From Gemmataceae bacterium (GTDB lineage Bacteria; Planctomycetota; Planctomycetia; Gemmatales; Gemmataceae): 64,000 nt of DNA. The notes under the pieces are model-generated. The model saw only the letters and a list, made by a program, of their open reading frames with translations, ran no database searches and was not told where the DNA came from. The stretch's first letter is position 1, and each line of letters opens with the position of its first letter. The position numbers were made by a program, and so were the translations under genes. The stretch spans positions 3,133,586 to 3,197,585 of the forward strand of contig LR594584.1 in NCBI GenBank assembly GCA_901538445.1, given 5' to 3'. Of this stretch, positions 1 through 64,000 are shown piece after piece.

Positions 1-1005
1 GTCGCGCACGTGCTGGTCGCGGGCGCGGCGGGCTGGTTCTTGCTCCAGCAGCTCGCGCCGGTGGTCCGCCCGCTGCTCGTGGCCGTGTTCCTCGCGTACA
101 TCCTGCTCCCGTACCACAGCCGGCTCCGGCACCACATCGGCGGCCCAGCGTCGATCGGGGCGCTCGCGGGGCTCACGGCCGGGGTTCTGGTCGGGCTGGC
201 GGTCGTGGTGTACGCGAGCGTCCTGGGCCTCAGCGAGGACCTCCCGCACCTCCAGGCGCGGGCCGCCGAGCTGCTGCACGCCGCTGAGCGGGAGCTGGGC
301 CGGCTCCCGCCGTGGGCGTCGAGCCTGAAGCCGAGCGACGTCCCGCAGGACAAGGTCGCCGCACAGCTCTCGCGGGCCTACGGGCCGCTCCTGGGCCTCG
401 CCGCCGACATGCTGCTGGAGGCGGTGGTGATCGGGATGTACCTGCTATTCCTGCTGCTGGAGGGCTCACGGTTCCCGGACCGGGTGCGGCGCGCGTACCC
501 GCCGGAGCGGGCCGAGGAGATCCTCCAGATCGCCGGACAGGTGAGCGCGGCGATCGTCAGTTATTTGCGGGTGAAGGTGCGGTCGAGCCTGTTCCTGGCG
601 GTGCCCGTCGGGCTGATCCTGTGGGCGTTCGGGGTGAAGTTCGCGACCCTCTGGGCGCTGCTCACGTTCCTGTGCAACTTCATCCCGTACATCGGCCCGG
701 TGGTCGCGTACTGCCTCCCGGTCGGGTTCGGGTTCCTGTGGTTCGGCCTGGGCTGGGAGCCGATCGCGGTGGGCGTGCTGCTGATGTGCTGCCACGCGCT
801 CTCGGCCGCCGTCGTGGAGCCGACGATGATCGGCAACGCGGTCGGGCTGAGCCCGCTCGTGCTGCTCGCGGCGCTCGCGTTCTGGGGGCTCCTCTGGGGC
901 ATCCCCGGGATGTTCCTGGCCGTGCCGCTGACGGTGGTGAGCGTCATTGTGATGAACCACTTCGAGAGTACACGCGCTGTCGCCGGCCTCCTCCGGGGCG
1001 AGTGA
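1..1005 (+). CDS. AI-2E family transporter, 5' end outside window
   Basis: Polytopic inner-membrane protein of the AI-2E/PerM permease family (PF01594). The reading frame is open to the first base of the window, so the true start probably lies just upstream. Repeated hydrophobic segments begin with VVRPLLVAVFLAYILLP. The family-typical re-entrant region LLTFLCNFIPYIGPVVAY is near residue 225, and a C-terminal pair of hydrophobic segments contains GLLWGIPGMFLAVPLT. Members export small molecules or ions; the substrate cannot be read from sequence. It faces a convergent receiver gene 25 bp downstream. Chromosomal flank, outside the integrative element. Confidence 0.88.
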   Translation, partial: VAHVLVAGAAGWFLLQQLAPVVRPLLVAVFLAYILLPYHSRLRHHIGGPASIGALAGLTAGVLVGLAVVVYASVLGLSEDLPHLQARAAELLHAAERELGRLPPWASSLKPSDVPQDKVAAQLSRAYGPLLGLAADMLLEAVVIGMYLLFLLLEGSRFPDRVRRAYPPERAEEILQIAGQVSAAIVSYLRVKVRSSLFLAVPVGLILWAFGVKFATLWALLTFLCNFIPYIGPVVAYCLPVGFGFLWFGLGWEPIAVGVLLMCCHALSAAVVEPTMIGNAVGLSPLVLLAALAFWGLLWGIPGMFLAVPLTVVSVIVMNHFESTRAVAGLLRGE

Positions 1006-1029
1006 GCCCCCCGGCGGGGGGCGGGGCGG

Positions 1030-1434
1030 TCAACCGGTGGTGATGGCGGTGTTCGCCTCCGACTCGGTGCCCGCGCCCAGCACGCCCCGCACCGCCCCGA
1101 CCAGCTCGGCCCCTGCGAACGGCTTCCGGAGCGCGGCCCGCGCCCCGAGACGCACGGCGACCGCGAGCAGGTCCACCCGCCCGTCGGACCCGCCCCCGCT
1201 GATCGCGACCACGGGCACCGGGCCGAACTCACCCGCCAGCTCGGCCATCACCTCCAAGCCGTTCTTCTCAGGGAGGTAGAGGTCGCACACCACCGCGTTG
1301 CTCGGCCGTCGGCGGAACGCCCGCACCGCCGCACACCCGTCGGCCGCGACCTCCACCTCGAACCCGGCACGCGCGAGCACCACCTGAACCGCGAACCGGA
1401 CCACCGGGTCGTCCTCGACGACCAGAACCCTCAT
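1030..1434 (-). CDS. Stand-alone response regulator receiver protein
   Basis: A single receiver (REC) domain of about 134 residues with no output domain. It begins MRVLVVEDDPVVR, carries the phospho-acceptor Asp in VVCDLYLPEKNG and the conserved Lys in LRKPFAGAEL. I chose the ATG at 1434 because the receiver fold starts exactly there; an in-frame ATG at 1530 would add a Ser/Thr/Pro-rich leader. It presumably acts as a diffusible phosphorelay protein. No partner kinase is adjacent. Confidence 0.85.
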   Translation of the reverse strand: MRVLVVEDDPVVRFAVQVVLARAGFEVEVAADGCAAVRAFRRRPSNAVVCDLYLPEKNGLEVMAELAGEFGPVPVVAISGGGSDGRVDLLAVAVRLGARAALRKPFAGAELVGAVRGVLGAGTESEANTAITTG

Positions 1435-1880
1435 CGGGGCGGGTGCTGACGACGGGTGTGGGAACGGCAGCGGGGTGTCGGTCACGGTGCGGGCTCCGGT
1501 CGATTGGGATGCGGGCGCACGCCCACTCAACCAATCGCAACTTGGTCACCGAAACTGTCACCTGCGCCACAGAATTCTCCACTCGCTCCTCTGTGCCCGG
1601 TCGGCACCGGGGATCGGATTGTGTGGCGCAACTGGGGAGTGGCCCGCCACGCCACGACGACCCGCGGCACACTTGTTGCAAATTTCTGTTCCGAGCACGA
1701 AGGCGGTCCTGCCTTCTGCCGTGTCACCAGCCCACCGGCACGCGGCCCGATTGGCACCCCACGGCCCTTGCGGCTCTCGCAAAGGTCACACTGCCTGACG
1801 AGTCTTGCTCGCGACCCGCCGACCGGCGGGGCTGGTCACCGTACGCACCCCACCAACACAACCCCGCAAGAGCTCCGAAT

Positions 1881-4019
1881 ATGGGCCGGTACTCTCTCAC
1901 TCGCCTCCTCCCGTTCCTGCCCTCGCGGTTCAACCACCCGCGGCCCCGCGCGAACCGCACCCTCCTCGCGCTGGACCGCCTCGACGACCGCACCATGCCC
2001 GCCTCACTCGGCCTCGCGGCCGAGTACAACGCGCTCGTGTTCGGCAACTTTACCGTGCCGAACGGGACCGATACCGAGGGCCGACTCGCGATCGCCGGTA
2101 ACGCGACGTTCCTCGGCAACTACGCGCTCGGGGCCCCGCTCCCCGACTCGAACCCGACCGGGGCGCAGCTCCCCCTCGACCCGACCCGAGACACGCTGAT
2201 CGTGGGCGGGGACCTGACCAACGCCGGCGGCGTCTCGTGGACCGTGAACGGGAACGCGGTGTACCAGGGCACCTACACCGGCGTCCCGCTCTTCAACCAG
2301 TCCGGCGCGACGAGGCAGCAGTCGCCCATTCTTCTGTCCGAAACGAACGGGAACGCGGTCACCTCCGGTGGGCGGTCGTTTGCCGACCTGAGGGCCGAGT
2401 TGGAGGCGCTGTCCGCGGCGTGGGCGGCGACCGCGGACCGGGGCATCGCCACCGAGAGCCGGGGACAGTTCACGCTCACCCTCGTGGGGACCGACCCGGT
2501 GCTGAACGTGTTCAACCTGACCGCCGAGGAGTGGGGCGGGACAGACGTGGTGCGGACCATCACCGCCCCGGCGGGGTCCACGGTGCTGGTGAACGTGTCG
2601 GGCGAGTCGATCACCGTGTCCGGCGGCGACCTGGCCCTCAGCGGGGTCGACCGCGAGTACGTGCTGGTGAACTTCTTCGAAGCGACAACGTTCACGAGCA
2701 CGCTGTCCGACATCCGCGGCTCGGTCCTCGCCCCGTTCGCGTCGGCCACCTTCGACGGGGGGAACGTCGAGGGGAACGCGATCTTCGGGGGCAACGTCAT
2801 TCAGGGTGCGGCGGCCGAGTTCCACAACTTCCGGTTCCGCGGCGACATCACTATTCCGACGGTCCCGACCCTGCCCCCGGTCGGACCCCTGCCCCCGCTC
2901 CCCGGCGGCGGCGGAATCATCGGCGGCGGCAGCGGGGGCGGGGCCGGCGCGGCCCCGAGCAAGCGGGACCTGCTCGGCAGCGCGATGGGCCGAGCGGCGA
3001 CGACCGCAGCCGCCGTGACCGCCCGCGCGCCGGGCACGATGCCGAACTTCGCGATGTTCAACCCGTCCTCGGCCCGCCAACTGGTGTTCACCGCGGTCGC
3101 ACAGGACCGGGGCGGAATGGTTCGCGTGTTCGACTTCTCAACTGGCAACGAACGGTTCCGGCTCTCGCCGTTCGGGGCCGGGTTCGCGGGCCGTGTCAAC
3201 GTCACGACGGGCGACGTGACCGGGGACGGCATCCCCGACGTGATCGCGGCTACCGGCGCCGGGGCGAGGGGCGTGGTGAAGGTGTTTAATGGCGGGACGG
3301 GTGCGCTGGTCCGAGTGTTCCAGCCGTTCGGGCCCGGCTACACCCGGGGCGTGACGGTCGCCGCCGCCGACCTTAATGGCGACGGGTGCGCCGAGGTCAT
3401 CGTCGGGACCGGTGCCGGCGCGGCCTCGGTGGTGAAGGTGTTCAACGGCGCCACGGGCGCCCCGACCGCCCGGTTTCTCCCGTTCGGAGCGGCGAACCGG
3501 AGCGGCCTCCGGGTTGCGGCCGGCGACGTGGACCGCGACGGGACCCCTGATGTACTCGTGACGACCGCCACGGGCCCACTTCGTCTCGCCGGCTTCCGCG
3601 GCACGTCACTGACCTCGGGTGCCCCGACCGCCCTGTTCCGGTCGTTTGTGGTCGGTTCGGGGGCAAACACCGGCGGCGGATGGGTCTCGGCCGGCGACAT
3701 CAACGGCGACGGGTTCTGCGATGTGGCCGTGAGCCTCGGGGCGGGGGCGGCCGCACGCGTGATCTCGTTCTCGGGGCAGTCGCTCGCGGCCGGCGGAAGC
3801 GGCCGCATCAGTACCTCCCTCGTCGGCTCCGCAGCACACGCGGGCGACACCCGCGTCACGGTCGCCGATCTCGACGGCGACGGTCGGGCCGAGGTACTTA
3901 CTACCTTCGGCGGAGTTTTGGCCCCGACCGCGAGCGTGATGGACCCACTCACCGGCACCGTCCGAACAAAGTTCCGCACCTTTCATCCGGCCGCCGCGGG
4001 CGGCATTTATGTCGGCTAA
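1881..4019 (+). CDS. Exported choice-of-anchor A / FG-GAP repeat protein
   Basis: A 712-residue, probably surface protein. The N-terminus carries the planctomycete signature LLALDRLDDRTMPA, which in this phylum precedes exported adhesin-like proteins. Residues about 40-310 match the choice-of-anchor A fold (LGLAAEYNALVFGNFT; GRLAIAGNATFLGNY; GGDLTNAG). A Gly/Pro-rich linker follows, then five FG-GAP/VCBS-type repeats with calcium-loop motifs such as GDVTGDGIPD, ADLNGDGCAE, GDINGDGFCD and ADLDGDGRAE, which would form a beta-propeller. The ATG at 1881 is chosen because the signature follows it; the frame is open upstream to 1443, where the translation looks non-coding. A strong terminator follows the stop. 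Confidence 0.85.
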   Translation: MGRYSLTRLLPFLPSRFNHPRPRANRTLLALDRLDDRTMPASLGLAAEYNALVFGNFTVPNGTDTEGRLAIAGNATFLGNYALGAPLPDSNPTGAQLPLDPTRDTLIVGGDLTNAGGVSWTVNGNAVYQGTYTGVPLFNQSGATRQQSPILLSETNGNAVTSGGRSFADLRAELEALSAAWAATADRGIATESRGQFTLTLVGTDPVLNVFNLTAEEWGGTDVVRTITAPAGSTVLVNVSGESITVSGGDLALSGVDREYVLVNFFEATTFTSTLSDIRGSVLAPFASATFDGGNVEGNAIFGGNVIQGAAAEFHNFRFRGDITIPTVPTLPPVGPLPPLPGGGGIIGGGSGGGAGAAPSKRDLLGSAMGRAATTAAAVTARAPGTMPNFAMFNPSSARQLVFTAVAQDRGGMVRVFDFSTGNERFRLSPFGAGFAGRVNVTTGDVTGDGIPDVIAATGAGARGVVKVFNGGTGALVRVFQPFGPGYTRGVTVAAADLNGDGCAEVIVGTGAGAASVVKVFNGATGAPTARFLPFGAANRSGLRVAAGDVDRDGTPDVLVTTATGPLRLAGFRGTSLTSGAPTALFRSFVVGSGANTGGGWVSAGDINGDGFCDVAVSLGAGAAARVISFSGQSLAAGGSGRISTSLVGSAAHAGDTRVTVADLDGDGRAEVLTTFGGVLAPTASVMDPLTGTVRTKFRTFHPAAAGGIYVG

Positions 4020-4041
4020 TGGCTCCTGCGAACTGCAACTC

Positions 4042-4077
4042 CGACCCGGGCCCTGGGGCCCGGGTCGTCGGTTTTTC
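4042..4077 (+). terminator. Rho-independent terminator
   Basis: A perfect 12-bp inverted repeat (CGACCCGGGCCC / GGGCCCGGGTCG) with a 2-bp spacer lies 22 bp after the FG-GAP gene, followed by TCGG and five T residues at 4072-4076. Confidence 0.85.
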
Positions 4078-4348
4078 TGTGGCGTGTGAGACATCCCACA
4101 CGTGACCAACCGGGGGTTCGCCGGTGAGCGTGAGCCGGATCTGCGGAACTGATTCCCTGAATTGGAACGTGGGCGGGGATTTGCCGGGAACTGCGAAACC
4201 GTTATGATGCCCCCGGCGGAACGATCCCGGGTGGGTTGGCGTGTCTTACCCCACGTGCGGCCGGTGCGCCGGCGAGAACTCCCCAGGTGGCCGGGTGTCC
4301 CGGCCCGGAACTGAGGGAGAGCCGTGGCCGCGATCGTGTCCAGTTGGT

Positions 4349-4395
4349 AGCCTTTTGCCCTCGTAGCTCAGTGGATAGAGCACCGGTTTCCTAAA
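4349..4395 (+). repeat. attL: 47-bp direct repeat with tRNA-Arg 5' half
   Basis: These 47 bp are identical to 43230-43276. Bases 4357-4395 are the first 39 nt of a tRNA-Arg(CCT) gene, from the acceptor 5' strand through the anticodon loop; the 3' half is missing and unrelated sequence (GCAATTGG) follows. The end of identity, just after CCTAAA in the anticodon loop, marks the likely crossover region of the integrase. The fragment cannot make a tRNA. Confidence 0.88.
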
Positions 4396-4413
4396 GCAAT
4401 TGGCACGTCAAAA

Positions 4414-4436
4414 CTCCTGGAAATCCAGGGGTTTTT
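4414..4436 (+). terminator. Terminator-like hairpin just inside attL
   Basis: CTCCTGG-AAAT-CCAGGGG followed by TTTTT. The stem is CCTGG/CCAGG with a 4-nt loop. It would stop transcription entering the element from the original tRNA promoter, which now reads a truncated tRNA. Confidence 0.6.
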
Positions 4437-4927
4437 CATTTCCCACTGACACCAGATGCCCCTCCAGAACCCTGTCCGCGGGTGTCAACGGGTGTCAGAT
4501 TCGTAGGTCACTTCCGCCCTGCCTTATCGCGGTAGGCGATGACCGCGAGCCGCGCCCGCGACCCGCCGCCCGCCTCGACGGCGACCGCCAACTCGTCCTC
4601 GTAGACCTTCCGCTCGACCCCGGTTGGCGGGTCGCATCCGGACGCCGGGGCGCGTTTGCTGTGGACGAGGGATGAGCGGTGCGGGAACAGCCTTCCCCGG
4701 GACGCATAAGGGGCCAAACGCTCGGGCGACGCAACATCGCCCTGGTGCAGAGCACCGAGCTAAACCACCACGGGAACGCGGGTAGCCTACCCGAGTGCGG
4801 GGGCCGGGGCAAGCGGCTCGGCCCGCCCCGAGGTGCCGGAGCCGCCTGACACGTTTCACCGGCCGCTCTCGATTTCTCTCGGGACGGCGCGGCTCTGTTT
4901 CTCACCTTCCCTCCGAAACGCCTCCGC
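4437..4927. other. Stretch without a confident gene
   Basis: No open frame here has a convincing start. A leftward frame ending at 4508 translates near its end as RKVYEDELAVAVEAGG and then VIAYRDKAGRK, which resembles the tail of a small coding gene. Its possible start at 4717 has no ribosome binding site and the upstream part looks random. It may be a truncated accessory gene next to the attachment site. Confidence 0.35.
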
Positions 4928-5152
4928 ATGCCCTCCCCGGACCCGGCGCGACCACTCATTGTGCCCGTCATCCCCGCTCGTGCCGACCAGACGGGACTCC
5001 TCCCGCACCCCATAGCGGTGGACGTGGACCGGGTCAGGTTCGTGGTGCTGGTCGAGGGCGATGCGGTCCCGGTCGCCGAGTACCTGCGGCGGCACCCCGA
5101 GCGTCGGCCTGAGGTGCTCGCAGCGATCCGTGGGTGGCTCGACGCGCGCTGA
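4928..5152 (+). CDS. Small hypothetical protein
   Basis: 74 residues, not recognised. It starts MPSPDPARPLIVPVIPAR; a middle part reads AVDVDRVRFVVLVEGDAVPV and the helical C-terminus is VAEYLRRHPERRPEVLAAIRGWL. Alternating hydrophobic residues in the middle and an amphipathic C-terminal helix make it look coding, but no strong Shine-Dalgarno precedes the ATG. Confidence 0.42.
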   Translation: MPSPDPARPLIVPVIPARADQTGLLPHPIAVDVDRVRFVVLVEGDAVPVAEYLRRHPERRPEVLAAIRGWLDAR

Positions 5153-5236
5153 GGCTGGTCGCAATGGGTCACCCCGCATGGTGAGAGACTCCGGTCGCCG
5201 GCGGGGCCAATGCGGTCACAGCCCGCTCGCCAGCCG

Positions 5237-5461
5237 TTACGCCCGGAGGGCGCCCAGTTCCACGCCCGTCGCCGCGCCCGCCGGGGGCCGCGAGGCTGGG
5301 ACTCGTTCGGTCCGGTGCCGGTGCCGCACGGCGGCGATCAGCGCCCGCACCCGCTGCATGCGTTCGATCAGTTCGGCCGGGGGCTCGTCGCCTTGGCCGA
5401 GGATCTCGGCCCGAACGTCCCCGAGCCGGTCGTAGTGAATCTCCAAGTCCGTGATCGTCAT
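5237..5461 (-). CDS. Small helical protein, paralogue of 39431-39640
   Basis: 74 residues starting MTITDLEIHYDRLGDVRAE. The core is nearly identical to the gene at 39431-39640 (TDLEIHYDRL.DVRAEIL.QGDEPPAEL). I set the start at 5461 because protein similarity and the shared leader CAGACGCTTGAC join there. The upstream 110 bp also match between the copies, so a promoter/leader was duplicated with the gene. The two copies lie in opposite orientation near the two ends of the element. Predicted helical; function unknown. Confidence 0.7.
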   Translation of the reverse strand: MTITDLEIHYDRLGDVRAEILGQGDEPPAELIERMQRVRALIAAVRHRHRTERVPASRPPAGAATGVELGALRA

Positions 5462-5649
5462 AGTCAAGCGTCTGCCACGATGGTGGGGCGAGGGGTCGTT
5501 GTAGGACAACCGGGACAAGTTCACAAGTCCTTCTGCCGGTACCCCCGTGCCCCTCAGCAGGATTCCGGTTGCGACAACTGCCGCCGTTGGCTCTGATAGT
5601 TCGTCCGCGTCCTCGCCCCCGCTGGCCCACTCCGTGAGAAGGTCGCCGC

Positions 5650-6138
5650 ATGACTCGCGTCCTCGTCGTCCTCGTCGTCCTCGCGTCCCTCGTTCTGAGT
5701 GCCGCGGCACCCGCCGCCGACCCGCCCAAGGGCACGGACCCGAACATCGGCTTCGACTACCGGGCGTTCGTCGCCGAGCACGCCAAGTTGGTCGCCGGGG
5801 GCAAGGGCGACAAGGCGCTCGAGCACCTCGAGGCCCAGATGCCGACGGGCGGGTTCGTGCCCGCGCAGAAGGAGGACATGAAGAAGCGGTTCGCGCTGAT
5901 CTACGGGGGGGCCGGGAAGCACACCGGGACCGAGGTGGTCGGGTACAAGCGGCTCTCGTCCCGGATGTACCGGTTCTTCGCCGTGTCGCACTACGACAAG
6001 ATGGTGATCCTCACCTCCTACCTGTTCATCCGCGACGCCGCGGGCACGTGGGAACTCCACAGCTACACGGTGTCGGACCAGATCGACGAGTTGGAAAAGC
6101 TCACCCCGGTGACCCCGCTCGGGCCGCCCCGTGACTGA
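5650..6138 (+). CDS. Exported hypothetical protein
   Basis: 162 residues with a clear signal peptide (MTRVLVVLVVLASLVLSAAA, cleavage expected near APAADPP). The mature part is soluble and not recognised; it ends with a segment containing HSYTVSDQIDELEKLTP. A GAGAAGG motif lies about 8 nt before the ATG. The stop overlaps the next gene by 8 bp, which suggests translational coupling with the TIGR02996-type protein. Confidence 0.75.
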   Translation: MTRVLVVLVVLASLVLSAAAPAADPPKGTDPNIGFDYRAFVAEHAKLVAGGKGDKALEHLEAQMPTGGFVPAQKEDMKKRFALIYGGAGKHTGTEVVGYKRLSSRMYRFFAVSHYDKMVILTSYLFIRDAAGTWELHSYTVSDQIDELEKLTPVTPLGPPRD

Positions 6139-6895
6139 TCCCGCCGTACTCTGGGCCGCGTGCCTCGCCGACCCGACCGACGACACGGCCCGTCTGGTGC
6201 TGGCGGACCTGCTCCGCGAGTCCGACGACCCCGACCAGCAGGCCCGGGGGCGGTTCTTGTGGGCTGGTGTGACCGCGGCGCGATGGTCCCGCGACAGCGA
6301 CGTGATCGACGACCCCCTCTACTACTCTGCCCAGCGCGAGCTGGCCGCCGTCGCGACGGCCGGGCACCCGGCCCACTGGCTCGGGTTCCTCGGCGTCGGC
6401 CCGGACCCGCTGACGCGGACCGATTGGGTCTGGGACGCGACCCACGACCGGGTCACCGTCCGCATCGGGGACACCACGGGCACCTACGCCCGGGGGATGC
6501 TGGCCGAGGTCGCGGTCACGCTCGAGCAGTGGCTCGTGATGGCCCGCCCGGCGCTCGCGGGTTGGCCCGTCGAGCGGGTGACCGTCACCGACGCGCCGGG
6601 ACTCACCTTCGGCGTCGAGCGGATCGGGAGGGAGTGGCGGCTGGAGGCCCGGTTGAAACTCGGCGGCCGCCGCGTGCCAATGTCCGGGGCGTCGGTGCTG
6701 CCGTTCGGGATGTCCGTGTCCCCGGTCCTCGCCGACGGCCCGGCCGAGTGGTGGGTCGAGGAACGGTTCGGCGACCGGGCCACGCTGGTCGAGGGGGTCG
6801 TGGCGGCGTCGCGGGTGCTGGTCGCGGATCTGCGGCAAATCGCCGGGGACCGGTGGCCGAGCCCGCCCCGGAAACGGCACACGCCGCCGCGGTAG
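6131..6895 (+). CDS. TIGR02996 repeat-companion domain protein
   Basis: 254 residues starting at GTG. The first 40 residues match the TIGR02996 domain of Gemmata-type planctomycetes (LWAACLADPTDDTARLVLAD then LLRESDD). The remainder is not recognised and has no signal peptide. The family's role is unknown; it often precedes repeat regions or stands alone. It overlaps the upstream exported-protein gene by 8 bp. Confidence 0.8.
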   Translation: MTDPAVLWAACLADPTDDTARLVLADLLRESDDPDQQARGRFLWAGVTAARWSRDSDVIDDPLYYSAQRELAAVATAGHPAHWLGFLGVGPDPLTRTDWVWDATHDRVTVRIGDTTGTYARGMLAEVAVTLEQWLVMARPALAGWPVERVTVTDAPGLTFGVERIGREWRLEARLKLGGRRVPMSGASVLPFGMSVSPVLADGPAEWWVEERFGDRATLVEGVVAASRVLVADLRQIAGDRWPSPPRKRHTPPR

Positions 6896-7090
6896 TCTGG
6901 GACCATCGCGCCGCGGGGCTCGATGTGCCTGGAACCGGCGGCGAGGGCACGTGGTCGGCCCACGCCCTCGCGCACGCCTTGCACCGGAGCTTCGACTCCA
7001 GCTCGGGCGACCCGTCCGCGGCGGCTGCGGGAGTCTGGTTCTGTGCGACCGGTTTCGTGTTGCGGTCACCGCGTCGCCCGCGGCGGGCGG

Positions 7091-7981
7091 TCAGTAGTCG
7101 TTGCCCAGGGGCACCCCGTCGGCCCGCTGCCCGAGGGCCGCGAACGTCGGCTTCGACACCGTGTACGGGACGAACCGCACGGACCCGTCCCCGAGGACCG
7201 CGTTGACCCCGCCCGGGTGCGACGACCCGAACCGCCCGGCCCCGTTCCCGGTCGCGGCGTTCAGGTCCGGCAGGGGCGGGGACAGGAACCCGCGGATCGT
7301 GTCGTTGTCCCACGCGGTCGCGTACCCCAGGTCGTCGTCCGTCTGGGGTGCGCCGAGCAGGGCCACGTTGACCCGCTTCTCCGACACCATCAGGCAGTTC
7401 GACAGCCCGTCGGCCACGGCCGCGAGGGTGATCGTCCGCCCGGGTGCGACGTTCTGGACCAGCATCCCGAGGTCCGCCTCCCCGGCCCCGGCGTAGTCGG
7501 TCATGGCCCGCGGGTACGTGCCGTTCGGGACCGTGGTGCCGGAGGCGGTCACGTCGAACCGCTGCGGCGCGCGGCGGGACGGGCAGAAGTAGAACGGGTG
7601 GACGGCCCCGAGCGCGTTCTTCTGGCAGTCCACCACCGTCGCCCCGCCGCCCCCGTTCCACGCCGCCGTCGCCTCCAGTTCCGGCAGGATCTGGAACCCC
7701 CACCCGGCCTGCTGGCCGGTGCCCGACGCCGGGGCGCCCGGGGCCGCGAACGTCGGCGGGTTGCGGAAGTCGGTCCCGCCGTGGGGCAGGAACCCGTACC
7801 GGTCGTGGTGGTTGTGGAACGCCAGGCCGATCTGCTTCAGGTGGTTGGCGCACTTCATGCGGGCGGCGGCCTCGCGGACCTTCTGGACCGCGGGCAGGAG
7901 GAGCCCGATCAGCACCGCGATGATCGCAATGACGACGAGCAGCTCGATGAGGGTGAACGCGCGGCGGGCGGGGGTGGGCAC
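7091..7981 (-). CDS. DUF1559 pseudopilin-like protein
   Basis: 296 residues. The N-terminus is a type IV prepilin cleavage/methylation motif ([20 protein letters not shown]) followed by [20 protein letters not shown], the hallmark of planctomycete DUF1559. The C-terminus carries the HX9DG motif ([16 protein letters not shown]). These proteins are thought to be processed by a prepilin peptidase and anchored through the N-terminal helix; their function is unresolved and genomes encode many. It is divergent from the gene at 8151. Confidence 0.93.
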
Positions 7982-8150
7982 GGCGGGGCTCCGGGACGGC
8001 GGTAGCGATTTCGACGCGGACAGTTCGGCGGCGGGGGCGGAAACCTATCACCGGCCGAGCGGATTTTTTTTGAACGGGCCGCCCCGTCCCGGTTACCGTG
8101 TCGCCAGGGTGACGCGGCCCGGGGGCGAGGGCGACACAGCGGAGGTGACC

Positions 8151-8504
8151 GTGGCCGTGGTGTTCGTGCTGCTCGTCCTGTCGGCCGACCCGAAGCCCAT
8201 CGACCTCGGGGCGCTCTCCCTGGAGCGTGCCCGCGTCCTCGACGGGAAGGCGGTCACCGTGTCGCTGCTGGTGCAGAAGCCGCCGTACACGCTGCTGGGC
8301 CGCACGATGGTCGGGACCGCGGACCGCGATGACGGGGCCGAGCGCGGGGCGGTGCTGCTCGGCCGGCGGCCCGACGTGAGGGAGGGCGAGCGGGTCACGG
8401 TCCGCGGTCGGCTGCGGTTGCTGCGGCACGCCCCGGACACGGTCAACGGCGCGGCCGTCCCGTCGTGGTGGGAGGTTCGGGTCGAGGAGTCCAGGGATCG
8501 CTGA
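8151..8504 (+). CDS. Small exported hypothetical protein
   Basis: 117 residues from GTG 8151, chosen because GGAGG lies 4-8 nt upstream and a short signal-like segment (VAVVFVLLVLSADP) follows. The frame is also open further upstream, where it is antisense to the DUF1559 gene. The mature part (LSLERARVLDGKAVTVSLL ... VREGERVTVRGRLRLLRH) resembles a small beta-barrel, possibly OB-like. Family not recognised. Confidence 0.65.
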   Translation: MAVVFVLLVLSADPKPIDLGALSLERARVLDGKAVTVSLLVQKPPYTLLGRTMVGTADRDDGAERGAVLLGRRPDVREGERVTVRGRLRLLRHAPDTVNGAAVPSWWEVRVEESRDR

Positions 8505-8722
8505 CCGTGCCGAAGCCGAAGGACCGCCGCACGCCCGCCGACGAGATTCGGTCCGGCCGACCCGCCGCGGAGCCACGGGAACGCGCCGCGGTGGGCGGCG
8601 CGGTACGTGTGCGGCAGGGAGTACGTCGCGCTCGGGTTCGGGGCCGCCGACGTGGCGGCCCGGTGCAAGTCACGCGAGGCCCGGGTGCGGAACCGGCGGG
8701 GCGCGTCACGGGGAGGGGCGGA

Positions 8723-9409
8723 ATGGATGAGTCGGGGTGGTGCCAGGCTGAGCTTCCGTACTACCTGCTCCGCAAGTACGGGAAGGGGGTCAGCGGCCGC
8801 AAGCTGCGCCTGTTCGCGGCGGCCTGCTGCCGGCGTCTCTGGGGGCACCTGCCGGACGACCGGCGGCGGGCGGTCGAACTGGTCGAGGGGTACGCCGACG
8901 GGGAGGTGACGGCCCGGCAGTGGCGCGACGGTCGCCGGACCCTGAGGCCGGCCGATGAGGTCATCGTGAACGGCGAGGACGACGACCCGACCGCCATCGT
9001 GGCCTGGTACCTGCTCTCCTCGAGGCCCCTGGAGGCGGCGATGTACACGCCCCAGAACGCCGTCAGCCTGACCCACTTCCCGCCCCCCAACCCGGCCCCG
9101 GGGGATCGCACCCGGCCGTGGACCGAGCGGCAGCGGCGGGTCGAGCGGGCGGCCCAGGTCGCGCTCCTGTGCGGCATCGCGGGCGGCCCGACCGGCCCGC
9201 CCGCCCTGGACCCGGTGTGGTGTACGCCCGCGGTGGTCGCGCTGGCGGCCCACATCTACGCGGAGCGGGCCTTCGAGCGGCTCCCGGAGTTGGCGGACGC
9301 GCTGGCGGACGCCGGGTGTGCGGACGCCGCAGTCCTGGGCCACTGCCGCCGGCCGGGGCCACGGGCGCGGGGCTGCTGGGTGGTGGATCGGGTGCTGGGC
9401 CGGGACTGA
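8723..9409 (+). CDS. Gemmata-type CCRR/RGCWVVD family protein
   Basis: 228 residues. It shares the architecture of 24811-25446: an N-terminal RKLRLFAAACCRRLWGHLPD helix, a helical middle, and the C-terminus LADALADAGCADAAVLGHC followed by RGCWVVDRVLG. The family is abundant in Gemmata-type genomes, with unknown function. The ATG at 8723 follows GGGAGGGG at a proper distance. A stem-forming GC run lies between this gene and the convergent nuclease-inhibitor gene. Confidence 0.75.
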   Translation: MDESGWCQAELPYYLLRKYGKGVSGRKLRLFAAACCRRLWGHLPDDRRRAVELVEGYADGEVTARQWRDGRRTLRPADEVIVNGEDDDPTAIVAWYLLSSRPLEAAMYTPQNAVSLTHFPPPNPAPGDRTRPWTERQRRVERAAQVALLCGIAGGPTGPPALDPVWCTPAVVALAAHIYAERAFERLPELADALADAGCADAAVLGHCRRPGPRARGCWVVDRVLGRD

Positions 9410-9453
9410 TTGCGAGTGGCGCGGCGCACCCCGGGCGGCCGCGGCCGCCGCCG

Positions 9454-9855
9454 TCACGTCTCCACGGCCTTCGTCTTGATCCCGGCCCACCCGCCCTCGG
9501 CCGCAGCTCCGACGACGTAGACCGTCACCTTCCGCGTGCCCACCTTCACCACGGTGGGGCTCGTGAGGTGCTGCGTGATGACGGCGAGGAGGTCGCGGTA
9601 CTTCTGGGCGATGGCCTTCTCCTCGTCGCCGTACCAGTCCTGATCGATCGTGAGTGGGGCGAAGAACTCGTCGAGCGACTGCACCTCCGCCTCGGCACCC
9701 GCGGCCCGGTGCCGGCCGAGCCGCTTCACCTCGGGTGCGGATGGCGTGCCGGTGGCGCTCGCCCAGGCCACGACCTCCCACGGGGCGTCGGTCTCGCTCT
9801 GGTACAGGAGGCCCGCACTCGCTTGCTGGAGCGCGGCTTCGGTCGCGGTCGGCAT
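9454..9855 (-). CDS. nuiA: NuiA-type inhibitor of NucA nuclease
   Basis: 133 residues, close to the 135 of Anabaena NuiA. Family features seen are the N-terminal ASAGLLYQSETDAPWEVVAW, the central LDEFFAPLTIDQDWYGDEE, and a C-terminus ending AGIKTKAVET. As I recall, the inhibitor's Glu in the ESE-like motif and its terminal Thr carboxylate occupy the nuclease metal site. It starts 2 bp after the NucA-type gene stop, so the pair is one operon. Inferred role: keeping the nuclease inactive in the producing cell. Confidence 0.88.
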   Translation of the reverse strand: MPTATEAALQQASAGLLYQSETDAPWEVVAWASATGTPSAPEVKRLGRHRAAGAEAEVQSLDEFFAPLTIDQDWYGDEEKAIAQKYRDLLAVITQHLTSPTVVKVGTRKVTVYVVGAAAEGGWAGIKTKAVET

Positions 9856-9857
9856 GG

Positions 9858-10838
9858 TCAATCCCCCGCCTTCGACTTCCCCACGGGCGGGATGCGGACG
9901 TCGTCCACCTTCGCCTTGAGGCCCGACGCGACTGCCGGCGGGACGCGGTCGAAGAACACGTACCCCGTCAGCTTCTCGACGTCGGCGACGCTCACCCGGT
10001 ACTTCGCCCACCCGTGGCCCACGCTCTGATCGTTGGGCATCAGCACCGCGATCACGCGGCTGTTCGCGGTGATCCGCCCCAGGTCGTCCGCAGTCCCCGT
10101 GCCGTCCTCGACGACCACGACCACCTTCCAGCACCTTGCGGGCACCGTGACGCGGTCTCCGCCGATCGCGTCGGCCCGCCCGTTGCTCCCCTCGCCCCCG
10201 ACCCCCTCGACGCCGGCGACGACGTACAGGACGGTTCTCAACTTCAGCAGGCCGCGGGTGTACTCCTCCAGGTCGTTCCACGCACGCTGGTTCAGGTGCG
10301 GGCTCTGCGGGACGATGTTGGTCATCAGGAACGTGCTGTCGGCCATCGGCTGCGTCGCGGTCCGGTCGCTCCGGGGGCACAGGTGGCCGCGGTCGAACCC
10401 GGTGTTCGTGTAGTCCCGCGGGGTGATCCTGCGGAACTCACCCGGCAGCGAGGCGTCGGGTCGGAACTCGCTCCGCTCGGCCGGCCCAAGGTCCGAGCGC
10501 TGCAGCCGCCAGCTCACCCAGTTCGGGCCGCCCCGGTCCCGGTTGTACGAGAGCGAGAAGTACCGCGGGGTCATCAGGTAGTTGTTCGGGTCGCGGGCCG
10601 CGTCGGCGACCGCGTTCGACGGGTTCCCGAGCAGCAGGTGCGGGCTCGCGGGCGGTGCGGTCGGGTTGACCGGCGGCCCCTGACCCGGCGGGTGCGGCGG
10701 CGGGGCGGTGTCCGCGGGGGCCGGACCGGGTTGGGGCGGGTGCCGCCGCTCCTCGACCTTCTTCACGGCCCACGACACGAGCGCGACGACCAGGGCGAGC
10801 GCCAGGGCCAACAGCCTCTGCTTCGTCTTCGTGTCCAC
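9858..10838 (-). CDS. nucA: NucA-type DNA/RNA non-specific endonuclease
   Basis: 326 residues from GTG 10838, preceded by a perfect GGAGGT. Residues 8-25 form a signal/anchor helix (LLALALALVVALVSWAV); residues 34-66 are a Pro-rich linker. The beta-beta-alpha-metal nuclease domain (PF01223) follows, with the DRGH motif at 149-152 (FDRGHLCPRSDR) and His152 as the expected general base. The metal-ligand/helix region is NIVPQSPHLNQRAWNDLE. The enzyme should cut DNA and RNA outside the cytoplasm. Together with the next gene it forms an Anabaena NucA/NuiA-like pair. Confidence 0.92.
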   Translation of the reverse strand: MDTKTKQRLLALALALVVALVSWAVKKVEERRHPPQPGPAPADTAPPPHPPGQGPPVNPTAPPASPHLLLGNPSNAVADAARDPNNYLMTPRYFSLSYNRDRGGPNWVSWRLQRSDLGPAERSEFRPDASLPGEFRRITPRDYTNTGFDRGHLCPRSDRTATQPMADSTFLMTNIVPQSPHLNQRAWNDLEEYTRGLLKLRTVLYVVAGVEGVGGEGSNGRADAIGGDRVTVPARCWKVVVVVEDGTGTADDLGRITANSRVIAVLMPNDQSVGHGWAKYRVSVADVEKLTGYVFFDRVPPAVASGLKAKVDDVRIPPVGKSKAGD

Positions 10839-11019
10839 GTCGCCACCTCCGTTCGGTGTGGCTGTTCTACGTGCTGTATCGGTTCTGCGGGGAGCCCTGA
10901 TACCGCCGGTCAACGGACCGGCACCTGCTCCGGGCGAACGGACACGCCCTTGGGTAGGATTCTCGTGCCCCACGGTCGGAACACGATCCGTTCGACGAAG
11001 AAACCCAGAGGGATCAACA

Positions 11020-11286
11020 ATGGCCACGTGCCCGCACTGCCGGGGGCGGAAGGGGTGGGACAGTTACTGCGGGGAGACCGATCCGCCGGAGTGGGTCGAG
11101 TGCGGTGCCTGCGGCGGGACGGGCACCGTCACCGAGGCCAAGGCCCAGCAACTCCGCGACGAGATGCAGCGGCGAGCGGACGCCATGCCCATCAAGGTCA
11201 ACGAGTACGGGTGCATTACGTTCGCGTGGCTGGTTGGCGTCCCGGCACTGGCCGCCTCTGCCGCGGTCCTGTGGGCGGGGGCGTAG
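11020..11286 (+). CDS. Small zinc-finger membrane protein
   Basis: 88 residues. Two DnaJ-type CxxCxG-like motifs (CPHCRGRKG and CGACGGTG) flank 24 residues, then a charged linker and a C-terminal hydrophobic segment (ITFAWLVGVPALAASAAVLW). AGAGGGATC lies upstream of the ATG, and TAGGAT about 65 bp upstream could be a -10 element. Probably a membrane-tethered zinc-binding protein of unknown role. Confidence 0.65.
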   Translation: MATCPHCRGRKGWDSYCGETDPPEWVECGACGGTGTVTEAKAQQLRDEMQRRADAMPIKVNEYGCITFAWLVGVPALAASAAVLWAGA

Positions 11287-11354
11287 CCTCGTGGAGTACG
11301 CCGGGCCCGACGCGTGTCGGGCCTGGGGCGCGGGGACCGCCCCCGCACGGCTCG

Positions 11355-11783
11355 CTACCGGAGGGTGGCGTACTCGGCGTCCAGGCGAGTGAGGATCGCG
11401 GCTCGCCGGCTCGGGTCACCTTCCAGCTCGGCACCCACCCGGATCATGACGCTCCGGGCGACCCGGTGCCGGAACGTCGGGGGCGGGTCGTTCATCCACG
11501 CGCACTCGATTCCCGGGCGCGCCCGGTGGATCGGCTCCATCGCGTCCACGGCCGCGGCCAGGGACACCTCCCCCGCGATCAGCCTCGCCACCACCCGGCC
11601 CGCGAACTCGTTCTCGCGGATCACCCGGACCCGCTGGTCCTCAATGACCGCCGCGTCGGCCTCGTGCTGGCGGGCGTCGTCCCGGGCGGCGTCGAGCCCG
11701 AGCGTTGCGTCAACTGCGACCGCACCCAGGGCGGTGGCAAGCAAGACGGCGACCGAGGCGGTTCCGGTGCGGCGGGCGGACAT
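11355..11783 (-). CDS. Exported hypothetical protein
   Basis: 142 residues starting MSARRTGTASVAVLLATALG, a signal peptide or N-terminal anchor, then a helical domain (EFAGRVVARLIAGEVSLAAA). Not recognised. Its start region and about 80 bp of leader recur in degenerate form at 40323-40410, where the ATG has become ACG. TTACAG about 36 bp upstream of the start is a plausible -10. Confidence 0.65.
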   Translation of the reverse strand: MSARRTGTASVAVLLATALGAVAVDATLGLDAARDDARQHEADAAVIEDQRVRVIRENEFAGRVVARLIAGEVSLAAAVDAMEPIHRARPGIECAWMNDPPPTFRHRVARSVMIRVGAELEGDPSRRAAILTRLDAEYATLR

Positions 11784-11874
11784 GGGCGGTCGTCCTGACG
11801 GGAGTGGGGCGGTCCATCACTGTAACGGCCGCACCTGTCGCCGCACGCTCTCGTGCCGATCGGGTCGTCTTGTC

Positions 11875-12135
11875 TCACACGGCCTCGCCCCGCACCCCGC
11901 TCGGCCGCTGGACCAGCGTGCCCCGCACCACCCGCCCGCCGAGCAGGTGGAACTCCACTGCGATCGCGTCACCTTCCGTGGGCTCTCCCAGCGCCCGCTC
12001 CCGCCACCCGGGGGTGCGGGCGTCCATCCGCCCCCGCAGGTCGGACAGCACCGCGAGGGTGGACACGTCCGGCGGGAGCGGGTTGTCGAGGGTCCAGCGG
12101 AGGAAGGCGAGCACGCCCTCGGCGACGTCGTCCAT
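11875..12135 (-). CDS. Small hypothetical protein
   Basis: 86 residues from the ATG at 12135 (MDDVAEGVLAFLRWTLDN). An in-frame ATG at 12174 lies inside a 29-bp palindrome and is less likely. The C-terminal part (GDAIAVEFHLLGGRVVRGTL) is beta-like. No family recognised. It reads in the same direction as the winged-helix gene upstream, separated by the palindrome. Confidence 0.55.
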   Translation of the reverse strand: MDDVAEGVLAFLRWTLDNPLPPDVSTLAVLSDLRGRMDARTPGWRERALGEPTEGDAIAVEFHLLGGRVVRGTLVQRPSGVRGEAV

Positions 12136-12160
12136 CGGTGTCGGCTCCGGGTGGTGCAGA

Positions 12161-12189
12161 CCAACCGTCCGCACGGTGCGGACGGTTGG
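12161..12189. promoter_or_regulatory. 29-bp palindrome between two leftward genes
   Basis: Perfect 13-bp arms (CCAACCGTCCGCA / TGCGGACGGTTGG) with a CGG spacer. It lies 23 bp after the stop of the winged-helix gene (12213-12626, leftward) and 26 bp before the start of the next. No T-run follows in either direction. A protein-binding operator or a terminator are both possible. Confidence 0.6.
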
Positions 12190-12212
12190 CAGGGCTCGTC
12201 ATACCGACCGGG

Positions 12213-12626
12213 TCAGGTGAACAGGCTCGGGGTGGTGTCCTTCCGCCACGCGGGCAGCCGGTAGCCCCGGCCGTCCCGCGGGTTGACCAGCTCTCCGGCC
12301 GCGGTCAGGTCGGCCAGTGCCTTCGCCACCGTCCCCGGGCCGTGCTTCTTCCCCGCTGCCTTGAGACCCCGGAGCACCTCCTTGCGCGTGGCCGCTCGCC
12401 CCGCCGCGGCGATCACCTCCAGCACGTCCGCCTTGCACCCGGCCCGACCGCCCGGCGAACGCCACCGCACGGTCGGCATGGCCTGCCGCGCGTCCCACAC
12501 CAGCACCAGGCACGCTACGCCCTCCTCGGCGTCAGTCACCCGGACCGTGGGCGGAGCCTTCAGCCCGGAGAGGGACTCGACCAGGGCGCGGGCGGCGGCT
12601 TCGACGGTGGACCTTGGCGTGTGCAT
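12213..12626 (-). CDS. Winged-helix-like protein divergent from Y-polymerase
   Basis: 137 residues from the ATG at 12626 (MHTPRSTVEAAARALVESL). The C-terminal half looks like a winged helix: ADVLEVIAAAGRAATRKEVL, then GTVAKALADLTAAGELVNPR and a short YRLP wing. It may bind the palindromes at 12161 or 12721 and regulate the divergent Y-family polymerase gene, which is an inference from position. Not assigned to a named family. Confidence 0.6.
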   Translation of the reverse strand: MHTPRSTVEAAARALVESLSGLKAPPTVRVTDAEEGVACLVLVWDARQAMPTVRWRSPGGRAGCKADVLEVIAAAGRAATRKEVLRGLKAAGKKHGPGTVAKALADLTAAGELVNPRDGRGYRLPAWRKDTTPSLFT

Positions 12627-12720
12627 GGCGGGGACTCGGGACCGGAACATCGCGGAACATGCTCAACCCCCTCCTGCGGCTGGACCTCACCTCCCCTGAG
12701 TGTAATACTTCCCTCGTCAT

Positions 12721-12740
12721 TAGTGAACACCCAATCACTA
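12721..12740. promoter_or_regulatory. 20-bp operator-like inverted repeat upstream of Y-polymerase
   Basis: TAGTGA-ACACCCAA-TCACTA: 6-bp arms and an 8-bp spacer, AT-richer than its surroundings, 18 bp before the polymerase start. Size and position fit a repressor operator, for example of the SOS type. Which repressor binds is unknown. Confidence 0.55.
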
Positions 12741-12758
12741 TCGACAAGGAGATCGAGC

Positions 12759-13973
12759 ATGGTCGGGCACCTGGACGCGGACTGCTTCTACGTGTCGGCC
12801 GAGCGGGTCCGGCACCCGGACCTGAGGAACAAGCCGGTCGGCGTGTTGGGCAACAACGGGGCGTGCGTGATCGCCAAGAGCTACGAGATGAGGGCCGCGG
12901 GGGTGAAGACCGGCACGCCCATCTGGGACGCGGTCAAGCTGTGCCCGACCGGGGTGTACGTGAAGCGCGACTTCTACTGGTACGAGGTGCTGTCCCGCAA
13001 GATGCTGGAGGCAGTGAGCCGGCACTTCAGCCCGGTCGAATACTACTCCATCGACGAGTTCTTCTTCCGCGCGAACGCCCCGCGGGCCGGCCAGCGGCTG
13101 CACGACGCGGCCCTCGCCGTCCGCGACCACATCCTCGAGGCGTGCGGGTTGCCCGTGACCATCGGCGTGGCCCGCACCCGAACCCTGGCGAAGCTGTTCT
13201 CCGACACCGCCAAGCCGTTCGGGGCGGTCACTGTGACCGACCGCGACCACGAGCGGGAGCTGCTGGCCCGGCTCCCGGTGACGGAGATCAGCGGGGTCGG
13301 GGGCCGGCGGGCGGCCCGGCTCGCCCCCTACGGCATCCGCACGTGCCTGGACTACGCCCAGGCCGAGGGCAGGCTCATCCGGCAACTCCTCACGAAGACC
13401 GGGTACGAGCTGTGGCTCGAACTGAACGGCCACCCGGTCACCCCCATCCGGCCCGAGCGGACGCCGCACCAGGTGCTCGCCCGGGGCGGGAGCCTGATGG
13501 GCAACGTCGAAGACCCGACGGTGCTGTGGGCGTGGTGCGTGCGGCACACCGAGCGGCTCATCGAGGAGCTGCACTTCCACAACGTCCGCACCGACGCGCT
13601 CGGCGTCAGCCTGGCCTGGAAGGACGGCGAGTCCACCGCGGGCGTGTGCAAGTTGCCGGTCCCGTCGGACCGGTTCGACGAGTTGCTCGACGGGGCGCGG
13701 ACCGCACTCCGCCGCGCGTACCTGCCCCGCAAGGTGGCGACCCACATGCACGTCGTCGCCCCCGAGCTGCGGCGGGCGCGGGGGTTCCAGTTGTCCTTGT
13801 TCGACCCGCCGAACGCCAAACTGGACGCGGTGGCGCGGGTGAAGACCGCCGTCAACGAGCGGTACGGGCGGTTCAAGCTCCGCAGCGCCTCGACGCTGTA
13901 CCTGCCGGCCGTGTACGCCGACCCGGCGAACAACTTCGACATCTGCGACGTGCGGGGCAAGGTGTGCTTCTGA
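12759..13973 (+). CDS. Y-family translesion DNA polymerase
   Basis: 404 residues with the catalytic acidic residues visible: HLDADCFYVSAE (Asp6, Asp8) and YYSIDEFF (Asp99, Glu100). The palm/fingers motif VGVLGNNGACVIAKSYEMR is typical of UmuC/DinB enzymes, as is the helix-hairpin-helix ISGVGGRRAARLAPYGI. The little-finger domain ends near residue 345. An excellent AAGGAGAT precedes the ATG. It should copy past DNA lesions. The upstream palindrome suggests damage or repressor control, and the next gene, 19 bp downstream, may be a linked SRAP-like protein. Confidence 0.93.
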   Translation: MVGHLDADCFYVSAERVRHPDLRNKPVGVLGNNGACVIAKSYEMRAAGVKTGTPIWDAVKLCPTGVYVKRDFYWYEVLSRKMLEAVSRHFSPVEYYSIDEFFFRANAPRAGQRLHDAALAVRDHILEACGLPVTIGVARTRTLAKLFSDTAKPFGAVTVTDRDHERELLARLPVTEISGVGGRRAARLAPYGIRTCLDYAQAEGRLIRQLLTKTGYELWLELNGHPVTPIRPERTPHQVLARGGSLMGNVEDPTVLWAWCVRHTERLIEELHFHNVRTDALGVSLAWKDGESTAGVCKLPVPSDRFDELLDGARTALRRAYLPRKVATHMHVVAPELRRARGFQLSLFDPPNAKLDAVARVKTAVNERYGRFKLRSASTLYLPAVYADPANNFDICDVRGKVCF

Positions 13974-13992
13974 GCGGGCGGAGGGCTCAACC

Positions 13993-14460
13993 GTGTGCAG
14001 CGCAATCGCCCTCGCCACCAGCGAGTTGCCGCTCTCGCTCCTGGAGCAGCACGGGCTGGAGGACCGGGTCCACGACCGCGGCGGAGAAAAAGAGGTCCGG
14101 TTCTACTGGCAGGCCCGGCCGGCGCTGCTCCCCGTGTGGTGGGACGGGCGTCTCCAGGTGGTCAAGTGGGGCAACCGGGACCGGGCCGAGCGGACGCTCC
14201 CGCCCACCGGGTGGACGTGGCGCGAGACGGTCGAGGACGGCAAGTGGTCCGCCATGTCGCCCGAGCCGGTGCTGGTCCCGGCCACCTTCGGGTACGCCAA
14301 CGGCGTCTGGTACAAGGTCAAGCAGGGGCTCCAGGGGGTACTCGTCCGGGACCGCACGGGTCAGCCGGTGGTGTTCCTGGTGACCGAGCCGGCGACCCGG
14401 TACTACCGGGTGATGACCCGGGCCGAGTGGATGCCGGCCCTCGTCGGTGAGGTCATCTGA
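13993..14460 (+). CDS. Possible SRAP/HMCES-like protein
   Basis: 155 residues from GTG 13993, preceded by GGAGGG at 8 nt. The sequence begins Met-Cys, as in SOS-response-associated peptidases, whose Cys2 crosslinks abasic sites. Loosely SRAP-like are ALLPVWWDGRLQVVKWGN (compare the WG motif), FGYANGVWYKVKQGLQGVL and VVFLVTEPATRYYRVMTRAEW. Length is shorter than typical (about 220) and I cannot place the catalytic Glu/His securely. Co-location with a Y-family polymerase supports a DNA-damage role. Otherwise it is an unrecognised protein. Confidence 0.6.
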   Translation: MCSAIALATSELPLSLLEQHGLEDRVHDRGGEKEVRFYWQARPALLPVWWDGRLQVVKWGNRDRAERTLPPTGWTWRETVEDGKWSAMSPEPVLVPATFGYANGVWYKVKQGLQGVLVRDRTGQPVVFLVTEPATRYYRVMTRAEWMPALVGEVI

Positions 14461-14613
14461 ACATCCTACCGGCCGCAGGCTGCCGAACGCTGCCGGTCGG
14501 CCAAATGTTCAAACCCTGTCGCGCCTCTTGCGGCGAGCGAACCAGCGCCCGACAATCTCTCCCTGCACCCATTCTCCGGCCTACGGGTCGTTCCGTTCGC
14601 GAAAGGTCGCGTT

Positions 14614-15477
14614 GTGGCGAAGGCAAAACCAGCTACCGACCCGGTGGTCGCGGGACTCCGCGCCGCGGTACACGCCCTGCCCAACCTCCTCCCGCTTGTC
14701 GGTTCCAAGGGTAAAGCGCTGTTCACCAAGGCGGAGGCGTCCGCCGCCGAGCAGGCTGTGGCCGCCGGGTACCTCACCAAACGCGAGGTCTCGCCCCCGC
14801 CGGTGAAGGGGAAGAAAAAGCCCGGGGTCGTGTACGGGCTCCTGACCGAAGCCGGCGCCCGCAAGGTCGCCCTCGGTGGCGGCGACGACGGCGTCCGAGC
14901 GATCCTGAACGATCTGCGCGACGGGGTGACGCGCCTCGGCTCCTCGCCCCGCACCGGCGGAGACGGTGTGGCAGCGGCGATCGACCGGGCGGCCGAGACC
15001 TGCGCGGCCGCACTGAAGGCTGCTGTCTCAGACCTACGGGCCGAGGTCCTCGCGGCGGTCACCGCGGGCACGGGTGCGAATTCCGCCGACCCCGGCCCGG
15101 TGCTGGCGGCCCTCCGGAGCGCCCTCGACCGCGTCGGGGCGGAACCAACCGTCATCAAAGTTCCGGTCGTCTCCGACGCACCGACCGGCCCCAGGGACGC
15201 CGGCCTGGCAAACCTCCCCGATGACGCCCTCGCGTTCGTGGCCGCCGTCGCGCGCGAGCGGTCGGTGGGGTGCGACGTCGCCGAACTCTACGACCACCTC
15301 CGCACGCGGCACCCCGGCCTGTCGATCGGCGCCTTCCACGACGCCCTGCGGCAACTCGACGCCGCGGGCCGGGTCCGCCTTCGCGACTGGCCGCGGATGC
15401 TCGACGAGATGCCCCGGCCCGAACTCGCGCTCTTCATCAATCACACGGTGATGTACCATGTCCAGCCCGCCCGGTGA
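14614..15477 (+). CDS. Winged-helix-like protein of ATPase/membrane operon
   Basis: 287 residues from GTG. The N-terminal segment (LFTKAEASAAEQAVAAGYLT followed by a basic loop and YGLLTEAGARKVAL) resembles a winged helix. A long helical middle (GVAAAIDRAAETCAAALKAA) may be a coiled coil. The C-terminal part (DVAELYDHLRTRHPGLSIGA then DALRQLDAAGRVRLRD) is a second winged-helix-like unit. Not assigned to a known family. The ATPase start lies 20 bp before its stop, so the two should be co-translated. Confidence 0.7.
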   Translation: MAKAKPATDPVVAGLRAAVHALPNLLPLVGSKGKALFTKAEASAAEQAVAAGYLTKREVSPPPVKGKKKPGVVYGLLTEAGARKVALGGGDDGVRAILNDLRDGVTRLGSSPRTGGDGVAAAIDRAAETCAAALKAAVSDLRAEVLAAVTAGTGANSADPGPVLAALRSALDRVGAEPTVIKVPVVSDAPTGPRDAGLANLPDDALAFVAAVARERSVGCDVAELYDHLRTRHPGLSIGAFHDALRQLDAAGRVRLRDWPRMLDEMPRPELALFINHTVMYHVQPAR

Positions 15478-17539
15478 CGGCCCGAAGGCTCCGTCCGAAG
15501 ACGCCCTGTTCGCCTCCGCCCTCGCCGCCGTCCGCAAGGGGGTCAACCCGTTCGCGGCCCAGGTGGCGGCGGTCGGGACCGCCGAGGAGAGCCTGCTCGG
15601 GGGCGTGCCCGAGTTCGCCGAGGCGCAACTCCAGGAGCTGCTCGACGTCGTCGGGGCGTACCGCGCCGGCCGTCCGGCGACGCAGGTGTTCGCGGTCCTT
15701 GGGGAGCGCGGGGCGGGCAAGACACACCTCTTCTACGCGCTCCGGAACGAGCTGAAGCGGCTGGCCGGGGAGCGCGGGGAGGAGACGCTCCTCGTCGTGG
15801 TGGACCGGCTCTCGCCGGGGATGGACGCCACCGACTACCTGCTGTGGCAGATCGCGAACCACTTCCTCGCCCAAAAGGGCGAGGGCGGGCGGATGCTCAA
15901 CGTCATCGCCGGGCGGCTGACGGCCCGACTCCTCGGCGAGGCCCTCCGGCAGCTCGCGCCGCACCAGAAGGCCGAACTGGTGCCGGCCGGCGGGTTCTTC
16001 TCCGCGCTCGGGTTCGGGGCGTCGAAGGTTCAGGCGCGGATCGACGCCGTGGAGGACGTGATCCTCCAGTGCGACGCCAAGCACCCGACCGCGCCGCAGA
16101 TCCGCTCCGCCGTGGAGGCGGCCGGGATCCGGCCCGAGACGGCCCAGGACGCGGTCGCCAGGCACCTCGACCGGACCGAGTCGAACGACGTCGTCGGGTG
16201 GCTCCGTAAGGAACTCTACAAGCGGCTGTCCCGGGTCGCGCTGCTCGGGGACCGGGAGCCGTTCGAGGAGCTGCACATGGGCGGCTTCGACGACGCCCGG
16301 GCCAACGTGAAGAACGCGGGCAACCTCGGGCGGCGGATGCTGGAGACGTGGCTCGAGCTGCTGGCGGCGCTCGGGGTGCCGGTCGTGATCGCTTTCGACC
16401 AGTTGGAGGACTACGTCAACGCCCCGGACCCGGACCAGACCCGCCTGAACCAGAAGTTCTTCACCGACGCGACCGCCAAGTTCGTCAACGAGTTGCGGAA
16501 CGTGTGCCTGCTGGTGTTCGCCAACGAGTCGTTCTGGATCGGGCTCATCAACGCGGCCGAGCCCTTCGTGAAGGAGCGGCTCACGCAGCCGTTCACGCTC
16601 CCCGGCCGTCCGGCTCGGGCACACCTGACGATGCCCGACGCGGTGCCGCCGGACCTGATCGAGAAGGTGGTGCGGTGCCGGCTGCGGCTGAAGTTCCCGG
16701 ACCTCGACCTGACGGGCCTCCCCCCGGCGTTCCCGTTCGGCGGCGAAGACGTGACGCGGCTCGGCCGGGAGCGGACCATCCGGGCGCTCTTGCGGGGGCT
16801 CGCGAAGCGGTACGACGAGATCGTCTACGCCCCGGCGGTGAAGCCGGGGACCACGCCGCCCCCGGTGCCGACCGCCCCCAACTTCCGGAAGCGGCTCGAG
16901 GACTTGTGGCGGGAGAAGGTGGCCGCCGCGGCCCGGTACCTGGAAACGGAGGTCACCGTCGGGGCGGCGTTCATTCCCGAGGTCCAGAACGCGCTCGGCG
17001 GGTGGCTCCAAGCCTTACACCAGAACCAGCTCACCGGGGCCGGCCCGTGGCAGCGGGTGGAACTGGTTACCGACACGGCACTCGGTGCTTACGGGTACCT
17101 CAGCGTCATCCGGACGGAGGGCCGCAACGCACCCGGAGTCGGGGTGGCGGCGTGGCTCGGGCAGAAGAAGGGGCAACCCCAGGACCTCCGGCAGCGGCTC
17201 GAGTTCTTTGACGCCAACCCGTGCCCGATCCGCACCCTGGTCGTGCTCCGAGCTGAGGGCGAGGCGGCCCTCAACGGGGGCGAGACGAAGAAGGTGTACG
17301 ACGCCGCCCGGAGCAAAAGGCGGGACATCCGGGTCCAGGGGTACGAGCCCCGGCACCTCCACGCGCTTCTGGCGTTCAGCCCGTGGCTGCAAACCGCGAC
17401 TGAGGAACTCAAGGCCGCCGAGGCCGACCCGGCGGCCGGGTCGGCGTTCCGGGAGTACCTCGGCGAATTGTCGAGGGAGTTGCTCGGATGGGTGGACCAG
17501 TGGCGACAACCGGCCCCTCCGAAGGGGGTCAAGTCGTGA
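15458..17539 (+). CDS. P-loop ATPase of unknown three-gene system
   Basis: 693 residues. Walker A is GERGAGKTH at 82-90, Walker B VVIAFDQLED at 309-318, with LLVVVDRLSPGMDATDYLLW after the first helix. The ORC/STAND-like arrangement suggests an AAA+-type or conflict-system NTPase rather than a transporter. The C-terminal 200 residues (AAARYLETEVTVGAAFIPEV ... EPRHLHALLAFSPWLQ) look like a partner domain; the segment GYLSVIRTEGRNAPGVGVAA precedes a possible nuclease-like or sensor fold I cannot name. It overlaps the gene before by 20 bp and the gene after by 4 bp (GTGA). Confidence 0.8.
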   Translation: MSSPPGDGPKAPSEDALFASALAAVRKGVNPFAAQVAAVGTAEESLLGGVPEFAEAQLQELLDVVGAYRAGRPATQVFAVLGERGAGKTHLFYALRNELKRLAGERGEETLLVVVDRLSPGMDATDYLLWQIANHFLAQKGEGGRMLNVIAGRLTARLLGEALRQLAPHQKAELVPAGGFFSALGFGASKVQARIDAVEDVILQCDAKHPTAPQIRSAVEAAGIRPETAQDAVARHLDRTESNDVVGWLRKELYKRLSRVALLGDREPFEELHMGGFDDARANVKNAGNLGRRMLETWLELLAALGVPVVIAFDQLEDYVNAPDPDQTRLNQKFFTDATAKFVNELRNVCLLVFANESFWIGLINAAEPFVKERLTQPFTLPGRPARAHLTMPDAVPPDLIEKVVRCRLRLKFPDLDLTGLPPAFPFGGEDVTRLGRERTIRALLRGLAKRYDEIVYAPAVKPGTTPPPVPTAPNFRKRLEDLWREKVAAAARYLETEVTVGAAFIPEVQNALGGWLQALHQNQLTGAGPWQRVELVTDTALGAYGYLSVIRTEGRNAPGVGVAAWLGQKKGQPQDLRQRLEFFDANPCPIRTLVVLRAEGEAALNGGETKKVYDAARSKRRDIRVQGYEPRHLHALLAFSPWLQTATEELKAAEADPAAGSAFREYLGELSRELLGWVDQWRQPAPPKGVKS

Positions 17540-18162
17540 GCCCGGGGGCTCCCGCGGGGGAGTGTTCGGTGCCGTGCGACGAGCCGCCGAGTCTCCGCCG
17601 CCGGGGGCCGGCCCGCCTGCACCTGAGACTGCGGTCAGGGATCGCGCCGTGGATCGCGCGGGGCCGGGTCCACGTTCGCGCCGGGCGGACCCTGATCGTC
17701 ACCGTGGCCCCGCCGACCCCCGAGGCCCGGGTGGAGATCAGTTCGGCCCCGGGCCTCCACGTCGAGGTGAGCCCGTCCCGAATTACGGCCGGGCCTGTGC
17801 CAGAGTACCACGCCGAGTACGCCGGCCACTTCCCGAAGATGTCACTCCCCTGGCCGTACACGGCCCGACTGTGCGTCGCGGTGCTCGACGGCCGCCCGAA
17901 CCCGTACCGGGCGACGGTTCCGGTGACGGTGTGGCCCTCCCTCAGCCGCCTGTTGACCTGGTGGCTGGCCGTGATGGTCGGCGTTTTGGGGGTCCGGTGG
18001 CAAGGTGTTCTGGCTCAGAGCCCCTCGCTCGGAACCGTGTTCGCGCAGGTGGCCGACGACCTGTACTTCGCTGGCGGTCTGCTTTTGCTCGGTGTTCCTG
18101 TCCTCGGGGTGCTCCAAGTGCTTTGGCTCGTGATAACCATGCAGCCACCAGAGGATGCCTAA
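17536..18162 (+). CDS. Two-TM membrane protein of the ATPase operon
   Basis: 208 residues from a GTG that overlaps the ATPase stop (GTGA), with GGGGGTC upstream. The N-terminal 120 residues are beta-rich (GRVHVRAGRTLIVTVAPPTP; VEVSPSRITAGPVPEYHAEY), without a signal peptide. Two C-terminal membrane helices follow: LLTWWLAVMVGVLGV and YFAGGLLLLGVPVLGVLQVL. A sensor-plus-membrane-effector layout is plausible. Family not recognised. Confidence 0.72.
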   Translation: MSPGAPAGECSVPCDEPPSLRRRGPARLHLRLRSGIAPWIARGRVHVRAGRTLIVTVAPPTPEARVEISSAPGLHVEVSPSRITAGPVPEYHAEYAGHFPKMSLPWPYTARLCVAVLDGRPNPYRATVPVTVWPSLSRLLTWWLAVMVGVLGVRWQGVLAQSPSLGTVFAQVADDLYFAGGLLLLGVPVLGVLQVLWLVITMQPPEDA

Positions 18163-18230
18163 TACCCCCTTCCCAGTGGAGGCGAGTTTTGTCACCAGCA
18201 GCGGCGAAACTGGGCTGCAGCGTGACGGTG

Positions 18231-18395
18231 CTACGCCCCCACCGCGACTCGCCTCTTCCCCTTCCGAGCCTTCTTCCTCGCACGGGCCTTTGCTCTCCGG
18301 GTCCGGGCGTTGAGCGCCTCGAGGTGCCGCAGGCAATAGACGTGCCCCGCCGCCGGCGCGACCGAGCACCGCCGCACACCGCCCGTGGTGGTCAC
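18231..18395 (-). CDS. Possible small basic protein
   Basis: 54 codons from GTG 18395. The translation has GHVYCLRHLEALNARTRRAK followed by alternating Arg/Lys/Ala to the stop. One Cys lies 11 residues before the YC motif. The 309 bp between the ATPase operon and the GNAT gene hold nothing else I can support. The start lacks a clear ribosome binding site. Confidence 0.3.
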   Translation of the reverse strand: MTTTGGVRRCSVAPAAGHVYCLRHLEALNARTRRAKARARKKARKGKRRVAVGA

Positions 18396-18471
18396 CCCGC
18401 CGACCCCCGGCGTCCGGGTCGCCTCGTAGACTGAGCCACGCGCCCGCCCGAAGGTCCGCTATCGAGGGGCC

Positions 18472-18951
18472 ATGAGCCACCGCGTGAGCACCCGCCCGTT
18501 CCGTCGCGACGACGTCCCGGCCCTGTTCGAGCTGTTCCGGGGGACGGTCCACCGGGTCAACAGCCGGGACTACTCGCCCGAGCAGGTGGCGGCGTGGGCA
18601 CCGCCGGAGACCAACCCGGCTCGCTGGGAGACCCTCGCCTCGCGGTTCGCGGTCGTCGCCGAGGTCGGCGGGGACGTGGCCGGGTTCGCCGACCTGGAGC
18701 CCGACGGGCACGTCGACCGGTTCTTCGTCCACGCGGACCACCAGGGGCGCGGGGTCGGGACGGCGATGATGGCGGCGATCCTGTCCGAAGCTGGGCGGCT
18801 ACGCGTCCCCCGGCTGTTCGCCGAGGTGAGCATCACCGCCCGCCCGTTCTTCGAGCGGCACGGGTTCGACGTCCTGGCCGAGCAGCAGGTCGTCGTCCGG
18901 GGCGTATCGCTGACGAACTTCCGGATGGAGCGGCACCTCGGTACCGGGTGA
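18472..18951 (+). CDS. GNAT family N-acetyltransferase
   Basis: 159 residues. The acetyl-CoA-binding motif A is FFVHADHQGRGVGTAMMAAI (Q/RxxGxG/A), preceded by strand GFADLEPDGHVD and followed by ITARPFFERHGFDVLAEQQV, as in YafP-type acetyltransferases. It transfers an acetyl group to an unknown small substrate or amine. A 25-bp palindrome lies 55 bp downstream. Confidence 0.9.
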   Translation: MSHRVSTRPFRRDDVPALFELFRGTVHRVNSRDYSPEQVAAWAPPETNPARWETLASRFAVVAEVGGDVAGFADLEPDGHVDRFFVHADHQGRGVGTAMMAAILSEAGRLRVPRLFAEVSITARPFFERHGFDVLAEQQVVVRGVSLTNFRMERHLGTG

Positions 18952-19006
18952 CGACCACGCCCCCGTCGGCCGGTCGGATTGAGGCACATCGGGCCGCCCC
19001 GCTGCG

Positions 19007-19031
19007 TCAGGTGTGGCAGTGCCACACCTGA
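19007..19031. repeat. Palindrome family copy 1
   Basis: TCAGGTGTGGCA-G-TGCCACACCTGA, perfect 12-bp arms, 55 bp after the GNAT stop. It resembles the palindrome at 25501-25527, with a compensating base-pair change. Confidence 0.65.
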
Positions 19032-19078
19032 GCGAAGAGCGGCTCTGGTGCGTCACCCAGAGGGTGCCGCGGCGCGTG

Positions 19079-19190
19079 TCACTTCGCCTCGGGTTCGATC
19101 AACAGGAACTCGCTCCGCTCCCGGTGCTCGTGCGCGCAGCCCCTTGTCGATGCTGATGTGGGCCAGGTCCCAGCCCCATGGTTGGCGTCC
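19079..19190 (-). pseudogene. Remnant of a small gene, frameshifted
   Basis: Leftward translation gives WGWDLAHISIDKG in one frame and then, after a one-base shift near 19140, CAHEHRERSEFLLIEPEAK followed by a stop in another. Each half reads like coding sequence and neither has its own start. It probably is a decayed gene end. The rest of 18952-19281 holds only the palindrome and the promoter region of the next gene. Confidence 0.3.
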
Positions 19191-19281
19191 GCTACCCACG
19201 CGGCCGAATGGGAGTGATTCCGTGCCGGGTTGGGGCCGGTCTCGTGGTACGCTGGCCGGCGTGCCCCGAACCGGAGGTCGG

Positions 19282-19524
19282 ATGCGAGTTACCGAAGTCT
19301 GCCGCGCCTGGGTCGTGTACCGGATGACGATGCCCGGGAACGCCACCGGCGGGAACGTGGTGTGCGAGCAGCGGGAGTGGGACGCGCTCGACGCGGGGCG
19401 ACCGGGGTTCCACACGCTCCTCCACACGGGGCTCCGGACCGAGCAGGAGGCGGAGCGGCTGGCCCGGGGGACCGCGGGTGACCCCGTGCCCCGCAAGCCG
19501 AGGCCCAAGGCACTCGGCTCGTGA
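19282..19524 (+). CDS. Small hypothetical protein
   Basis: 80 residues (MRVTEVCRAWVVYRMTMPGN). CCGGAGGTCGG precedes the ATG, and TACGCT about 36 bp upstream fits a -10 hexamer. The C-terminus is basic. The stop overlaps an in-frame GTG of the next gene by 4 bp (19521), although I favour a later start for that gene. Not recognised. Confidence 0.6.
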   Translation: MRVTEVCRAWVVYRMTMPGNATGGNVVCEQREWDALDAGRPGFHTLLHTGLRTEQEAERLARGTAGDPVPRKPRPKALGS

Positions 19525-19565
19525 ACCCGGGCACAATTGATGGGGGTGCCCCCGCGGGGAGCGGG

Positions 19566-19571
19566 TACAAT
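19566..19571 (+). promoter_or_regulatory. -10-like TACAAT
   Basis: GGGTACAATGG lies 61 bp before the favoured GTG start at 19632. The same GGGTACAATG string precedes the gene at 36314. No convincing -35 is seen at 16-18 bp. Confidence 0.4.
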
Positions 19572-19631
19572 GGCGACCCGCGATCGACCGGAGGCACCCC
19601 GCCCCCCGTCCGAGCGCAGGCGAGGCACCTC

Positions 19632-19919
19632 GTGCAGATCACGCTCTACCGCCGCTCCTACGCCGCGTCCGGCGCACCCGTTTCCCTGACCTTCAACCCC
19701 GACCACGCGGGCCAGCGGCACACGTTCACCGCCGACGGGCGCGTGTACGAGGCCCGGCAGCGGCCCGTCGCGGTGACGGTCCCCGACGACGCTCAGGTTG
19801 ACGAGTTAAAGCGGGTGCTCCGCTGGAGGGGCAGCTCGGGGGCGGTCGTCTCGACGGCGCAGGAGGTGTACGACTTCGCGAGGGCGGGCGAGCGCGGGTT
19901 CAATCTCGGAAAGGCGTGA
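19632..19919 (+). CDS. Small hypothetical protein
   Basis: 95 residues from GTG 19632 (VQITLYRRSYAASGAPVSLT). The C-terminal half is helical: DDAQVDELKRVLRW and STAQEVYDFARAGERGF. The same frame is open from GTG 19521, which would overlap the preceding stop by 4 bp. I prefer 19632 because a -10-like TACAAT lies between the two starts and the intervening 37 codons are Gly/Pro-rich. Not recognised. A strong hairpin follows. Confidence 0.55.
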   Translation: MQITLYRRSYAASGAPVSLTFNPDHAGQRHTFTADGRVYEARQRPVAVTVPDDAQVDELKRVLRWRGSSGAVVSTAQEVYDFARAGERGFNLGKA

Positions 19920-19942
19920 GGCGTGACCGCGAGTTCGGCCGG

Positions 19943-19979
19943 CCCGCTCGGGTGCTGGCACCACCAGCACCCGAGCGGG
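19943..19979. terminator. Bidirectional hairpin between convergent genes
   Basis: Perfect 16-bp arms (CCCGCTCGGGTGCTGG / CCAGCACCCGAGCGGG) with a 5-bp loop, between a rightward gene ending at 19919 and a leftward gene ending at 19987. There is no T-run, so termination efficiency is uncertain. Confidence 0.65.
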
Positions 19980-19986
19980 ACATGAC

Positions 19987-20244
19987 TCATTTACCTTCCA
20001 TCGCCATCAGGTCGCCGCGGACATACGGGTTGTTCGCGTCAACGTGGAACCACGCGACGCTCTCCCCGCCCAGCACGTCATCGAAGAGGCACACGTCCAC
20101 CCGATCGCTCAGCGGCTTGGGGTGGGCGACCGCGAGCCACGCCCGGACCGCCCGGACCATCTCCCGGTAGAGTTGCTGCTGCTCGGCTTCCTTCTTCGCG
20201 GCGACGCCCGGCGCGGGCCGCTTCGCTCTTGCCACTCGCTTCAC
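19987..20244 (-). CDS. Small hypothetical protein, third gene of overlapping operon
   Basis: 85 residues from GTG 20244, which overlaps the upstream gene's stop (GTGA). It has a basic N-terminus (VKRVARAKRPAPGVAAKKEA), a helix (QQQLYREMVRAVRAWLAVAH), and a C-terminal strand region (RVDVCLFDDVLGGESVAWFH). Not recognised. The operon of three genes with 4-bp overlaps runs leftward from 20779. Confidence 0.6.
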   Translation of the reverse strand: MKRVARAKRPAPGVAAKKEAEQQQLYREMVRAVRAWLAVAHPKPLSDRVDVCLFDDVLGGESVAWFHVDANNPYVRGDLMAMEGK

Positions 20245-20564
20245 AGGGCACCCCCGTTCTTGAGGAACTCGGCGGGCGGGCCGGCGGGCAACACGTCCGT
20301 GATCGCGAACCACATGCACTCCAGCGAGTGGACGAAGGCGAACCGCTGATCATCGGACAGCACGTCCCGGAGCAAGCCGCCGGGGGTGAACTCGTCTTGG
20401 ACCCAGTGGATCTCGTCGCGCATGCGGCTGGCCCAAGCTCGGAACAGAACTCGCTTGTGGGCGACGTCGGGCGATTCCGGGAGCGGACTGGGCGGGGCGG
20501 GCGGGACCGTCTTCGTCAGGGCGGTCGAGTTCGCCACCTTGGCGGGCTTCCGTGCGCGCTTCAT
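20241..20564 (-). CDS. Small hypothetical protein, second gene of overlapping operon
   Basis: 107 residues from ATG 20564, overlapping the zinc-ribbon gene stop by 4 bp (ATGA). It has a basic, Ala/Pro-rich N-terminus and a helical core (LFRAWASRMRDEIHWVQDEF, then FAFVHSLECMWFAITDVLPA). Not recognised. Confidence 0.6.
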   Translation of the reverse strand: MKRARKPAKVANSTALTKTVPPAPPSPLPESPDVAHKRVLFRAWASRMRDEIHWVQDEFTPGGLLRDVLSDDQRFAFVHSLECMWFAITDVLPAGPPAEFLKNGGAL

Positions 20565-20779
20565 GCGGCCCCCTTGAGGTTGGAGAACAGGACGCCGGGG
20601 GCGACGGACACGCACGTCAGGCACTCGGACTCCCACGCGGTCGGGCCGAGGCACCACACCCGGGGGCTGTTGCAGACGGGGCACGGGGACGGGGGCCGGC
20701 GGGGCGGGTTCCGCCGCTCCGCGCGAACTCGGCCGCCCCCGCCATTGCGGGCGGGACGCGAAATGTCTACGCTACACAT
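20561..20779 (-). CDS. Small zinc-ribbon protein, first gene of operon
   Basis: 72 residues. A four-Cys zinc ribbon is formed by CPVCNSPRVWCLG and ESECLTC (CxxC ... CxxC). GAGGAG lies 8 nt before the ATG. It is divergently arranged with the XRE regulator gene at 20953, with a palindromic operator-like site between them. Confidence 0.65.
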   Translation of the reverse strand: MCSVDISRPARNGGGGRVRAERRNPPRRPPSPCPVCNSPRVWCLGPTAWESECLTCVSVAPGVLFSNLKGAA

Positions 20780-20891
20780 CCGAACGACTCCTCAAGGGGA
20801 AGTTCGACCGGGGCCGGTGGGGACAGCCGCCAAGCATGCATCCCACCGGCCCCGACACTTTGACAGCCGACCTTCGACCGTCGAGCCACAG

Positions 20892-20909
20892 CATAGCATA
20901 TTTACTATG
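20892..20909. promoter_or_regulatory. Operator-like palindrome upstream of XRE gene
   Basis: CATAG-CATATTTA-CTATG, an AT-rich 18-bp inverted repeat in GC-rich DNA between two divergent genes. It is a likely site for the XRE regulator starting at 20953. Confidence 0.5.
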
Positions 20910-20952
20910 TTGTGGAACCGCAGTTGTGCGGATTTCTCGGCGGAGAGTGAGC

Positions 20953-21180
20953 ATGCTGACCGTGGCGAAAAAGCCGGCGAGAGTGTTCGACGGGGAGGCG
21001 CTCCGTCGCCTGCGAACGGAGCAGGAGTTGACGCAAGCTGAGCTTGCGGAGCGGGTCGGCGTCCACGTCGTCAACCTCAGTCAGTACGAGCGGGGCAAGG
21101 TCGTCCCTTCGTTCGATGTGGCTTGTCGATTGGCTGACGCGCTCGGCGTTGACGTGGCAGTGTTCCGCAAGGGCGAGTGA
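20953..21180 (+). CDS. XRE family helix-turn-helix regulator
   Basis: 75 residues with one HTH_XRE domain: LRRLRTEQELTQAELAERVG, then VHVVNLSQYERGKVVPSFDV and ACRLADALGVDVAVF. GGAGAG lies before the ATG at 20953; the frame is open upstream without coding character. It probably represses its own and the divergent three-gene operon's promoter through the site at 20892. Such short XRE proteins are common phage-type control genes. Confidence 0.9.
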   Translation: MLTVAKKPARVFDGEALRRLRTEQELTQAELAERVGVHVVNLSQYERGKVVPSFDVACRLADALGVDVAVFRKGE

Positions 21181-21231
21181 CCGAACGGGCCGGCACTCTC
21201 TTAGTACCCGCCCGTTCGAACGGTGCCGCTC

Positions 21232-21633
21232 ATGACGACGCGACGGTGGCGAGAGGCTGGCGGGGTGGCCCTTTTGGTGGGCGGGTGCTTTTTCGTAATC
21301 GGCGGGGCGATCGCCACAAGCATCGAGCAGACAAGAGATGGTCGCAGCGAAGCCTTCCTGATGATCTTCTTCGGTGCCGGTGCCGCGTTCTGGGGCTACA
21401 CCCTCGCTTACCGGACCGCGCCACTTCTCGACTTCCATGAACGGGTCGCATCCCTGGAACCGTTCATCGGCCGGCCACGTGATGAGGTGCGGGCGAGGAT
21501 GGGTCGCCCGGTCGCGTCCGAGCAGTCCACCGGCGGTCATGAAAAACTGAGTTGGAGCGTTCCCGGCACCACTATCACTTGCACATTCACCGACGGCGTT
21601 TGTACCGCAGTGGCCCGGAAGTCTGCCGGGTGA
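21232..21633 (+). CDS. Small two-TM membrane protein
   Basis: 133 residues from ATG 21232 (GTG at 21223 is an alternative). Two membrane helices (ALLVGGCFFVIGGAIATSI; AFLMIFFGAGAAFWGYTLAY) precede a soluble C-terminal domain: FIGRPRDEVRARMGRPVASE and WSVPGTTITCTFTDG. That domain is reminiscent of the SmpA/BamE-like fold (DEVRARMGxP), but this is a guess. Confidence 0.65.
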   Translation: MTTRRWREAGGVALLVGGCFFVIGGAIATSIEQTRDGRSEAFLMIFFGAGAAFWGYTLAYRTAPLLDFHERVASLEPFIGRPRDEVRARMGRPVASEQSTGGHEKLSWSVPGTTITCTFTDGVCTAVARKSAG

Positions 21634-21643
21634 GAGGCCGCCC

Positions 21644-22942
21644 TCACCGCCCGGGGCGATCCATCGGCGTGGGCATCCCGCCCGTGAGTACCGTGGCCAC
21701 CATTTTCTCGATGCTCTCCAGGCGTGCGGCCATTTCAGCAGTTTTCTTGGCCGTCTCGTCCTTATTTGCCGCATCCTCGGCGCTGTACACCTTCCCGAAC
21801 GCCTCTGCGATCTGGTCGTACCCCGAGCCGAGTTCTTGGAAACCGCCGCCCTGTGGGGTCACCCGGGTCCTCTTCTTCATCGCGGCGTCGTGAGCTTCTT
21901 TCGCCGCTGGGTACTTCTCCCGGAACGCCTCGCCGTAGGTCTTGTCGGTGATGCCAAGGGCTTTGGTCCCGTGGCTGATGGTGTCCATGACTCCGCCGCC
22001 GAACGCGCCGAGCATGGATGTAACCGGGTTGTTGCCCCGTTTGCGGAGTTCCTCATAGTAGCCCCCATCAAGGGTCTCTGGCACCGACATGGCGGCGGTA
22101 GCGAGTGCCGCAATCAAGGGGCCGCCCGCAAGGCTCGCGAGGAAACCGCCGCCCCGCGGCGAGGTCGGCTTGACTCCTGGTGGCGTGGCCGACGCGGGAA
22201 GCGGGGGCGGGGCCGCCTTCCGTGAGTCCCAGAGGTATTTGGCCGCGAGCGCGCCGCTGGCCATCTCGCCCACTCCCAGGCCGGCGGCACTCCCGGCGGC
22301 GACCGCCCCACCTCCGAGGGCGACCCTGCCGAGCATGCCGCCCCGCATCAGACTGGCACCCCCGAGAACCCCGGCCACGCCGAGCCCGCCGAGCATCAGG
22401 GCCGATTGCCCCCCCTCCCCGAGCCCCTCCATGAACTTGCGGAGCCGTTTCGTCAGGTCCGTCGTCACATCGCTCACCGGCTTAAAGATGGCGGCCACCT
22501 CGCGCCCGAGCAGGTTCGTCTCCAACTCCCGGCGGCCCTGTTCGACGGTGTTCGACATGCCGCGGTTGTACAGGCTCCGGACGCCACTTGAGGCGTACCG
22601 CGCGGCGGACTCCGTGAGGCCCAGTTTCTGCTCGTGCCGTGCGATGAGTCCGCCAACACGACCGTACCGGGCGGTGAGTTCGATTTCCCGCCGGTACCGC
22701 TGGGCTTCGCGGGTCAGTTGGGCCATGTCCCGGGCCGCGCGCACCGCAGTCCCGTCCCGCAGGGACCGCCCGAGGTGGGTCGTGGCGGCGCGGACTCTCT
22801 CGATGGCGGTGGCCTGCTCGCCGTACCGCCGGGTCAGTTTCGCGAGCGCCTCGGCCTGCTGGCCGGCGGCCTGCTTCGCCTCAGCCTCCCGCTGCGTCAC
22901 GGCGGCGGCGAAGGCCGAATTCATGGAGTTGGGGTCGGGCAC
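21644..22942 (-). CDS. Tape-measure-like protein
   Basis: 432 residues from GTG 22942, preceded by GGAGGAACGACC. The N-terminal 170 residues are long charged helices (VTQREAEAKQAAGQQAEALA; DMAQLTREAQRYRREIELTA). A stretch reading FKPVSDVTTDLTKRLRKFME then EGGQSALMLGGLGVAGVLGG recalls phage tail tape measure proteins, which have coiled coils and hydrophobic Gly/Ala segments. It is short for a tape measure. The gene immediately upstream looks like a tail assembly chaperone, which is the usual order. The C-terminus is another coiled coil. Confidence 0.6.
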   Translation of the reverse strand: MPDPNSMNSAFAAAVTQREAEAKQAAGQQAEALAKLTRRYGEQATAIERVRAATTHLGRSLRDGTAVRAARDMAQLTREAQRYRREIELTARYGRVGGLIARHEQKLGLTESAARYASSGVRSLYNRGMSNTVEQGRRELETNLLGREVAAIFKPVSDVTTDLTKRLRKFMEGLGEGGQSALMLGGLGVAGVLGGASLMRGGMLGRVALGGGAVAAGSAAGLGVGEMASGALAAKYLWDSRKAAPPPLPASATPPGVKPTSPRGGGFLASLAGGPLIAALATAAMSVPETLDGGYYEELRKRGNNPVTSMLGAFGGGVMDTISHGTKALGITDKTYGEAFREKYPAAKEAHDAAMKKRTRVTPQGGGFQELGSGYDQIAEAFGKVYSAEDAANKDETAKKTAEMAARLESIEKMVATVLTGGMPTPMDRPGR

Positions 22943-22980
22943 GGTCGTTCCTCCTTGGGCGGGTACTTGCGGGTCCGGGG

Positions 22981-23439
22981 TCAGCGGGGAGCGGGGGCGG
23001 CAGGCCCGCCGCCCTCGCCGGAGACGATGTCCCACATCTGCCCGGCCACTTCCTCGACGTTGGCCCCGGTGACCACCGCGGCGAGCCCGTCGAGCGTCAG
23101 CCCCGGGGTCGCCTTCTTCCCGCGGAGGAACAACTCCTGCGCGACGCCCGCGGGGGAGGCGCGGTACTCCAGCAGTTGCTCCTCGGGCACCTTCGGCCCG
23201 AGCGCGGTGAGGCGGACGATTTCGCGCACGGCCTCCGTGTGGGCCGCGGGCTGCCCCCTCATGGCATCCAGGAGCCGCGAGCACCGGGTGAAGTAGTCGG
23301 TCGCATCACGCTCGGCACCGGCCAGCAGTTGTCGCCGCAGGGACCGCTCCTCGACCTTCGACATCGGGGTGACGGTGATCTCAAGGCTGCCGACCAGGAC
23401 GGTGCCGGTCCCTTCGGGGCTCGCGCTTGCTGTGCTCAT
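22981..23439 (-). CDS. Tail-assembly-chaperone-like protein
   Basis: 152 residues from ATG 23439. It has a beta-rich start (GTVLVGSLEITVTPMSKVEE), then helices (YFTRCSRLLDAMRGQPAAHT; EAVREIVRLTALGPKVPEEQ) and an acidic/Gly-rich tail. Size, composition and position before a tape-measure-like gene fit a lambda G-like chaperone. No slippery frameshift site was identified. Function inferred from context. Confidence 0.5.
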   Translation of the reverse strand: MSTASASPEGTGTVLVGSLEITVTPMSKVEERSLRRQLLAGAERDATDYFTRCSRLLDAMRGQPAAHTEAVREIVRLTALGPKVPEEQLLEYRASPAGVAQELFLRGKKATPGLTLDGLAAVVTGANVEEVAGQMWDIVSGEGGGPAAPAPR

Positions 23440-23496
23440 CGGGTTCCTTTCGGAAGGGTAAGGTGGTCTCAATCTGCGGCCGTTCGCGGCCACGCT

Positions 23497-24045
23497 CTAC
23501 GGACGGTGGGCCTGGGCCAGCACCACGGCGAGAGACGCGAGGGCGTCCTCGAGCACCCCCTCCTCGTCCTTGCGGACCGCCCGGCCGCCCCAGAAGTGCG
23601 CCGCGACCACGGCCCGCTGGGCGGGCGGGAGCGCGTCCACCGCCCGCCGGACCCGGGCCTCGCGGTCGCCCCGCTCGGCGGCGGCGTCCGGACCGAGCTG
23701 GCCATCGACAGCCAGCTCGGCGAGGTACGGGCGGCCGTCGTTCTCGCCCGGCCCGCGGGGGCGGACCGCCGGCACGATGACGGTGTGGATCGTGCGGCGG
23801 CCGGCGTCGCTCAGCCGCCCGCTGAGGGTGCGGGCGACGAGTTCGACCCACCGCGGGTACGCGCTCCGCCGGGGGTCGTACCGTCCGCCGAGGAGGGCGG
23901 CGACCAGCTCTTGGCGGACGTCGTCCCGGTCCAGCCGGTGGCGGGCGGCGATCCGGTTCGCGTACCGCCAGACGAGCCGGTCCCACTGGGCCAGCAGGGC
24001 GTGCGGTGTCGGGGGGTGGGGTTCGGGGGCGGCGGCCGCAACCAC
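23497..24045 (-). CDS. Sigma-70-like protein
   Basis: 182 residues from GTG 24045. A region 2-like segment (LVWRYANRIAARHRLDRDDV then RQELVAALLGGRYDPRRSAY) is followed by a linker and a short region 4-like end (RRAVDALPPAQRAVVAAHF) that stops before a complete helix-turn-helix. It may be an element-encoded sigma factor for the tail-like genes downstream, or an anti-sigma-like derivative. Confidence 0.6.
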   Translation of the reverse strand: MVAAAAPEPHPPTPHALLAQWDRLVWRYANRIAARHRLDRDDVRQELVAALLGGRYDPRRSAYPRWVELVARTLSGRLSDAGRRTIHTVIVPAVRPRGPGENDGRPYLAELAVDGQLGPDAAAERGDREARVRRAVDALPPAQRAVVAAHFWGGRAVRKDEEGVLEDALASLAVVLAQAHRP

Positions 24046-24117
24046 GGCGAGAGTCCTCGGCCCGCAAGGCGGTTATGCTGACATTCCAGCACCCGCCGCG
24101 GGAACCTGTGCCCCCGG

Positions 24118-24140
24118 CCGCGCCCTTTTTAAGGGCGCGG
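24118..24140. repeat. Inverted repeat with TTTTTAA/GGGAAATTC motif, copy A
   Basis: CCGCGCCCTT-TTT-AAGGGCGCGG, followed by GAAATTCGCGCGG. Related strings occur at 27499-27524 (CTTTTTAA then GGGAAATTCC), 25579-25604 (CTTTTTTATA then GAAAATTCC) and 24227-24254 (CTTTTTAA then ATAATTGG). The 23 bp also form a perfect hairpin upstream of the sigma-like gene. Confidence 0.5.
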
Positions 24141-24196
24141 GAAATTCGCGCGGTTGGTCGGGCTCGGGTGGCGTGGCGTGCGGTCCCGGCCAGAGG

Positions 24197-24386
24197 GGTG
24201 TGCCGATGTGTGCCGTTGTGTGCTCGGCCACTTTTTAATGGCGATGCATAATTGGCAGCGCGCCCGGCGCTCAGGACCACCTGCCAGAAGTCGACGTGTG
24301 CCCGCGAGGTGGTGTGCAGAAGTGTGCAATCGTGTGCAGGGGTGGGCCGTCCAGGGGTGTGCGGTTGTGTGCGGAAGTGTGCGGTT
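24197..24386. repeat. Cluster of ten GTGTGC repeats
   Basis: GTGTGC occurs three times in 24198-24222 and seven times in 24297-24380, mostly 8-11 bp apart (GTGTGCAGAAGTGTGCAATC; GTGTGCGGTTGTGTGCGGAA). There is no gene on either strand that I trust. The spacing is about one helical turn in the second block, as in iterons or in a multi-site operator. Confidence 0.6.
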
Positions 24387-24475
24387 GCGTCTCGCGTCTC
24401 ATTGCGTCGCAAACCGGGCTGAGACGTACCCGGCCGTTCCCCGGCAACGAGTTGCGGCTTGCGTCTCAGCGTCTC
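24387..24475. repeat. GCGTCTC repeats next to the GTGTGC cluster
   Basis: Direct copies of GCGTCTC are at 24387, 24394, 24461 and 24469, with an inverted GAGACG at 24421. They directly adjoin the GTGTGC cluster, so the whole 24197-24475 stretch is iteron-like. Confidence 0.55.
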
Positions 24476-24810
24476 ACCAGGACTACCCGCTGATTGGGTA
24501 CTACCTGCAGTGCCGCAGGTAGGTGGACGCCTACCTCGCCGAGCGGGAGCGGCAGGCGGAGGTGCCGTCGCGACCCCCGTCGAGGCGGGCAAAATGATGT
24601 CATTTGAGGCACGCTAGCGAGCTGTCGGGCCGGGCGGTTCGGAGTAGAGTGCGAAGCCTTTTCGTCGGGTCCGCCGGGGCGCCCGTTTGCTGGAAAGTGT
24701 GGCCTTTCGTTGCCCCTACGACTGCAGTGCCCCGAGCGCGACGAAGTGGCCGGGTAACGCTTCGCGCCCGCCTCGTGATCGGAGATGATGGGCGGCACGG
24801 AGGGCGGGCG
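24476..24810. other. Gene-poor stretch with overlapping hairpins and a gene remnant
   Basis: CTACCTGC/GCAGGTAG (24501-24522) and AGGTAGG/CCTACCT (24517-24536) can form two mutually exclusive hairpins. A short rightward frame, 24523-24597 (VDAYLAERERQAEVPSR), ends at a stop and has an in-frame stop just before it, so it looks like the tail of a decayed gene. The rest to 24810 is leader of the next gene. Confidence 0.4.
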
Positions 24811-25446
24811 ATGACGGAAGCGGAGTGGCTGGGGTCCGACGACTCCCGGCCGATGTTGGAGATCCTTGGCGGTCGGGAGGACGACCGCAAGCGCCGCTTG
24901 TTCGCGGCGGCCGCCGCGCGCCGGGTCGGCCACCTGTTGCCGGCGGCCGCCGGACCGGCGATCGAGGCGGCCGAGGCGTTCGCGGACGGTCGGATCGATA
25001 AGTCGAAGTTGAAAACGGTGTTCGACGCCATGAGGGCGTCCGCGAACAGGGCCAAGACGGACAAGTCGGCCCACTTTGTGGTTCGCGACGTGGCCCGACT
25101 GTCGGCCTCACAGGCGTGCTGGGACGTCGCCTGGTCCGCAGGGTACGTCGGGGACGACATGCCCGATGGCCGGGACGGCGAGTGGCGGTGCCAGGCGGTC
25201 CTCGTCCGAGACCTGTTCGGCAACCCCTTCCGTGACGTCGCATTCTCGCCGGAGTGGCGCACGTCCACGGTGGTGGCACTGGCGCAGCAGATGTACGAGG
25301 CGCGCGACTTCTCCGCGATGCCGATCCTCGCCGACGCGCTCCAGGACGCCGGGTGCGACAGCGGCGACGTGCTCGACCACTGCCGCGGGCCGGGGCCGCA
25401 CGTCCGCGGGTGCTGGGTCGTCGACCTGGTGCTGGGGAAGGAGTAG
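24811..25446 (+). CDS. Gemmata-type CCRR/RGCWVVD family protein, second copy
   Basis: 211 residues. The N-terminus MTEAEWLGSDDSRPMLEIL is characteristic of this planctomycete family, followed by DRKRRLFAAAAARRVGHLLP. The C-terminus is ILADALQDAGCDSGDVLDHC then RGCWVVDLVLGKE. In this copy the usual CCRR pair is replaced by AARR. GGAGGG lies 8 nt before the ATG, and the start is chosen for that reason. It is related to 8723-9409; function unknown. Confidence 0.78.
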   Translation: MTEAEWLGSDDSRPMLEILGGREDDRKRRLFAAAAARRVGHLLPAAAGPAIEAAEAFADGRIDKSKLKTVFDAMRASANRAKTDKSAHFVVRDVARLSASQACWDVAWSAGYVGDDMPDGRDGEWRCQAVLVRDLFGNPFRDVAFSPEWRTSTVVALAQQMYEARDFSAMPILADALQDAGCDSGDVLDHCRGPGPHVRGCWVVDLVLGKE

Positions 25447-25500
25447 GCACGCCGGAAGACTTGGGCCGCTGGCGTCTCGGGAGTTGCCGCGGCGGTCGGG

Positions 25501-25527
25501 TCAGGTGTAGGCACTGCCTACACCTGA
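25501..25527. repeat. Palindrome family copy 2
   Basis: TCAGGTGTAGGCA-C-TGCCTACACCTGA, perfect 13-bp arms, 54 bp after the stop of 24811-25446. It differs from 19007-19031 by a paired G/C to A/T change and one added pair, so symmetry is conserved. Confidence 0.65.
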
Positions 25528-25707
25528 GAGCCGGTTCCCAGGGCCGCAGCCGAGCCCAGACCCCGGGCGGGTCGCGGCCTTTTTTATAGTCGAAGAAAAT
25601 TCCCCGTCGGCCCGTACACAACCGGACACTCCACTCCGACCTGCTGCGGCCCGACTGGTTCCCGACCCGGGCCGGACAATGCCCCCGTCCACCACTCACC
25701 GAACGAC

Positions 25708-25740
25708 GGTGCCCGGGGGCTCTGACCCCCCCCGGGCACC
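25708..25740. terminator. Strong hairpin upstream of AP2-like gene
   Basis: GGTGCCCGGGGG / CCCCCGGGCACC, 12-bp arms with a 9-bp loop, no T-run. It may separate the transcripts of 24811-25446 and 25808-26314. A T-rich string (CTTTTTTATA, 25579-25589) lies before it. Confidence 0.5.
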
Positions 25741-25807
25741 ACTGACGGACGGCGCGCCCGCCCCCCGACACCGGCATCATACCACCGGCCGCTGGGAGGG
25801 TCCGCGC

Positions 25808-26314
25808 GTGCCCACCGAATCCGCCACCCCGATCCGCACGACCGCCCCGCCGCCCGGCGTCGACCACCTCCGGTGCTGGTCGTCCGGGACCGGGTACCGC
25901 AACGTGTACCGGCACGAGTCGAACGCCGGCGGGGTCTGGTACGTCGCGAAGGTGAAGTACGGCGGGCGGCTCCGGGTGCTGGCCGGGAGCCGCAGCCGGT
26001 CCCCGCGGGCGACCGCGGCGGCCGTCGTGGCGTGGTACCGCCGGCGGTACGGGGACCGGTGGCCGGACGCCCTGCGGTGGCGGAAGTTCAACGCGCGGAA
26101 GGTGTGGTACTCGCGGAAGCGGGGCGGGTTCCTGGCGGCCGTGTGGCTGTGGGGCGACCGGTGCGAGGTGCGGCGGCTGACGCGGGGCGGCGACGTCCGC
26201 CCGGGCGCGCCCCCGGTGGTGTTCCAGACCCGGGCCGAGGCGGTGGCGGCGTGCCGGGCGTTCGCGGCCGACCGGTGGGGGCTGTTCGGCCCCGCCGCCC
26301 TGTGGCGGGCGTGA
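25808..26314 (+). CDS. Protein with two AP2-like units
   Basis: 168 residues from GTG 25808. Residues 35-90 (GYRNVYRHESNAGGVWYVAK, then YGGRLRVL and TAAAVVAWYRRRYGD) follow the AP2/ERF pattern of three strands and a helix (compare GxRGVYxxxxGRWxA). A second similar unit follows: KVWYSRKRGGFLAAVWLWGD and QTRAEAVAACRAFAADRWG. AP2 units are found in phage homing endonucleases and in DNA-binding proteins; no HNH domain is visible here. A bidirectional terminator lies downstream. Confidence 0.55.
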   Translation: MPTESATPIRTTAPPPGVDHLRCWSSGTGYRNVYRHESNAGGVWYVAKVKYGGRLRVLAGSRSRSPRATAAAVVAWYRRRYGDRWPDALRWRKFNARKVWYSRKRGGFLAAVWLWGDRCEVRRLTRGGDVRPGAPPVVFQTRAEAVAACRAFAADRWGLFGPAALWRA

Positions 26315-26645
26315 CCCGGACGGTATCAAACCCCATCATTTCCGCCGCCCGCCTGGTGGGAAATGACGGACTGCGGGCCGCTCGCCGGCTCCAAAATGAC
26401 AGAATCGCCGGCAGCCGCGTTTCAAAAGCGATCATCGCGGCCGACCTCCAAGCGGCTCGGGTCCGGTCCGCGAGATTGAAGGAAATTGAAGGGACGAGCC
26501 CGGCGGGTGGAGGGTGGATGTTGCTGTATTCCGGCCGACTGTTGATCCGGCCCGTGACCGCCGCAGGGCTCAAAAATCCCGCCCGAGTTTTGGCGGTTTT
26601 TATCACGCCCGCGGGCCGTCTGGCGGACGAAACGCGACCCGCATT
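26315..26645. other. Intergenic stretch with hairpins
   Basis: No trusted gene. TCATTTCC (26336-26343) and GGAAATGA (26359-26366) form an inverted repeat, and a bidirectional terminator is at 26573-26602. The rightward frame remains open but has no start or family resemblance. A small structured RNA is possible. Confidence 0.4.
26573..26602. terminator. Bidirectional terminator between convergent genes
   Basis: AAAAATCCCGCC-CGAGTTTT-GGCGGTTTTTAT. The stem CCGCC/GGCGG has TTTTT on one side and AAAAA on the other, so it can act in both directions between the AP2-like gene and the leftward gene ending at 26646. Confidence 0.7.
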
Positions 26646-27284
26646 TCAACGGTTTTCAACAGGTGCCGCGGCTGCAGCCTCGTCACTTGTGGTTCGCCCG
26701 ACGGCACTTGCGACGACGACGGTGACGGCCTGCCCGCCGGGGAGGGTGCCGCGGAGGGTGAGGGGCGCGTCCGCGGGCGGCCGGAACTCGGCCTCGACCC
26801 GGGTGCCCGCCCCGAACAGCCGCGCGGCCAACCGGACCGCGCGGCGGAGGTCGCGGACCCGGACCGTCGCGGAGCCCGCCGGGCGGCTGACGGTCGCCGC
26901 CCCGACCACCTCCCCGGCCAGCCGCGCCGGGACGAGCGGGCCGGGCACGGGTGCGGCCGGGAACCCGCCCTCGCCCGCCGCGGTCGCCACGCACAGTTCC
27001 GGGGCGTCGTCGGTCCCCGATACGGTGACGGCGGGTGCCCCGACGGCGGCGGCGTGGGTGAGCGCCGCGGCGAGGTCCGTGGCACTCACGACGAGCTGCG
27101 CGCCGGGTGTGACGCCTGTGGCGGCCAGGGTGGCGGCGGCCACGACCCCCACGCCGACGGGGACGGTGAGTCGCACCTGCCCGCGGAGGATGGCGTCGAG
27201 AGCGACGGCCGGGGGCGTGTGCCGGAGCGGGGCGGCGGCGGCCACGAGGGGCAGGAGGTCGGTCGGGACGGGGACGGGCGTCAT
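26646..27284 (-). CDS. Hypothetical protein with clamp-like features
   Basis: 212 residues, very Ala/Val-rich. AAAGGAACC lies before the ATG at 27284. Alternating hydrophobic strands (VPVGVGVVAAATLAATGV; QLVVSATDLAAALTHAAA) and a C-terminus PLTLRGTLPGGQAVTVVVAS loosely recall a DnaN domain (strand pairs, PGG turn, C-terminal VMP strand). It lies downstream of the replicase in the same orientation. Calling it a sliding clamp would be a guess; otherwise not recognised. Confidence 0.5.
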   Translation of the reverse strand: MTPVPVPTDLLPLVAAAAPLRHTPPAVALDAILRGQVRLTVPVGVGVVAAATLAATGVTPGAQLVVSATDLAAALTHAAAVGAPAVTVSGTDDAPELCVATAAGEGGFPAAPVPGPLVPARLAGEVVGAATVSRPAGSATVRVRDLRRAVRLAARLFGAGTRVEAEFRPPADAPLTLRGTLPGGQAVTVVVASAVGRTTSDEAAAAAPVENR

Positions 27285-27579
27285 GGCGGTTCCTTTCGGG
27301 GTTGGTCGGAGGGCGTAGCGTCGTGTGGCTGGTCTGGGTGCGAGGCGTGTGAGCGAAACACCACTTCACGCCGCGGAGCCCGGAGCGCTCCACGACCCCG
27401 AGCGCCTCGAAGTAGGTCGGCACAGCGTCGAGTTCCCGCCACCGGCCCCCGCTGACGCGGTAGAGGACGACGACGGGCGGGGCGTCGCCCGGCCCCTTTT
27501 TAACTGTGCCGGGAAATTCCCCGGTCGATGCGGTGGCACGAGAACCTCGGTGTGGTGGAGCCCGGCCGCACGGCGATAA
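27285..27579. other. Stretch with possible leftward remnant
   Basis: A leftward frame reads PPVVVLYRVSGGRWRELDA and then PTYFEALGVVERSGLRGVKW, which looks like coding sequence. It has no good start codon and runs without a stop into the gene at 26646-27284 in another frame. Copy B of the TTTTTAA/GGGAAATTC motif lies at 27499-27524. It may be a small gene with an unusual start or a decayed one. Confidence 0.35.
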
Positions 27580-27822
27580 TCACGGCGAGGTTTTGAGGGT
27601 TTTTGAGGACACGCCGCGGGTCGCGCGCTTCGGCGGGGACGGGTCGCGCCACCGGGCCACGCGGCCGTTGCACGCCGCCACCTTCCACACGTGCCCGTCG
27701 CCGCGGAGCCGCCACCACTGGGGGTGCTTGATCCGGCTGAGCATGCGGCACCCGGCCTCCAGCCCGATGGTGCCGATCCGCTGCCAGCCGTCGCCGACGA
27801 AGTGCTCAAGAATCAGGGACAT
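27580..27822 (-). CDS. Small hypothetical protein
   Basis: 80 residues from ATG 27822 with a strong AGGAGG. Translation starts MSLILEHFVGDGWQRIGTIG and contains LSRIKHPQWWRLRGDGHVWK, then a basic tail. The first ten codons overlap the upstream gene by 10 bp. Unrecognised. Confidence 0.6.
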   Translation of the reverse strand: MSLILEHFVGDGWQRIGTIGLEAGCRMLSRIKHPQWWRLRGDGHVWKVAACNGRVARWRDPSPPKRATRGVSSKTLKTSP

Positions 27823-28034
27823 GGTGAACCTCCTGTGGATTCTGTTGGTGCCTTCGCGTCGTCGTTCGGGGACTTCCCCGCGGGCCGGGTGATCCAGTGC
27901 CCGTGCCGGTGACCGCCGGCCCCGATCAGCACGTTCGCCTCGCACTCCGTCGGGGCCGAGGCCACGCGCTTCCAGCGGTGCCGGCGTGACGGCCTGTACC
28001 ACACCGAGAAACCGGTTTCGGCCGCGTCACTCAT
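27813..28034 (-). CDS. Small hypothetical protein
   Basis: 73 residues (MSDAAETGFSVWYRPSRRHR then WKRVASAPTECEANVLIGAG). CGAGGGCGAG precedes the ATG. The short beta-like pattern around FSVWYRP and a Pro/Lys-rich tail give no family. It sits between two small genes of the replicase operon. Confidence 0.55.
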   Translation of the reverse strand: MSDAAETGFSVWYRPSRRHRWKRVASAPTECEANVLIGAGGHRHGHWITRPAGKSPNDDAKAPTESTGGSPCP

Positions 28035-28052
28035 GTCTCGCCCTCGTGGGGT

Positions 28053-28334
28053 TCAGAACTGGATCTCGATCAGGACGCCCGCGGCCAGGAGGATCCGGTA
28101 GCCGGCGCTACCGTCTACGAAGTCCGTGGGGTTAACCGCCATGACCGCCGCCGTGTGGGCCTGGATCAGGGCCGCGTGGTCGCGGTCGGTGAAGTCCTCG
28201 GGGCCGATCCGCTCCCGGTGGACGTACCGGACCAGTTCCGTGAGAGCCGGGGTCGCGTCGCTCCCCGCTCGCTCGACGTCGTCGCACAGCATTGCCAGCT
28301 CGAACTGCTGCCGACCGCTCAGTTCCTTCGCCAC
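28053..28334 (-). CDS. Small hypothetical protein downstream of replicase
   Basis: 93 residues from GTG 28334 with GGGAGGG upstream. It starts VAKELSGRQQFELAMLCDDV and has helices (ALTELVRYVHRERIGPEDFT) and a hydrophobic C-terminus (YRILLAAGVLIEIQF). Not recognised. It starts 38 bp after the replicase stop. Confidence 0.6.
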   Translation of the reverse strand: MAKELSGRQQFELAMLCDDVERAGSDATPALTELVRYVHRERIGPEDFTDRDHAALIQAHTAAVMAVNPTDFVDGSAGYRILLAAGVLIEIQF

Positions 28335-28372
28335 GGTCCCTCCCTCACAGGTGTTACCCACTCTTGACCTCC

Positions 28373-31300
28373 CTACCCGCCCCAGGTGCGGCCGACGGTC
28401 GCCTCGACCTCGACGGCCACCGGCGCGATGAGCGGGGCCATGCCGTCGACCATCGCCGCCTTGACCCACTCAACGGTTGCCGCGGACTTGGCCTCGTCGC
28501 ACTCGACCACGATCTCGTCGTGAACGAACAGCACCGGGAAGGCGTCCGGGCACCGGTCCCGCCGCTCCCACAGGAGCGCGAGGGCCGCCTTGAGCCCGTC
28601 GGCCCCGGTGCCCTGCACCGGCGTGTTGAGGGCTTCGGTGATGTTCGGGTACGGCGCGCGGCAGGCGGGCTTCTTGGCGACCGGCAGGAGCCGTCGCCGG
28701 CCGGCGAGGGTCCGGACGTCGTGGACCGCGTCCGGGTCCGCGTCGAACTTCGCCTTGATGGTGTTCCGCACCTTCTGGTGCCACGCCCGCAGCCCGGCGT
28801 AGGTCTTGAAGAACGTCTCCCGGTGGGCGGTCGCCTCGGCCTCGGTGAGCGTCACCCCGTAGCTGCCGAGGGCGTAGGCCATCAACCCCTTCGCGCCCTG
28901 CCCGTAGAGCAACCCGAAGTTCACGCTCTTTGCGAGCTGGCGGTCCGCCTTGCCCACCTCGTCCTTGCCGAGCAGCGCGCGGGCGGTGAGGGTGTGGATG
29001 TCCTCGCCGCTGCGGTACGCGGCCAGCATCCGCTTGTCGCCGGTCAGCTTCGCGGCGATCCGCAGCTCGATCTGCGAGTAGTCAGCCTTCACCAGCGTGC
29101 GGCCCGGCGGGGCGACGAAACACCTGCGGTAGCGGGGGTCGCGGGGGAGCTGCTGGAGGTTCGGCTCCTTGCACGACATGCGGCCGGTGGCCTCGGCCCC
29201 GAGCTGCTTCCACGCGGCGTACACCCGCCCGTCCGCCGCGACGTTCTTCAGCCACGCCTTGCCGTAGGTGCCGACGAGTTTCGCGAGCCCCCGGTACTCC
29301 CGCACGAGGGCCGCGATCGGGTGGTCGATGGCCGCCAGCGTGGCGTCGTCCGTGCCGGTGACGGTGACACCGACCGACGCGAACGCCTCGGTCACTTCCG
29401 CAGGCGCGTTCCAGTTCCGCGACTGGGTCAGGTTGTGGCCCGGGGCGGCGGCGTCGAGCTGCTCACGAACGGCGTCCTGCTTCTGCTCGGCCTCGGCCGC
29501 GAGTGCCTCCCACGCCGGGCGGTCGAACCCGACTCCCTTCGACGACGCCCACGCCACGGCGGGCACCGCCGCCATCTCCGCGTCGAGCACCCGGGAGAGC
29601 TTGGCAGCGGCCGCCCGCTCCCTCAGCACCGCCCACGCAGCGGGCGGGGTCTCGGCGTCCCGGGCCGCGTACCCGAGCATCTCGGGGGTGAGCGCCTTCG
29701 ACCAGTCCGCCTTCTGCTCCGTCTTGTTGAGGGTGACGCCCAGCACGCGGGCCGCCACGTCCTTGAGCCCGTGCCGGGTCTGGAACTCGCCGGCGTGGAG
29801 CACCTGGGACGCCAGCATGGTGTCGGCGACCCGACCGGGGACGAACCCCAGGCGGGCGAGGAACGCGAGGTCGAACGCGAGGTTGTGCCCGCACACGCCG
29901 GCGCGGGCCAGCACCTCGAACACCTCCTCCAGCGCGGTGCGGGGGTCGGCGAAGGCGCTCAGGTCGACCACGAACGTACCGCGGGCGGTCGCCAACTGGA
30001 TCAGCCGGACCCGGTCTCGGGACGGGTCCAACCCCGTCGTCTCGGTGTCCAGCCCGACCACCCCGCCCCCGTCCTCGATGGCGGTGACCACGTCCGACAG
30101 CCCGGCCGCGGTGGTGACCAGCGTGTACGGGGTCTGCACGACGATCGCCCCGGGGGCGGCGGTAGGCACGGAAGCCTGATTTCTCGCTTCGGGGTGTTGC
30201 ACGACGCACGATGTTTCCGACGATCGGTTTTCGAAGCCGCCAGCTACCTCACCCGAAATGCCGACTGGGTCGGGCTTTACGACGCCACCTGGAACGGGCG
30301 TCGGGGGCGGCCCTTCGGGCGGTCCGGGGCGATCGTCGGAAGCACCCCCGAAGTCTGTGTCGTCGTCCCCGGGGCGATCGTCGGAAACGTCGTGCGTCGT
30401 GCAGGGCTCGGGACCGGGATTCTCGCCTTCGGCGGGGGGCGGGGTGAACACGAAGTACGCCACCCGGCGGCCCCCCTTCGGGTCCGCTTCGCCGTCCACC
30501 CACGCCCCCAGCCCGAGCCCGACGAGTCGCTCGAGGTCCAGGGCCGCGTCCTCCTTGGTGCGGTACCTCCGACTGTTCGCCTGCTGCAGCGTCTTCACCG
30601 ACACCCGCCCGCCGTTCCGGTCGGCCAGCCGGGTCACCAGCTCGACGAGCCGGCGGACCTCCTTCTCCTCGTCCGACTGGTGGATGGTCCGGTAGACGCG
30701 GTCGGCCTCCCGGGCGAACCACTCGGCCAGCGCGATGCCGCACTCCAGGCTCTCGGCGGACACGGGGTCGGTGTCCTCCAGCGAGCCGGCCTTCAACACG
30801 CAGTGGTGGATCAGCGCGAACCGCCCCGGCAGCGCCTCCAGCTTCGCCAGGGCGGCCGCCTCCGCTCCCTCGGCCTCGAACTGCCTGAGTCCCCAATCGT
30901 TCACGAACTGCTTCATCCTCTCCCGGGCGGGGCGCGAGAGGGGCACCACGACCGGCTTCGGGTCGCCGTCCTCGTCCACCTCGGCGGCGAGGTCGTACAG
31001 GGCCGCGAGGGACGCGGCCGCCTGCTCCTTCACGCCCTCGTCGATGCCCGCGTCGGTCCACACCTTGGGCGTCCGCGGCGGCATGCAGAACAGGATGCGG
31101 GCGACCAGCCCGCTCTCGAAGAACCCGGCGGTCATCAGCCGGCCGAGCGTGCCCGGCTGGATGCCCCCGGTCACCGACGCGGCCCCGAACGGGACGTACA
31201 CGGTCGGCTTGTCGCCCGTCTTCCGGTCGTAGATGATCGGCCCGGCCCGGTGGATCGACAGCCAGTTCGTCTCGTCGCTGGCCCCGGACGCGCCCTTGTA

Positions 31301-32761
31301 CTTGGTGAAGCTCGTGACCCACCCGGCCAGCTCGTCGCGGTACAGCAGCACCCCGCGGCGGTTGTCGTCGAGGATGCCGGACAGTTTCTCGATGGTGATG
31401 TCGCCGACGATGCTCCGCTTGAGCAGCGGCTTGGGCGGCGGGTCGCCCCGGTCCGGGTCGTCGGCCCGCTCCTTGTACTCCGCCACCTCCCGCTTGTAGT
31501 CCTGCAACTTCTCCTTGTACTCCTTGACCTGCTTCTTCTGACGGGCCTGGACGAGGTCCACGGACAACTCGGCCGCGGGCGACTTGCGGCCCCCGGACTC
31601 CTGGACGACGCACGTCCACAGTACGGCCGGCTCGAACCACTCGGCCCCGAGGTGGACGCGGCGGGTGGTGCCGATGGCGGAGGCCAGCACCGCCAGCACC
31701 GGGAGCGCGACCAGCGCCTCGTCGCACTTCAGGGCGGCCGCCCCCTGGGCCACGAACGCCGCCCACGGCTCCGGCAGGCAGCGGGTGGGGAACGGGGCGT
31801 AGGCCGGGATCGGCACGTACCGCGGCTTCGGGGCCGCACGACCGCACGACGTTTCCGACGATCGCCCGTTGCCCATCGTGGGCTTCGGCTCGCGGCGGAT
31901 CTTCAGCCAGGTCCGCACCTGGTTCACCACGGCCGGACCCGCGGCACCAACGGCCTGCTGGAACGACGGCCACCCCGCCGCGGTCTCGCCGTTGCGGAGC
32001 CGCTCGGCCGTGGTCCGCACCGCCGTCAAGCGGTCCTTCAGTTCGGTGTCGCCCGCGGCGGCGCACACGGCGGTGACGAACGCCTCGACCAGCTCCTCGG
32101 GCCACCCGGCCCGGAGCAACCCGCCGGCCAGTGCCAGCGAGGCGTTGTGCCGCCCGCCCCCCGGCCAGTGCCGGGCGATCAGAGCGGCCGAGGCGACCCG
32201 GCTGACGGCCGCGTGCAACTCCTTGACGCACACCCGTGCCGGCTCGCCCGACCGGTACCACACGCACGGCTCTGCGGTCGCGTGCCCGCCCTCGGGGTCG
32301 GCCGGGTAGACGGACGGGGGGACCACCGACTGCCCGCCGGTGCTCCGCAGTTCGAGTAGGAGCGACTTGCTCCGGTCCGTGTTGGTGGGGTCGCTGAACT
32401 TCTCGGCCGCCCGCTTCGGCGGCTCGTCCACAACGTACCAGTGGTGCGACGTCGGGGCGGACGCCCGCCCGGACACCATGCCCGTCGGCGGCAGGAGGTG
32501 TGGGGCGGCGACAATCGCCTCGGGCGAGTCCGAATCGACATCGACCACCCCGCTCGGGTCGCCGAGCAGCACGCCCATGTTGCTGTCGACGGCGAACCGC
32601 TCGTCGATCTCGTCCTCGTCGATCCGCCACTCGGGCCACGCCTCGCCGGCGGGCTTCTTGGACCGCGCCGGGAGCGGGATCGGGTACAGCCCGCGGCGGC
32701 GGAGCTGGCGGGCGGCCTCGCGGACGTCGCGGGGCTTGCCGTTGGGCGTGGTGCCGTTCAC
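28373..32761 (-). CDS. Prim-Pol / DUF3987 / 3'-5' exonuclease / DNA polymerase A fusion
   Basis: 1462 residues in one frame. Residues 10-190 are a bifunctional primase/polymerase (PF09250): GVVDVDSDSP with Asp74, Asp76 and Asp78, and SHHW at 105-108. Residues 315-770 match DUF3987, with a P-loop-like ESGGRKSPAAE (388-398) and LLYRDELAGW (472-481). A Lys/Glu coiled coil lies at 405-435. A DnaQ-like exonuclease begins at VVGLDTETTGLD (Asp905, Glu907). Polymerase A motifs are DYSQIELR (1227-1234), RQLAKSVNFGLLYGQG (1274-1289) and VHDEI (1413-1417). It could prime and extend DNA alone, with the DUF3987 part as a probable helicase-like module. The fusion is much longer than any part alone. Confidence 0.92.
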   Translation of the reverse strand: MNGTTPNGKPRDVREAARQLRRRGLYPIPLPARSKKPAGEAWPEWRIDEDEIDERFAVDSNMGVLLGDPSGVVDVDSDSPEAIVAAPHLLPPTGMVSGRASAPTSHHWYVVDEPPKRAAEKFSDPTNTDRSKSLLLELRSTGGQSVVPPSVYPADPEGGHATAEPCVWYRSGEPARVCVKELHAAVSRVASAALIARHWPGGGRHNASLALAGGLLRAGWPEELVEAFVTAVCAAAGDTELKDRLTAVRTTAERLRNGETAAGWPSFQQAVGAAGPAVVNQVRTWLKIRREPKPTMGNGRSSETSCGRAAPKPRYVPIPAYAPFPTRCLPEPWAAFVAQGAAALKCDEALVALPVLAVLASAIGTTRRVHLGAEWFEPAVLWTCVVQESGGRKSPAAELSVDLVQARQKKQVKEYKEKLQDYKREVAEYKERADDPDRGDPPPKPLLKRSIVGDITIEKLSGILDDNRRGVLLYRDELAGWVTSFTKYKGASGASDETNWLSIHRAGPIIYDRKTGDKPTVYVPFGAASVTGGIQPGTLGRLMTAGFFESGLVARILFCMPPRTPKVWTDAGIDEGVKEQAAASLAALYDLAAEVDEDGDPKPVVVPLSRPARERMKQFVNDWGLRQFEAEGAEAAALAKLEALPGRFALIHHCVLKAGSLEDTDPVSAESLECGIALAEWFAREADRVYRTIHQSDEEKEVRRLVELVTRLADRNGGRVSVKTLQQANSRRYRTKEDAALDLERLVGLGLGAWVDGEADPKGGRRVAYFVFTPPPAEGENPGPEPCTTHDVSDDRPGDDDTDFGGASDDRPGPPEGPPPTPVPGGVVKPDPVGISGEVAGGFENRSSETSCVVQHPEARNQASVPTAAPGAIVVQTPYTLVTTAAGLSDVVTAIEDGGGVVGLDTETTGLDPSRDRVRLIQLATARGTFVVDLSAFADPRTALEEVFEVLARAGVCGHNLAFDLAFLARLGFVPGRVADTMLASQVLHAGEFQTRHGLKDVAARVLGVTLNKTEQKADWSKALTPEMLGYAARDAETPPAAWAVLRERAAAAKLSRVLDAEMAAVPAVAWASSKGVGFDRPAWEALAAEAEQKQDAVREQLDAAAPGHNLTQSRNWNAPAEVTEAFASVGVTVTGTDDATLAAIDHPIAALVREYRGLAKLVGTYGKAWLKNVAADGRVYAAWKQLGAEATGRMSCKEPNLQQLPRDPRYRRCFVAPPGRTLVKADYSQIELRIAAKLTGDKRMLAAYRSGEDIHTLTARALLGKDEVGKADRQLAKSVNFGLLYGQGAKGLMAYALGSYGVTLTEAEATAHRETFFKTYAGLRAWHQKVRNTIKAKFDADPDAVHDVRTLAGRRRLLPVAKKPACRAPYPNITEALNTPVQGTGADGLKAALALLWERRDRCPDAFPVLFVHDEIVVECDEAKSAATVEWVKAAMVDGMAPLIAPVAVEVEATVGRTWGG
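30199..30226. repeat. 28-bp motif in replicase linker, copy 1
   Basis: This copy ends with GTTTCCGACGATCG and encodes RSSETSCVV on the gene strand (residues 846-854). It differs at one base from the inverted copy at 30375-30402. Confidence 0.7.
30375..30402. repeat. 28-bp motif in replicase linker, inverted copy 2
   Basis: This copy starts CGATCGTCGGAAACG and reads opposite to copy 1, so the protein sequence differs (CTTHDVSDDRPG, residues 787-798). The 18 bp at 30324-30341 are a partial further copy (CCGGGGCGATCGTCGGAA). Confidence 0.7.
31837..31865. repeat. 28-bp motif in replicase linker, copy 3
   Basis: Same orientation as copy 1, with one inserted base. It encodes GRSSETSCGR (residues 299-308), exactly between the Prim-Pol and DUF3987 domains. 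Confidence 0.65.
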
Positions 32762-32770
32762 GAAGAACTC

Positions 32771-33079
32771 CTACCGGTGCGGGGTCGCGGGGTCAGAACG
32801 GGATCTCGTCGCTCGCGCCCCGGACCGGGGCGGGGGACGGGAACGGCAGGTTTCGGGGCCGCCGAGCGGCGGCTCGTGGGGCTCGACCTCCTCGAGGCGC
32901 TCCAGCGTGGCGGCGTTCCGCCACCAGTCGTCCTCGGTCTCGTCCCGCCACGACGAGAACACGTTCGCCCCGATGGGCCACCTCGTCCCGCACGGGCGGC
33001 ACACGCCCCAGTGGCACCGCCCGACGTTCAGGTACTCGTCCCCGGTGCGGCACCTGGGGCACACGCTCGTCACGGACAT
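32771..33079 (-). CDS. Small zinc-ribbon protein upstream of replicase
   Basis: 102 residues. CPRCRTGDEYLNVGRCHW, then GVCRPCGTRWPIG, forms a zinc ribbon; then FSSWRDETEDDWWRNAATLE. I recall this GTRWxIGxNxFSSWRDE pattern from planctomycete proteins of unknown function. It starts 318 bp before the replicase gene and ends 9 bp upstream of it, so it is in the same operon. Confidence 0.7.
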   Translation of the reverse strand: MSVTSVCPRCRTGDEYLNVGRCHWGVCRPCGTRWPIGANVFSSWRDETEDDWWRNAATLERLEEVEPHEPPLGGPETCRSRPPPRSGARATRSRSDPATPHR

Positions 33080-33106
33080 GGTCGACCTCCGGTTGGTGGG
33101 ACTCGG

Positions 33107-33442
33107 TTACTCGGGGAGGGTGGCGAAGCGGTTCTTCCGCAGCAGCGCGCCGACGACGGCGGCCGCCTCGGGGTCCGGGGCGGCGCCCGGCACCTCGCAC
33201 GCGACGACCCACCCGCCGGCCGCGAGGAGCGGGCCGAAGGACACGCGGAGCCCGGCCCGCTCCAGGTCCCGGGCGAGGCGGAGCCCCGGGACGCCGACGA
33301 TGGCGGCCGCGCTGCCCCGGCCCACGACGACGACCCGCTCCGGCCGGGCGAAGACGCGGACGTGCCCGTCGGGCCAGTCGCCGGGGGCGACGAGTTCGGT
33401 GACCATGTCTTGCATCTGCGTGATCAGCAGCGAGGTGTTCAT
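33107..33442 (-). CDS. Small hypothetical protein of replication operon
   Basis: 111 residues from ATG 33442, overlapping the stop of the upstream gene by 4 bp (ATGA). It has alternating strands and helices (VRVFARPERVVVVGRGSAAA; LRLARDLERAGLRVSFGPLL). Not recognised. Confidence 0.6.
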   Translation of the reverse strand: MNTSLLITQMQDMVTELVAPGDWPDGHVRVFARPERVVVVGRGSAAAIVGVPGLRLARDLERAGLRVSFGPLLAAGGWVVACEVPGAAPDPEAAAVVGALLRKNRFATLPE

Positions 33443-33666
33443 GCGGCCCCCCTCAGGTCGTCGTCCCCGGGGGCGTTGGCCTCGTCGACCTCGGCCTGCC
33501 GGTCGCGGACCCACAGGTCCGCCGCGAGGCGCTCCGCGTCCTCGGCCAGGACGTGCGGGGTGCCGTCGAGCGCTGTATGGTTCGTGACGAGCCACTCGTC
33601 GTGCGGCTCGTCGATGCGGTCTGCGAGGTTGGCGCTGGGGTCGGTGTCCGGGTCAGGCGGGTGCAT
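33439..33666 (-). CDS. Small acidic hypothetical protein
   Basis: 75 residues, acidic, starting MHPPDPDTDPSANLADRIDE; a helix (LAEDAERLAADLWVRDRQAE) is followed by an acidic end. Its stop overlaps the next gene's ATG. Not recognised. Confidence 0.55.
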   Translation of the reverse strand: MHPPDPDTDPSANLADRIDEPHDEWLVTNHTALDGTPHVLAEDAERLAADLWVRDRQAEVDEANAPGDDDLRGAA

Positions 33667-33742
33667 AGTGCTCCAGGGCCATAGCGCGATGGCTGTGAGG
33701 GTCCGGTCTCCGGAGGAGCCGGTCAGGTCGTGCGTGCGGGGG

Positions 33743-34015
33743 TCAGCCGGGGAAGAAGTCGATGGTCGTGGTCGTCCGCCGCCGGCGGACGACCTTGGGC
33801 TGCGGGGCCGCCGCGGAGCGGAGGCGCTCGAACTCGGCGAGTGACTCGGGGGTCACGACGAACCGGGGCTTCCCGCAGACCGTGTCCGCGGTGTTCACCG
33901 CCGCGAGTTCGCCCCGCCGGATCCACAGGCGGACCTTGTCGGGGCTGACCCGCAGGCGGCGGGCCACTTCTTCGACGACGAGTCCGCGGTGGGACGAGAC
34001 GACGGGGTTAGCCAT
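33743..34015 (-). CDS. Excisionase-like helix-turn-helix protein
   Basis: 90 residues from ATG 34015. The HTH_17/excisionase fold is visible: RGLVVEEVARRLRVSPDKVR, LWIRRGELAAVNT, then GKPRFVVTPESLAEFERLR with a wing. A basic tail (VVRRRRTTTT) follows. It is the best candidate for the recombination directionality factor of this element, although such proteins can also be transcription regulators. Its start overlaps the stop of the upstream gene by 8 bp. Confidence 0.78.
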   Translation of the reverse strand: MANPVVSSHRGLVVEEVARRLRVSPDKVRLWIRRGELAAVNTADTVCGKPRFVVTPESLAEFERLRSAAAPQPKVVRRRRTTTTIDFFPG

Positions 34016-34205
34016 TGGCGGACACCCCCTTCCGCCGACACTGGGGCTGCGCCGAGTCATCCCCGAGCCGCTCGCGACGAATCGAGAGCCGGAGGAGCTG
34101 TCGAAGAAGTTCGGTCCGTCGAACGGCCGCCGCAATGGTGCGGCGCAGGGTCTCCGGATCTGGGACGTTGTCAATGGGGTCTGGGTCAGCGGCGGTGGGT
34201 GTCAT
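34008..34205 (-). CDS. Small helical protein, first gene of leftward operon
   Basis: 65 residues from ATG 34205 with an ideal GGAGGT 5 nt upstream. The core helix is ETLRRTIAAAVRRTELLRQL followed by LRLSIRRER. It overlaps the excisionase-like gene by 8 bp and starts the leftward replication operon. Unrecognised. Confidence 0.6.
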   Translation of the reverse strand: MTPTAADPDPIDNVPDPETLRRTIAAAVRRTELLRQLLRLSIRRERLGDDSAQPQCRRKGVSANG

Positions 34206-34246
34206 TCGACCTCCGTCGGTTAGGACGAAGGCATCATGCCGCTGAG

Positions 34247-34343
34247 GAATCCCGGTAGAGTTGACGTGCGGAATCCCTAATTCGGGATTCTCCGGGATTC
34301 GGGGGTGGCGTCATACGGGCAGCTTTTTGATCTCCCGGGATTC
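34247..34343. repeat. Five GAATCCC/GGGATTC boxes upstream of the operon
   Basis: GAATCCC at 34247 and 34271; GGGATTC at 34284, 34294 and 34337. Two of them form a perfect 20-bp palindrome (34271-34290, GAATCCC-TAATTC-GGGATTC). They lie in front of the leftward operon and within the end of the adjacent gene. Repressor operator or origin-like sites. Confidence 0.6.
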
Positions 34344-35135
34344 CGAGTCAGCGGACAACCTCCAAGGGACGCCCAGCTTCTTCCAGATTTTGCTGACCTC
34401 GGACGTCTTCGAACGAACGGATTGTGGATTCACAGAGGCTTCCCAGACGGCGCCGTGACTCCCCATGAGGTTGTCGTAACTCGCTGTGGTGCGATGCCAC
34501 ATGTGCGCCATCAGTCTGTAGACGACCCCTTCCGGGATGGGGTGCTTCTTCCCTTTCACGACCAGCCACCGACCGCCGAACGGGCCTTCAGCAAGTTTCG
34601 TTTCCAGAGGCTCGCCAGGCTTTTCCTCGGCGGGGGCGGTGAACGGCGACCACTTCTCCCTGAACTCGTACGCAGCCGTGAGGGCGTCGAGCGACGCGCG
34701 GTAGATTGCGTCCCGTTGCCCCCTGTCGATGACGGACGTGGGCTCCTTCGACAGCTTCGTGTCACCGGGGAATACGAGAGACGGCGAAGCGGCTGGGAAC
34801 GACATCGCGAGGACGCCGCGGAGCATTCGATTGATGTCGGCCAGCTCTCGCACCGCTTCAAGAAGTGACGGACCGCTGAGCGAGCGACGGAGGTGCCGGC
34901 CGACACACGCGAGAAATTCCTCTCTGGCCTCCTCACACTTCGCTTGCGCCTCTTCCCACTGCTGCCGGGCGGCATCCAGCTCGGAAGATGAATACTGCCA
35001 GCGGTCCTCAGCGTGCCACAGGCTTGGCACCGTGTGGACCGTCATCGCGAGTGCGATGAGCAGAACTGGCGGGTCCGAGGTGTCAACAGAGATGACGTTC
35101 GAGAGTTCCGCCGGCTCGGGCATGGTGTGTCTCAC
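34311..35135 (-). CDS. Hypothetical protein with C-terminal winged helix
   Basis: 274 residues (ATG 35123 is an alternative start), lower in GC than its neighbours. The N-terminal half is helical with a coiled coil (AARQQWEEAQAKCEEAREEF). The C-terminal part (IPEGVVYRLMAHMWHRTTAS, then SVRSKTSEVSKIWKKLGVPW) resembles a winged helix. Its end lies against the GAATCCC boxes, so autoregulation or initiator activity is possible. No named family. Confidence 0.65.
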   Translation of the reverse strand: MRHTMPEPAELSNVISVDTSDPPVLLIALAMTVHTVPSLWHAEDRWQYSSSELDAARQQWEEAQAKCEEAREEFLACVGRHLRRSLSGPSLLEAVRELADINRMLRGVLAMSFPAASPSLVFPGDTKLSKEPTSVIDRGQRDAIYRASLDALTAAYEFREKWSPFTAPAEEKPGEPLETKLAEGPFGGRWLVVKGKKHPIPEGVVYRLMAHMWHRTTASYDNLMGSHGAVWEASVNPQSVRSKTSEVSKIWKKLGVPWRLSADSESREIKKLPV

Positions 35136-35144
35136 GTCGGTGCC

Positions 35145-35202
35145 GGGCGGCCCCGGGGCTCACGACAGGACGTGAGGACCGGCGCTCGCCCCGGGGCCGC
35201 CC
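35145..35202. repeat. Inverted repeat with 15-bp arms
   Basis: GGGCGGCCCCGGGGC (35145-35159) and GCCCCGGGGCCGCCC (35188-35202), perfect arms with a 28-bp spacer, just upstream of the start of 34311-35135. No T-run. Confidence 0.6.
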
Positions 35203-35242
35203 CGCGGGTAGCTACTCCCGCGGCTCGGCTGCTGAATCATAC

Positions 35243-35282
35243 CCAACGTGCGTCCACCGCCCAAGGCCGGAACGCACGTTGG
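35243..35282. repeat. Inverted repeat with 11-bp arms
   Basis: CCAACGTGCGT (35243-35253) and ACGCACGTTGG (35272-35282) with an 18-bp spacer, 17 bp before the start of 35300-35545. Probable regulatory site in the divergent region 35136-35299. Confidence 0.55.
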
Positions 35283-35299
35283 ACATAGAGCAGGACCGC

Positions 35300-35545
35300 G
35301 TGCCGCTCCCAGGCATCACCGCGTCGCTCGGGGAAGGCGGTGGCCGTGCAGCGGCCACCGCTGCGACGCTCGAGGCCGTGGTGCTGACGCTCGCCGGGAC
35401 GAAGCGGACGAAGACGTGCCGCGGGAAGTGCGGCGAGGTGAAGGAATTGGTGGAGTTGTCGAAGCGGGTCGTCAGCCCCGACGGCCGGAACCACTACTGC
35501 CTCGCGTGCGAGCGGACCCGGGTGCGAGCCTACGATACGAGTTGA
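35300..35545 (+). CDS. Small zinc-binding protein
   Basis: 81 residues from GTG 35300, preceded by AGGACC (a TTG at 35279 lies inside an inverted repeat). Four Cys form CRGKCGEVKELVEL and NHYCLACERTRVRAYD, a treble-clef-like zinc site similar to those of HNH-type small proteins, without a catalytic His motif. Function unknown. Confidence 0.55.
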   Translation: MPLPGITASLGEGGGRAAATAATLEAVVLTLAGTKRTKTCRGKCGEVKELVELSKRVVSPDGRNHYCLACERTRVRAYDTS

Positions 35546-35628
35546 AGAAGAGGGCCGCGGCGGGCGGACCTACCGGGCCGGCCGCGGTATCCTCCGACAC
35601 GGCCGCCTGACCCGCCGGAGCGCGACGC

Positions 35629-35859
35629 ATCGACACGCCCGCCGACCCCACGCCCGCCCCCGAGCTGAAGCCGCTGAGCCCGGCGCTGCAGCGGCTCCAC
35701 GACGCGGCGAAGAACCTGGCCGCGACCCGGGCACGCCTGGAGATGTGGCGGAACACGGCCTGGGTTCTCACACCGACGACCACGGACCCCGTCACCGGCG
35801 AGCAGGTCGTGCCCCCGCGGCCGGATCCGCTCCCACCCCTCCCGTGGCACACGTCGTAG
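35629..35859 (+). CDS. Small protein with apparent ATC start
   Basis: 76 codons without ATG, GTG or TTG before a well-formed coding stretch: LSPALQRLHDAAKNLAATRA, then MWRNTAWVLTPTTTDPVTGE and a Pro-rich end. The frame begins after a TGA at 35608-35610. GGAG lies 9 nt before an ATC at 35629. Either an ATC start is used, or the start codon has been lost. No family recognised. Confidence 0.45.
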   Translation: MDTPADPTPAPELKPLSPALQRLHDAAKNLAATRARLEMWRNTAWVLTPTTTDPVTGEQVVPPRPDPLPPLPWHTS

Positions 35860-36313
35860 CGCGGATCCAGTCGCGGACTTCTCGCATACAACTGCTCGCG
35901 ACTTCGCCAACGTCGGGCGGCGGGCAGTGGATCACGAGCGACATCGAATGGTCCTCCCTGCAAATTCGAACGGGCCCGGCGAACACCGTGAGCGTCTCCG
36001 GTATTCGCCCCCGCGGACGCGATCTTGAGGGATTGGTGACGGCCGTTAGCGGAACGCGCCAAGGGCGGCCGCCTTCTGCGGGTCGAGGCCGACGGTGCCG
36101 TGGGAGGCGCTGACGCCGACCCGCTCGAGCCAGAGCCGATGAGTCCGGCGATGCAGCGGGGCGTCACATCCGCCCCGGAGGTCGTGCTCAAACCGGAAGA
36201 AAATTTCAATATTTGACAGATATTTATATCAATTGATTCGCCCCGCTGGGTACAATGCCCCAGCTCCCCGGGGCACCGTGACCGGTGCGTGTGGGTGCGG
36301 AAAGTAGACTCCC
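35860..36313. other. Gene-poor stretch with AT-rich promoter region
   Basis: A rightward frame ending at 36216 (RPLAERAKGGRLLRVEADGA ... VVLKPEENFNI) looks coding but has no start, so it may be a remnant. 36200-36240 is strikingly AT-rich (ATTTCAATATTTGACAGATA) and GGGTACAATG follows at 36248-36257. The TACAAT is a plausible -10 for the gene at 36314. Confidence 0.45.
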
Positions 36314-36556
36314 GTGCGTTACCCAGTGGCGGCAGGCCTCGCCGCGATCCTCGGGCCGGCCGCGCCGGCGGCCCCGGCCTCTCCGACCGTGCCGCCCCAT
36401 TCCCTCGAAGCGAGTGCCGCCCACGGCGGCGGACCCGTGCGATGGCTCCCGACGCTGTTGGGCGGGGAGTTCACGGTGCCCCTCGGGCTCGCCGAGCCGC
36501 CCCCGCCCGACCGCCACTTGTGGATCGGCGTCCGGTCGGGGAGCGTTCGGTCCTAG
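36314..36556 (+). CDS. Small possible exported protein
   Basis: 80 residues from GTG 36314: VRYPVAAGLAAILGPAAPAA could be a short signal peptide; a Pro-rich remainder ends RHLWIGVRSGSVRS. No ribosome binding site stands out. Supported mainly by the TACAAT box 60 bp upstream. Confidence 0.35.
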   Translation: MRYPVAAGLAAILGPAAPAAPASPTVPPHSLEASAAHGGGPVRWLPTLLGGEFTVPLGLAEPPPPDRHLWIGVRSGSVRS

Positions 36557-36629
36557 GCCGCGGGCCGGGACCACTTACGAACGCCGGTCCCCCTCCGGCC
36601 CCACCCACCACCCAGAACCCGAGGGCACG

Positions 36630-36896
36630 ATGACAGGCTTCACGACCGAACTCCCGGGGGCCCGCCACGAGCGGCCCGCCGCCCGCGGCGGGCCGCAGAC
36701 GGGTGTCGCGCCCGGCGGGCCGGGCGCGTCCCTCCTCCCGCCGGGGGCAGACACCCACTGGCAGCGGCTCCAGGACCGCCTCGTCCTCATGGAGCGGTGG
36801 CGGGATGCGTGCGCGCGGGCAGTGCGATGCTCGGGGGCCGCCCAGACCCCGGCCGAGCCGCCGCGCGAGGGCCGGACCGACGCGCGGCCCGACTAG
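36630..36896 (+). CDS. Small hypothetical protein
   Basis: 88 residues from ATG 36630 (GAGGGCACG upstream). A low-complexity Gly/Pro N-terminus is followed by a helix (THWQRLQDRLVLMERWRDAC). Not recognised. Confidence 0.4.
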   Translation: MTGFTTELPGARHERPAARGGPQTGVAPGGPGASLLPPGADTHWQRLQDRLVLMERWRDACARAVRCSGAAQTPAEPPREGRTDARPD

Positions 36897-36992
36897 CGCG
36901 GCCCCGGCCCGGGGCGTGGTCACGACGGCGGTGTACGCCGTCCGCCTCGGACACTCCGGACTCCTTCGGCGTAACTCAACCGGGAACGGGCG

Positions 36993-37223
36993 ATGATCCC
37001 GAATCACATCCTGAACGACCTGAGGCCGGACGAGCGGGTGGCGATCCTGTCACGCGGCTCGGAGGTCCACTTCCACGTCCACCCGGCTACCGACACCCCG
37101 GACGCGGTCCGGGCGTTCGCCGCCCGTGAGGGGTCGGAGGTGCTGACCAGCCACATGCGGGACCGGGCCGCGATCGAGGCGTTCGTCGCCGACCGCGAGC
37201 GGGACGTCGGCGGTGAGGCGTGA
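36993..37223 (+). CDS. Small hypothetical protein
   Basis: 76 residues: MIPNHILNDLRPDERVAILS, a His-rich strand (SEVHFHVHPATDTPD), and a helix (SHMRDRAAIEAFVADRERD). Its last codons overlap the membrane-protein gene by 4 bp (GTGA). Unrecognised. Confidence 0.6.
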   Translation: MIPNHILNDLRPDERVAILSRGSEVHFHVHPATDTPDAVRAFAAREGSEVLTSHMRDRAAIEAFVADRERDVGGEA

Positions 37224-37843
37224 CCGTCAACCTGATCGATGCCTTCAGCCTCTACCTCGTCCTGGCCTTCGTCACCGGCACCGTCCTCCGCGCCCGCAAC
37301 TACCGGGCGGTGGTCGGGCTCGTCTACGACTCCGCGGACCGGTGGCCGAAGCTGCGGGCGCTGGTCGCCACCCACCGGGCCGTCTTCCTCCGCTGGCCGA
37401 CGGTCCTCCCGCTGGCGGTGACCCTGTTGCTGACGGCGGCGAACGCCTACGCCGCACACTTCGTCTGGCCCCACGCCCGGGTCGCCCCGGGCGACCTGCT
37501 GGCGCGCCCCTCCGCGCTGGCCGTCGCCGCGGTTGCGGCCGCGCTGGTGGGACTCCTGGATTTCAAGGCGGTGTTCGTGTTCGCCCGGCTCGACCGCGCG
37601 CGGGTCGAGACGGTGCTGGACCGGGCCGAGCACTGGCTCGGGTCGTGGAAGGCACCGGCGGTGCAGGTCCTGACGCTCGGGCTGGTCCACCCGCGGCGGA
37701 TCGTCGGCGAACAGGTCCGGGTCGGGCTGGTGGAGGCCAGCCTGGCGGCCAACGGCGAGCTGTGGGCCACGTCCCTGCAGACCCTCGCGCGGTTCGCCCT
37801 CGGGCTGGCCCTGTGGGGCACCTGGGCGGCCGCGAGGCGGTAG
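37220..37843 (+). CDS. Membrane protein
   Basis: 207 residues from GTG 37220 overlapping the previous stop. Four hydrophobic segments are visible (AFSLYLVLAFVTGTVL; TVLPLAVTLLLTAANAY; LAVAAVAAALVGLLDF; ARFALGLALWGTWAAA). A conserved-looking soluble loop contains VETVLDRAEHWLGSWK. Not recognised. It precedes the histidine kinase by 39 bp. Confidence 0.65.
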   Translation: MTVNLIDAFSLYLVLAFVTGTVLRARNYRAVVGLVYDSADRWPKLRALVATHRAVFLRWPTVLPLAVTLLLTAANAYAAHFVWPHARVAPGDLLARPSALAVAAVAAALVGLLDFKAVFVFARLDRARVETVLDRAEHWLGSWKAPAVQVLTLGLVHPRRIVGEQVRVGLVEASLAANGELWATSLQTLARFALGLALWGTWAAARR

Positions 37844-37882
37844 GCGCGCCGCGCGGCGCGGCCATCACACGAGGAGCGGACG

Positions 37883-39022
37883 ATGCGGCTGGCGGACTTC
37901 ATCGCGACCAACCTGGAGCCGATCATCGCGGAGTGGGAGGCGTTCGCGCGGACCCACGTCCCCGCCGGGGAGGCGATGGACGTCGCCGGCCTGCGCGACC
38001 ACGCGGCCGACATCCTGAAGGCCGTCGCGGCGGACCTCCGCCGCCCGCAGACCGAGCGCGAGCGCGGGGCGAAGGGGACGGGGGACGCCGGGCCCCGCCC
38101 GGGGGCGGCCGACACCGCCGCCGAGACGCACGGTGCCCTGCGGGCGGAGTCCGGGTTCACGCTCGGGCAGATGGTGTCCGAGTTCCGGGCCCTGCGGGCG
38201 AGCGTCGTCCGCCTCTGGCGGGCGGCCGGGGCCGGATCGAGGGGCTCGGACTTCGAGGACCTGACGCGGTTCAACGAGGCCATCGACCAGGCGCTGGCCG
38301 AGTCCCTCACCCGCTACGCCCGCGACCTGGACCACTCGAAGGAGATGTTCCTCGCCATCCTCGGGCACGACGTGCGGACGCCCCTCGGGGCCATCATGAT
38401 GTCGGCGACCGGGCTGCTCGTGAGGCCGGACCTGGCCCCGGCGCACCAGGCGGCCGCGTCCCGCATCCTGAACAGCGGCGCGCGCATCAAGGGGATCGTC
38501 AACGACCTGCTCGACCTGACCCGGGCGCGGCTGGGGGCCGGCATCCCGCTGGCGTGCGCCGAGATGGACCTGGGGGAGGTCGGCCGACAGACGGTCGAGG
38601 AGGTGGCCGCGTACCACCCGGACCGCGACCTGCGGTTCGAGGCGTCGGGCCCGGTGCGCGGGTCGTGGGACGCGGCCCGCCTCGGCCAGGCGCTGTCGAA
38701 CCTGGTCGGGAACGCCGTCCAGCACGGCTCGCCCGCGGCGCCCGTCGCGGTCGCCGTGCGGGGGGCGGCCGACGAGGTGGCGGTGTCAATCCACAACCGC
38801 GGGGCGGCCATCCCCCCGGCGCACGTGAACCTGATCTTCAGCCCGCTGAAGCGGATCGCGCCGGACACCCCGCGGCCTCAGGACTCCGGGAGCATGGGCC
38901 TGGGCCTCTACATCGCCAACGAGATCGTGAAGGGGCACGGTGGGCGGATCGACGTCGAGTCGTCGGACGCCGGCGGCACCACCTTCACCGTCCGCCTGCC
39001 GCGTCACCACCCGGCCGCGTGA
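37883..39022 (+). CDS. Histidine kinase with RsbRD-like N-terminus
   Basis: 379 residues, cytoplasmic (no membrane helix). The N-terminus FIATNLEPIIAEWEAFARTH resembles the RsbRD_N sensor domain. HisKA is MFLAILGHDVRTPLGAIMM with phospho-His in GHDVRTP. The HATPase has N box ALSNLVGNAVQHG, an altered G1 region (IHNRGAAIPPAH) and G2 GSMGLGLYIANEIV. GAGGAG precedes the ATG. The receiver genes nearby (40490-40858, 41302-41751) are possible partners. The C-terminus overlaps a small leftward lipoprotein gene antisense. Confidence 0.88.
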   Translation: MRLADFIATNLEPIIAEWEAFARTHVPAGEAMDVAGLRDHAADILKAVAADLRRPQTERERGAKGTGDAGPRPGAADTAAETHGALRAESGFTLGQMVSEFRALRASVVRLWRAAGAGSRGSDFEDLTRFNEAIDQALAESLTRYARDLDHSKEMFLAILGHDVRTPLGAIMMSATGLLVRPDLAPAHQAAASRILNSGARIKGIVNDLLDLTRARLGAGIPLACAEMDLGEVGRQTVEEVAAYHPDRDLRFEASGPVRGSWDAARLGQALSNLVGNAVQHGSPAAPVAVAVRGAADEVAVSIHNRGAAIPPAHVNLIFSPLKRIAPDTPRPQDSGSMGLGLYIANEIVKGHGGRIDVESSDAGGTTFTVRLPRHHPAA

Positions 39023-39099
39023 CGTACCCGGTGGTCCGCACGCCCCGCCTCGCACCCCGCGGCGACGAGCACCACCAGCAGCACGGGCGCCGGTCGCAT
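39004..39099 (-). CDS. Tiny lipoprotein
   Basis: 31 residues: MRPAPVLLVVLVAAGC with a lipobox (VAAGC), then EAGRADHRVRHAAGW. GGGAGGG lies 7-13 nt before the ATG. The size resembles entericidin-like lipoproteins. It overlaps the last 19 bp of the kinase gene on the other strand. Confidence 0.5.
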   Translation of the reverse strand: MRPAPVLLVVLVAAGCEAGRADHRVRHAAGW

Positions 39100-39430
39100 T
39101 CCGTACCCTCCCCACGAGTTCGCACCGGCCGGATACGGTATTCGCTCGCGCGGGGCTGATCTCGCAAGAATTCGGTGTCGGCTCGCGTCGCTCACACCGC
39201 CGCGACGCCCTCGTGGCAGCTCACCTTCGACAAGTTCACGGCGGGTCCGGCGTCGCGGGGTGCGGGCCGCGGAGCCTCCGTGCCGGACGCGGACTGCACG
39301 GACCCGGAATGATCCGGCGCTGCGGCCGTCGCAACCCGAAACCCGCGTGGACGCGGCCGGGCACCTGGCTGAACTCGCCCGTCAGACCTACAACGAGTGC
39401 TCGCCCCACTTTCCTGACAGACGCTTGACG

Positions 39431-39640
39431 ATGACGCTCACGGACCTGGAGATCCACTACGACCGGCTCGCGGACGTGCGGGCCGAGATCCTCGACCAGG
39501 GCGACGAGCCCCCGGCCGAGTTGCTCGACCGCCTGGGCCGCGTGCGGTCGCTGATTGCCGCCGTGCGGCAGCGGCGCCGGGCCGAGCGACCTGCGGCCGA
39601 GGAACCGGCGAGCGTGGACCCCGGCGACCTCCGCGCGTAA
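39431..39640 (+). CDS. Small helical protein, paralogue of 5237-5461
   Basis: 69 residues (MTLTDLEIHYDRLADVRAEI). It shares the core and the 110-bp leader with the leftward gene at 5237-5461 (CAGACGCTTGACNATG at the start). The C-terminal tail has diverged. Function unknown; mostly helical, possibly a small regulator or structural protein. Confidence 0.7.
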   Translation: MTLTDLEIHYDRLADVRAEILDQGDEPPAELLDRLGRVRSLIAAVRQRRRAERPAAEEPASVDPGDLRA

Positions 39641-40047
39641 CGTCCGATCGTATCCGCGATCAACCCGTGTGGTGATCTCCACCTCACCAGCCCATGGCTC
39701 CGCCGCTGCCGCGCCGTGGCGCGATCTCCCCGCCGTCCGGCCCAGACCTCACCCCGCGGCCGATCGGTTCTCCTGAGCAATCCCCGCACGATTGCGGCCG
39801 GTGGCCGGGTTGTAGCGGATGGGGCGTTGCTGCCGAACAGGCCGGCGGGATTGGGCGACCGTGAACCGTTCGTCAGCGGCGAACGGATGGGGGCACCGCG
39901 CAACAACCGGGGCCGTGAACCCCCTTCCTCGCTGCGATTCCGCTTGTGCGTCGCCGCTCCGAGGTGCGCCGCAACCATCTCCAAAACGGAAACGGTTGGT
40001 GGTGTGCGGTCGTTTTGGCCGTGCGTGGACTTGTGGCCCACACGCGG

Positions 40048-40199
40048 ACCTGCGTCACCATCTCGGTGACGCAGGTCGCAACTAGGGTCATCACGGCCGT
40101 GGTTGGGGCCGAAGCGCGCATTCTCGCTTGGGCAGTCATCAGAACGCGAACTCGCGTTCTGCTCGCGAGAGCAGCGAATCGACCGAATCCCGGTCGATT
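40048..40199. repeat. Cluster of four hairpins
   Basis: ACCTGCGTCACC/GGTGACGCAGGT (40048-40076), AGAACGCGA-AC-TCGCGTTCT (40141-40160), GCTC-GCGA-GAGC (40161-40172), and AATCGACCG/CGGTCGATT (40177-40199). All arms are perfect. Confidence 0.6.
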
Positions 40200-40322
40200 G
40201 GACGCCGGGACGAGTGATCCGTGATCTTCTTGGTCCCGGTCCGGGCTGTATGACCGAGATGGGCATCCAGGTTCGCCACGACGCGGGCGGGCAAGGGATC
40301 GGCCACGCGGATCGACGGCCGC

Positions 40323-40410
40323 GGTGACAGGTGCAGCCGTTGTCGTGTTGGACCACCCGCTCGCGCCACGTCAGGAGGACCGCCCACGTCCGCCCGCCGC
40401 ACCGGCACCG
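40323..40410 (+). pseudogene. Degenerate copy of the leader and start of 11355-11783
   Basis: About 80 % identical to the leader and first codons of the leftward gene starting at 11783 (GCGGTGACAGGTGC; GTCCGCCCGCCGCACCGG). The start codon is ACG instead of ATG, the putative -10 TTACAG is changed, and similarity ends after about ten codons. Confidence 0.45.
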
Positions 40411-40489
40411 TCTCGGCCGCCGCGGATTTCGGGGCCCTGCGGGCCGAGGCGTCCGGGAGGAGGCGGGCGGCCGCGGGCCGGCGGGTTGT

Positions 40490-40858
40490 TCACGCGCCCT
40501 GGTGCCCGAGGGCGGCCAGGAGGTCGCCGAGCGCGGCCGGTTTGGCCAAGTGGCGGTCGAACCCGGCGTCGCAGATGCGCCGCCGCGAGCCCGGGTCGGT
40601 CGCGGCCGAGACCGCGACCAGCAGAGGCGGCGCGGCGCCGGGCCGGAGCCGGCCCGCGAGCACGTCCCCGTCCATCCCGGGCATGTTGAGGTCCAGCACG
40701 CACACATCGGGGCGGAACGACTCGGCGAGCGCGAGAGCGGAGGGGCCGTCGTAGCACGCCCGGGTCTCGTACCCCAGGAGCGCGAGCACCTCGGCCGTGG
40801 AGTCGGCCGCGTCCCGGTTGTCGTCGACGCACAGGATCCGGCGGTTGCTCGGGGTCAC
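40490..40858 (-). CDS. Stand-alone response regulator receiver protein
   Basis: 122 residues from GTG 40858. Receiver domain: ILCVDDNRDAADSTAEVLAL, phospho-acceptor in VCVLDLNMPGMDGD, conserved Thr/Ser in LLVAVSAATD and Lys in HLAKPAALGDLL. No output domain. A longer frame upstream is open but Ala/Arg-rich and unlikely to be translated. Confidence 0.82.
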   Translation of the reverse strand: MTPSNRRILCVDDNRDAADSTAEVLALLGYETRACYDGPSALALAESFRPDVCVLDLNMPGMDGDVLAGRLRPGAAPPLLVAVSAATDPGSRRRICDAGFDRHLAKPAALGDLLAALGHQGA

Positions 40859-41301
40859 GTGGTCGCTCGGGAGTGCGGGGAACAAGACGGGGGGGACTGT
40901 GGCACTTATCGGGCCGCCGGCGGGCCGCGCCCCCCAGCCCCGCACTCGCCCGTACGGATCGCCGCGAAAATCTTTCGCGTGGCCCCCGAGGGCCGGACCA
41001 GCTCCGGCGTCTCCGGCTGACAGTTTGCGCACTCCCGTACCGATTCGGCAGGGCGCGTCGCTGCTCGCGGAGGTCCGAGAGGCCGACGGCGTGGCGGCCG
41101 CGGCCCCGAGTGTGACACGCCCCGCGGAATTCAAGGCTCCGACGCCCGAGCGGCGAACGCGGGTTGCCGCCCGGGCTCGCGCCGGTGCCGCACAACCGCG
41201 GGCCGGCGCGAAGAGTCGATCCTTCGCCCCCGCGGCGCGGCCGGGCACGAAAGGTGCGGCCGTGTGACGGGCCGCATCACCCGCACGCCCCAGGTCCGAC
41301 C

Positions 41302-41751
41302 ATGCCGCCCACGCCCCCTCTCGCCCGCCCCGTAGCCGTGCCAGACGTCCCGTACCGCTGCACGGGCGGGACGATCCTGGTGGTCGACGACGAGCCCGCC
41401 GTGCGGCGGCTCGTCGCGGCGACCCTGCGGGCCGCGGGGCACGCGGTCCTCGAGGCGGCCGGCGGGGCCGAGGCCCTCGCCCTCGGGGCCGGGCACCCGG
41501 GCCCGATCCACCTGCTCGTGTCCGACCTGAACCTGCCGGGCACCAACGGGGCCGCCCTGGCCGAGGTCGTGCGGGCCGTGCGGCCGGGGGTCCGGGTGCT
41601 GTTGATGACCGGCGGCGACTGGGCGGAGTCGACCGACGACGCGGAGCTGGCGGCCGACACGTTCCTACGCAAGCCGTTCAGCATGGCCGCGTTCGCCCGC
41701 GAGGTCCGGGCCCTCCTGGACGAGGGCCCGGACCTCGCGGGCGAACGCGGC
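41302..41751 (+). pseudogene. Response regulator with disrupted 3' end
   Basis: A receiver domain beginning at ATG 41302: GGTILVVDDEPAVRRLVAAT, the phospho-acceptor in LLVSDLNLPGTNG and Lys in FLRKPFSMAAF. The last 22 codons are a 66-bp perfect palindrome (41686-41751), and the expected stop is missing. The frame stays open to 42861, antisense to the integrase, which I do not regard as coding. The 3' end was probably replaced by an inverted duplication. Confidence 0.6.
41686..41751. repeat. 30-bp perfect inverted repeat in receiver gene
   Basis: Arms 41686-41715 and 41722-41751 are exact reverse complements; the loop is CTGGAC. It falls inside the end of the receiver coding region and is too long for an ordinary terminator. 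Confidence 0.8.
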
Positions 41752-41871
41752 GCGGGACGGGCCCTCGGGACCGGACTGGGGGCCGGGCCGCCGCGACAGG
41801 ACGGCCCGCAGACGCCAAGGGAACGCTCGCGGGCAGGGGATCACACCCCGGCCCGCGTCGTTGAGCAGCGG

Positions 41872-43086
41872 TCACGCCCCGGCACCGCCGAACACCCAGT
41901 TGCGGACGTGGTCCGCGACAGCCCGGAGCCGCTCGTCGCTGATCGTCTCGCGGTAGTGGCTGCTCATGTGGGCCACCTCGTGCCCCATGACGTAGTCCAC
42001 GGCCGGCTGGTCCTTCGACTCGTCGGCGGCGGTGCGGAACGTGTGCCGCAGCGTGTAGAACCCGACCCCCTTCCGCGTGTCGATCCGCAGCGCCCGGAGG
42101 AGCTTCTTGAACTCCTTGGCGAGGGTCGGGTCCGCGGTGTCCTTGGCCCACGGCCGGCCGTACTTCGTCACGAACACGAGGTCCGCGTCGGCCGGGTCCG
42201 TCGGCTCCGGCCGGGCGGCCCCCGCCTCGCGGATCGCGGCGACGGTCTCCGGCCACAGCACGCAGCGCCGCGGGATGCCCGTCTTGGGGCGGGGGTAGTC
42301 GATCACGCCGCGGTCGAGGTCCACCGCGGCCCGAGGGAGCCGCCCGCAGTCGGCGTTCCCGAACCCGCAGTTGATGCCGAGGAGGACCATCGCGCGGACC
42401 GCCCTGCCCGGCCGCACGAGTTCCGGTTCCGCGTCGCCGACCCGCACCGTCGCCCCGTCGATCATCGCCCGCACCTCGGCGGCGGAGAACAGCTTCGGCC
42501 CCCGCTTCGCCCGCTCGACCCGGATCGTCTTCCGCGTCGGCCGCTTGAAGCTCTGACCGTAGAGCACGGGCCGGGTCACCAGGCCGTTGTCGGTCGCGAA
42601 CTTGAAGACGCTCCGCACCCGCTGGATGGTGTTCCCCAGCGACACGGGGCCGAGCCGCTTGGCCAGCGTCGCCCGCACGGCCGCGAAGTCGTCGGGGCCG
42701 ACGTCGTCCGCGAGCCGGGACTTCCCGAAGTGGGCGATCACGACCTCGCACGCGGACTTGTAGTCCTCCCAGGAGCGCTGGGTCAGTTCACCGGACTCGA
42801 CGGCCGCCTTCTTGGTGTTGAGGAACTGGTTGCACACGTCCTTGACCGTGACACCCGCTGACACCTCGCGCGGCTTGCGGCCGGCGTGGAGCGCGTCCTT
42901 CTCGGCGAGGTACTTCTTCAACGCGCCGTCGGGGTCCGCCCACGGGCCGAAGTAGTGGAGCTGGCCGCGGATCTTCTTGGCCCACCGCTTCGTCGCGTGG
43001 GGGAAGAGCGGGAACTCGGGGTACGGCTTGTTGGGCTTCGGGGATTTGCCTGCGCGTGCGGACGCGGTATCATGCTCCTCGGGCAT
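41872..43086 (-). CDS. int: Tyrosine recombinase/integrase of the element
   Basis: 404 residues. N-terminal core-binding domain: VKDVCNQFLNTKKAAVESGE, then SWEDYKSACEVVIAHFGKSR. The catalytic domain has Arg347 (FYTLRHTFRT), His369 (VDYVMGHEVAH) and the nucleophile Tyr378 (SSHYRETI). The box I Arg is not at its usual place: the matching stretch reads NCGFGNADCGRL. The His of box II is also replaced (FYTLR). The gene lies 143 bp from attR and transcribes away from it. It should catalyse integration at the tRNA-Arg anticodon loop. Confidence 0.92.
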   Translation of the reverse strand: MPEEHDTASARAGKSPKPNKPYPEFPLFPHATKRWAKKIRGQLHYFGPWADPDGALKKYLAEKDALHAGRKPREVSAGVTVKDVCNQFLNTKKAAVESGELTQRSWEDYKSACEVVIAHFGKSRLADDVGPDDFAAVRATLAKRLGPVSLGNTIQRVRSVFKFATDNGLVTRPVLYGQSFKRPTRKTIRVERAKRGPKLFSAAEVRAMIDGATVRVGDAEPELVRPGRAVRAMVLLGINCGFGNADCGRLPRAAVDLDRGVIDYPRPKTGIPRRCVLWPETVAAIREAGAARPEPTDPADADLVFVTKYGRPWAKDTADPTLAKEFKKLLRALRIDTRKGVGFYTLRHTFRTAADESKDQPAVDYVMGHEVAHMSSHYRETISDERLRAVADHVRNWVFGGAGA

Positions 43087-43229
43087 GGCGAGCCTCAGGG
43101 TTGGTCACTGTGTCTTGGCCGGGGGTGGTCACAACGCCCCCGGCCGCGTCCGAAGATACGGGGTGTCAGCTGAGGTGTCAATGATCGGAGTGGCGAGCAA
43201 GAAGTGGCGACGCAAGTGCTGATCTAGTA

Positions 43230-43276
43230 AGCCTTTTGCCCTCGTAGCTCAGTGGATAGAGCACCGGTTTCCTAAA
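43230..43276 (+). repeat. attR: 47-bp direct repeat
   Basis: Identical to 4349-4395. Here it forms the upstream 8 bp and the 5' half of the intact tRNA-Arg gene. The anticodon stem-loop CCGGTTT-CCT-AAACCGG is a natural 17-bp palindrome, a typical recombinase core. Confidence 0.88.
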
Positions 43277-43310
43277 CCGGGGGTCGCGCGTTCGAATCGC
43301 GCCGAGGGTA
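43238..43310 (+). tRNA. tRNA-Arg(CCT)
   Basis: 73 nt with a complete cloverleaf: acceptor GCCCTCG/CGAGGGT, D-arm GCTC/GAGC, anticodon stem CCGGT/ACCGG with loop TTCCTAA (anticodon CCT), and T-arm GCGCG/CGCGC with TTCGAAT. The discriminator is A and no CCA is encoded. Its 5' half is supplied by the element and its 3' half by the chromosome, if the integration model is right. Confidence 0.93.
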
Positions 43311-43577
43311 CTTTCCTCTTTTGGACTCGGTCCTCCTTAACCGTCTCCTCCCCCTGCAATCTCCGGGGGTTCGCAGAAATTTGGGGCCAACTGTCCAACG
43401 GTCTGAGATCCTCAACGTGCCTCAATCGCAACCGTCCGCAACCGTTTCCTGTCGCGCCCCGTGCTGCGGTCTGCTGCTCCCGTGCCGTGCCGGTCGTGGC
43501 GGTGTTCGGAACGGGGCGGCGAAGTCCCTGGGCTGGTGCTCGAACGTCACCTCCCGGCCGTTGAGGCCTGAGCACAC
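43311..43577. other. Intergenic region after tRNA
   Basis: I see no gene or clear signal. Frames that run into the tRNA give peptides like SARFERATPGLGNRC, a known false translation of tRNA genes. Confidence 0.6.
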
Positions 43578-44009
43578 TCAACCTGCTGAAGCGGCGGACG
43601 GAACAACCGGTGGGGGGTCGGTGACGCCATTGTGGCTCAAGGCGGCGGCCAACTGCTCCAGAGCAGCGCGGTGCGCCGGTTTGATCACCCGTGCGAGCGC
43701 CGCAACGAAATCCTGCCACGCGTCACCCTGCTTTCGCTTCAGAGGCTTGGCCGCACGGAGGCCGTGCTCCACTTCGTACCTCTTGCCGAGCTTGATGAGG
43801 TGCTTCAGCCGCTCCCGACCGGGAGCCAGGCCGTGTTCCTTCTCGTACTCGCGGCCGAGGACCGCGAGTTCATGGACCCGACGCCCCCCCAACCGGCCGG
43901 CTGCAGAACGGATCGGATCAACGGGCTGGCGGGCCGCGGCCAGCGGCTTCGGGCCGGCCGCGGCCACAATACGTTCAACTTCGATGGCTTCGGGATTCAC
44001 TTCAGTCAC
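43578..44009 (-). CDS. Hypothetical protein with internal repeat
   Basis: 143 residues from GTG 44009. A tandem helical repeat is visible: VLGREYEKEHGLAPGRERL and KLGKRYEVEHGLRAAKPLK. The C-terminal helix is DFVAALARVIKPAHRAALEQ. No family recognised. First gene of the right flank. Confidence 0.6.
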   Translation of the reverse strand: MTEVNPEAIEVERIVAAAGPKPLAAARQPVDPIRSAAGRLGGRRVHELAVLGREYEKEHGLAPGRERLKHLIKLGKRYEVEHGLRAAKPLKRKQGDAWQDFVAALARVIKPAHRAALEQLAAALSHNGVTDPPPVVPSAASAG

Positions 44010-44415
44010 AAATTATCTCCACAATGGGCGAGCTGTACTGGTACCGACCCTCACAACTTTAGAGGCCCGGACACACGCTTCGATTCGAAAAGAATGCACC
44101 TGATCCGGTGGCGGGTGGGGCTCTTGCGACGGGGGCGTGCCGGGGCCACCTTGCCCTTCTCGACGGTCGGCCCGGAGCGTTCCCTCACGGAGCGGACCTG
44201 GTTCCTTCAAGACGCGCGTCGCGGAGTCGTCGCGGCGGACCCGAGCTCGCCCTCAGGTAGTCCGATCAGGCTCCCTCGGGCTACCCGACGCTCAGGTCAG
44301 GAACCCGGGCAAAGCACCACGGTCACGGAGTTCAGGTCGTGCATCGCGACGCGGCCGGGTTAACATGCCCGGACGCGATCCGAAACATCGTACCTTTGAA
44401 CCACCCTGTGGACTC
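44010..44415. other. Divergent intergenic region
   Basis: About 400 bp between a leftward gene and a receiver gene. The frame of the receiver is open through it (an ATG at 44365 is an alternative start), but it has no coding character. TACCTT at 44391 may be a -10. Confidence 0.4.
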
Positions 44416-44826
44416 ATGTGTCGACACTCCCCCCAGGGCCGACCGTTGTTCGTTCTCGTCGTGGACGACTTCCCAGACGCGGCCGAGTCCGCGGCCGAGT
44501 TGGTCTCCATGACCGGGTGCCGGGCGCGGGCGGTGATGTGCGGAGGCGACGCGCTGCGGGCCGTGGCGGAGGAGGCCCCGAACGTGGTACTGCTCGACCT
44601 CGGAATGCCGGGGATGAACGGGTGGGAGACGGCCCAGCGGATCCGCGACCTGGTGCGGGTTCCTCAGCCGGTCATCGTCGCCGTGAGCGGGCACGCCCGC
44701 GAAGCCGACCGGCACCGTTCGGCCGACGCCGGGATCGATCTGCACCTGGCCAAGCCCGCGGACCCGGCCGTCATTCTGGCTCTACTGGACCGCGTGCGGG
44801 TCCACCTCGCCCCGCGGCTCTCGTGA
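44416..44826 (+). CDS. Stand-alone response regulator receiver protein
   Basis: 136 residues from ATG 44416 (an in-frame ATG at 44365 would add 17). Receiver motifs: FVLVVDDFPDAAESAAELVS, phospho-acceptor in VVLLDLGMPGMNGWE, VAVSGHA and Lys in HLAKPADPAV. No output domain. Its end overlaps the NarL-type regulator gene (opposite strand) by 45 bp. Confidence 0.82.
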   Translation: MCRHSPQGRPLFVLVVDDFPDAAESAAELVSMTGCRARAVMCGGDALRAVAEEAPNVVLLDLGMPGMNGWETAQRIRDLVRVPQPVIVAVSGHAREADRHRSADAGIDLHLAKPADPAVILALLDRVRVHLAPRLS

Positions 44827-45507
44827 CGTGTGCCCGACGCCTCGATGCGCCCCAATCCCGTTCGGGGCCTGCACAATCAGCCACCCCTGCCCCGCGGCGT
44901 ACCGGACCAGGTCCACGCGGCCCCGGCACTTGAGCTTCTCCATCGCCCGACTCTTGTACGTCTCGATGGTCTTGACGGACACCTTGATCCGGGCCGCGAT
45001 CTCCTTGTTGCTGTACCCCAGGGCGATCAACCGGACCACCTCGGCCTCCCGGTCGCTGAGGTCGGCGTCCGGGCCACCGGCGGCCGGCCTTAGCCCCTCC
45101 ACCAGGAGGTGGGCCATCGCCGGGTCCACGTAGGTCCGGCCCTCGGCAACGGCGCGGACCGCGCGGACGAGTTCGGCCGCCGCGGCCCGCTTCAGGACGT
45201 ACCCGCTCGCCCCCGCCCCGAGGAGGAGCCGCAGATACCCGACGTCCTCGTGGACCGTCAGGGCTAGCACCCGGAGGTTCGGCCGCTCGGCCCGCAACCG
45301 GGTCGCCACCTGGGCCCCGTTGAGCCCGGGCATCGACACGTCCACGACGACGACGTCCGGGTCGAGCGAACCCGCGAGGGCGACCGCACTCGCGCCGACC
45401 TCGGCGACACCCACGACCACCAGGTCAGGCTCGCCGGCCAGCAGCACCTTGAGCCCCTCACGCACCACGGGGTGATCGTCCGCCAGCAGGACGCGGGTCA
45501 CACTCAT
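44782..45507 (-). CDS. NarL/FixJ-type response regulator
   Basis: 241 residues. N-terminal receiver: RVLLADDHPVVREGLKVLLA with phospho-acceptor VVVVDVSMPGLNG and Lys in GYVLKRAAAAELV. The C-terminal LuxR-type HTH is LSDREAEVVRLIALGYSNKE, then IAARIKVSVKTIETYKSRAM. The last 25 residues are an extra tail. The NarX-type kinase gene lies 321 bp upstream in the same direction, so the two probably form a two-component system. Confidence 0.92.
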   Translation of the reverse strand: MSVTRVLLADDHPVVREGLKVLLAGEPDLVVVGVAEVGASAVALAGSLDPDVVVVDVSMPGLNGAQVATRLRAERPNLRVLALTVHEDVGYLRLLLGAGASGYVLKRAAAAELVRAVRAVAEGRTYVDPAMAHLLVEGLRPAAGGPDADLSDREAEVVRLIALGYSNKEIAARIKVSVKTIETYKSRAMEKLKCRGRVDLVRYAAGQGWLIVQAPNGIGAHRGVGHTSREPRGEVDPHAVQ

Positions 45508-45828
45508 CGGCACCACCCCGTGCTTGTGATTGGGAACGGAAGTGCGAAGGAAGGTACTCGTGCGAGGCCCCCTCCCACCCGCCAGCCCGACCGCTCCAGT
45601 GGCCGGGCGGTATCGCATGGCTGCAAACCGTGGACCCCAGCAGTCATTCGGGCGATTTGATCCTGTAGGGACATTCCGCAGTCATGTCAGCAAATCGCGA
45701 AGCCCTGCACGGCGCAGTTGAGCGGGCGTTGTAAGTAGTTCCCGAAGCCATGTTCCGAACACCACTCGCTGGTGCTCCTGGTTCACAGCGGCCGCCCCAT
45801 CAGTTCTTCGCAGTCGGAGCTGTGCGGG
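45508..45828. other. Region between kinase and NarL-type regulator
   Basis: No gene seen. It presumably contains the regulator promoter. Both neighbours are transcribed leftward. Confidence 0.45.
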
Positions 45829-48800
45829 TCACGGGCCGACCGGGAAGCGGGCGATCACGGTGGTGCCCCGCCCCAGTGCGGACTCGATCTCGAGCGTCCC
45901 GTCGATCTGGGCCACCCGCTCCCGCATCCCGAGCAGGCCGAGCCGCCCGGCCCAGTTGGTGCCCGGGTCGAACCCGGCCCCGTCGTCCTCGACCGTGATC
46001 GAGACTTGGTCGGGGGTCCGGGTCACGGAGACCCCGGCCCGCGTCGCGCGGGCGTGCCGGGCCACGTTGGTGAGGGCCTCCTGGGCCACCCGGTACACGG
46101 CCGTCTCGACCGGGGCGGGGAGCCGGCCCACGCCGGGGGACACGAAGTCCACGGGGACCCCGCTCGCGGCCGACCACTGCCGCACTAGTTCCGCGAGGGC
46201 CGCGTCAAGCCCCATGTCGTCGAGGGCGACGGGCCGGAGCCGGATCGCGACCTGGTGGATCTCCCGCGCCAGTTGGTCGGTGAGCTCCCGGACCCGGTCG
46301 GCCCGTCCGGCCGCCGCCGCGAGGCCCAGCCCGGTGAGGGTCTGGCCGACGGTGTCGTGGAGGTCCCGGGACACCCGCCGCCGCTCGTCCTCCTGGACCG
46401 TCGCGAGCTCCCGGGCCAGGTCCCGCCGCCGGGCCATCTCGGCCCCGAGGGCGTCGAGTGCCCGTTCCAGTTCCGCGGTCCGCGCGGCCACCCGGCCCTC
46501 GAGTTCGTTGTGCGCGGCCCGGAGCGCGTCTTCCATCCGCTTGCGGTAGGTCAGGTCACGGAGCACCTTCACGAACCCGCCCCCGTTCAACAACGGGGCC
46601 ATCACGCCGCTGGCCCAGAAACGGGTGCCGTCCCTTCTCAGGTGCCAGCGCTCGTCCGCCGCCCGCCCGGTCCGGAGGGCCGTCTCGGCCTCCCCCTCGG
46701 GCCCCCCGGCGGCACGGTCCTCGGGCACGAACACCATGTCGGCGACCTGCCCGACCGCTTCCGCGGCACTGTACCCGAACACGACCTCCGCCCCGGAACT
46801 CCAGCTCGTCACGCGGCGGTCCCGGTCCATTGCGAAGATGGCGAAGTCGGTCGCGCTCTCCAGGATCAGCCGGAGCCGCTCCTCGCTGCCCCGGAGGGCC
46901 TCCTCGGCCTCCCGCCGCTCGGTCACGTCCACGCACGCGCCGGCCATGTTCGGCGACTGCGACGTGGAGGCGCCGAACACGTCCCCTTGGTCCCGGAACC
47001 ACCGCACGCGCCCGTCGGGGCGGACGACGCGGAACTCGACGTTCAGCGGCCGCCCCTCTCGCACCGAGGTCGTGAACGCCTCCCGAACGGCAGCGACGTC
47101 GTCGGGCGAGATGTGCGTGAGGAACTCGTCGAACGGTTGGGTCGTTTCCCGCGGCTCCAGCCCCAGCAGTCGGTTCAGGTTCGCGTCCCGTATTTGCGTC
47201 CCGGTGGTCACGTCGAGGGTCCAGATGCCCATCCGGGCGGCCGCCAGTGCGAGCCGGAGCCGCCCCTCGCTCTCCCGCAGGGCCACCTCGGCCCGGAGCC
47301 GACCGGACACGTCAACGAACGCGACCACCACCCCGTCGATCCGGTTGTCCTGGGTGCGGTACGGGAGCACCCGCCGCAGGTACTGCCGCCCGCTCTCGCT
47401 CGCCACCGCCCGCTCGACCGGGACCAGGGTGTCCAGCACCGCCTGGGCGTCGGGGAGCAGGTCCGGGTCGGCGAACTTCCGGCGGAGGTCCGCGAGGGGC
47501 GGCCCGCGTCCGACGGGATCAGGTCGAGCAGGTCCCGGACCGCGGGGGTGTACCGGCGGATCCGGAACTTCGGGTCCAGGAACAGGACCGCGATGTCGGT
47601 ACTCGTCAGCAGGCTCCCGAGGTCGTTGGCCGTGACCTCCAGCTCGCCCATCTTGACGGTGAGCTGGGCGTTCACCGTCACCAGCTCCTCGTTGAGCGAC
47701 TGCATCTCCTCCTTCGAGGTCTCCATTTCCTCGTTGGTGCTCTGGAGCTCCTCGTTGAGGCTCGTGGCCTCTTCGTGGCTGGCCTTCAGCTCCTCGTTGC
47801 TCGACTGCATCTCCTGCAGGACGCCCTGGAGCTCGCTGCGGGTCCGCTGGAGTTCGTCGGCCAATCGCTCGGTGACCGAAGGGTCCCCGTCGGCCGGCCC
47901 GGGGGGCGGGGGCTCGGGGTAGTCGTGGAACGTCACCAGGTACAGCGGGGCCGCCCCGCGGGGGCCGAGCGGGGCCGCCCCGACCTCCACCCGCCGGCGG
48001 CCCTCGGGCGTGTCGAGCACCCCGTCGCGGACGGTGACCGGGGCCTGGACGTCCGCGGCCCGGTGGAGGGCCGTCCGGACCGCCCCCCGCACCTGGCCGC
48101 TGGTCAGGGCGAAGAGGTCCAGGGTCGGCACCCCGGCGGGGAGCGTGAGGAACCGGCTCGTGTCCCCGTGAACGTGAACCAACTGCCCGGCCGCGTCCAC
48201 CGCCACCGCCGCGGGTGTGTGCCCCTCGAGCAGCGCCCGGCCGACGAGCTGCGCCGCGAACGGCACGGGGGGCTGTGGGCCGCCCGGTACCGGGCGGGGG
48301 CGGGCCTCCCGGACGGCCGCGGCGAGGGCGGGGAGGTCGACGGCCCCCGGGCGGGTCGGGCCGACCCGGCGGAAGATGCGGTGCCGCTTGTCGATGGGCA
48401 CGAAGTCCCCGTCGGCCAGGGCCGAGGACTCGGACGAGCCGAGCATCAGCGCGCCGCCCTCCTTGAGGCCGAAGTGCATGAGGGACAGCACCCGCCGCTG
48501 GGTCGCCGGCTCCAGGTAGATCAGCAGGTTCCGACAGGTGGCGATGTCCAGCCGGGAGAACGGGGAGTCCTGGAGCACGTTCTGAGGGGCGAAGATGACC
48601 AGTTCGCGGAGGTCCTTGCGGACCCGGTAGTGGGAGTCGTCCTTGTCGAAGAACCGGGCCAGCCGCTCGGGCGACACCTCGCTCTCGATCCCATTGGGGA
48701 ACAGCCCGGCCCGGGCCGCGCCGAGGGCGCGCTCGGCCATGTCGGTGGCGAACACCTTGACGTCGAACCGCTTGCCCCGGGCCTCGGCGGCCTCGATCAG

Positions 48801-49856
48801 CAGCATCGCCAGGGTGTACGCCTCCTCGCCCGTGGCGCACGCGGCCACCCAGCACCGGACCTCGGCCCCGTCGGCCCGGCCCTCGGCCAGCGGGTCGATC
48901 ACCTTCTCCGTAAGGGCCGCCCAGGCCTCCGGGTCGCGGAAGAACCCGGTCACGTGGATCAGCAGGTCGTCGGCCAGGGCCGTGACCTCGGCCGGGGTGT
49001 GCCGCAGGGTCCGGACGTAATCGGCCATCGTGGCGAACTGGCCCAGCCCCATGCGGCGGCGGACCCGGCGCAGGACGGTGGGCTTGCGGTACCCCGAGAA
49101 GTCGTGCCGGGTGCGGGCGCGGAGCACCGCGAGCACGTCGGACAGTGCCGTCTCGTCGCGCGGGGCCGGCCCCCCGGCCGCGGCGTACGGCTGGGCGGCG
49201 TACCGGACCAGCGCCTCGGGCACCTCGGACGGGCGGAGGATGTAGTCGGGCAGGTGGGCGTCGATGAGGCTCCGGGGCATGCCCGGGAACTTGGCCGAGT
49301 CCGGCTCCTGGGCGACCACCAGGCCGCCCACGGCCTTCACCACCTCGGCCCCGGCCGTGCCGTTGGAGCCCATGCCCGAGAACACGACGGCCGCGGCCCG
49401 CTGCTGCTGTTCCTCGGCCAGCGAGCGGAAGAAGTCGTCGACCGGCCGTCCGTGCCCCCGGGCCGCCAGTTCGGGGCCGAGGCACAGGCACCCGTCCTTG
49501 AGGGTGAGGGTGCGCCCCGGGCGGATCACGTACACGCGGTCCGGCTCGACCGGTTGCCCGTCGGCCACCTCGAACACGGGCATGCGGGTGTGCCGGGCGA
49601 GGATCTCGGCGAGCAGGCTCTCGCGGTCCGGCGGGAGGTGCTGGACGAGGACGTAGGCCATGCCCGCGTCGGGGGGGCACGCCCGGAGGAACTCGGTGTA
49701 CGCCTCGAGCCCGCCGGCACTGGCCCCGATCCCGACGACCGGGAACGGCAGCCGCGGGGCGCGGGCGTCGTCGGGCGGGGCGGTGAGCCGCTCGCCCCCG
49801 CTGGCCCCCTCGGCCCCGTCCCGGTCCCCGGCGTCGTTGCCCGTATCGCTCGCCAT
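45829..49856 (-). pseudogene. CheB-CheR-PAS-histidine kinase, split by one frameshift
   Basis: One gene of about 1340 codons. From ATG 49856: CheB methylesterase (VVGIGASAGGLEAYTEFL; FSGMGSNGTAGAEV), CheR methyltransferase (RKPTVLRRVRRRMGL; WVAACATGEEAYTLAMLLIE), a long coiled coil (QEMQSSNEELKASHEEATSL) and a PAS domain up to IPSDAGRP. There the frame shifts at a run of four G (47496-47499). The other frame continues PLADLRRKFADPDLL, further PAS domains, and a NarX-type kinase core (RRRVSRDLHDTVGQTLTGL; HATPase with DDGAGFDP). One missing base explains it. Either a pseudogene or a sequencing error. Confidence 0.85.
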
Positions 49857-50046
49857 GTGAGGTCCTAATGCGATGGCCCGCCGCGCCGCGGGCCGATCGG
49901 ACCCCCCTCCCGGACCGGTCGGCCCGCGGCGCGTCCCGCCCTCTCATCCTACCGGGATGAAGGACACCGGTTCGAATTTCGGTGCCCGCCGCGAAGGAGC
50001 GCGGAGCACTTGTGGGCGGCAATCACCACGGGAGCCCGGGGGCGTG
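49857..50046. other. Intergenic region
   Basis: 190 bp between two leftward genes; probable promoter of the kinase gene. No further signal recognised. Confidence 0.4.
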
Positions 50047-52218
50047 TCACGCGAGCGGGCGGGGGGCGGTCTCCACCAGGAATCGTTCGAGGCAGTCGGC
50101 GAGTTGGGGCAGCACGAGTCCCCGCGAAGTGGTGAGCGGCGTGTATGCCGGCCGCGGGGCGGGCCATGCGAACGACTCGGCCGGCCGCGGCTCCACCAGG
50201 CCGGGGTCGAGGCCGGCCGCCGCCGCAACGGCGCGCGCGAGCCCGGCCCACGTCACCGGCTCGGGGGTCGCCAGGTGGCAAACCCCGCGGTCGCCGTCGA
50301 CCAACAGGTCGAGCACGTGTTGAACCAGATCGGGGGTGTACGCCGGGGTGACGGTCAGGTCGTGGGCCGCCCGCACCGCGAGCCCTTTCCGCAACGACCG
50401 CAGCGCGTAGCCGACGAAGTCCCGCCCGCCCGTCGAACCAAATGTGGCACCGGTCCGGACCACCAGCGCGTCGGGGTGCGCGGCCAGCACGGCGGCCTCG
50501 GCCTCGGCCTTCGTCGACCCGTACACATTGAGTGGCGAAACGGCGTCGGCCTCGCGGTACAGCTGCCGCCGCCGGCCGTCGAAGACCAGGTCGGTCGAGA
50601 ACGTCACGAACCTGACGCCCCGGCTGGCGCAGGCCTCGGCCAGCACCCGCGCCGCGGCCACGTTCTCGCGGCGGCACCGGTCCGCGTCGGACTCGGCCGC
50701 ATCTACCCCCGCGTACCCCCCCGCGTTCACCACCGCCCACGGGTTGGCGGCGGCAACCAGTCGCGCGACCGCGGCCGGGTCGGCCGTGTCCAACTGCCGC
50801 CGCGGGACGGCCACCGCGGCCAGGCCCCGGCCCCGGCAGGCGCGGGCCACCGCCCGGCCCAGGCCGCTCCCGCCACCGACGATGAGTACCGGCCGCCGCG
50901 CGACCAACTGGCGGGCCGGGGCGGCTGCCGCCCCGGGGAACCGGTCGTCCCGCTGCCACCACCCCGGGCCGTCGGCGGCCGGGTGGTCCGGCTCCCGTCC
51001 GGCGGCGAGGTCGCGGACGAGGGCGGCGAGCGCCGTCGGCCGCGGGGGCTCGGTGCGGACGTCGAACAGGCCCGGTTCGTAGTGCCCGCGGTCGAGCGTG
51101 ACCAGCGAGTCCCAGTCGAACGCCCCGAGCGCGGCCCAGGCGGTCACGGCGCGGACGTCGGCCCCGGCGGCCCGGACCCGGCACGCGGCCGCCCACGTGT
51201 CGCGGAGCCAGCGGAGTTGCTCCTCGCGGGTGCAGCCGAGGTGCGCCTCGGTCACGGCGACCGGCAGGCGGTAGCGGTCCCAGGCCTGCCGGAGGAGCGG
51301 GGCGAGGCCGGTGAGCCCCCCGGGCAGCACCCGCACCGCCTCGGTGTCGGCGTACCGGTGGCGGCCGTTACCGCCGTGCGAGTGGGCCGGGTAGCGGCCG
51401 AGGCGGTCGTCGAGGAACCGCTCGCTCGTGACGTAGTAGTTCACCCCCACGACGTCCGGCGGGCACGGGTGGTCGAGGAACCACGCGACCTCAGCGGCGG
51501 GCACCCCGAGCCACCGGAAGTAGTCCCACATCGGGTGGCCGGGGCCGACGCGGCCGCACAGCAGGTCCCAGGTGACCCACCGGCGGTGGTTCTCAAACTC
51601 GGCCTGGTACTGGAGGTGCGGGACGGCATGGGTTTGGCCAAGGTCGTCCGTCTGGACGAGCCGCGCGTGCGGGTTGACCTTACGAACGGCGGCCATCGCG
51701 AGACCGACCGCCCGGCACTGGTTGACGAGGCACGCCGCGAACGTGCGGTCGTCCCGGCCGTGCGGGTACCAGTGCCCGTACATGCCGGCGAACCGGGCGG
51801 TCGTGAGCGGCTCGTTGACGGGGGTGTAGTCGGCGGCCCACGGGAACCGGCGGGCGACCTCGGCGGCGAACGCGGCCAGGCCGGGGGCGAAGCCGTCGTC
51901 CACCAGCGAGGTGTGGGGCGGGCCGCTGCCGTGGTGGACGAGTCCCAGGACCGGCCGCACACCGAGTTCCCTGAGACGGCCCAGGCGGTCGGCCGTCCGG
52001 GCCCACTCGTCGGGCCGAGCCGCGTGCCGCTCCCAAAGCACCGGATACCGGACCGCGCGGACCCCGAGCGCGGCGAGCTGCTCGACGTCCCCGGCACGGC
52101 GGTCGTGCCCGGACCGCGCGAGCTGGTCAGCATAGCGGTCACCGACCCGGTTGACGGTGCATTCGATACCGGCCCAGACCTCGGGCCGGTCCGCGGCGAG
52201 CGGCGGAACCATCCGCAA
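50047..52218 (-). CDS. GH1-like / RmlD-like fusion protein
   Basis: 723 residues. Residues 10-410 match glycoside hydrolase family 1-like TIM barrels: RYPVLWERHAARPDEWARTA, YTPVNEPLTTARFAGMYGHW (acid/base Glu in NEP) and LPVAVTEAHLGCTREEQLRW (nucleophile TEAH). Residues 445-720 are an SDR of the RmlD type: VLIVGGGSGLGRAVARAC, VVNAGGYAGVDAAESDADRC, STDLVFDG and LNVYGSTKAEAE (YxxxK). RmlD enzymes reduce dTDP-4-keto-rhamnose; here the substrate is unclear. Part of the carbohydrate cluster. Confidence 0.88.
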   Translation of the reverse strand: MRMVPPLAADRPEVWAGIECTVNRVGDRYADQLARSGHDRRAGDVEQLAALGVRAVRYPVLWERHAARPDEWARTADRLGRLRELGVRPVLGLVHHGSGPPHTSLVDDGFAPGLAAFAAEVARRFPWAADYTPVNEPLTTARFAGMYGHWYPHGRDDRTFAACLVNQCRAVGLAMAAVRKVNPHARLVQTDDLGQTHAVPHLQYQAEFENHRRWVTWDLLCGRVGPGHPMWDYFRWLGVPAAEVAWFLDHPCPPDVVGVNYYVTSERFLDDRLGRYPAHSHGGNGRHRYADTEAVRVLPGGLTGLAPLLRQAWDRYRLPVAVTEAHLGCTREEQLRWLRDTWAAACRVRAAGADVRAVTAWAALGAFDWDSLVTLDRGHYEPGLFDVRTEPPRPTALAALVRDLAAGREPDHPAADGPGWWQRDDRFPGAAAAPARQLVARRPVLIVGGGSGLGRAVARACRGRGLAAVAVPRRQLDTADPAAVARLVAAANPWAVVNAGGYAGVDAAESDADRCRRENVAAARVLAEACASRGVRFVTFSTDLVFDGRRRQLYREADAVSPLNVYGSTKAEAEAAVLAAHPDALVVRTGATFGSTGGRDFVGYALRSLRKGLAVRAAHDLTVTPAYTPDLVQHVLDLLVDGDRGVCHLATPEPVTWAGLARAVAAAAGLDPGLVEPRPAESFAWPAPRPAYTPLTTSRGLVLPQLADCLERFLVETAPRPLA

Positions 52219-52248
52219 CCTCCAGTGTCCGGGTTCGGGCGGGGCCGC

Positions 52249-52638
52249 TCAGTTGCTCGTCCGGTGCGACCAGTAGGCGTACCGACCGGTGCGGCCGCCG
52301 CACTGCGGGCACGCGGGGAAGTAGACCCGCTCGACGGTCGCCTCGTGGCCGCAATGCCGCCCCGCGTGGACCGGGACCGGGAGCCCGCACCGCTCGCAGT
52401 CGTGGAGCGGCTCGGCCTCGTCGTCCGTCAGGTAGATTTCGATCAACTCGGCCGAGAGTACGGCGGGCACGGGCCGCTGGTCCATGTGGATCAGGTTGAG
52501 CATCGCCCAGAGCCCCCGGCCGCCGGTTCGGCGGTCGCTCAAGAGGATTTCGACCCGGGCCCGGTGGGGCGCGGGCACAGCAGCGAGGAGCCGGTTGATC
52601 GTGTCGGTCACGTCGGGATCGGAAACGTCTGTCCGCAT
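52249..52638 (-). CDS. Zinc-ribbon hypothetical protein
   Basis: 129 residues from ATG 52638 (GGGGAG upstream). An N-terminal helical part (DTINRLLAAVPAPHRARVEI) and a middle (LSAELIEIYLTDDEAEPLHD) are followed by CERCGLPVPVHAGRHCGHE and ACPQCGGRTG, probable zinc sites. Not recognised. It lies between the GH1-RmlD and glycosyltransferase-FAD genes. Confidence 0.65.
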   Translation of the reverse strand: MRTDVSDPDVTDTINRLLAAVPAPHRARVEILLSDRRTGGRGLWAMLNLIHMDQRPVPAVLSAELIEIYLTDDEAEPLHDCERCGLPVPVHAGRHCGHEATVERVYFPACPQCGGRTGRYAYWSHRTSN

Positions 52639-52669
52639 GGCGCGACTCCCCGGAGGTGTGTGGGAACGG

Positions 52670-55393
52670 TCAGATCGTCGCGACGGCACCACGGCCCGCG
52701 AGCGCGGCCCGGACGGCGTCCGCGACCTTCTTTCCGGCCAGGAACGCGTGGTCGGAGTTGTAGTACTCCCACTCGCTGTACCGCCCGGCCAGGTGGATGC
52801 CCCGGGCCGCGAGCCACTGGCGGATTGTCGCCACGTTCCCCGGCCGGGCGTGGTCGTACACCACGTAGGCGTAAGGCATGTCGACCTGGTTGGCGGCGAG
52901 GACCGGGTCGGCCGCGTCGAACAGCCCGACCTTCACGCACTCGTCGACGCACCGCTGGACCAAGGCGTCGCCGTCGCACGGGAGCGGCTTGAGCGGGCCG
53001 TAGGTGATCTCGCACGTGATCCCGAACCCCCCGGGTGGGTTGCAGTGGGGGCTCGCGTTCCCCTGGACGAACACGCGGTGGAACACCGTGTCCTCGGGGT
53101 AGTAGATCCAGTGCTTCTCGGTGAGCTTCTCGCGACCGACCCCGATGTTCACGCACCGGACCGACGTGAACCGCAGCCCCTCGGCGGCCCGCTTCACCTC
53201 GTCGGGCACCTCGTCGCCCATGCACCGGATGAGAACCGGCAGCGGCATCGTGCTGACGAGCTGCTCGTACGGAACCTCCTCGCCGTCGGTGGTGACGACC
53301 ACCTTCCGCGACGGCGACACGGACCGGACCCGGGTGTTGAGCCGGAGGCGGTCGCCGAGGTGCGGCAGGAACCCGTCCATGAGGGCCTGGAACCCGCCCC
53401 GCAGCGGGTAGCCGAACCGGGCGTTCGGCCCCAGCGGCCTGGGGGTCGGCGACAGCGCACCCTCGATCATCTCGCCGAGGTCGGGCATCGGCACCCGGCC
53501 GCCGAGCCAGCTCGTTTCCATGTCGGAGAGGGGCACGGCCCAGATCTTCTGGTTGTACGGGACCGCGAAGTGCTTCGCGATTCCCGCGCCCCACACCTTG
53601 TAGATGAACTCCTCGAAGTTCCGCGGCTCGTCGCTCTTGGTCACGCCGTTCGAGCCGTTGGCGGCAGCGAGCGGAACGGTACTTTCGGCCACCCCGTCGC
53701 CGCAGCAGTCCGACACAGCGGCGTCCTTCGGGTCGGCCCCGGGTACGCCGTTGCACGCGGCGCGGGTGTGGCCGTTGCCGTTGAGAGGGAGGCGGTTGGC
53801 CAGGCCACTCGCGGCGGCACGCCCGTTGCCGTTGGCGTGGCCGTTGCCATTGAGCGCGGGCCCGGCCGGCTTCGGCTCGGGCTTCTTGGCCGAGGTGCCG
53901 AACCGGGCCTCGATCGCGCCGATAATGCACTCCTTGATGACCTCAGCCGGGAGCCCGTAGAGCGCCCCCTGGAACGGGTACCGGGTGTACACGCTCTTGC
54001 TGTAGATCCACGCCTCGCGGTCCTGCCAGTGGACGTTGTCGCCGAGCAGCAACCGGTACATCTCGTGGACGTACGGGTCGTTCGAGAACATGATGTGCCC
54101 GGCGAAGTCGAAGGTGAACCCGTTGTCCACGATCGACCGGCACCACCCGCCGACGCGGTCGTTCGCTTCGAGTAGCAGAGCGTCGCCGCCGAGGTGGTAC
54201 GCGGCGCTGAGCCCCGTCGGCCCGGCACCGATGACGACCACGCGGTGCGGAGCCGCGCCGGCCGCATCGGGCCCGCGGGTGCCGTTCGCCGCGACGCGGT
54301 CGAGCGCCTCCGCCATCGCGGCCGCGGTGCTGTCCCACGACGTCCTCGACAACACGTCGCGGTACGCCTTCAGCCGCTCGGCCCGTTCGCCGGCCGACTC
54401 CGCGAGGGCCCGCTCGCAGGCGGCGACGAACTGGTCGGGCGTGCCCGCGAGGCCGACGATGGTCCCGTACGGGTCCGCGACGTCGGCGATCGGCGTGCTG
54501 ACGATCGGCTTGCCGGCGGCCATGTACTCAAGCGTCTTCGTCGGGCTGATGTACTTGGTGGAGTCGTTCCGCGCGAACGGGAGGAGGGCGACGTCCCACC
54601 CGGCGAGGAACGCGGGCAGGTCGGCGTACTGCTGCTGACCGAGGTAGTGGATGTTCGCCGCCCGCGGCAGCTCCTCGGGGGCCACCTTCACCACCGGGCC
54701 GACCATGACGTACTGCCAGTCGGTCCGGGCGGCGGCCGCCGCGGCGAGGAGGTCGCGGTCGAACCGCTCGTCAATGACGCCGAAGAACCCGAGCCGCGGG
54801 TGCGGGATGCCGGCCTGCGACGGGGGCTCCGCGAGCGGGCCGGCGGCCGTGCCGAAGTGCGCGGCGTCCACGCTCGACGGGAAGCAGTGGCAGTTCGGGT
54901 GGCGGTCCTTCTTGGCCCGGTAGAGGCTCGGCCCGCCGGTGAAGACCACGTCGGCGAGGTCGAGGAGTTGCTGCTCGCGCGCGAGCAATTCGGGCGGGGC
55001 GAACTTGAACGCCGAGAGTTCGTCCATGCAGTCGTACACCACGGCCCGCGGGGTCAGGTCCCGGGCCACGGGCAACGCCATCGGGGTGTAGAACCACACG
55101 TCGTACCCGCCGGCGGCGCGGTCGCGGATCAGGTCCGCGAGGAGCGGCCGAAGGTGCTGGAACTGGTCGCCGGCGAACCCCGGCGACTCGGCGGGGGTGT
55201 GCGGGCGGCAGACCGTGACGCCCGGGGCGGCGTCCCGCAACTCCCAGTGCGGCTCGGCCGCATCTCGAACGGGCTCCTCGACGAACAGGACCGGCCGGGT
55301 TCTGGCAAAGCGGCTCATGAGGTGCTGCGGCCGCTGAAATACAAAATCCCACCGGAGGTGGCAGAAAACGATTAGCGGAAGGGCCGGTGGCAT
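52670..55393 (-). CDS. Glycosyltransferase / FAD-dependent oxidoreductase fusion
   Basis: 907 residues with a perfect AGGAGG before the ATG. Residues 1-385 are a GT-B glycosyltransferase: FCHLRWDFVFQRPQHLMSRF, DVVFTGGPSLYRAKKDRHPN and SPTKTLEYMAAGKPIVSTPI (family 4-like). Residues 395-900 are an FAD-binding amine-oxidase-like domain: VVVIGAGPTGLSAAYHLGGD, ANDRVGGWCRSIVDNGFTFD and YPLRGGFQALMDGFLPHLGD. This resembles UDP-galactopyranose mutase or protoporphyrinogen oxidase-like proteins. A low-complexity NGNGHANGNG insert lies near residue 540. Possibly sugar-nucleotide remodelling. Confidence 0.88.
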   Translation of the reverse strand: MPPALPLIVFCHLRWDFVFQRPQHLMSRFARTRPVLFVEEPVRDAAEPHWELRDAAPGVTVCRPHTPAESPGFAGDQFQHLRPLLADLIRDRAAGGYDVWFYTPMALPVARDLTPRAVVYDCMDELSAFKFAPPELLAREQQLLDLADVVFTGGPSLYRAKKDRHPNCHCFPSSVDAAHFGTAAGPLAEPPSQAGIPHPRLGFFGVIDERFDRDLLAAAAAARTDWQYVMVGPVVKVAPEELPRAANIHYLGQQQYADLPAFLAGWDVALLPFARNDSTKYISPTKTLEYMAAGKPIVSTPIADVADPYGTIVGLAGTPDQFVAACERALAESAGERAERLKAYRDVLSRTSWDSTAAAMAEALDRVAANGTRGPDAAGAAPHRVVVIGAGPTGLSAAYHLGGDALLLEANDRVGGWCRSIVDNGFTFDFAGHIMFSNDPYVHEMYRLLLGDNVHWQDREAWIYSKSVYTRYPFQGALYGLPAEVIKECIIGAIEARFGTSAKKPEPKPAGPALNGNGHANGNGRAAASGLANRLPLNGNGHTRAACNGVPGADPKDAAVSDCCGDGVAESTVPLAAANGSNGVTKSDEPRNFEEFIYKVWGAGIAKHFAVPYNQKIWAVPLSDMETSWLGGRVPMPDLGEMIEGALSPTPRPLGPNARFGYPLRGGFQALMDGFLPHLGDRLRLNTRVRSVSPSRKVVVTTDGEEVPYEQLVSTMPLPVLIRCMGDEVPDEVKRAAEGLRFTSVRCVNIGVGREKLTEKHWIYYPEDTVFHRVFVQGNASPHCNPPGGFGITCEITYGPLKPLPCDGDALVQRCVDECVKVGLFDAADPVLAANQVDMPYAYVVYDHARPGNVATIRQWLAARGIHLAGRYSEWEYYNSDHAFLAGKKVADAVRAALAGRGAVATI

Positions 55394-55574
55394 CGATTAC
55401 CTCCTGGTGGTCGTCCGAGCTGGGCAGTCGCTGGACATGCACGTCCCGAGCCCGCACCGGCCCGCGGCCGGCACTCCCGACAGCGTTGTCGGGGTCTCCG
55501 CCCGACCGTGTGGTGCGCCCCCGGACCCGCCGCCGCGGCAAACGCAGCCGGGTTCCCCGCGCGTGCCCCCATGC

Positions 55575-57437
55575 TCAGAGCCCGCCGGGCCGCGGTGCCT
55601 GCTGCCTCCGCATGAGGTCGTCGCGCCAGATCTGCTCCTGCTCGAACTCCTGAACGGTCGTCGGGCCGCGGGTCGCCCGTGCGATGTCCTCGAGGGGGAA
55701 CTTCGGCGTGCGGTCGGCGTACAGGAGCCCGTTGGCCTCCTGGTACGTGTCGGCGAACTGTGTGTAGCAGAACCCGGCCAGCACCGGCATGGACCGGACG
55801 ACCGCGAGCAGCCGGGCGTACCGCTCGGCGAACGCCGCGGCGGTACTCGCCTGGCTGTACCCCCACGTCCCGGCGTCGGGCGAGAACGCGATGCCGCCGA
55901 ACTCGGTGAGTACGACCGGGTGGTCCGGGTGCCGCTGCTCCGGCCCCTCGCCGAGCACGAGCATGCGGCCGCCGGGCCGCTCGCGGCGGAACAGGCGGGC
56001 GAGGTCGTCGCTCGCCCCGTACCGGGCGGCGATGCGGGCCAACTGGTCGTCGTAGTCGTGGATGCCGATGACGTCGGTGGCCACGCTCTCCCACCCGTCG
56101 TTGCCGACCACCGGCCGCGTCGGGTCGAGCGTCTTGGTCAGGTGGTAGAGCGCGCGGACGTAGTGCCGCTGGGCCGGGCTGTCGGGGAGGTCGGGCACCC
56201 CCCACGACTCGTTGAACGGCACCCACGCGATGACGCACGGGTGGCTCCGGTCCCGCTCGATGACCGCGAGCCACTCGGCCGCGAGCCGCTCCACCGACTG
56301 CGGGGTGAACCGGTACGCGCTGGGCATCTCCTCCCACACCAGGAGCCCCAGCGCGTCGGCCCAGTACAGGTACCGCGGGGTCTCGATCTTCTGGTGCTTG
56401 CGGACCCCGTTGAACCCCATCGCCTTGGCCACCTCGACGTCCCGCCGCAGGGCCGCGTCGTCCGGCGCGGTCTGGCCCGTCTCCGGCCAGTACCCCTGGT
56501 CGAGCACCAGCCGAAGCGTCAGCGGGCGGCCGTTCAGGACGAACCGGTCGCCCTGCATGGCGATCGACCGCAGGGCCGTGTAGCTCCACACCTCATCGAC
56601 GAGATGGCCCGCGGCGGTGAGCAACTGGATGTGCGCCTGGATCAGCGTGGGCCGCTCGGGGCTCCACAGGAGCTCGTTGCGGTAGTCGTCGATCCCGGGG
56701 TCGGACAGTGCGATGCGGCGCTGGACCTCCCCGGCAATCACCCGGTACGTGTCGTCGGCCAGGACCGCCGCGCCGACGGACAGGGTGACTCGCAGCCGCA
56801 GGTCATCGGGCGGCGGCCCGCCCGCGTCGGCGACGACGTACGCGTCCAGCGCGATCTCCCACCGCTCCAGCGTCGGCGTCCACCGCAACTTGCTGACGCG
56901 GGCCGCGGGCACGGGCTCCATCCACACCGTCTGCCAGATCCCGGACGTCCGCGGGTACCAGATGGAGTGCGGGCGGAGCTGCCAGTCCTGTTTGCCGCGG
57001 GGTTTCGCGAGGTCGTGCGGGTCGTCGTCGGCGCGCACGACGATCTCGACGTCGCCGGCCCTGGCCGCGGCGGTGACGTCGGCGCGGAACGGCGTGTACC
57101 CGCCGCGGTGCGTGGCGACCGGGGTGCCGTTGGCCCACACGAGCGCCTCGTAGTCGACCGCGCCGAAGTGGAGGTGGAGCCGCTCCCCGGCGGCGAGTGC
57201 GGGCGCGCGGAAGCGGGTCCGGTACCAGCACCGCTCGTAGAACCCGGTGTCGCCGACGCCGCTCGCCGCGGTCTCGGGCGCGAACGGCACGTGAATCCGG
57301 CGGTCCCACTTCACCTCGCCCGGGTCCGCCCACCGGCCGGCCGGGTCGATCGCGAAGTCCCACTCCCCGTCGAGCGTCGTCCACCGGCGGCGGCGGTGCT
57401 GGGGGCGCGGGTGGTTCTGCCAGGTGCCGTCGGGCAT
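55575..57437 (-). CDS. Glycoside hydrolase family 2 protein
   Basis: 620 residues. N-terminal jelly-roll sugar-binding domain (LDGEWDFAIDPAGRW; HFGAVDYEALVWANGTPVAT), an Ig-like domain, and a TIM barrel with HPCVIAWVPFNESWGVPDLP (acid/base Glu in NES) and HPVVLTEFGGIAFSPDAG (nucleophile Glu in TEFGG). No signal peptide, so probably cytoplasmic. Activity could be beta-galactosidase, glucuronidase or mannosidase. Confidence 0.9.
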   Translation of the reverse strand: MPDGTWQNHPRPQHRRRRWTTLDGEWDFAIDPAGRWADPGEVKWDRRIHVPFAPETAASGVGDTGFYERCWYRTRFRAPALAAGERLHLHFGAVDYEALVWANGTPVATHRGGYTPFRADVTAAARAGDVEIVVRADDDPHDLAKPRGKQDWQLRPHSIWYPRTSGIWQTVWMEPVPAARVSKLRWTPTLERWEIALDAYVVADAGGPPPDDLRLRVTLSVGAAVLADDTYRVIAGEVQRRIALSDPGIDDYRNELLWSPERPTLIQAHIQLLTAAGHLVDEVWSYTALRSIAMQGDRFVLNGRPLTLRLVLDQGYWPETGQTAPDDAALRRDVEVAKAMGFNGVRKHQKIETPRYLYWADALGLLVWEEMPSAYRFTPQSVERLAAEWLAVIERDRSHPCVIAWVPFNESWGVPDLPDSPAQRHYVRALYHLTKTLDPTRPVVGNDGWESVATDVIGIHDYDDQLARIAARYGASDDLARLFRRERPGGRMLVLGEGPEQRHPDHPVVLTEFGGIAFSPDAGTWGYSQASTAAAFAERYARLLAVVRSMPVLAGFCYTQFADTYQEANGLLYADRTPKFPLEDIARATRGPTTVQEFEQEQIWRDDLMRRQQAPRPGGL

Positions 57438-57702
57438 GCTCGTGTCTCGCGTCAGTAGGGGTGAGCGGAACGGTGCAAACGCAATACCGGCTCCTTCCGG
57501 CCGTCGCGGTCGCGTCCGCCTCCTCGGAGCCGTTAACGATCAGACCGAGAGGGCCGCCCCGTTGAAGCCGTCAGCCTGTCCGGAGTGTCCGCAATGGCCG
57601 GCGAACACCCACCAGAGCGGTCGGTCCGGTATCCACCTTGCACCGCTCCCGGACGGCCGCCGCACGTCAGCGCGGCCCGCACCGCACTCCCGAAGGACCG
57701 CC

Positions 57703-58575
57703 ATGCCGCAGGACCCGCGATCACGCGGCCCGAAGCCGCCCCAGCCGTCGCAGCAACAGGACCCTCCGGGCCTGGAGTCCGAAATGGACCCGAAGCCGGA
57801 CTACGGGGAGGAAACGTACAAGGGGTCTGGCAAGCTCGCGGGCAAGGCCGCACTCATCACCGGCGGCGACAGCGGCATCGGCCGGGCGGTGGCGCTCGCG
57901 TTCGCCCGCGAGGGCGCGGACGTGCTCGTCTCGTACCTGAACGAGACGGGCGACGCGATGGAGACCGCCCGGGTCGTCGACGAGGCCGGTCGCCGGTGCG
58001 TGACGGTGCCGGGCGACATCACCGACGAGGCCCACTGCAAGGCGCTCGTCGAGCGGGCAGTCAAAGAGTTCGGCAAGATCGACTTGCTGGTGAACAACGC
58101 CGCCCACCAGATGACCCGCGAGTCGATCAAGGAGATCTCCACGGACGAGTTCGACCGGACCATGAAGACGAACGTGTACGCCATGTTCTGGCTGTGCCGG
58201 GAGGCGCTGCCGTACATGCCGAAGGGGGCGTCCGTCATCAACACGTCCTCCATCCAGGCCGACAGCCCGAGCCCCCAATTGCTGGCGTACGCCGCGACCA
58301 AGGCGGCGATCCAGAACTTCACCGGCGGGCTCGCGCAGATGCTCGGGAAGAAGGGCATCCGGGTGAACTGCGTGGCCCCCGGGCCGATCTGGACGCCCCT
58401 CATCCCGGCCACGATGCCGCCCGAGAAGGTGAAGAACTTTGGCGCGGACGTCGCGCTCGGGCGGCCCGGCCAGCCGGCGGAACTCGCGCCGGTGTTCGTC
58501 CTGCTCGCGTCCGACGACGCCAGCTACATGGCCGGCGCGACGGTCGCGGTGACCGGCGGCAAGCCCCTCATTTAA
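57703..58575 (+). CDS. SDR family oxidoreductase
   Basis: 290 residues. Rossmann motif ALITGGDSGIGRAVALAFAR (TGGxxGIG), NNAAHQ, catalytic Ser in NTSSIQADSPSPQ and YAATKAA (YxxxK). The 45-residue N-terminal extension (QDPPGLESEMDPKPDYGEET) is typical of the YghA/GSP39-like group, NADP-dependent aldehyde or alcohol reductases. AAGGA precedes the ATG at 57703. Followed 13 bp later by the LLM oxidoreductase. Confidence 0.9.
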   Translation: MPQDPRSRGPKPPQPSQQQDPPGLESEMDPKPDYGEETYKGSGKLAGKAALITGGDSGIGRAVALAFAREGADVLVSYLNETGDAMETARVVDEAGRRCVTVPGDITDEAHCKALVERAVKEFGKIDLLVNNAAHQMTRESIKEISTDEFDRTMKTNVYAMFWLCREALPYMPKGASVINTSSIQADSPSPQLLAYAATKAAIQNFTGGLAQMLGKKGIRVNCVAPGPIWTPLIPATMPPEKVKNFGADVALGRPGQPAELAPVFVLLASDDASYMAGATVAVTGGKPLI

Positions 58576-58588
58576 CGCGAGGACCGGT

Positions 58589-59557
58589 ATGGCGGTGATC
58601 GGCTACCACTGCTCGCACGAGCAGTTCGCCCCGTCGGACTTACTGGGGTACGTGCGGCGGGCCGAGGCGGCCGGGTTCGGCGCGGCGATGTGCTCGGACC
58701 ACTTCCACCCGTGGAGCGCCCGCCAGGGGCAGAGCGGGTTCGCATGGTCGTGGCTCGGGGCCGCCCTGCACGCGACGGCGCTCCCGTTCGGAACGGTGAA
58801 CGCCCCCGGCGAGCGGTACCACCCCGCCGTCGTCGCCCAGGCGGCGGCTACCCTGGCCGAAATGTTCCCAGGGCGGTTCTGGCTGGCGCTCGGCACCGGC
58901 CAGTTGCTGAGCGAGCACGTCACCGGCGGCCGCTGGCCCCGCAAGTCGAAGCGCCAGGAACGGCTGAAGGAGTGCGTGGCCGTAATACGTGCGCTGTGGG
59001 CCGGGGAGACCGTCACCCACAACGGGCTGGTCACGGTCAGCGAGGCGAAACTCTACACGCGGCCCGCCGAGCCCCCGCCGGTGATCGGGGCGGCGGTGTC
59101 GGCCGAAACGGCGGAGTGGGTCGGGTCGTGGGCCGACGGACTCATCACCGTATTCAAGCCGCCCCAGGAACTCAAGCAGGTGGTCGAGGCGTTCCGCCGC
59201 GGCGGCGGCGAGGGCAAGCCGATGTACCTCCAGGCCCAGACGAGCTACGCCCCGACCGAGGACGGCGCGCGCCAGGCGGCGTTCGACCAGTGGCGGCAGT
59301 GCGGTCTCGACAGCGACGTCCTCACCGATCTGGCGACCCCGGCCGACTTCGACCGCGAGACCCGCGACCTGGAGCCGGAGGACCTGGACGGGAAGGTGCG
59401 GATCTCGTCCGACCTGAAGCGGCACGCCGCGTGGATCCAGGAGTACCTCGAACTGGGCTTCGACCGGGTCTTCGTTCACCAGGTCGGCCGCGACCAGGAG
59501 CGGTTCATCGACGCGTTCGGCGAACACGTCCTACCGGCCGTGAGCGGGGGGGCGTGA
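58589..59557 (+). CDS. LLM class flavin oxidoreductase (TIGR03885-like)
   Basis: 322 residues with a luciferase-like TIM barrel: VIGYHCSHEQFAPSDLLGYV, AAMCSDHFHPWSARQGQSGF and LALGTGQLLSEHVTGGRWPR. The family is related to F420-dependent enzymes but probably uses flavin. The substrate is unknown. Its stop overlaps the glucoamylase start (TGATG), so the two are co-translated. Confidence 0.88.
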   Translation: MAVIGYHCSHEQFAPSDLLGYVRRAEAAGFGAAMCSDHFHPWSARQGQSGFAWSWLGAALHATALPFGTVNAPGERYHPAVVAQAAATLAEMFPGRFWLALGTGQLLSEHVTGGRWPRKSKRQERLKECVAVIRALWAGETVTHNGLVTVSEAKLYTRPAEPPPVIGAAVSAETAEWVGSWADGLITVFKPPQELKQVVEAFRRGGGEGKPMYLQAQTSYAPTEDGARQAAFDQWRQCGLDSDVLTDLATPADFDRETRDLEPEDLDGKVRISSDLKRHAAWIQEYLELGFDRVFVHQVGRDQERFIDAFGEHVLPAVSGGA

Positions 59558-61959
59558 TGGCGAACGACGAACACATTCGCGAGGCACCCGGCCGACCCGG
59601 GTCGCCGCCCCGGTGGTCGCACGGCAGCAAAACGGCCAGCGGCACGTCTCGGTCCGACGCGTCCCTCGTGTGGTTCACCGTCGGCCGGGGCGTGCTCAAC
59701 GAGGTGTACTACCCGCGCATCGATTCCCCCTGCACCCGCGACCTGTACCTGATCGTCACCGGGCCGGGCGGGTTCTGCTCCGACGAGCGGGAGGGCGCCG
59801 AGCACCGGGTCGAGTGGCTGGCCCCGGGCGTGCCCGGGTACACAATTACCACGACCTGCAAGGAGGGCCGGTACCGGGCCGAGAAGACGGTCATCACCGA
59901 CGACCGGCTCAACGTCGTCCTTCAAGGGGTCCGGTTCGCACACCTGGCGGCCGGGCACCGCGTGTTCGCGTACGTCAACCCGCACCTCGCCGCGCACGGG
60001 GCCGGCAACACCGCCTGGGTGGGCCGGTACAAGGGGCAGACCGCGTTGTTCGCCGAGCGCGGCGACCTCGCCCTGGCGCTCCTCTGCTCGACCGGGTACG
60101 CCGCCGCCTCGGCCGGGTTCGCCGGCAAGTCCGACGGCCCCGACGATCTCAAGAAGCACGGCCGGCTCACCCAACGGTTCACCCGCGCCGCGGGGGGCAA
60201 CGTCGGTCTGATCGGCGAGGTGGACCTGTCCAAGGGGTTCGAATTCACCCTGGCACTCGGGTTCGGGCTCGGGTCCGAGGAGGCCGCGTACCACGCCAGC
60301 GGCGGGCTCAACCGCGACTTCCCCGAGGCGGTCCGGTTGTACGCCGGCGGGTGGACGGCCTGGCAGGATCAACTCTTGCCGCTCGACGGCGTGGCCCCCG
60401 GCCGAGACCTGTACCGGGTGAGCACCGCGGTGCTCATGTCGCACACCAACAAGTCGATCCCCGGGGCCGTGGCCAGTCTCGCGATCCCGTGGGGCGACCA
60501 CCGGGGCGACGACGACCTGCTCCAGGGCGCGTACCACCTCGTCTGGTCGCGGGACCTCGGCCAGCACGGCAGTGGGCTGCTCGCCGTCGGTGCGATGGAG
60601 GAAGCGACCCAGCTCCTCGAGTACCTACAGGCCACCCAGGAACCGGACGGGCACTGGCCGCAGAACATGTGGGTGTCCGGCGAGCCGTTCTGGGACGGCG
60701 TTCAGGTGGACCAAGCGGCCCAGCCGATCCTGCTCACCGCCCACGCGCTCCGCGAAGGGGCAATCCCCGAGACGCACCGGGACCGGTTCTGGCCGATGGT
60801 GCGGCGGGCGGCCGGGTACATCCTCCGGAACGGGGCCTCGACCGAACTGGACCGCTGGGAGGAAGAGAAGGGGTACAACCCGTACACCCTGGCGACGATG
60901 ATCGCGGCCCTGCTCGCCGCGGCCGACTGGGCCGACGCGGCGGGCGAAGGGGGTCTCGCGGCGTACCTGCGCGAGACGGCAGACACCTGGGACGCGGGGA
61001 TCGAGGGGTGGACGTACGTTCGGAACACGGACCTGGCGCAGAAGGTCGGGGTGGAGGGGTACTACGCCCGCATCCTCTCGCCCGGCTCGGTCGAACCCGC
61101 GTACCCGGGTCAGGAACACGCTCGGCTGACGGGCGCCGACGCCGGCGACCAGGACGTGCCGGCCCACGAGGTGGTCAGCGTCGATGCCCTGGCCCTGGTC
61201 CGGTTCGGGCTGCGGGCGGCCGACGACCCGAAAATCCTGAACACGCTCAAGGTGATCGACGCCGAGTTGAAGTACGAGACGGAGCGCGGCCCGGTCTGGC
61301 ACCGGTACACGGCGGACCGGTTCGGCGAGCACGACGATGGGTCGCCGTTCGAGACGGCCAACAAGGGCAAGGGCCGCGCGTGGCCGCTCCTCATCGGCGA
61401 ACGCGCGCACTACGAGTTGGCCCGGGGCGAGCCGGGTAGGGCCGGCGAGTTGGCCGCGGCGATGGCTGCTTACGCGGGCGACGCGGGTCTGCTCTCGGAG
61501 CAGGTGTGGGACGCGGGCGACGTCCCGGAAAAGGGCCTGTTCCGCGGCCGGCCCACCGGGTCGGCGGCCCCCCTGCTTTGGGCGCACTCGGAGTACCTCA
61601 AAGTCCTCCGGTCGCTGAAAGACCGCCGGGTGTTCGACCGCCCGCCGCAACCGGCTCAGCGGTACGCGGGCGGGCGGCGCCGCGACGCGCGCGCCTTGTG
61701 GCGGGTCGAGCACCCGGTGCGCTCGGTGCCCGCGGGCACCGCCCTGCGGATCGAGGCGGTCGGGGGCGCAGAGCTGCGCTGGCGAGTGGGCCGAGGAGCG
61801 GAACGGACTCTCCCCGACGGGCCGACGTTTCTGGGCGTGCGGGTCGCCGACGTGCCGGCCGCCGACCTGCCCGCCGGAACCGTGGTCCGGTTTACCGCGA
61901 CACGGCCCGGTGCCGACGGGAAGCCCCGGCGGGAAGAGCACACTCTCACGGTCCGGTAA
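59557..61959 (+). CDS. GH15 glucoamylase-like protein
   Basis: 800 residues. N-terminal beta-sandwich (VWFTVGRGVLNEVYYPRIDS) and a GH15 (alpha/alpha)6 barrel: YHLVWSRDLGQHGSGLLAVG, GHWPQNMWVSGEPFWDGVQV and WEEEKGYNPYTLATMIAALL, with ANKGKGRAWPLLIGERAHYE towards the end. The catalytic acids are probably the Glu in RWEEEKG and in IGERA. A C-terminal domain of 130 residues completes it. It should hydrolyse alpha-glucosidic links, releasing glucose; without a signal peptide, an intracellular glucan or trehalose-like substrate is likely. Confidence 0.92.
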   Translation: MANDEHIREAPGRPGSPPRWSHGSKTASGTSRSDASLVWFTVGRGVLNEVYYPRIDSPCTRDLYLIVTGPGGFCSDEREGAEHRVEWLAPGVPGYTITTTCKEGRYRAEKTVITDDRLNVVLQGVRFAHLAAGHRVFAYVNPHLAAHGAGNTAWVGRYKGQTALFAERGDLALALLCSTGYAAASAGFAGKSDGPDDLKKHGRLTQRFTRAAGGNVGLIGEVDLSKGFEFTLALGFGLGSEEAAYHASGGLNRDFPEAVRLYAGGWTAWQDQLLPLDGVAPGRDLYRVSTAVLMSHTNKSIPGAVASLAIPWGDHRGDDDLLQGAYHLVWSRDLGQHGSGLLAVGAMEEATQLLEYLQATQEPDGHWPQNMWVSGEPFWDGVQVDQAAQPILLTAHALREGAIPETHRDRFWPMVRRAAGYILRNGASTELDRWEEEKGYNPYTLATMIAALLAAADWADAAGEGGLAAYLRETADTWDAGIEGWTYVRNTDLAQKVGVEGYYARILSPGSVEPAYPGQEHARLTGADAGDQDVPAHEVVSVDALALVRFGLRAADDPKILNTLKVIDAELKYETERGPVWHRYTADRFGEHDDGSPFETANKGKGRAWPLLIGERAHYELARGEPGRAGELAAAMAAYAGDAGLLSEQVWDAGDVPEKGLFRGRPTGSAAPLLWAHSEYLKVLRSLKDRRVFDRPPQPAQRYAGGRRRDARALWRVEHPVRSVPAGTALRIEAVGGAELRWRVGRGAERTLPDGPTFLGVRVADVPAADLPAGTVVRFTATRPGADGKPRREEHTLTVR

Positions 61960-62066
61960 CGCTCTTGCCCGGTTCCCCAAGGCTTCGGGGGCGACCGCGG
62001 TCGCCGCGCACTCCGGCACTCTTGTCGTTTCAGTCACACGTCAGTCACACGAGGTGAAGAGCCGTT

Positions 62067-62981
62067 ATGAGTTCCACCGTCGAGCGGGTCGCGGACGGGC
62101 TGTTCCGCGTCCCCCTGTCAATCGTGAACGCGTACCTGATCGGGCCGCCCCGGGCCGGCGACCGCGGGTGGGTACTCGTGGATGCCGGGCTCTCGACCTC
62201 CCGCGGGGCCATTACCGCGGCGGCGGCCGCGGCGTTCGGGCCGCACGCGCGCCCGGCGGCTGTGGTGCTGACCCACGGCCACTTCGACCACGTCGGCTCC
62301 CTCAGACCGCTTGCCGAACAGTGGGACGCGCCGGTCTACGCCCACCCCCTGGAAATACCGTACCTCACTGGCCGGGCCGAGTACCCGCCCCCGGACCCGT
62401 CCGTCGGTGGCGGGGCGGTGGCGTGGCTGTCGCCGCTCTATTCGCGGTCCGGCCCGGACATCGGCCCCCGGGTCCGGCCGCTGCCGGCCGCCGGGGCGGT
62501 ACCGTTCCTCCCGGACTGGCGCTGGGTCCACACGCCGGGTCACGCCCCGGGACACGTCGCCCTGTTCCGTGCGACGGACCGCGCCCTGGTCGCCGGGGAC
62601 GCGTTCGTCACCACGAAGCAGGAGTCGCTCTTCGGGGCAGTGCTGAAGCCACAGGTGGTACACGGCCCGCCGGCGTACTTCACGATCGACTGGGAGCTGG
62701 CCCGTGCGTCGGTCCGGGAGTTGGCCCGCTTGAACCCCGAGGTCGCAGCGACCGGACACGGGGTCCCGATGCGCGGGCCGAGCATGCGCGCGGAACTGCA
62801 CCGCCTCGCCGCGGATTTCGACCGCCTCGCGCGACCGACCGACGGTGTGTACGTTCGCTCCCCTGCACGGGCCGATGCCGCGGGTGTGCTCCGCGCGCCG
62901 CCCCCGGTGTTCCCGACCGCCGCGGTTTTGCTGGCTATTGGGGCGGGGGCGGCCGTCGCTGCCGCCGCGACCCGGCGGTGA
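62067..62981 (+). CDS. MBL-fold metallo-hydrolase with C-terminal membrane anchor
   Basis: 304 residues. Metal motif VVLTHGHFDHVGSLRPLAEQ (HxHxDH), further His in HTPGHAPGHVALF, Asp in VAGDAFVT and a final His in ATGHGVPMRG. The last 25 residues are hydrophobic (AAVLLAIGAGAAVAAAA) and followed by TRR, a likely tail anchor. Exact reaction unknown. Confidence 0.88.
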   Translation: MSSTVERVADGLFRVPLSIVNAYLIGPPRAGDRGWVLVDAGLSTSRGAITAAAAAAFGPHARPAAVVLTHGHFDHVGSLRPLAEQWDAPVYAHPLEIPYLTGRAEYPPPDPSVGGGAVAWLSPLYSRSGPDIGPRVRPLPAAGAVPFLPDWRWVHTPGHAPGHVALFRATDRALVAGDAFVTTKQESLFGAVLKPQVVHGPPAYFTIDWELARASVRELARLNPEVAATGHGVPMRGPSMRAELHRLAADFDRLARPTDGVYVRSPARADAAGVLRAPPPVFPTAAVLLAIGAGAAVAAAATRR

Positions 62982-63117
62982 CCTCGGCCGAGGTCACCGC
63001 CGGGTCGCGGCGGGCGAGGTGGGGTCGTGCGAGCCCAGGGGAGCGGTGGGAGCGGTGTGCGGAGCCAAGCAGCGGTCCTGTCCCCTGCCGGGCACAGGGG
63101 GCGGGCTCACCCGGCGG

Positions 63118-63624
63118 TTACTTGCCCTTGCCGTGCTTCTGGACGTGCTCGTAGTGCGCCGTCACAACCGGCAGGGTCTTCTCGGCGAACGCCTTCAGCC
63201 CCGGGTCCTTCGCGCCCTTGGAGGCACTCGTGTAAAGGGCCACCGCCTGCTTGTGGGCCGTCACCTGCGAGTCCAGGTACGCCCGGTCGAGGTCCCCCTT
63301 CGCGCCCCGGAGCTGTTCCAACAACTTGGCGTGCTCGTCGGTCATTTTGGTCGGCAGCGCGAGGTTCGCCTTCTTCGCGACCTCCGCCAGCTCCTTGCTC
63401 GATTTCGTGTGGTCCGCGACCATCTGCTCCGCAAACTTCTTCACATCACCCGACGTGCTGCTGCCCAGCGCCAGCTTGCTCGACTCGATCTCGAACATGT
63501 CGCCGCTGGCTGCCATCATCACGAACTCGGCGTCGGTGACCGGCTTGGTGTCGCCCTTCTTGTCCTCGGCCGTCAGGGCCGCGCTCCCGAGCGCGAGCGC
63601 GGTCACGCAGATCATCATTCGCAT
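63118..63624 (-). CDS. Exported DUF4142 protein
   Basis: 168 residues with a signal peptide (MRMMICVTALALGSAALTA). The DUF4142 four-helix fold is visible: FVMMAASGDMFEIESSKLAL, FAEQMVADHTKSSKELAEVA and YLDSQVTAHKQAVALYTSAS. GGGAGG precedes the ATG. Ferritin-like domain of unknown function, often in the periplasm. Confidence 0.9.
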   Translation of the reverse strand: MRMMICVTALALGSAALTAEDKKGDTKPVTDAEFVMMAASGDMFEIESSKLALGSSTSGDVKKFAEQMVADHTKSSKELAEVAKKANLALPTKMTDEHAKLLEQLRGAKGDLDRAYLDSQVTAHKQAVALYTSASKGAKDPGLKAFAEKTLPVVTAHYEHVQKHGKGK

Positions 63625-64000
63625 TTGTGGTCCTCCCGTGGTAATGGCCCGGTGGTACCGGGCACGCCACGGGGTAGCAACTCCGGGTCCGGGTGCGACA
63701 CAGCGCGACGGATCCGCGGACCACCCCGACCGGCGAGCGGGGCACTCCCGACGGGCCGATGGTGGAAGTTCTCCGCCCCATCCCCTTTTGAGTTAAACAG
63801 CACTGTCCTTCCGCGGGTGCCATCGCCCCTGTCGGGTCGTGCGGGGCACACCGCCACCCCCGTGGAACACCACACAAAGTCGCGCCACCCGTAACCTCGC
63901 CGGCCCTCCCTCGATCAGATCTCGTGACTCTCTGGGTTCGGGCCAGTCCCGTCGCCGGGCGATCGTGTGTCTATAGTAAGGCGTACAGGTGCGTGAATTC
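63625..64000. other. Terminal stretch without a gene
   Basis: I see no coding region. The promoter of the DUF4142 gene must lie here. GTCTATAGTAAG at 63969-63980 is AT-rich and may be a promoter of a gene beyond the window. Confidence 0.5.

Follow-up and report, generated by a model that had tools for sequence, protein, structure and literature searches.

The window, i.e., the whole stretch of 64,000 nucleotides of the Gemmataceae genome that was analysed, carries on its minus strand a single frame of 1462 codons (Table 1), in which Prim-Pol, DUF3987, 3'-5' exonuclease and family A polymerase all score above the Pfam cut-offs. This confirms the one unbroken frame with four domains in order that a first, sequence-only reading had described. 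The plus-strand reading of 28373-32761 is interrupted by a stop and was taken as a GC-rich shadow. Alignments with homologues reach the C-terminus from residues 5-12, and from residues 31-35 in two with a different N-terminus. Genes in the window and its flanks were called by a codon-based script made for this analysis, not by a standard caller.

Table 1. Features of the fused gene and of the surrounding island (positions in the window).
Feature	Position	Strand	Basis
Fused replicase gene, 1462 codons, GTG start	28373..32761	-	ORF call, Pfam, full-length homologue alignments
Primase-polymerase (AEP/Prim-Pol) and helical PriCT-like domain, residues 1-290	31892..32761	-	Pfam, AlphaFold2, fold match
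DUF3987, predicted MCM-like AAA+ helicase domain, about residues 328-692	30686..31780	-	Pfam, AlphaFold2, VIA-align, Foldseek
Probable C-terminal winged helix, residues 697-772	30446..30673	-	predicted secondary structure, some MCM rows
Low-conservation linker between helicase half and exo-polymerase half, residues 786-878	30128..30406	-	identity to six homologues
3'-5' exonuclease (DEDDy) domain, about residues 879-1042	29636..30127	-	Pfam, invariant residues
Family A DNA polymerase domain, about residues 1055-1462	28376..29599	-	Pfam, profile matches
Iteron-like arm 1 with three GAC sites at steps of 7 and 9 bp, in sense orientation	30375..30404	-	repeat scan
Iteron-like arm 2, inverted, matching arm 1 at 28/30 bases, gap of 148 nt	30197..30226	+	repeat scan
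Partial direct copy, 18 bp; partner 30369-30386 overlaps arm 1	30324..30341	-	repeat scan
Third copy, 25 bp, inverted, in primase/helicase linker	31843..31867	+	repeat scan
attL candidate: 47-bp perfect copy, 5' half of tRNA-Arg and 8 bases of leader	4349..4395	+	repeat
attR candidate: second copy of 47-bp repeat	43230..43276	+	repeat
tRNA-Arg(CCT), integration target	43238..43311	+	
Tyrosine recombinase (integrase) adjoining tRNA-Arg	41872..43086	-	Phage_integrase; phrog_1 E 2.5e-30
HTH_17 protein, excisionase-like	33743..34015	-	in G016 a homologue lies between replicase and integrase
Small conserved protein upstream of replicase	33439..33666	-	homologues upstream of replicase in G005, G016
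Sigma-factor-like protein, common to G005 element	23497..24045	-	39-40% identity
Y-family polymerase gene on island	12759..13973		

Domains and conserved residues

The Prim-Pol match (residues 21-156) reached 44.6 bits at a cut-off of 22.8, and the AlphaFold2 model of this domain with the PriCT-like region has a pLDDT of 93.8. Its best fold match is pRN1 ORF904 (1rni; Z 15.3, rmsd 2.9, 177 aligned). The marks of AEP Prim-Pol (PF09250) are present, i.e., the DhD, the motif II histidine, the acidic motif III and the pRN1-like fold (motif naming partly after PMC5862659). D74/D76/D78, S105, H106 and E137 are invariant across 24 sequences, and D74, D76, D78, H106 and E137 are so in all seven full-length sequences on which residue invariance was judged, namely the window protein and six homologues 45-61% identical to it.

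DUF3987 (residues 345-691) scored 210.3 bits at a cut-off of 27, with a model pLDDT of 87. MCM chains make up its VIA-align list, among them chain 7pfo_6 of the core human replisome (Z 17.0, rmsd 3.6, 261 aligned). Foldseek, with every E above 0.001, returned SCCmec Cch (5dgk, prob 0.98), an active helicase, in its top rows and the SaPI5 primase-helicase (7ola, prob 0.80). By these models the domain has an MCM-like AAA+ fold, and the match to MCM helicases backs the helicase role that the sequence-only reading had suggested. K393 and the Walker B residues D476 and E477 are invariant (7/7). The GGRKS near residue 390, previously listed as intact, is a degenerate P-loop whose first glycine is lost in the window (QESGGRKS) and in two relatives, while four of the six homologues have GDSGTLK[ST] or GKSGAIKS. 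Thus, the ATPase activity of the window protein may be weak. A winged helix, as a putative DNA binder, probably follows the helicase domain, as suggested by the predicted elements (H697-715, H722-728, H736-748, E752-756, E768-772) and by some MCM rows that extend loosely to residue 773-775 (rmsd about 9).

The linker behind it is only 18-35% identical to the six homologues vs. 35-72% in the domains. DNA_pol_A_exo1 (residues 879-1037) then scored 93.7 bits at a cut-off of 23.6 and DNA_pol_A (residues 1135-1461) 240.7 bits at a cut-off of 34.3. Invariant in all seven sequences are D905, E907, D964, Y1031 and D1035 in the former and D1227, R1274, K1278, H1414, D1415 and E1416 in the latter. A 5'-3' exonuclease domain was not found in the fused protein by Pfam, unlike in host-type DNA polymerase I, of which a host copy (L003) does carry one. 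The nearest solved relatives of the exo-PolA are 8jrb (391 bits) and Plasmodium PREX entries (371-376 bits) vs. 251 bits for E. coli Klenow (profile best hits). The exo-polymerase tree comprised only regions longer than 440 residues from a chosen list of loci.

The island and the recurrence of the fusion

The island that contains the gene spans 38.9 kb between the two copies of a perfect 47-bp repeat at tRNA-Arg. At the same tRNA, three relatives (G008, G013, G016) likewise have half-tRNA repeats together with a homologous integrase. An empty island site was not found in relatives, where alignment at the DNA level was limited to the tRNA, plus the integrase in some; the flanking proteins showed no common place among relatives, and an Rfam scan of the split tRNA-Arg in G003 and G011 returned no family. 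Among the 28 of 41 called island genes scanned, no terminase or capsid gene was detected by Pfam or PHROGs; TerL is present in the elements of G005 and G040. The elements of relatives have in common a module in which a serine recombinase is accompanied by a TerS-like gene, and the serine-recombinase elements encode ParB_N-methyltransferase, sigma-like and TerS-like proteins. The sigma-like protein has a weak, sub-threshold Sigma70_r4_2 match in the window copy and a phrog_1740 sigma factor match in the G005 copy.

Intact single ORFs with all four domains number nine, in 8 of 95 host-family genomes including the window's own (E-values computed per genome), so that the proposed search for the same full-length architecture elsewhere was successful. 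They derive from 11 distinct ORFs, L017 (a truncated duplicate of L045) and L043 (G016, with a frame-disrupted Prim-Pol) being set aside. The window genome holds a second four-domain copy on contig C1, 47% identical, as well as a related fragment with in-frame stops. In addition, split versions in adjacent genes occur among relatives, and frame-disrupted or split relatives were found in G016, G010 and G008. In the phylum, 4 of 392 genomes including the own one matched at E 1e-150, a threshold that strongly diverged fusions would escape; the other three matched in the N-terminal half only. One of these (G135) has a 1061-residue frame that matched as far as profile position 909 of 1433 and whose end had no match to the exo/pol HMMs used here. 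Among the 5000 matches listed for INPHARED phage records, none covers 80% of the protein, and the same applies to the 153 of 72,556 plasmid records that matched. In IMG/VR, a single-sequence query found no relative and alignment queries found 81 and 143; the four domains occurred in one ORF at none of 160 loci (the best 80 of the 81 and the best 80 of the 143, by HMMs). A contig search with six short single-sequence peptide patterns, which is a weak search, yielded one locus.

Repeats at the helicase-exonuclease junction

In all 14 genes tested, the junction repeat is the longest inverted repeat of the gene with starts 60-330 nt apart, while the arm sequences differ between genes. Codon-shuffled controls, which keep composition and not the low complexity of the linkers, reached its length in 0/300 cases in 11 genes, 1/300 in two and 12/300 in one. 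With two-base-step shuffles, to which the same limit applies, a repeat at ≤2/200 shuffles was found in 20/20 rows linked to this exo-polymerase and in 9/25 other DUF3987 genes, the remaining 16 of these having no significant repeat. The linked rows comprise 14 in which the same stop-to-stop ORF also matches an exo or pol HMM and six with a split neighbour; they are not independent, as one arm sequence is common to G013, G010 and a copy in G008. For some of the 25, a polymerase may lie further away in the neighbourhood (e.g., C3:2953890 near L006). Since the repeats also follow the helicase coding region in the nine genes without this polymerase, they appear to track the helicase.

At up to three mismatches, the window repeat occurs three times in 7.86 Mb of the host genome (95% complete), always within this gene, and the repeat of the second copy twice, both within that gene; reversed-sequence controls for both gave no occurrence. 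A REP-like repeat dispersed in the host as the source of the arms was accordingly rejected. Peptide repeats were likewise rejected because the inverted copies encode different peptides. DNA inversion as a switch between fused and split forms was not supported by inverting the segment in silico in 14 genes: the frame stayed open in seven (window, G013, G000b, G002, G040, G043, G129), a new stop arose in G005 and G128, and five genes already with stops were uninformative. Of 15 genes scanned, eight have inverted pairs in the GAC layout (at least 8/9 positions) at the junction, the layout being derived from these same genes. The strict GAC triplet alone is not rare, as 2.97 Mb from other loci, of which many are overlapping copies of the same genes, contained 114 hits and 19 pairs. 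The arms of G128 and G129 are weak or stand close together. An AT-rich melting region was looked for between the arms and was not found.

Role of the fused protein and relation to known systems

The comparisons and models show, in one chain within a tRNA-integrated island, an AEP, a predicted MCM-type helicase, a probable winged helix, a poorly conserved linker and a proofreading exo-PolA close to the PREX type. Given its location on an integrated mobile element, the gene most likely serves as the replicase of that element. The sequence-only reading had gone further by proposing an autonomous replicase with an undescribed set of activities. The replicase part is upheld by the domains, the conserved active sites, the recurrence and the mobile element; we stop short of "autonomous", since the ORF encodes no SSB, clamp or 5' nuclease detectable by Pfam and its P-loop is degenerate. 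Besides, a mobile-element Prim-Pol can be dispensable for replication, as described for Thermus ICETh2 (PMC7693054).

PICI origins are described as lying directly 3' of rep, with two iteron sets (PMC6092414), and SaPI Rep is described to recognize such an origin via its C-terminal domain (PMC7581432). The window repeats lie directly 3' of the helicase coding region, though within the fused ORF, and the inverted arms correspond to two iteron sets, their reading by a protein being putative. Satellite-island origins have the same placement, just 3' of the initiator gene, and a matching layout, and an origin inside the replicase gene is therefore proposed. The explanation that we favor, with a probability of about 0.6, is a replicase of an integrated phage- or satellite-like element with its own origin at the helicase-exonuclease junction. 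After excision, the winged helix would bind the two inverted sets of iteron-like sites there, the helicase would assemble at the arms and open the DNA, the Prim-Pol domain would then make primers, and the tethered exo-PolA would elongate them. Such an embedded origin would probably be a former intergenic one, between a primase-helicase gene and a polymerase gene, that was read through at fusion, which offers a concrete fusion mechanism. Tentatively, and somewhat short of an even chance, the 4.4-kb ORF might be a one-gene replicon, coding for origin recognition as well as for helicase, primase and proofreading polymerase and containing its own element-specific origin in the linker. As elements have their own iteron sequences at the same place, origin and reader would evolve together within one gene.

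The replicase could also be real and the repeats an operator, partition, packaging or RNA-level regulatory site in a tolerant linker. The ParB_N-methyltransferase, sigma-like and TerS-like proteins of the serine-recombinase elements could read such a site, and the missing AT-rich interval fits this; still, we consider it unlikely, as the repeats track the helicase and occupy the SaPI/PICI origin position. That the protein is instead a repair, translesion or anti-invader cargo enzyme is suggested by the Y-family polymerase gene on the same island. This appears improbable given that several distinct integrated elements carry the helicase, the primase and the proofreading polymerase jointly with recombinases and that element-specific repeats lie within the gene.

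Similarly little probability attaches to a decaying or partly dead fusion product, for which the degenerate P-loop, the disrupted or split relatives and the fragment with in-frame stops would speak. Against it, nine genes are intact, every other catalytic residue checked is invariant, and over the whole gene codon position 3 is the most and position 2 the least divergent in 6/6 pairs, an excess that is small in GC-rich pairs and, for the L039 pair, missing from the N-terminal half. A chimeric assembly, finally, has a negligible chance: split halves do exist in relatives, as the sequence-only reading had envisaged for this case, but the fusion is not limited to this assembly, the same architecture being present in nine genes of eight assemblies and twice in this genome, by which a chimera is already contradicted.

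The preferred element replicase is not unprecedented in its set of four activities, and the earlier statement that no such protein is described was not supported. PREX, the apicoplast replication enzyme of Plasmodium and Toxoplasma, likewise has primase, helicase, 3'-5' exonuclease and family A polymerase in one polypeptide; unlike the window protein, it is eukaryotic, plastid-targeted and proteolytically processed (PMC8113025). In the profile search, the PREX polymerase (up to 376 bits) ranked among the solved structures nearest to the window exo-PolA. The primase and helicase of PREX are of the TOPRIM and T7/Twinkle type, in place of which the window protein has Prim-Pol (AEP) and DUF3987. 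New, in the literature searched, is only this choice of partners, i.e., a pRN1-like primase-polymerase with a predicted MCM-like helicase that probably carries a winged helix. The window protein would thus be a bacterial counterpart of the malaria plastid enzyme with different parts around a related polymerase, and it supports the idea that on mobile DNA this exo-PolA subfamily has been combined repeatedly with unrelated primase-helicase modules. Should the repeats be an origin, then initiator, primase, helicase, polymerase and origin would all reside in one gene as a complete replication kit, directly testable by cloning one fragment and of possible use in isothermal DNA amplification.

Further systems share parts of this layout. 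To our knowledge, lambda O is neither primase, helicase nor polymerase, and pRN1 ORF904, which shares the Prim-Pol fold with 16% identity over the aligned part, has no exo-PolA. Phage lambda ori lies within gene O, an origin in the coding sequence of its own initiator as proposed here (PMC6022878), and ORF904 is described as plasmid-encoded and fused to a helicase (PMC4538821). The SaPI/PICI pri-rep-ori module and SCCmec Cch have an MCM-like helicase fold, as predicted for the window DUF3987, and the primase of the module adjoins Rep or is fused to it (PMC6092414, PMC7581432). The window differs in that the candidate origin lies within the ORF and the polymerase is fused on, and its arms lack the AT-rich region found between PICI iteron sets. 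In the Cyanobacterium aponinum plasmid pAL20118a, the same functions are encoded by two adjacent genes, AEP with DnaB_C followed by exo-PolA; these are unfused, the helicase is of the DnaB type, and the junction inverted repeat is not significant (28/300 shuffles; the cyanobacterial plasmid junctions gave 28/300 and 58/300 and no significant origin-like repeat).

A near-parallel is OS3173 Pol of Aquificae viruses, a 1606-aa protein in which a primase/helicase-like region is fused to 3'-5' exo and PolA and whose relatives are, as with the window gene, partly fused and partly split; its N-terminal half is DUF927/COG5519 and not Prim-Pol with DUF3987, and the accessible text does not mention a linker origin (PMC7689252). 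The window protein has no Pfam match to DUF927 up to E 1, which sets it apart from the OS3173 type. IMG/VR contig 3300031825_000018 (L081) carries a 1558-aa ORF with an exo-PolA 48% identical to that of the window and an N-terminal primase/helicase-like half, which, unlike in the window, consists of DUF3854 and a sub-threshold DUF927; L081 has a 14-bp repeat (1/300 shuffles).

A recurrent four-domain gene for a probable replicase

The sequence-only reading had proposed a single unbroken frame of 1462 codons joining Prim-Pol, DUF3987, exonuclease and family A polymerase domains. This was confirmed on the minus strand, with all four domains exceeding the curated Pfam cut-offs in an HMM search and following the order stated there. 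The exonuclease-polymerase half is also recognised by NCBIfam and PHROGs, and for the N-terminal half PHROGs points to DNA primase and DNA helicase functions. The plus-strand frame over the same interval is interrupted by a stop and was taken as a GC-rich shadow.

Features of the probable replicase gene and its island (window positions)
Feature	Position	Strand	Remarks
47-bp perfect repeat	4349-4395 and 43230-43276		spans 5' half of tRNA-Arg(CCT)
Y-family (impB/mucB/samB) polymerase gene	12759-13973		within island
Replicase gene	28373-32761	minus	1462 codons, GTG start
30-bp arm	30375-30404; inverted partner 30197-30226		28/30 bases same, gap 148
25-bp inverted copy of arm	31843-31867		in other linker of replicase gene
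Excisionase-like gene	upstream of replicase		
Histidine kinase gene, response regulator gene	37883-39022 and 40490-40885		between excisionase-like gene and integrase
Tyrosine recombinase	41872-43086		just within island end

The fused gene is not an assembly artefact. Its own genome (7.86 Mb, four contigs) holds a second full-length copy with 47% identity as well as a broken fragment, a profile of the fusion matches 19 of 95 family genomes (E 1e-150), and a search for the same full-length architecture found nine intact ORFs with all four domains in 8 of these 95. The chimeric read considered earlier is thus not borne out. The other doubt, that homologues have separate halves and only this assembly a fusion, holds in part: adjacent split genes occur (for instance 948 and 631 residues in G050, and 960 and 644 in G128, the latter genome having both forms), but the fusion itself recurs. 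Beyond the family, 3 of 391 other genomes of the phylum match (E 1e-150), over the N-terminal half. The sequence of G005, which is one of the eight genomes with the intact fusion and is labelled as the window's genus, equals the public contig JAIOPV010000001.1 (Planctomycetota MAG) across the 20 kb compared.

In another genome, two opposite-facing pairs of a DUF3987 gene and an exonuclease-polymerase gene, with nearly equal scores, lie about 45 kb apart (G008:C1:2086619-2089776 and 2135107-2138264). The window's own genome contains a more distant DUF3987 gene with a short inverted repeat of its own (L006, G000:C3:2950817). A further PolA-like frame (C3:2953890-2954372) lies some 1.7 kb away from it, and together these are possibly a third, split system.

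Predicted folds and known relatives

The Prim-Pol domain, modelled with AlphaFold2 (pLDDT 93.8), matches the fold of ORF904, the primase-polymerase of pRN1 (Z 15.3, rmsd 2.9, 177 residues). Its residues D74, D76, D78, H106 and E137 do not vary across 24 sequences, of which 22 come from viral contigs. The catalytic residues, all claimed to be intact, are so at D74/D76/D78 and at the exonuclease and polymerase positions checked, but the DUF3987 P-loop is degenerate in the window copy and two relatives, which weakens the helicase claim for the window copy. In the model of residues 1-790 (pLDDT 87), the DUF3987 part resembles MCM helicases (Z 17.0, rmsd 3.6, 261 residues). Foldseek on the DUF3987 model returned Cch, the active helicase of SCCmec, in row 2 and the SaPI5 primase-helicase in row 8, with every match at E > 0.001. 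The helix-helix-helix-strand-strand unit predicted after the helicase domain (residues 697-772) is probably a winged helix.

Among solved structures, the exonuclease-polymerase half is closest to 8jrb (391 bits) and the Plasmodium PREX polymerase (376 bits), with Klenow at 251 and Taq at 212 bits. In a 21-row tree of this half comprising fused and split genes as well as virus-derived, plasmid and host PolI sequences, fused and split genes are interleaved within one group of 18 rows (support 100/98), which includes two virus-derived sequences and leaves out two cyanobacterial plasmid polymerases and host PolI. The cyanobacterial plasmid pAL20118a (L163, 12.2 kb), which carries an AEP-DnaB_C gene directly followed by an exo-PolA gene, and also two recombinases, is by its gene content a predicted compact self-replicating module.

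The full activity set, which the earlier reading held to be undescribed, already exists in one enzyme, the apicoplast replication enzyme PREX (PMC8113025). Likewise, the Aquificae virus polyprotein OS3173 Pol holds part of this set and varies between fused and split forms (PMC7689252), as do the replicase relatives. Neither the combination of a pRN1-like Prim-Pol, an MCM-like DUF3987 and a PREX-like exo-PolA nor origin-like repeats inside such a gene were found in the accessible text of the literature searched, and the main text, as available, of a 2026 bacterial polymerase survey (PMC12926913) has neither 'primase' nor 'helicase'. Going by these searches, the choice of partners and the in-gene repeats are new, the activity set itself being known. 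A viral contig (L081) bears a different arrangement, a 1558-residue ORF with an exo-PolA 48% identical to the window's behind DUF3854 and a sub-threshold DUF927.

Inverted repeats and a proposed origin

The DNA that codes for the linkers of the replicase gene contains recurring direct and inverted repeats. An inverted copy does not encode the same peptide as its partner, so it is the DNA that carries the signal. Among inverted repeats whose starts are 60-330 nt apart, the longest one of the gene (13-47 bp) was located at the helicase-exonuclease junction in all 14 genes examined, nine fused and five split or frame-disrupted; codon-shuffled controls matched its length in 0/300 cases for 11 genes, 1/300 for G002 and G129 each, and 12/300 for G128. 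A repeat after the helicase coding region (at most 2/200 shuffles) was found in all 20 rows linked to an exo-polymerase of the replicase type, and among the remaining 25 DUF3987 genes in 9. These iteron-like arms differ in sequence among genes and are alike in near relatives (G013, G010 and a G008 copy); several hold TGTGAC, and many share a layout of three GAC-ended sites in steps of 7 and 9 bp. As raw counts, strict inverted GAC pairs occur in 6 of 25 loci scanned, every one at the junction, and pairs agreeing at 8 or more of the 9 positions in 8 of 15 genes. A scan of the 7.86-Mb genome with up to 3 mismatches gave three sites for the 22-mer from the window and two for the 23-mer from the second copy, each only within its own gene; reversed-sequence controls gave no matches.

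In SaPIs and PICIs, the gene for the initiator helicase is directly followed on its 3' side by the origin, in which two iteron sets flank an AT-rich region (PMC6092414); SaPI Rep recognises its origin via the C-terminal domain (PMC7581432), and the lambda origin sits inside gene O (PMC6022878). As the repeats of the window element resemble such origins in position and layout, we propose that the helicase half would recognise the arms and open the DNA there, whereupon Prim-Pol would lay primers and the tethered polymerase would copy the primed DNA. The linker DNA would then represent a former intergenic origin. Several points speak against this proposal: a search between the arms found no AT-rich interval of the kind that SaPI/PICI origins have, the P-loop is degenerate, the arms are weak in G128 and G129, and of the 25 DUF3987 genes that lack such a polymerase, 16 have no repeat at ≤2/200 shuffles.

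The island and the elements of relatives

The island is taken as 38.9 kb in view of the 47-bp repeat at the tRNA, the recombinase and the situation in three relatives: in G008, G013 and G016 this tRNA likewise has an integrase homologue beside it, and its half copies recur. An empty integration site for the island was not found. Its left part contains host-like cargo (a nuclease, a gene weakly matching pilin and the gene for the Y-family polymerase), and accordingly the island may be composite. The histidine kinase and response regulator genes are apparently cargo.

At the tRNA-Arg(CCT) loci of G013, G016 and G008 (L192, L194, L196), the half-tRNA copies lie 16-50 kb off and the replicase is unmatched; this tRNA looks like an integration hotspot in the window's genus. 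At L289 (G003:C1316:13300-13900) and L290 (G011:C225:5450-6000), its match is broken into positions 1-36 and 37-74 with some 240-290 bases between them, which would suit an intron or insertion in the anticodon loop; an Rfam scan of these split tRNAs gave no family at gathering score.

In relatives, the replicase sits in other integrated elements with a conserved module of a DUF2924 protein, a large serine recombinase, a sigma-like protein, the replicase, a ParB-methyltransferase and a TerS-like protein, annotated on G013 and transferred to other genomes through sequence clusters. A terminase large subunit is present in G005 and G040 and a tape-measure-like gene in G005, and these elements are read as prophages or phage satellites. 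Two genes seem to share the terminase large subunit between them, one for the ATPase and a second one (phrog_27743; L040:3631-4506 and 2994-3659, L044:9878-12739). The second terminase-related gene has a weak phrog_5909 terminase match in G005 and several tandem copies in G040.
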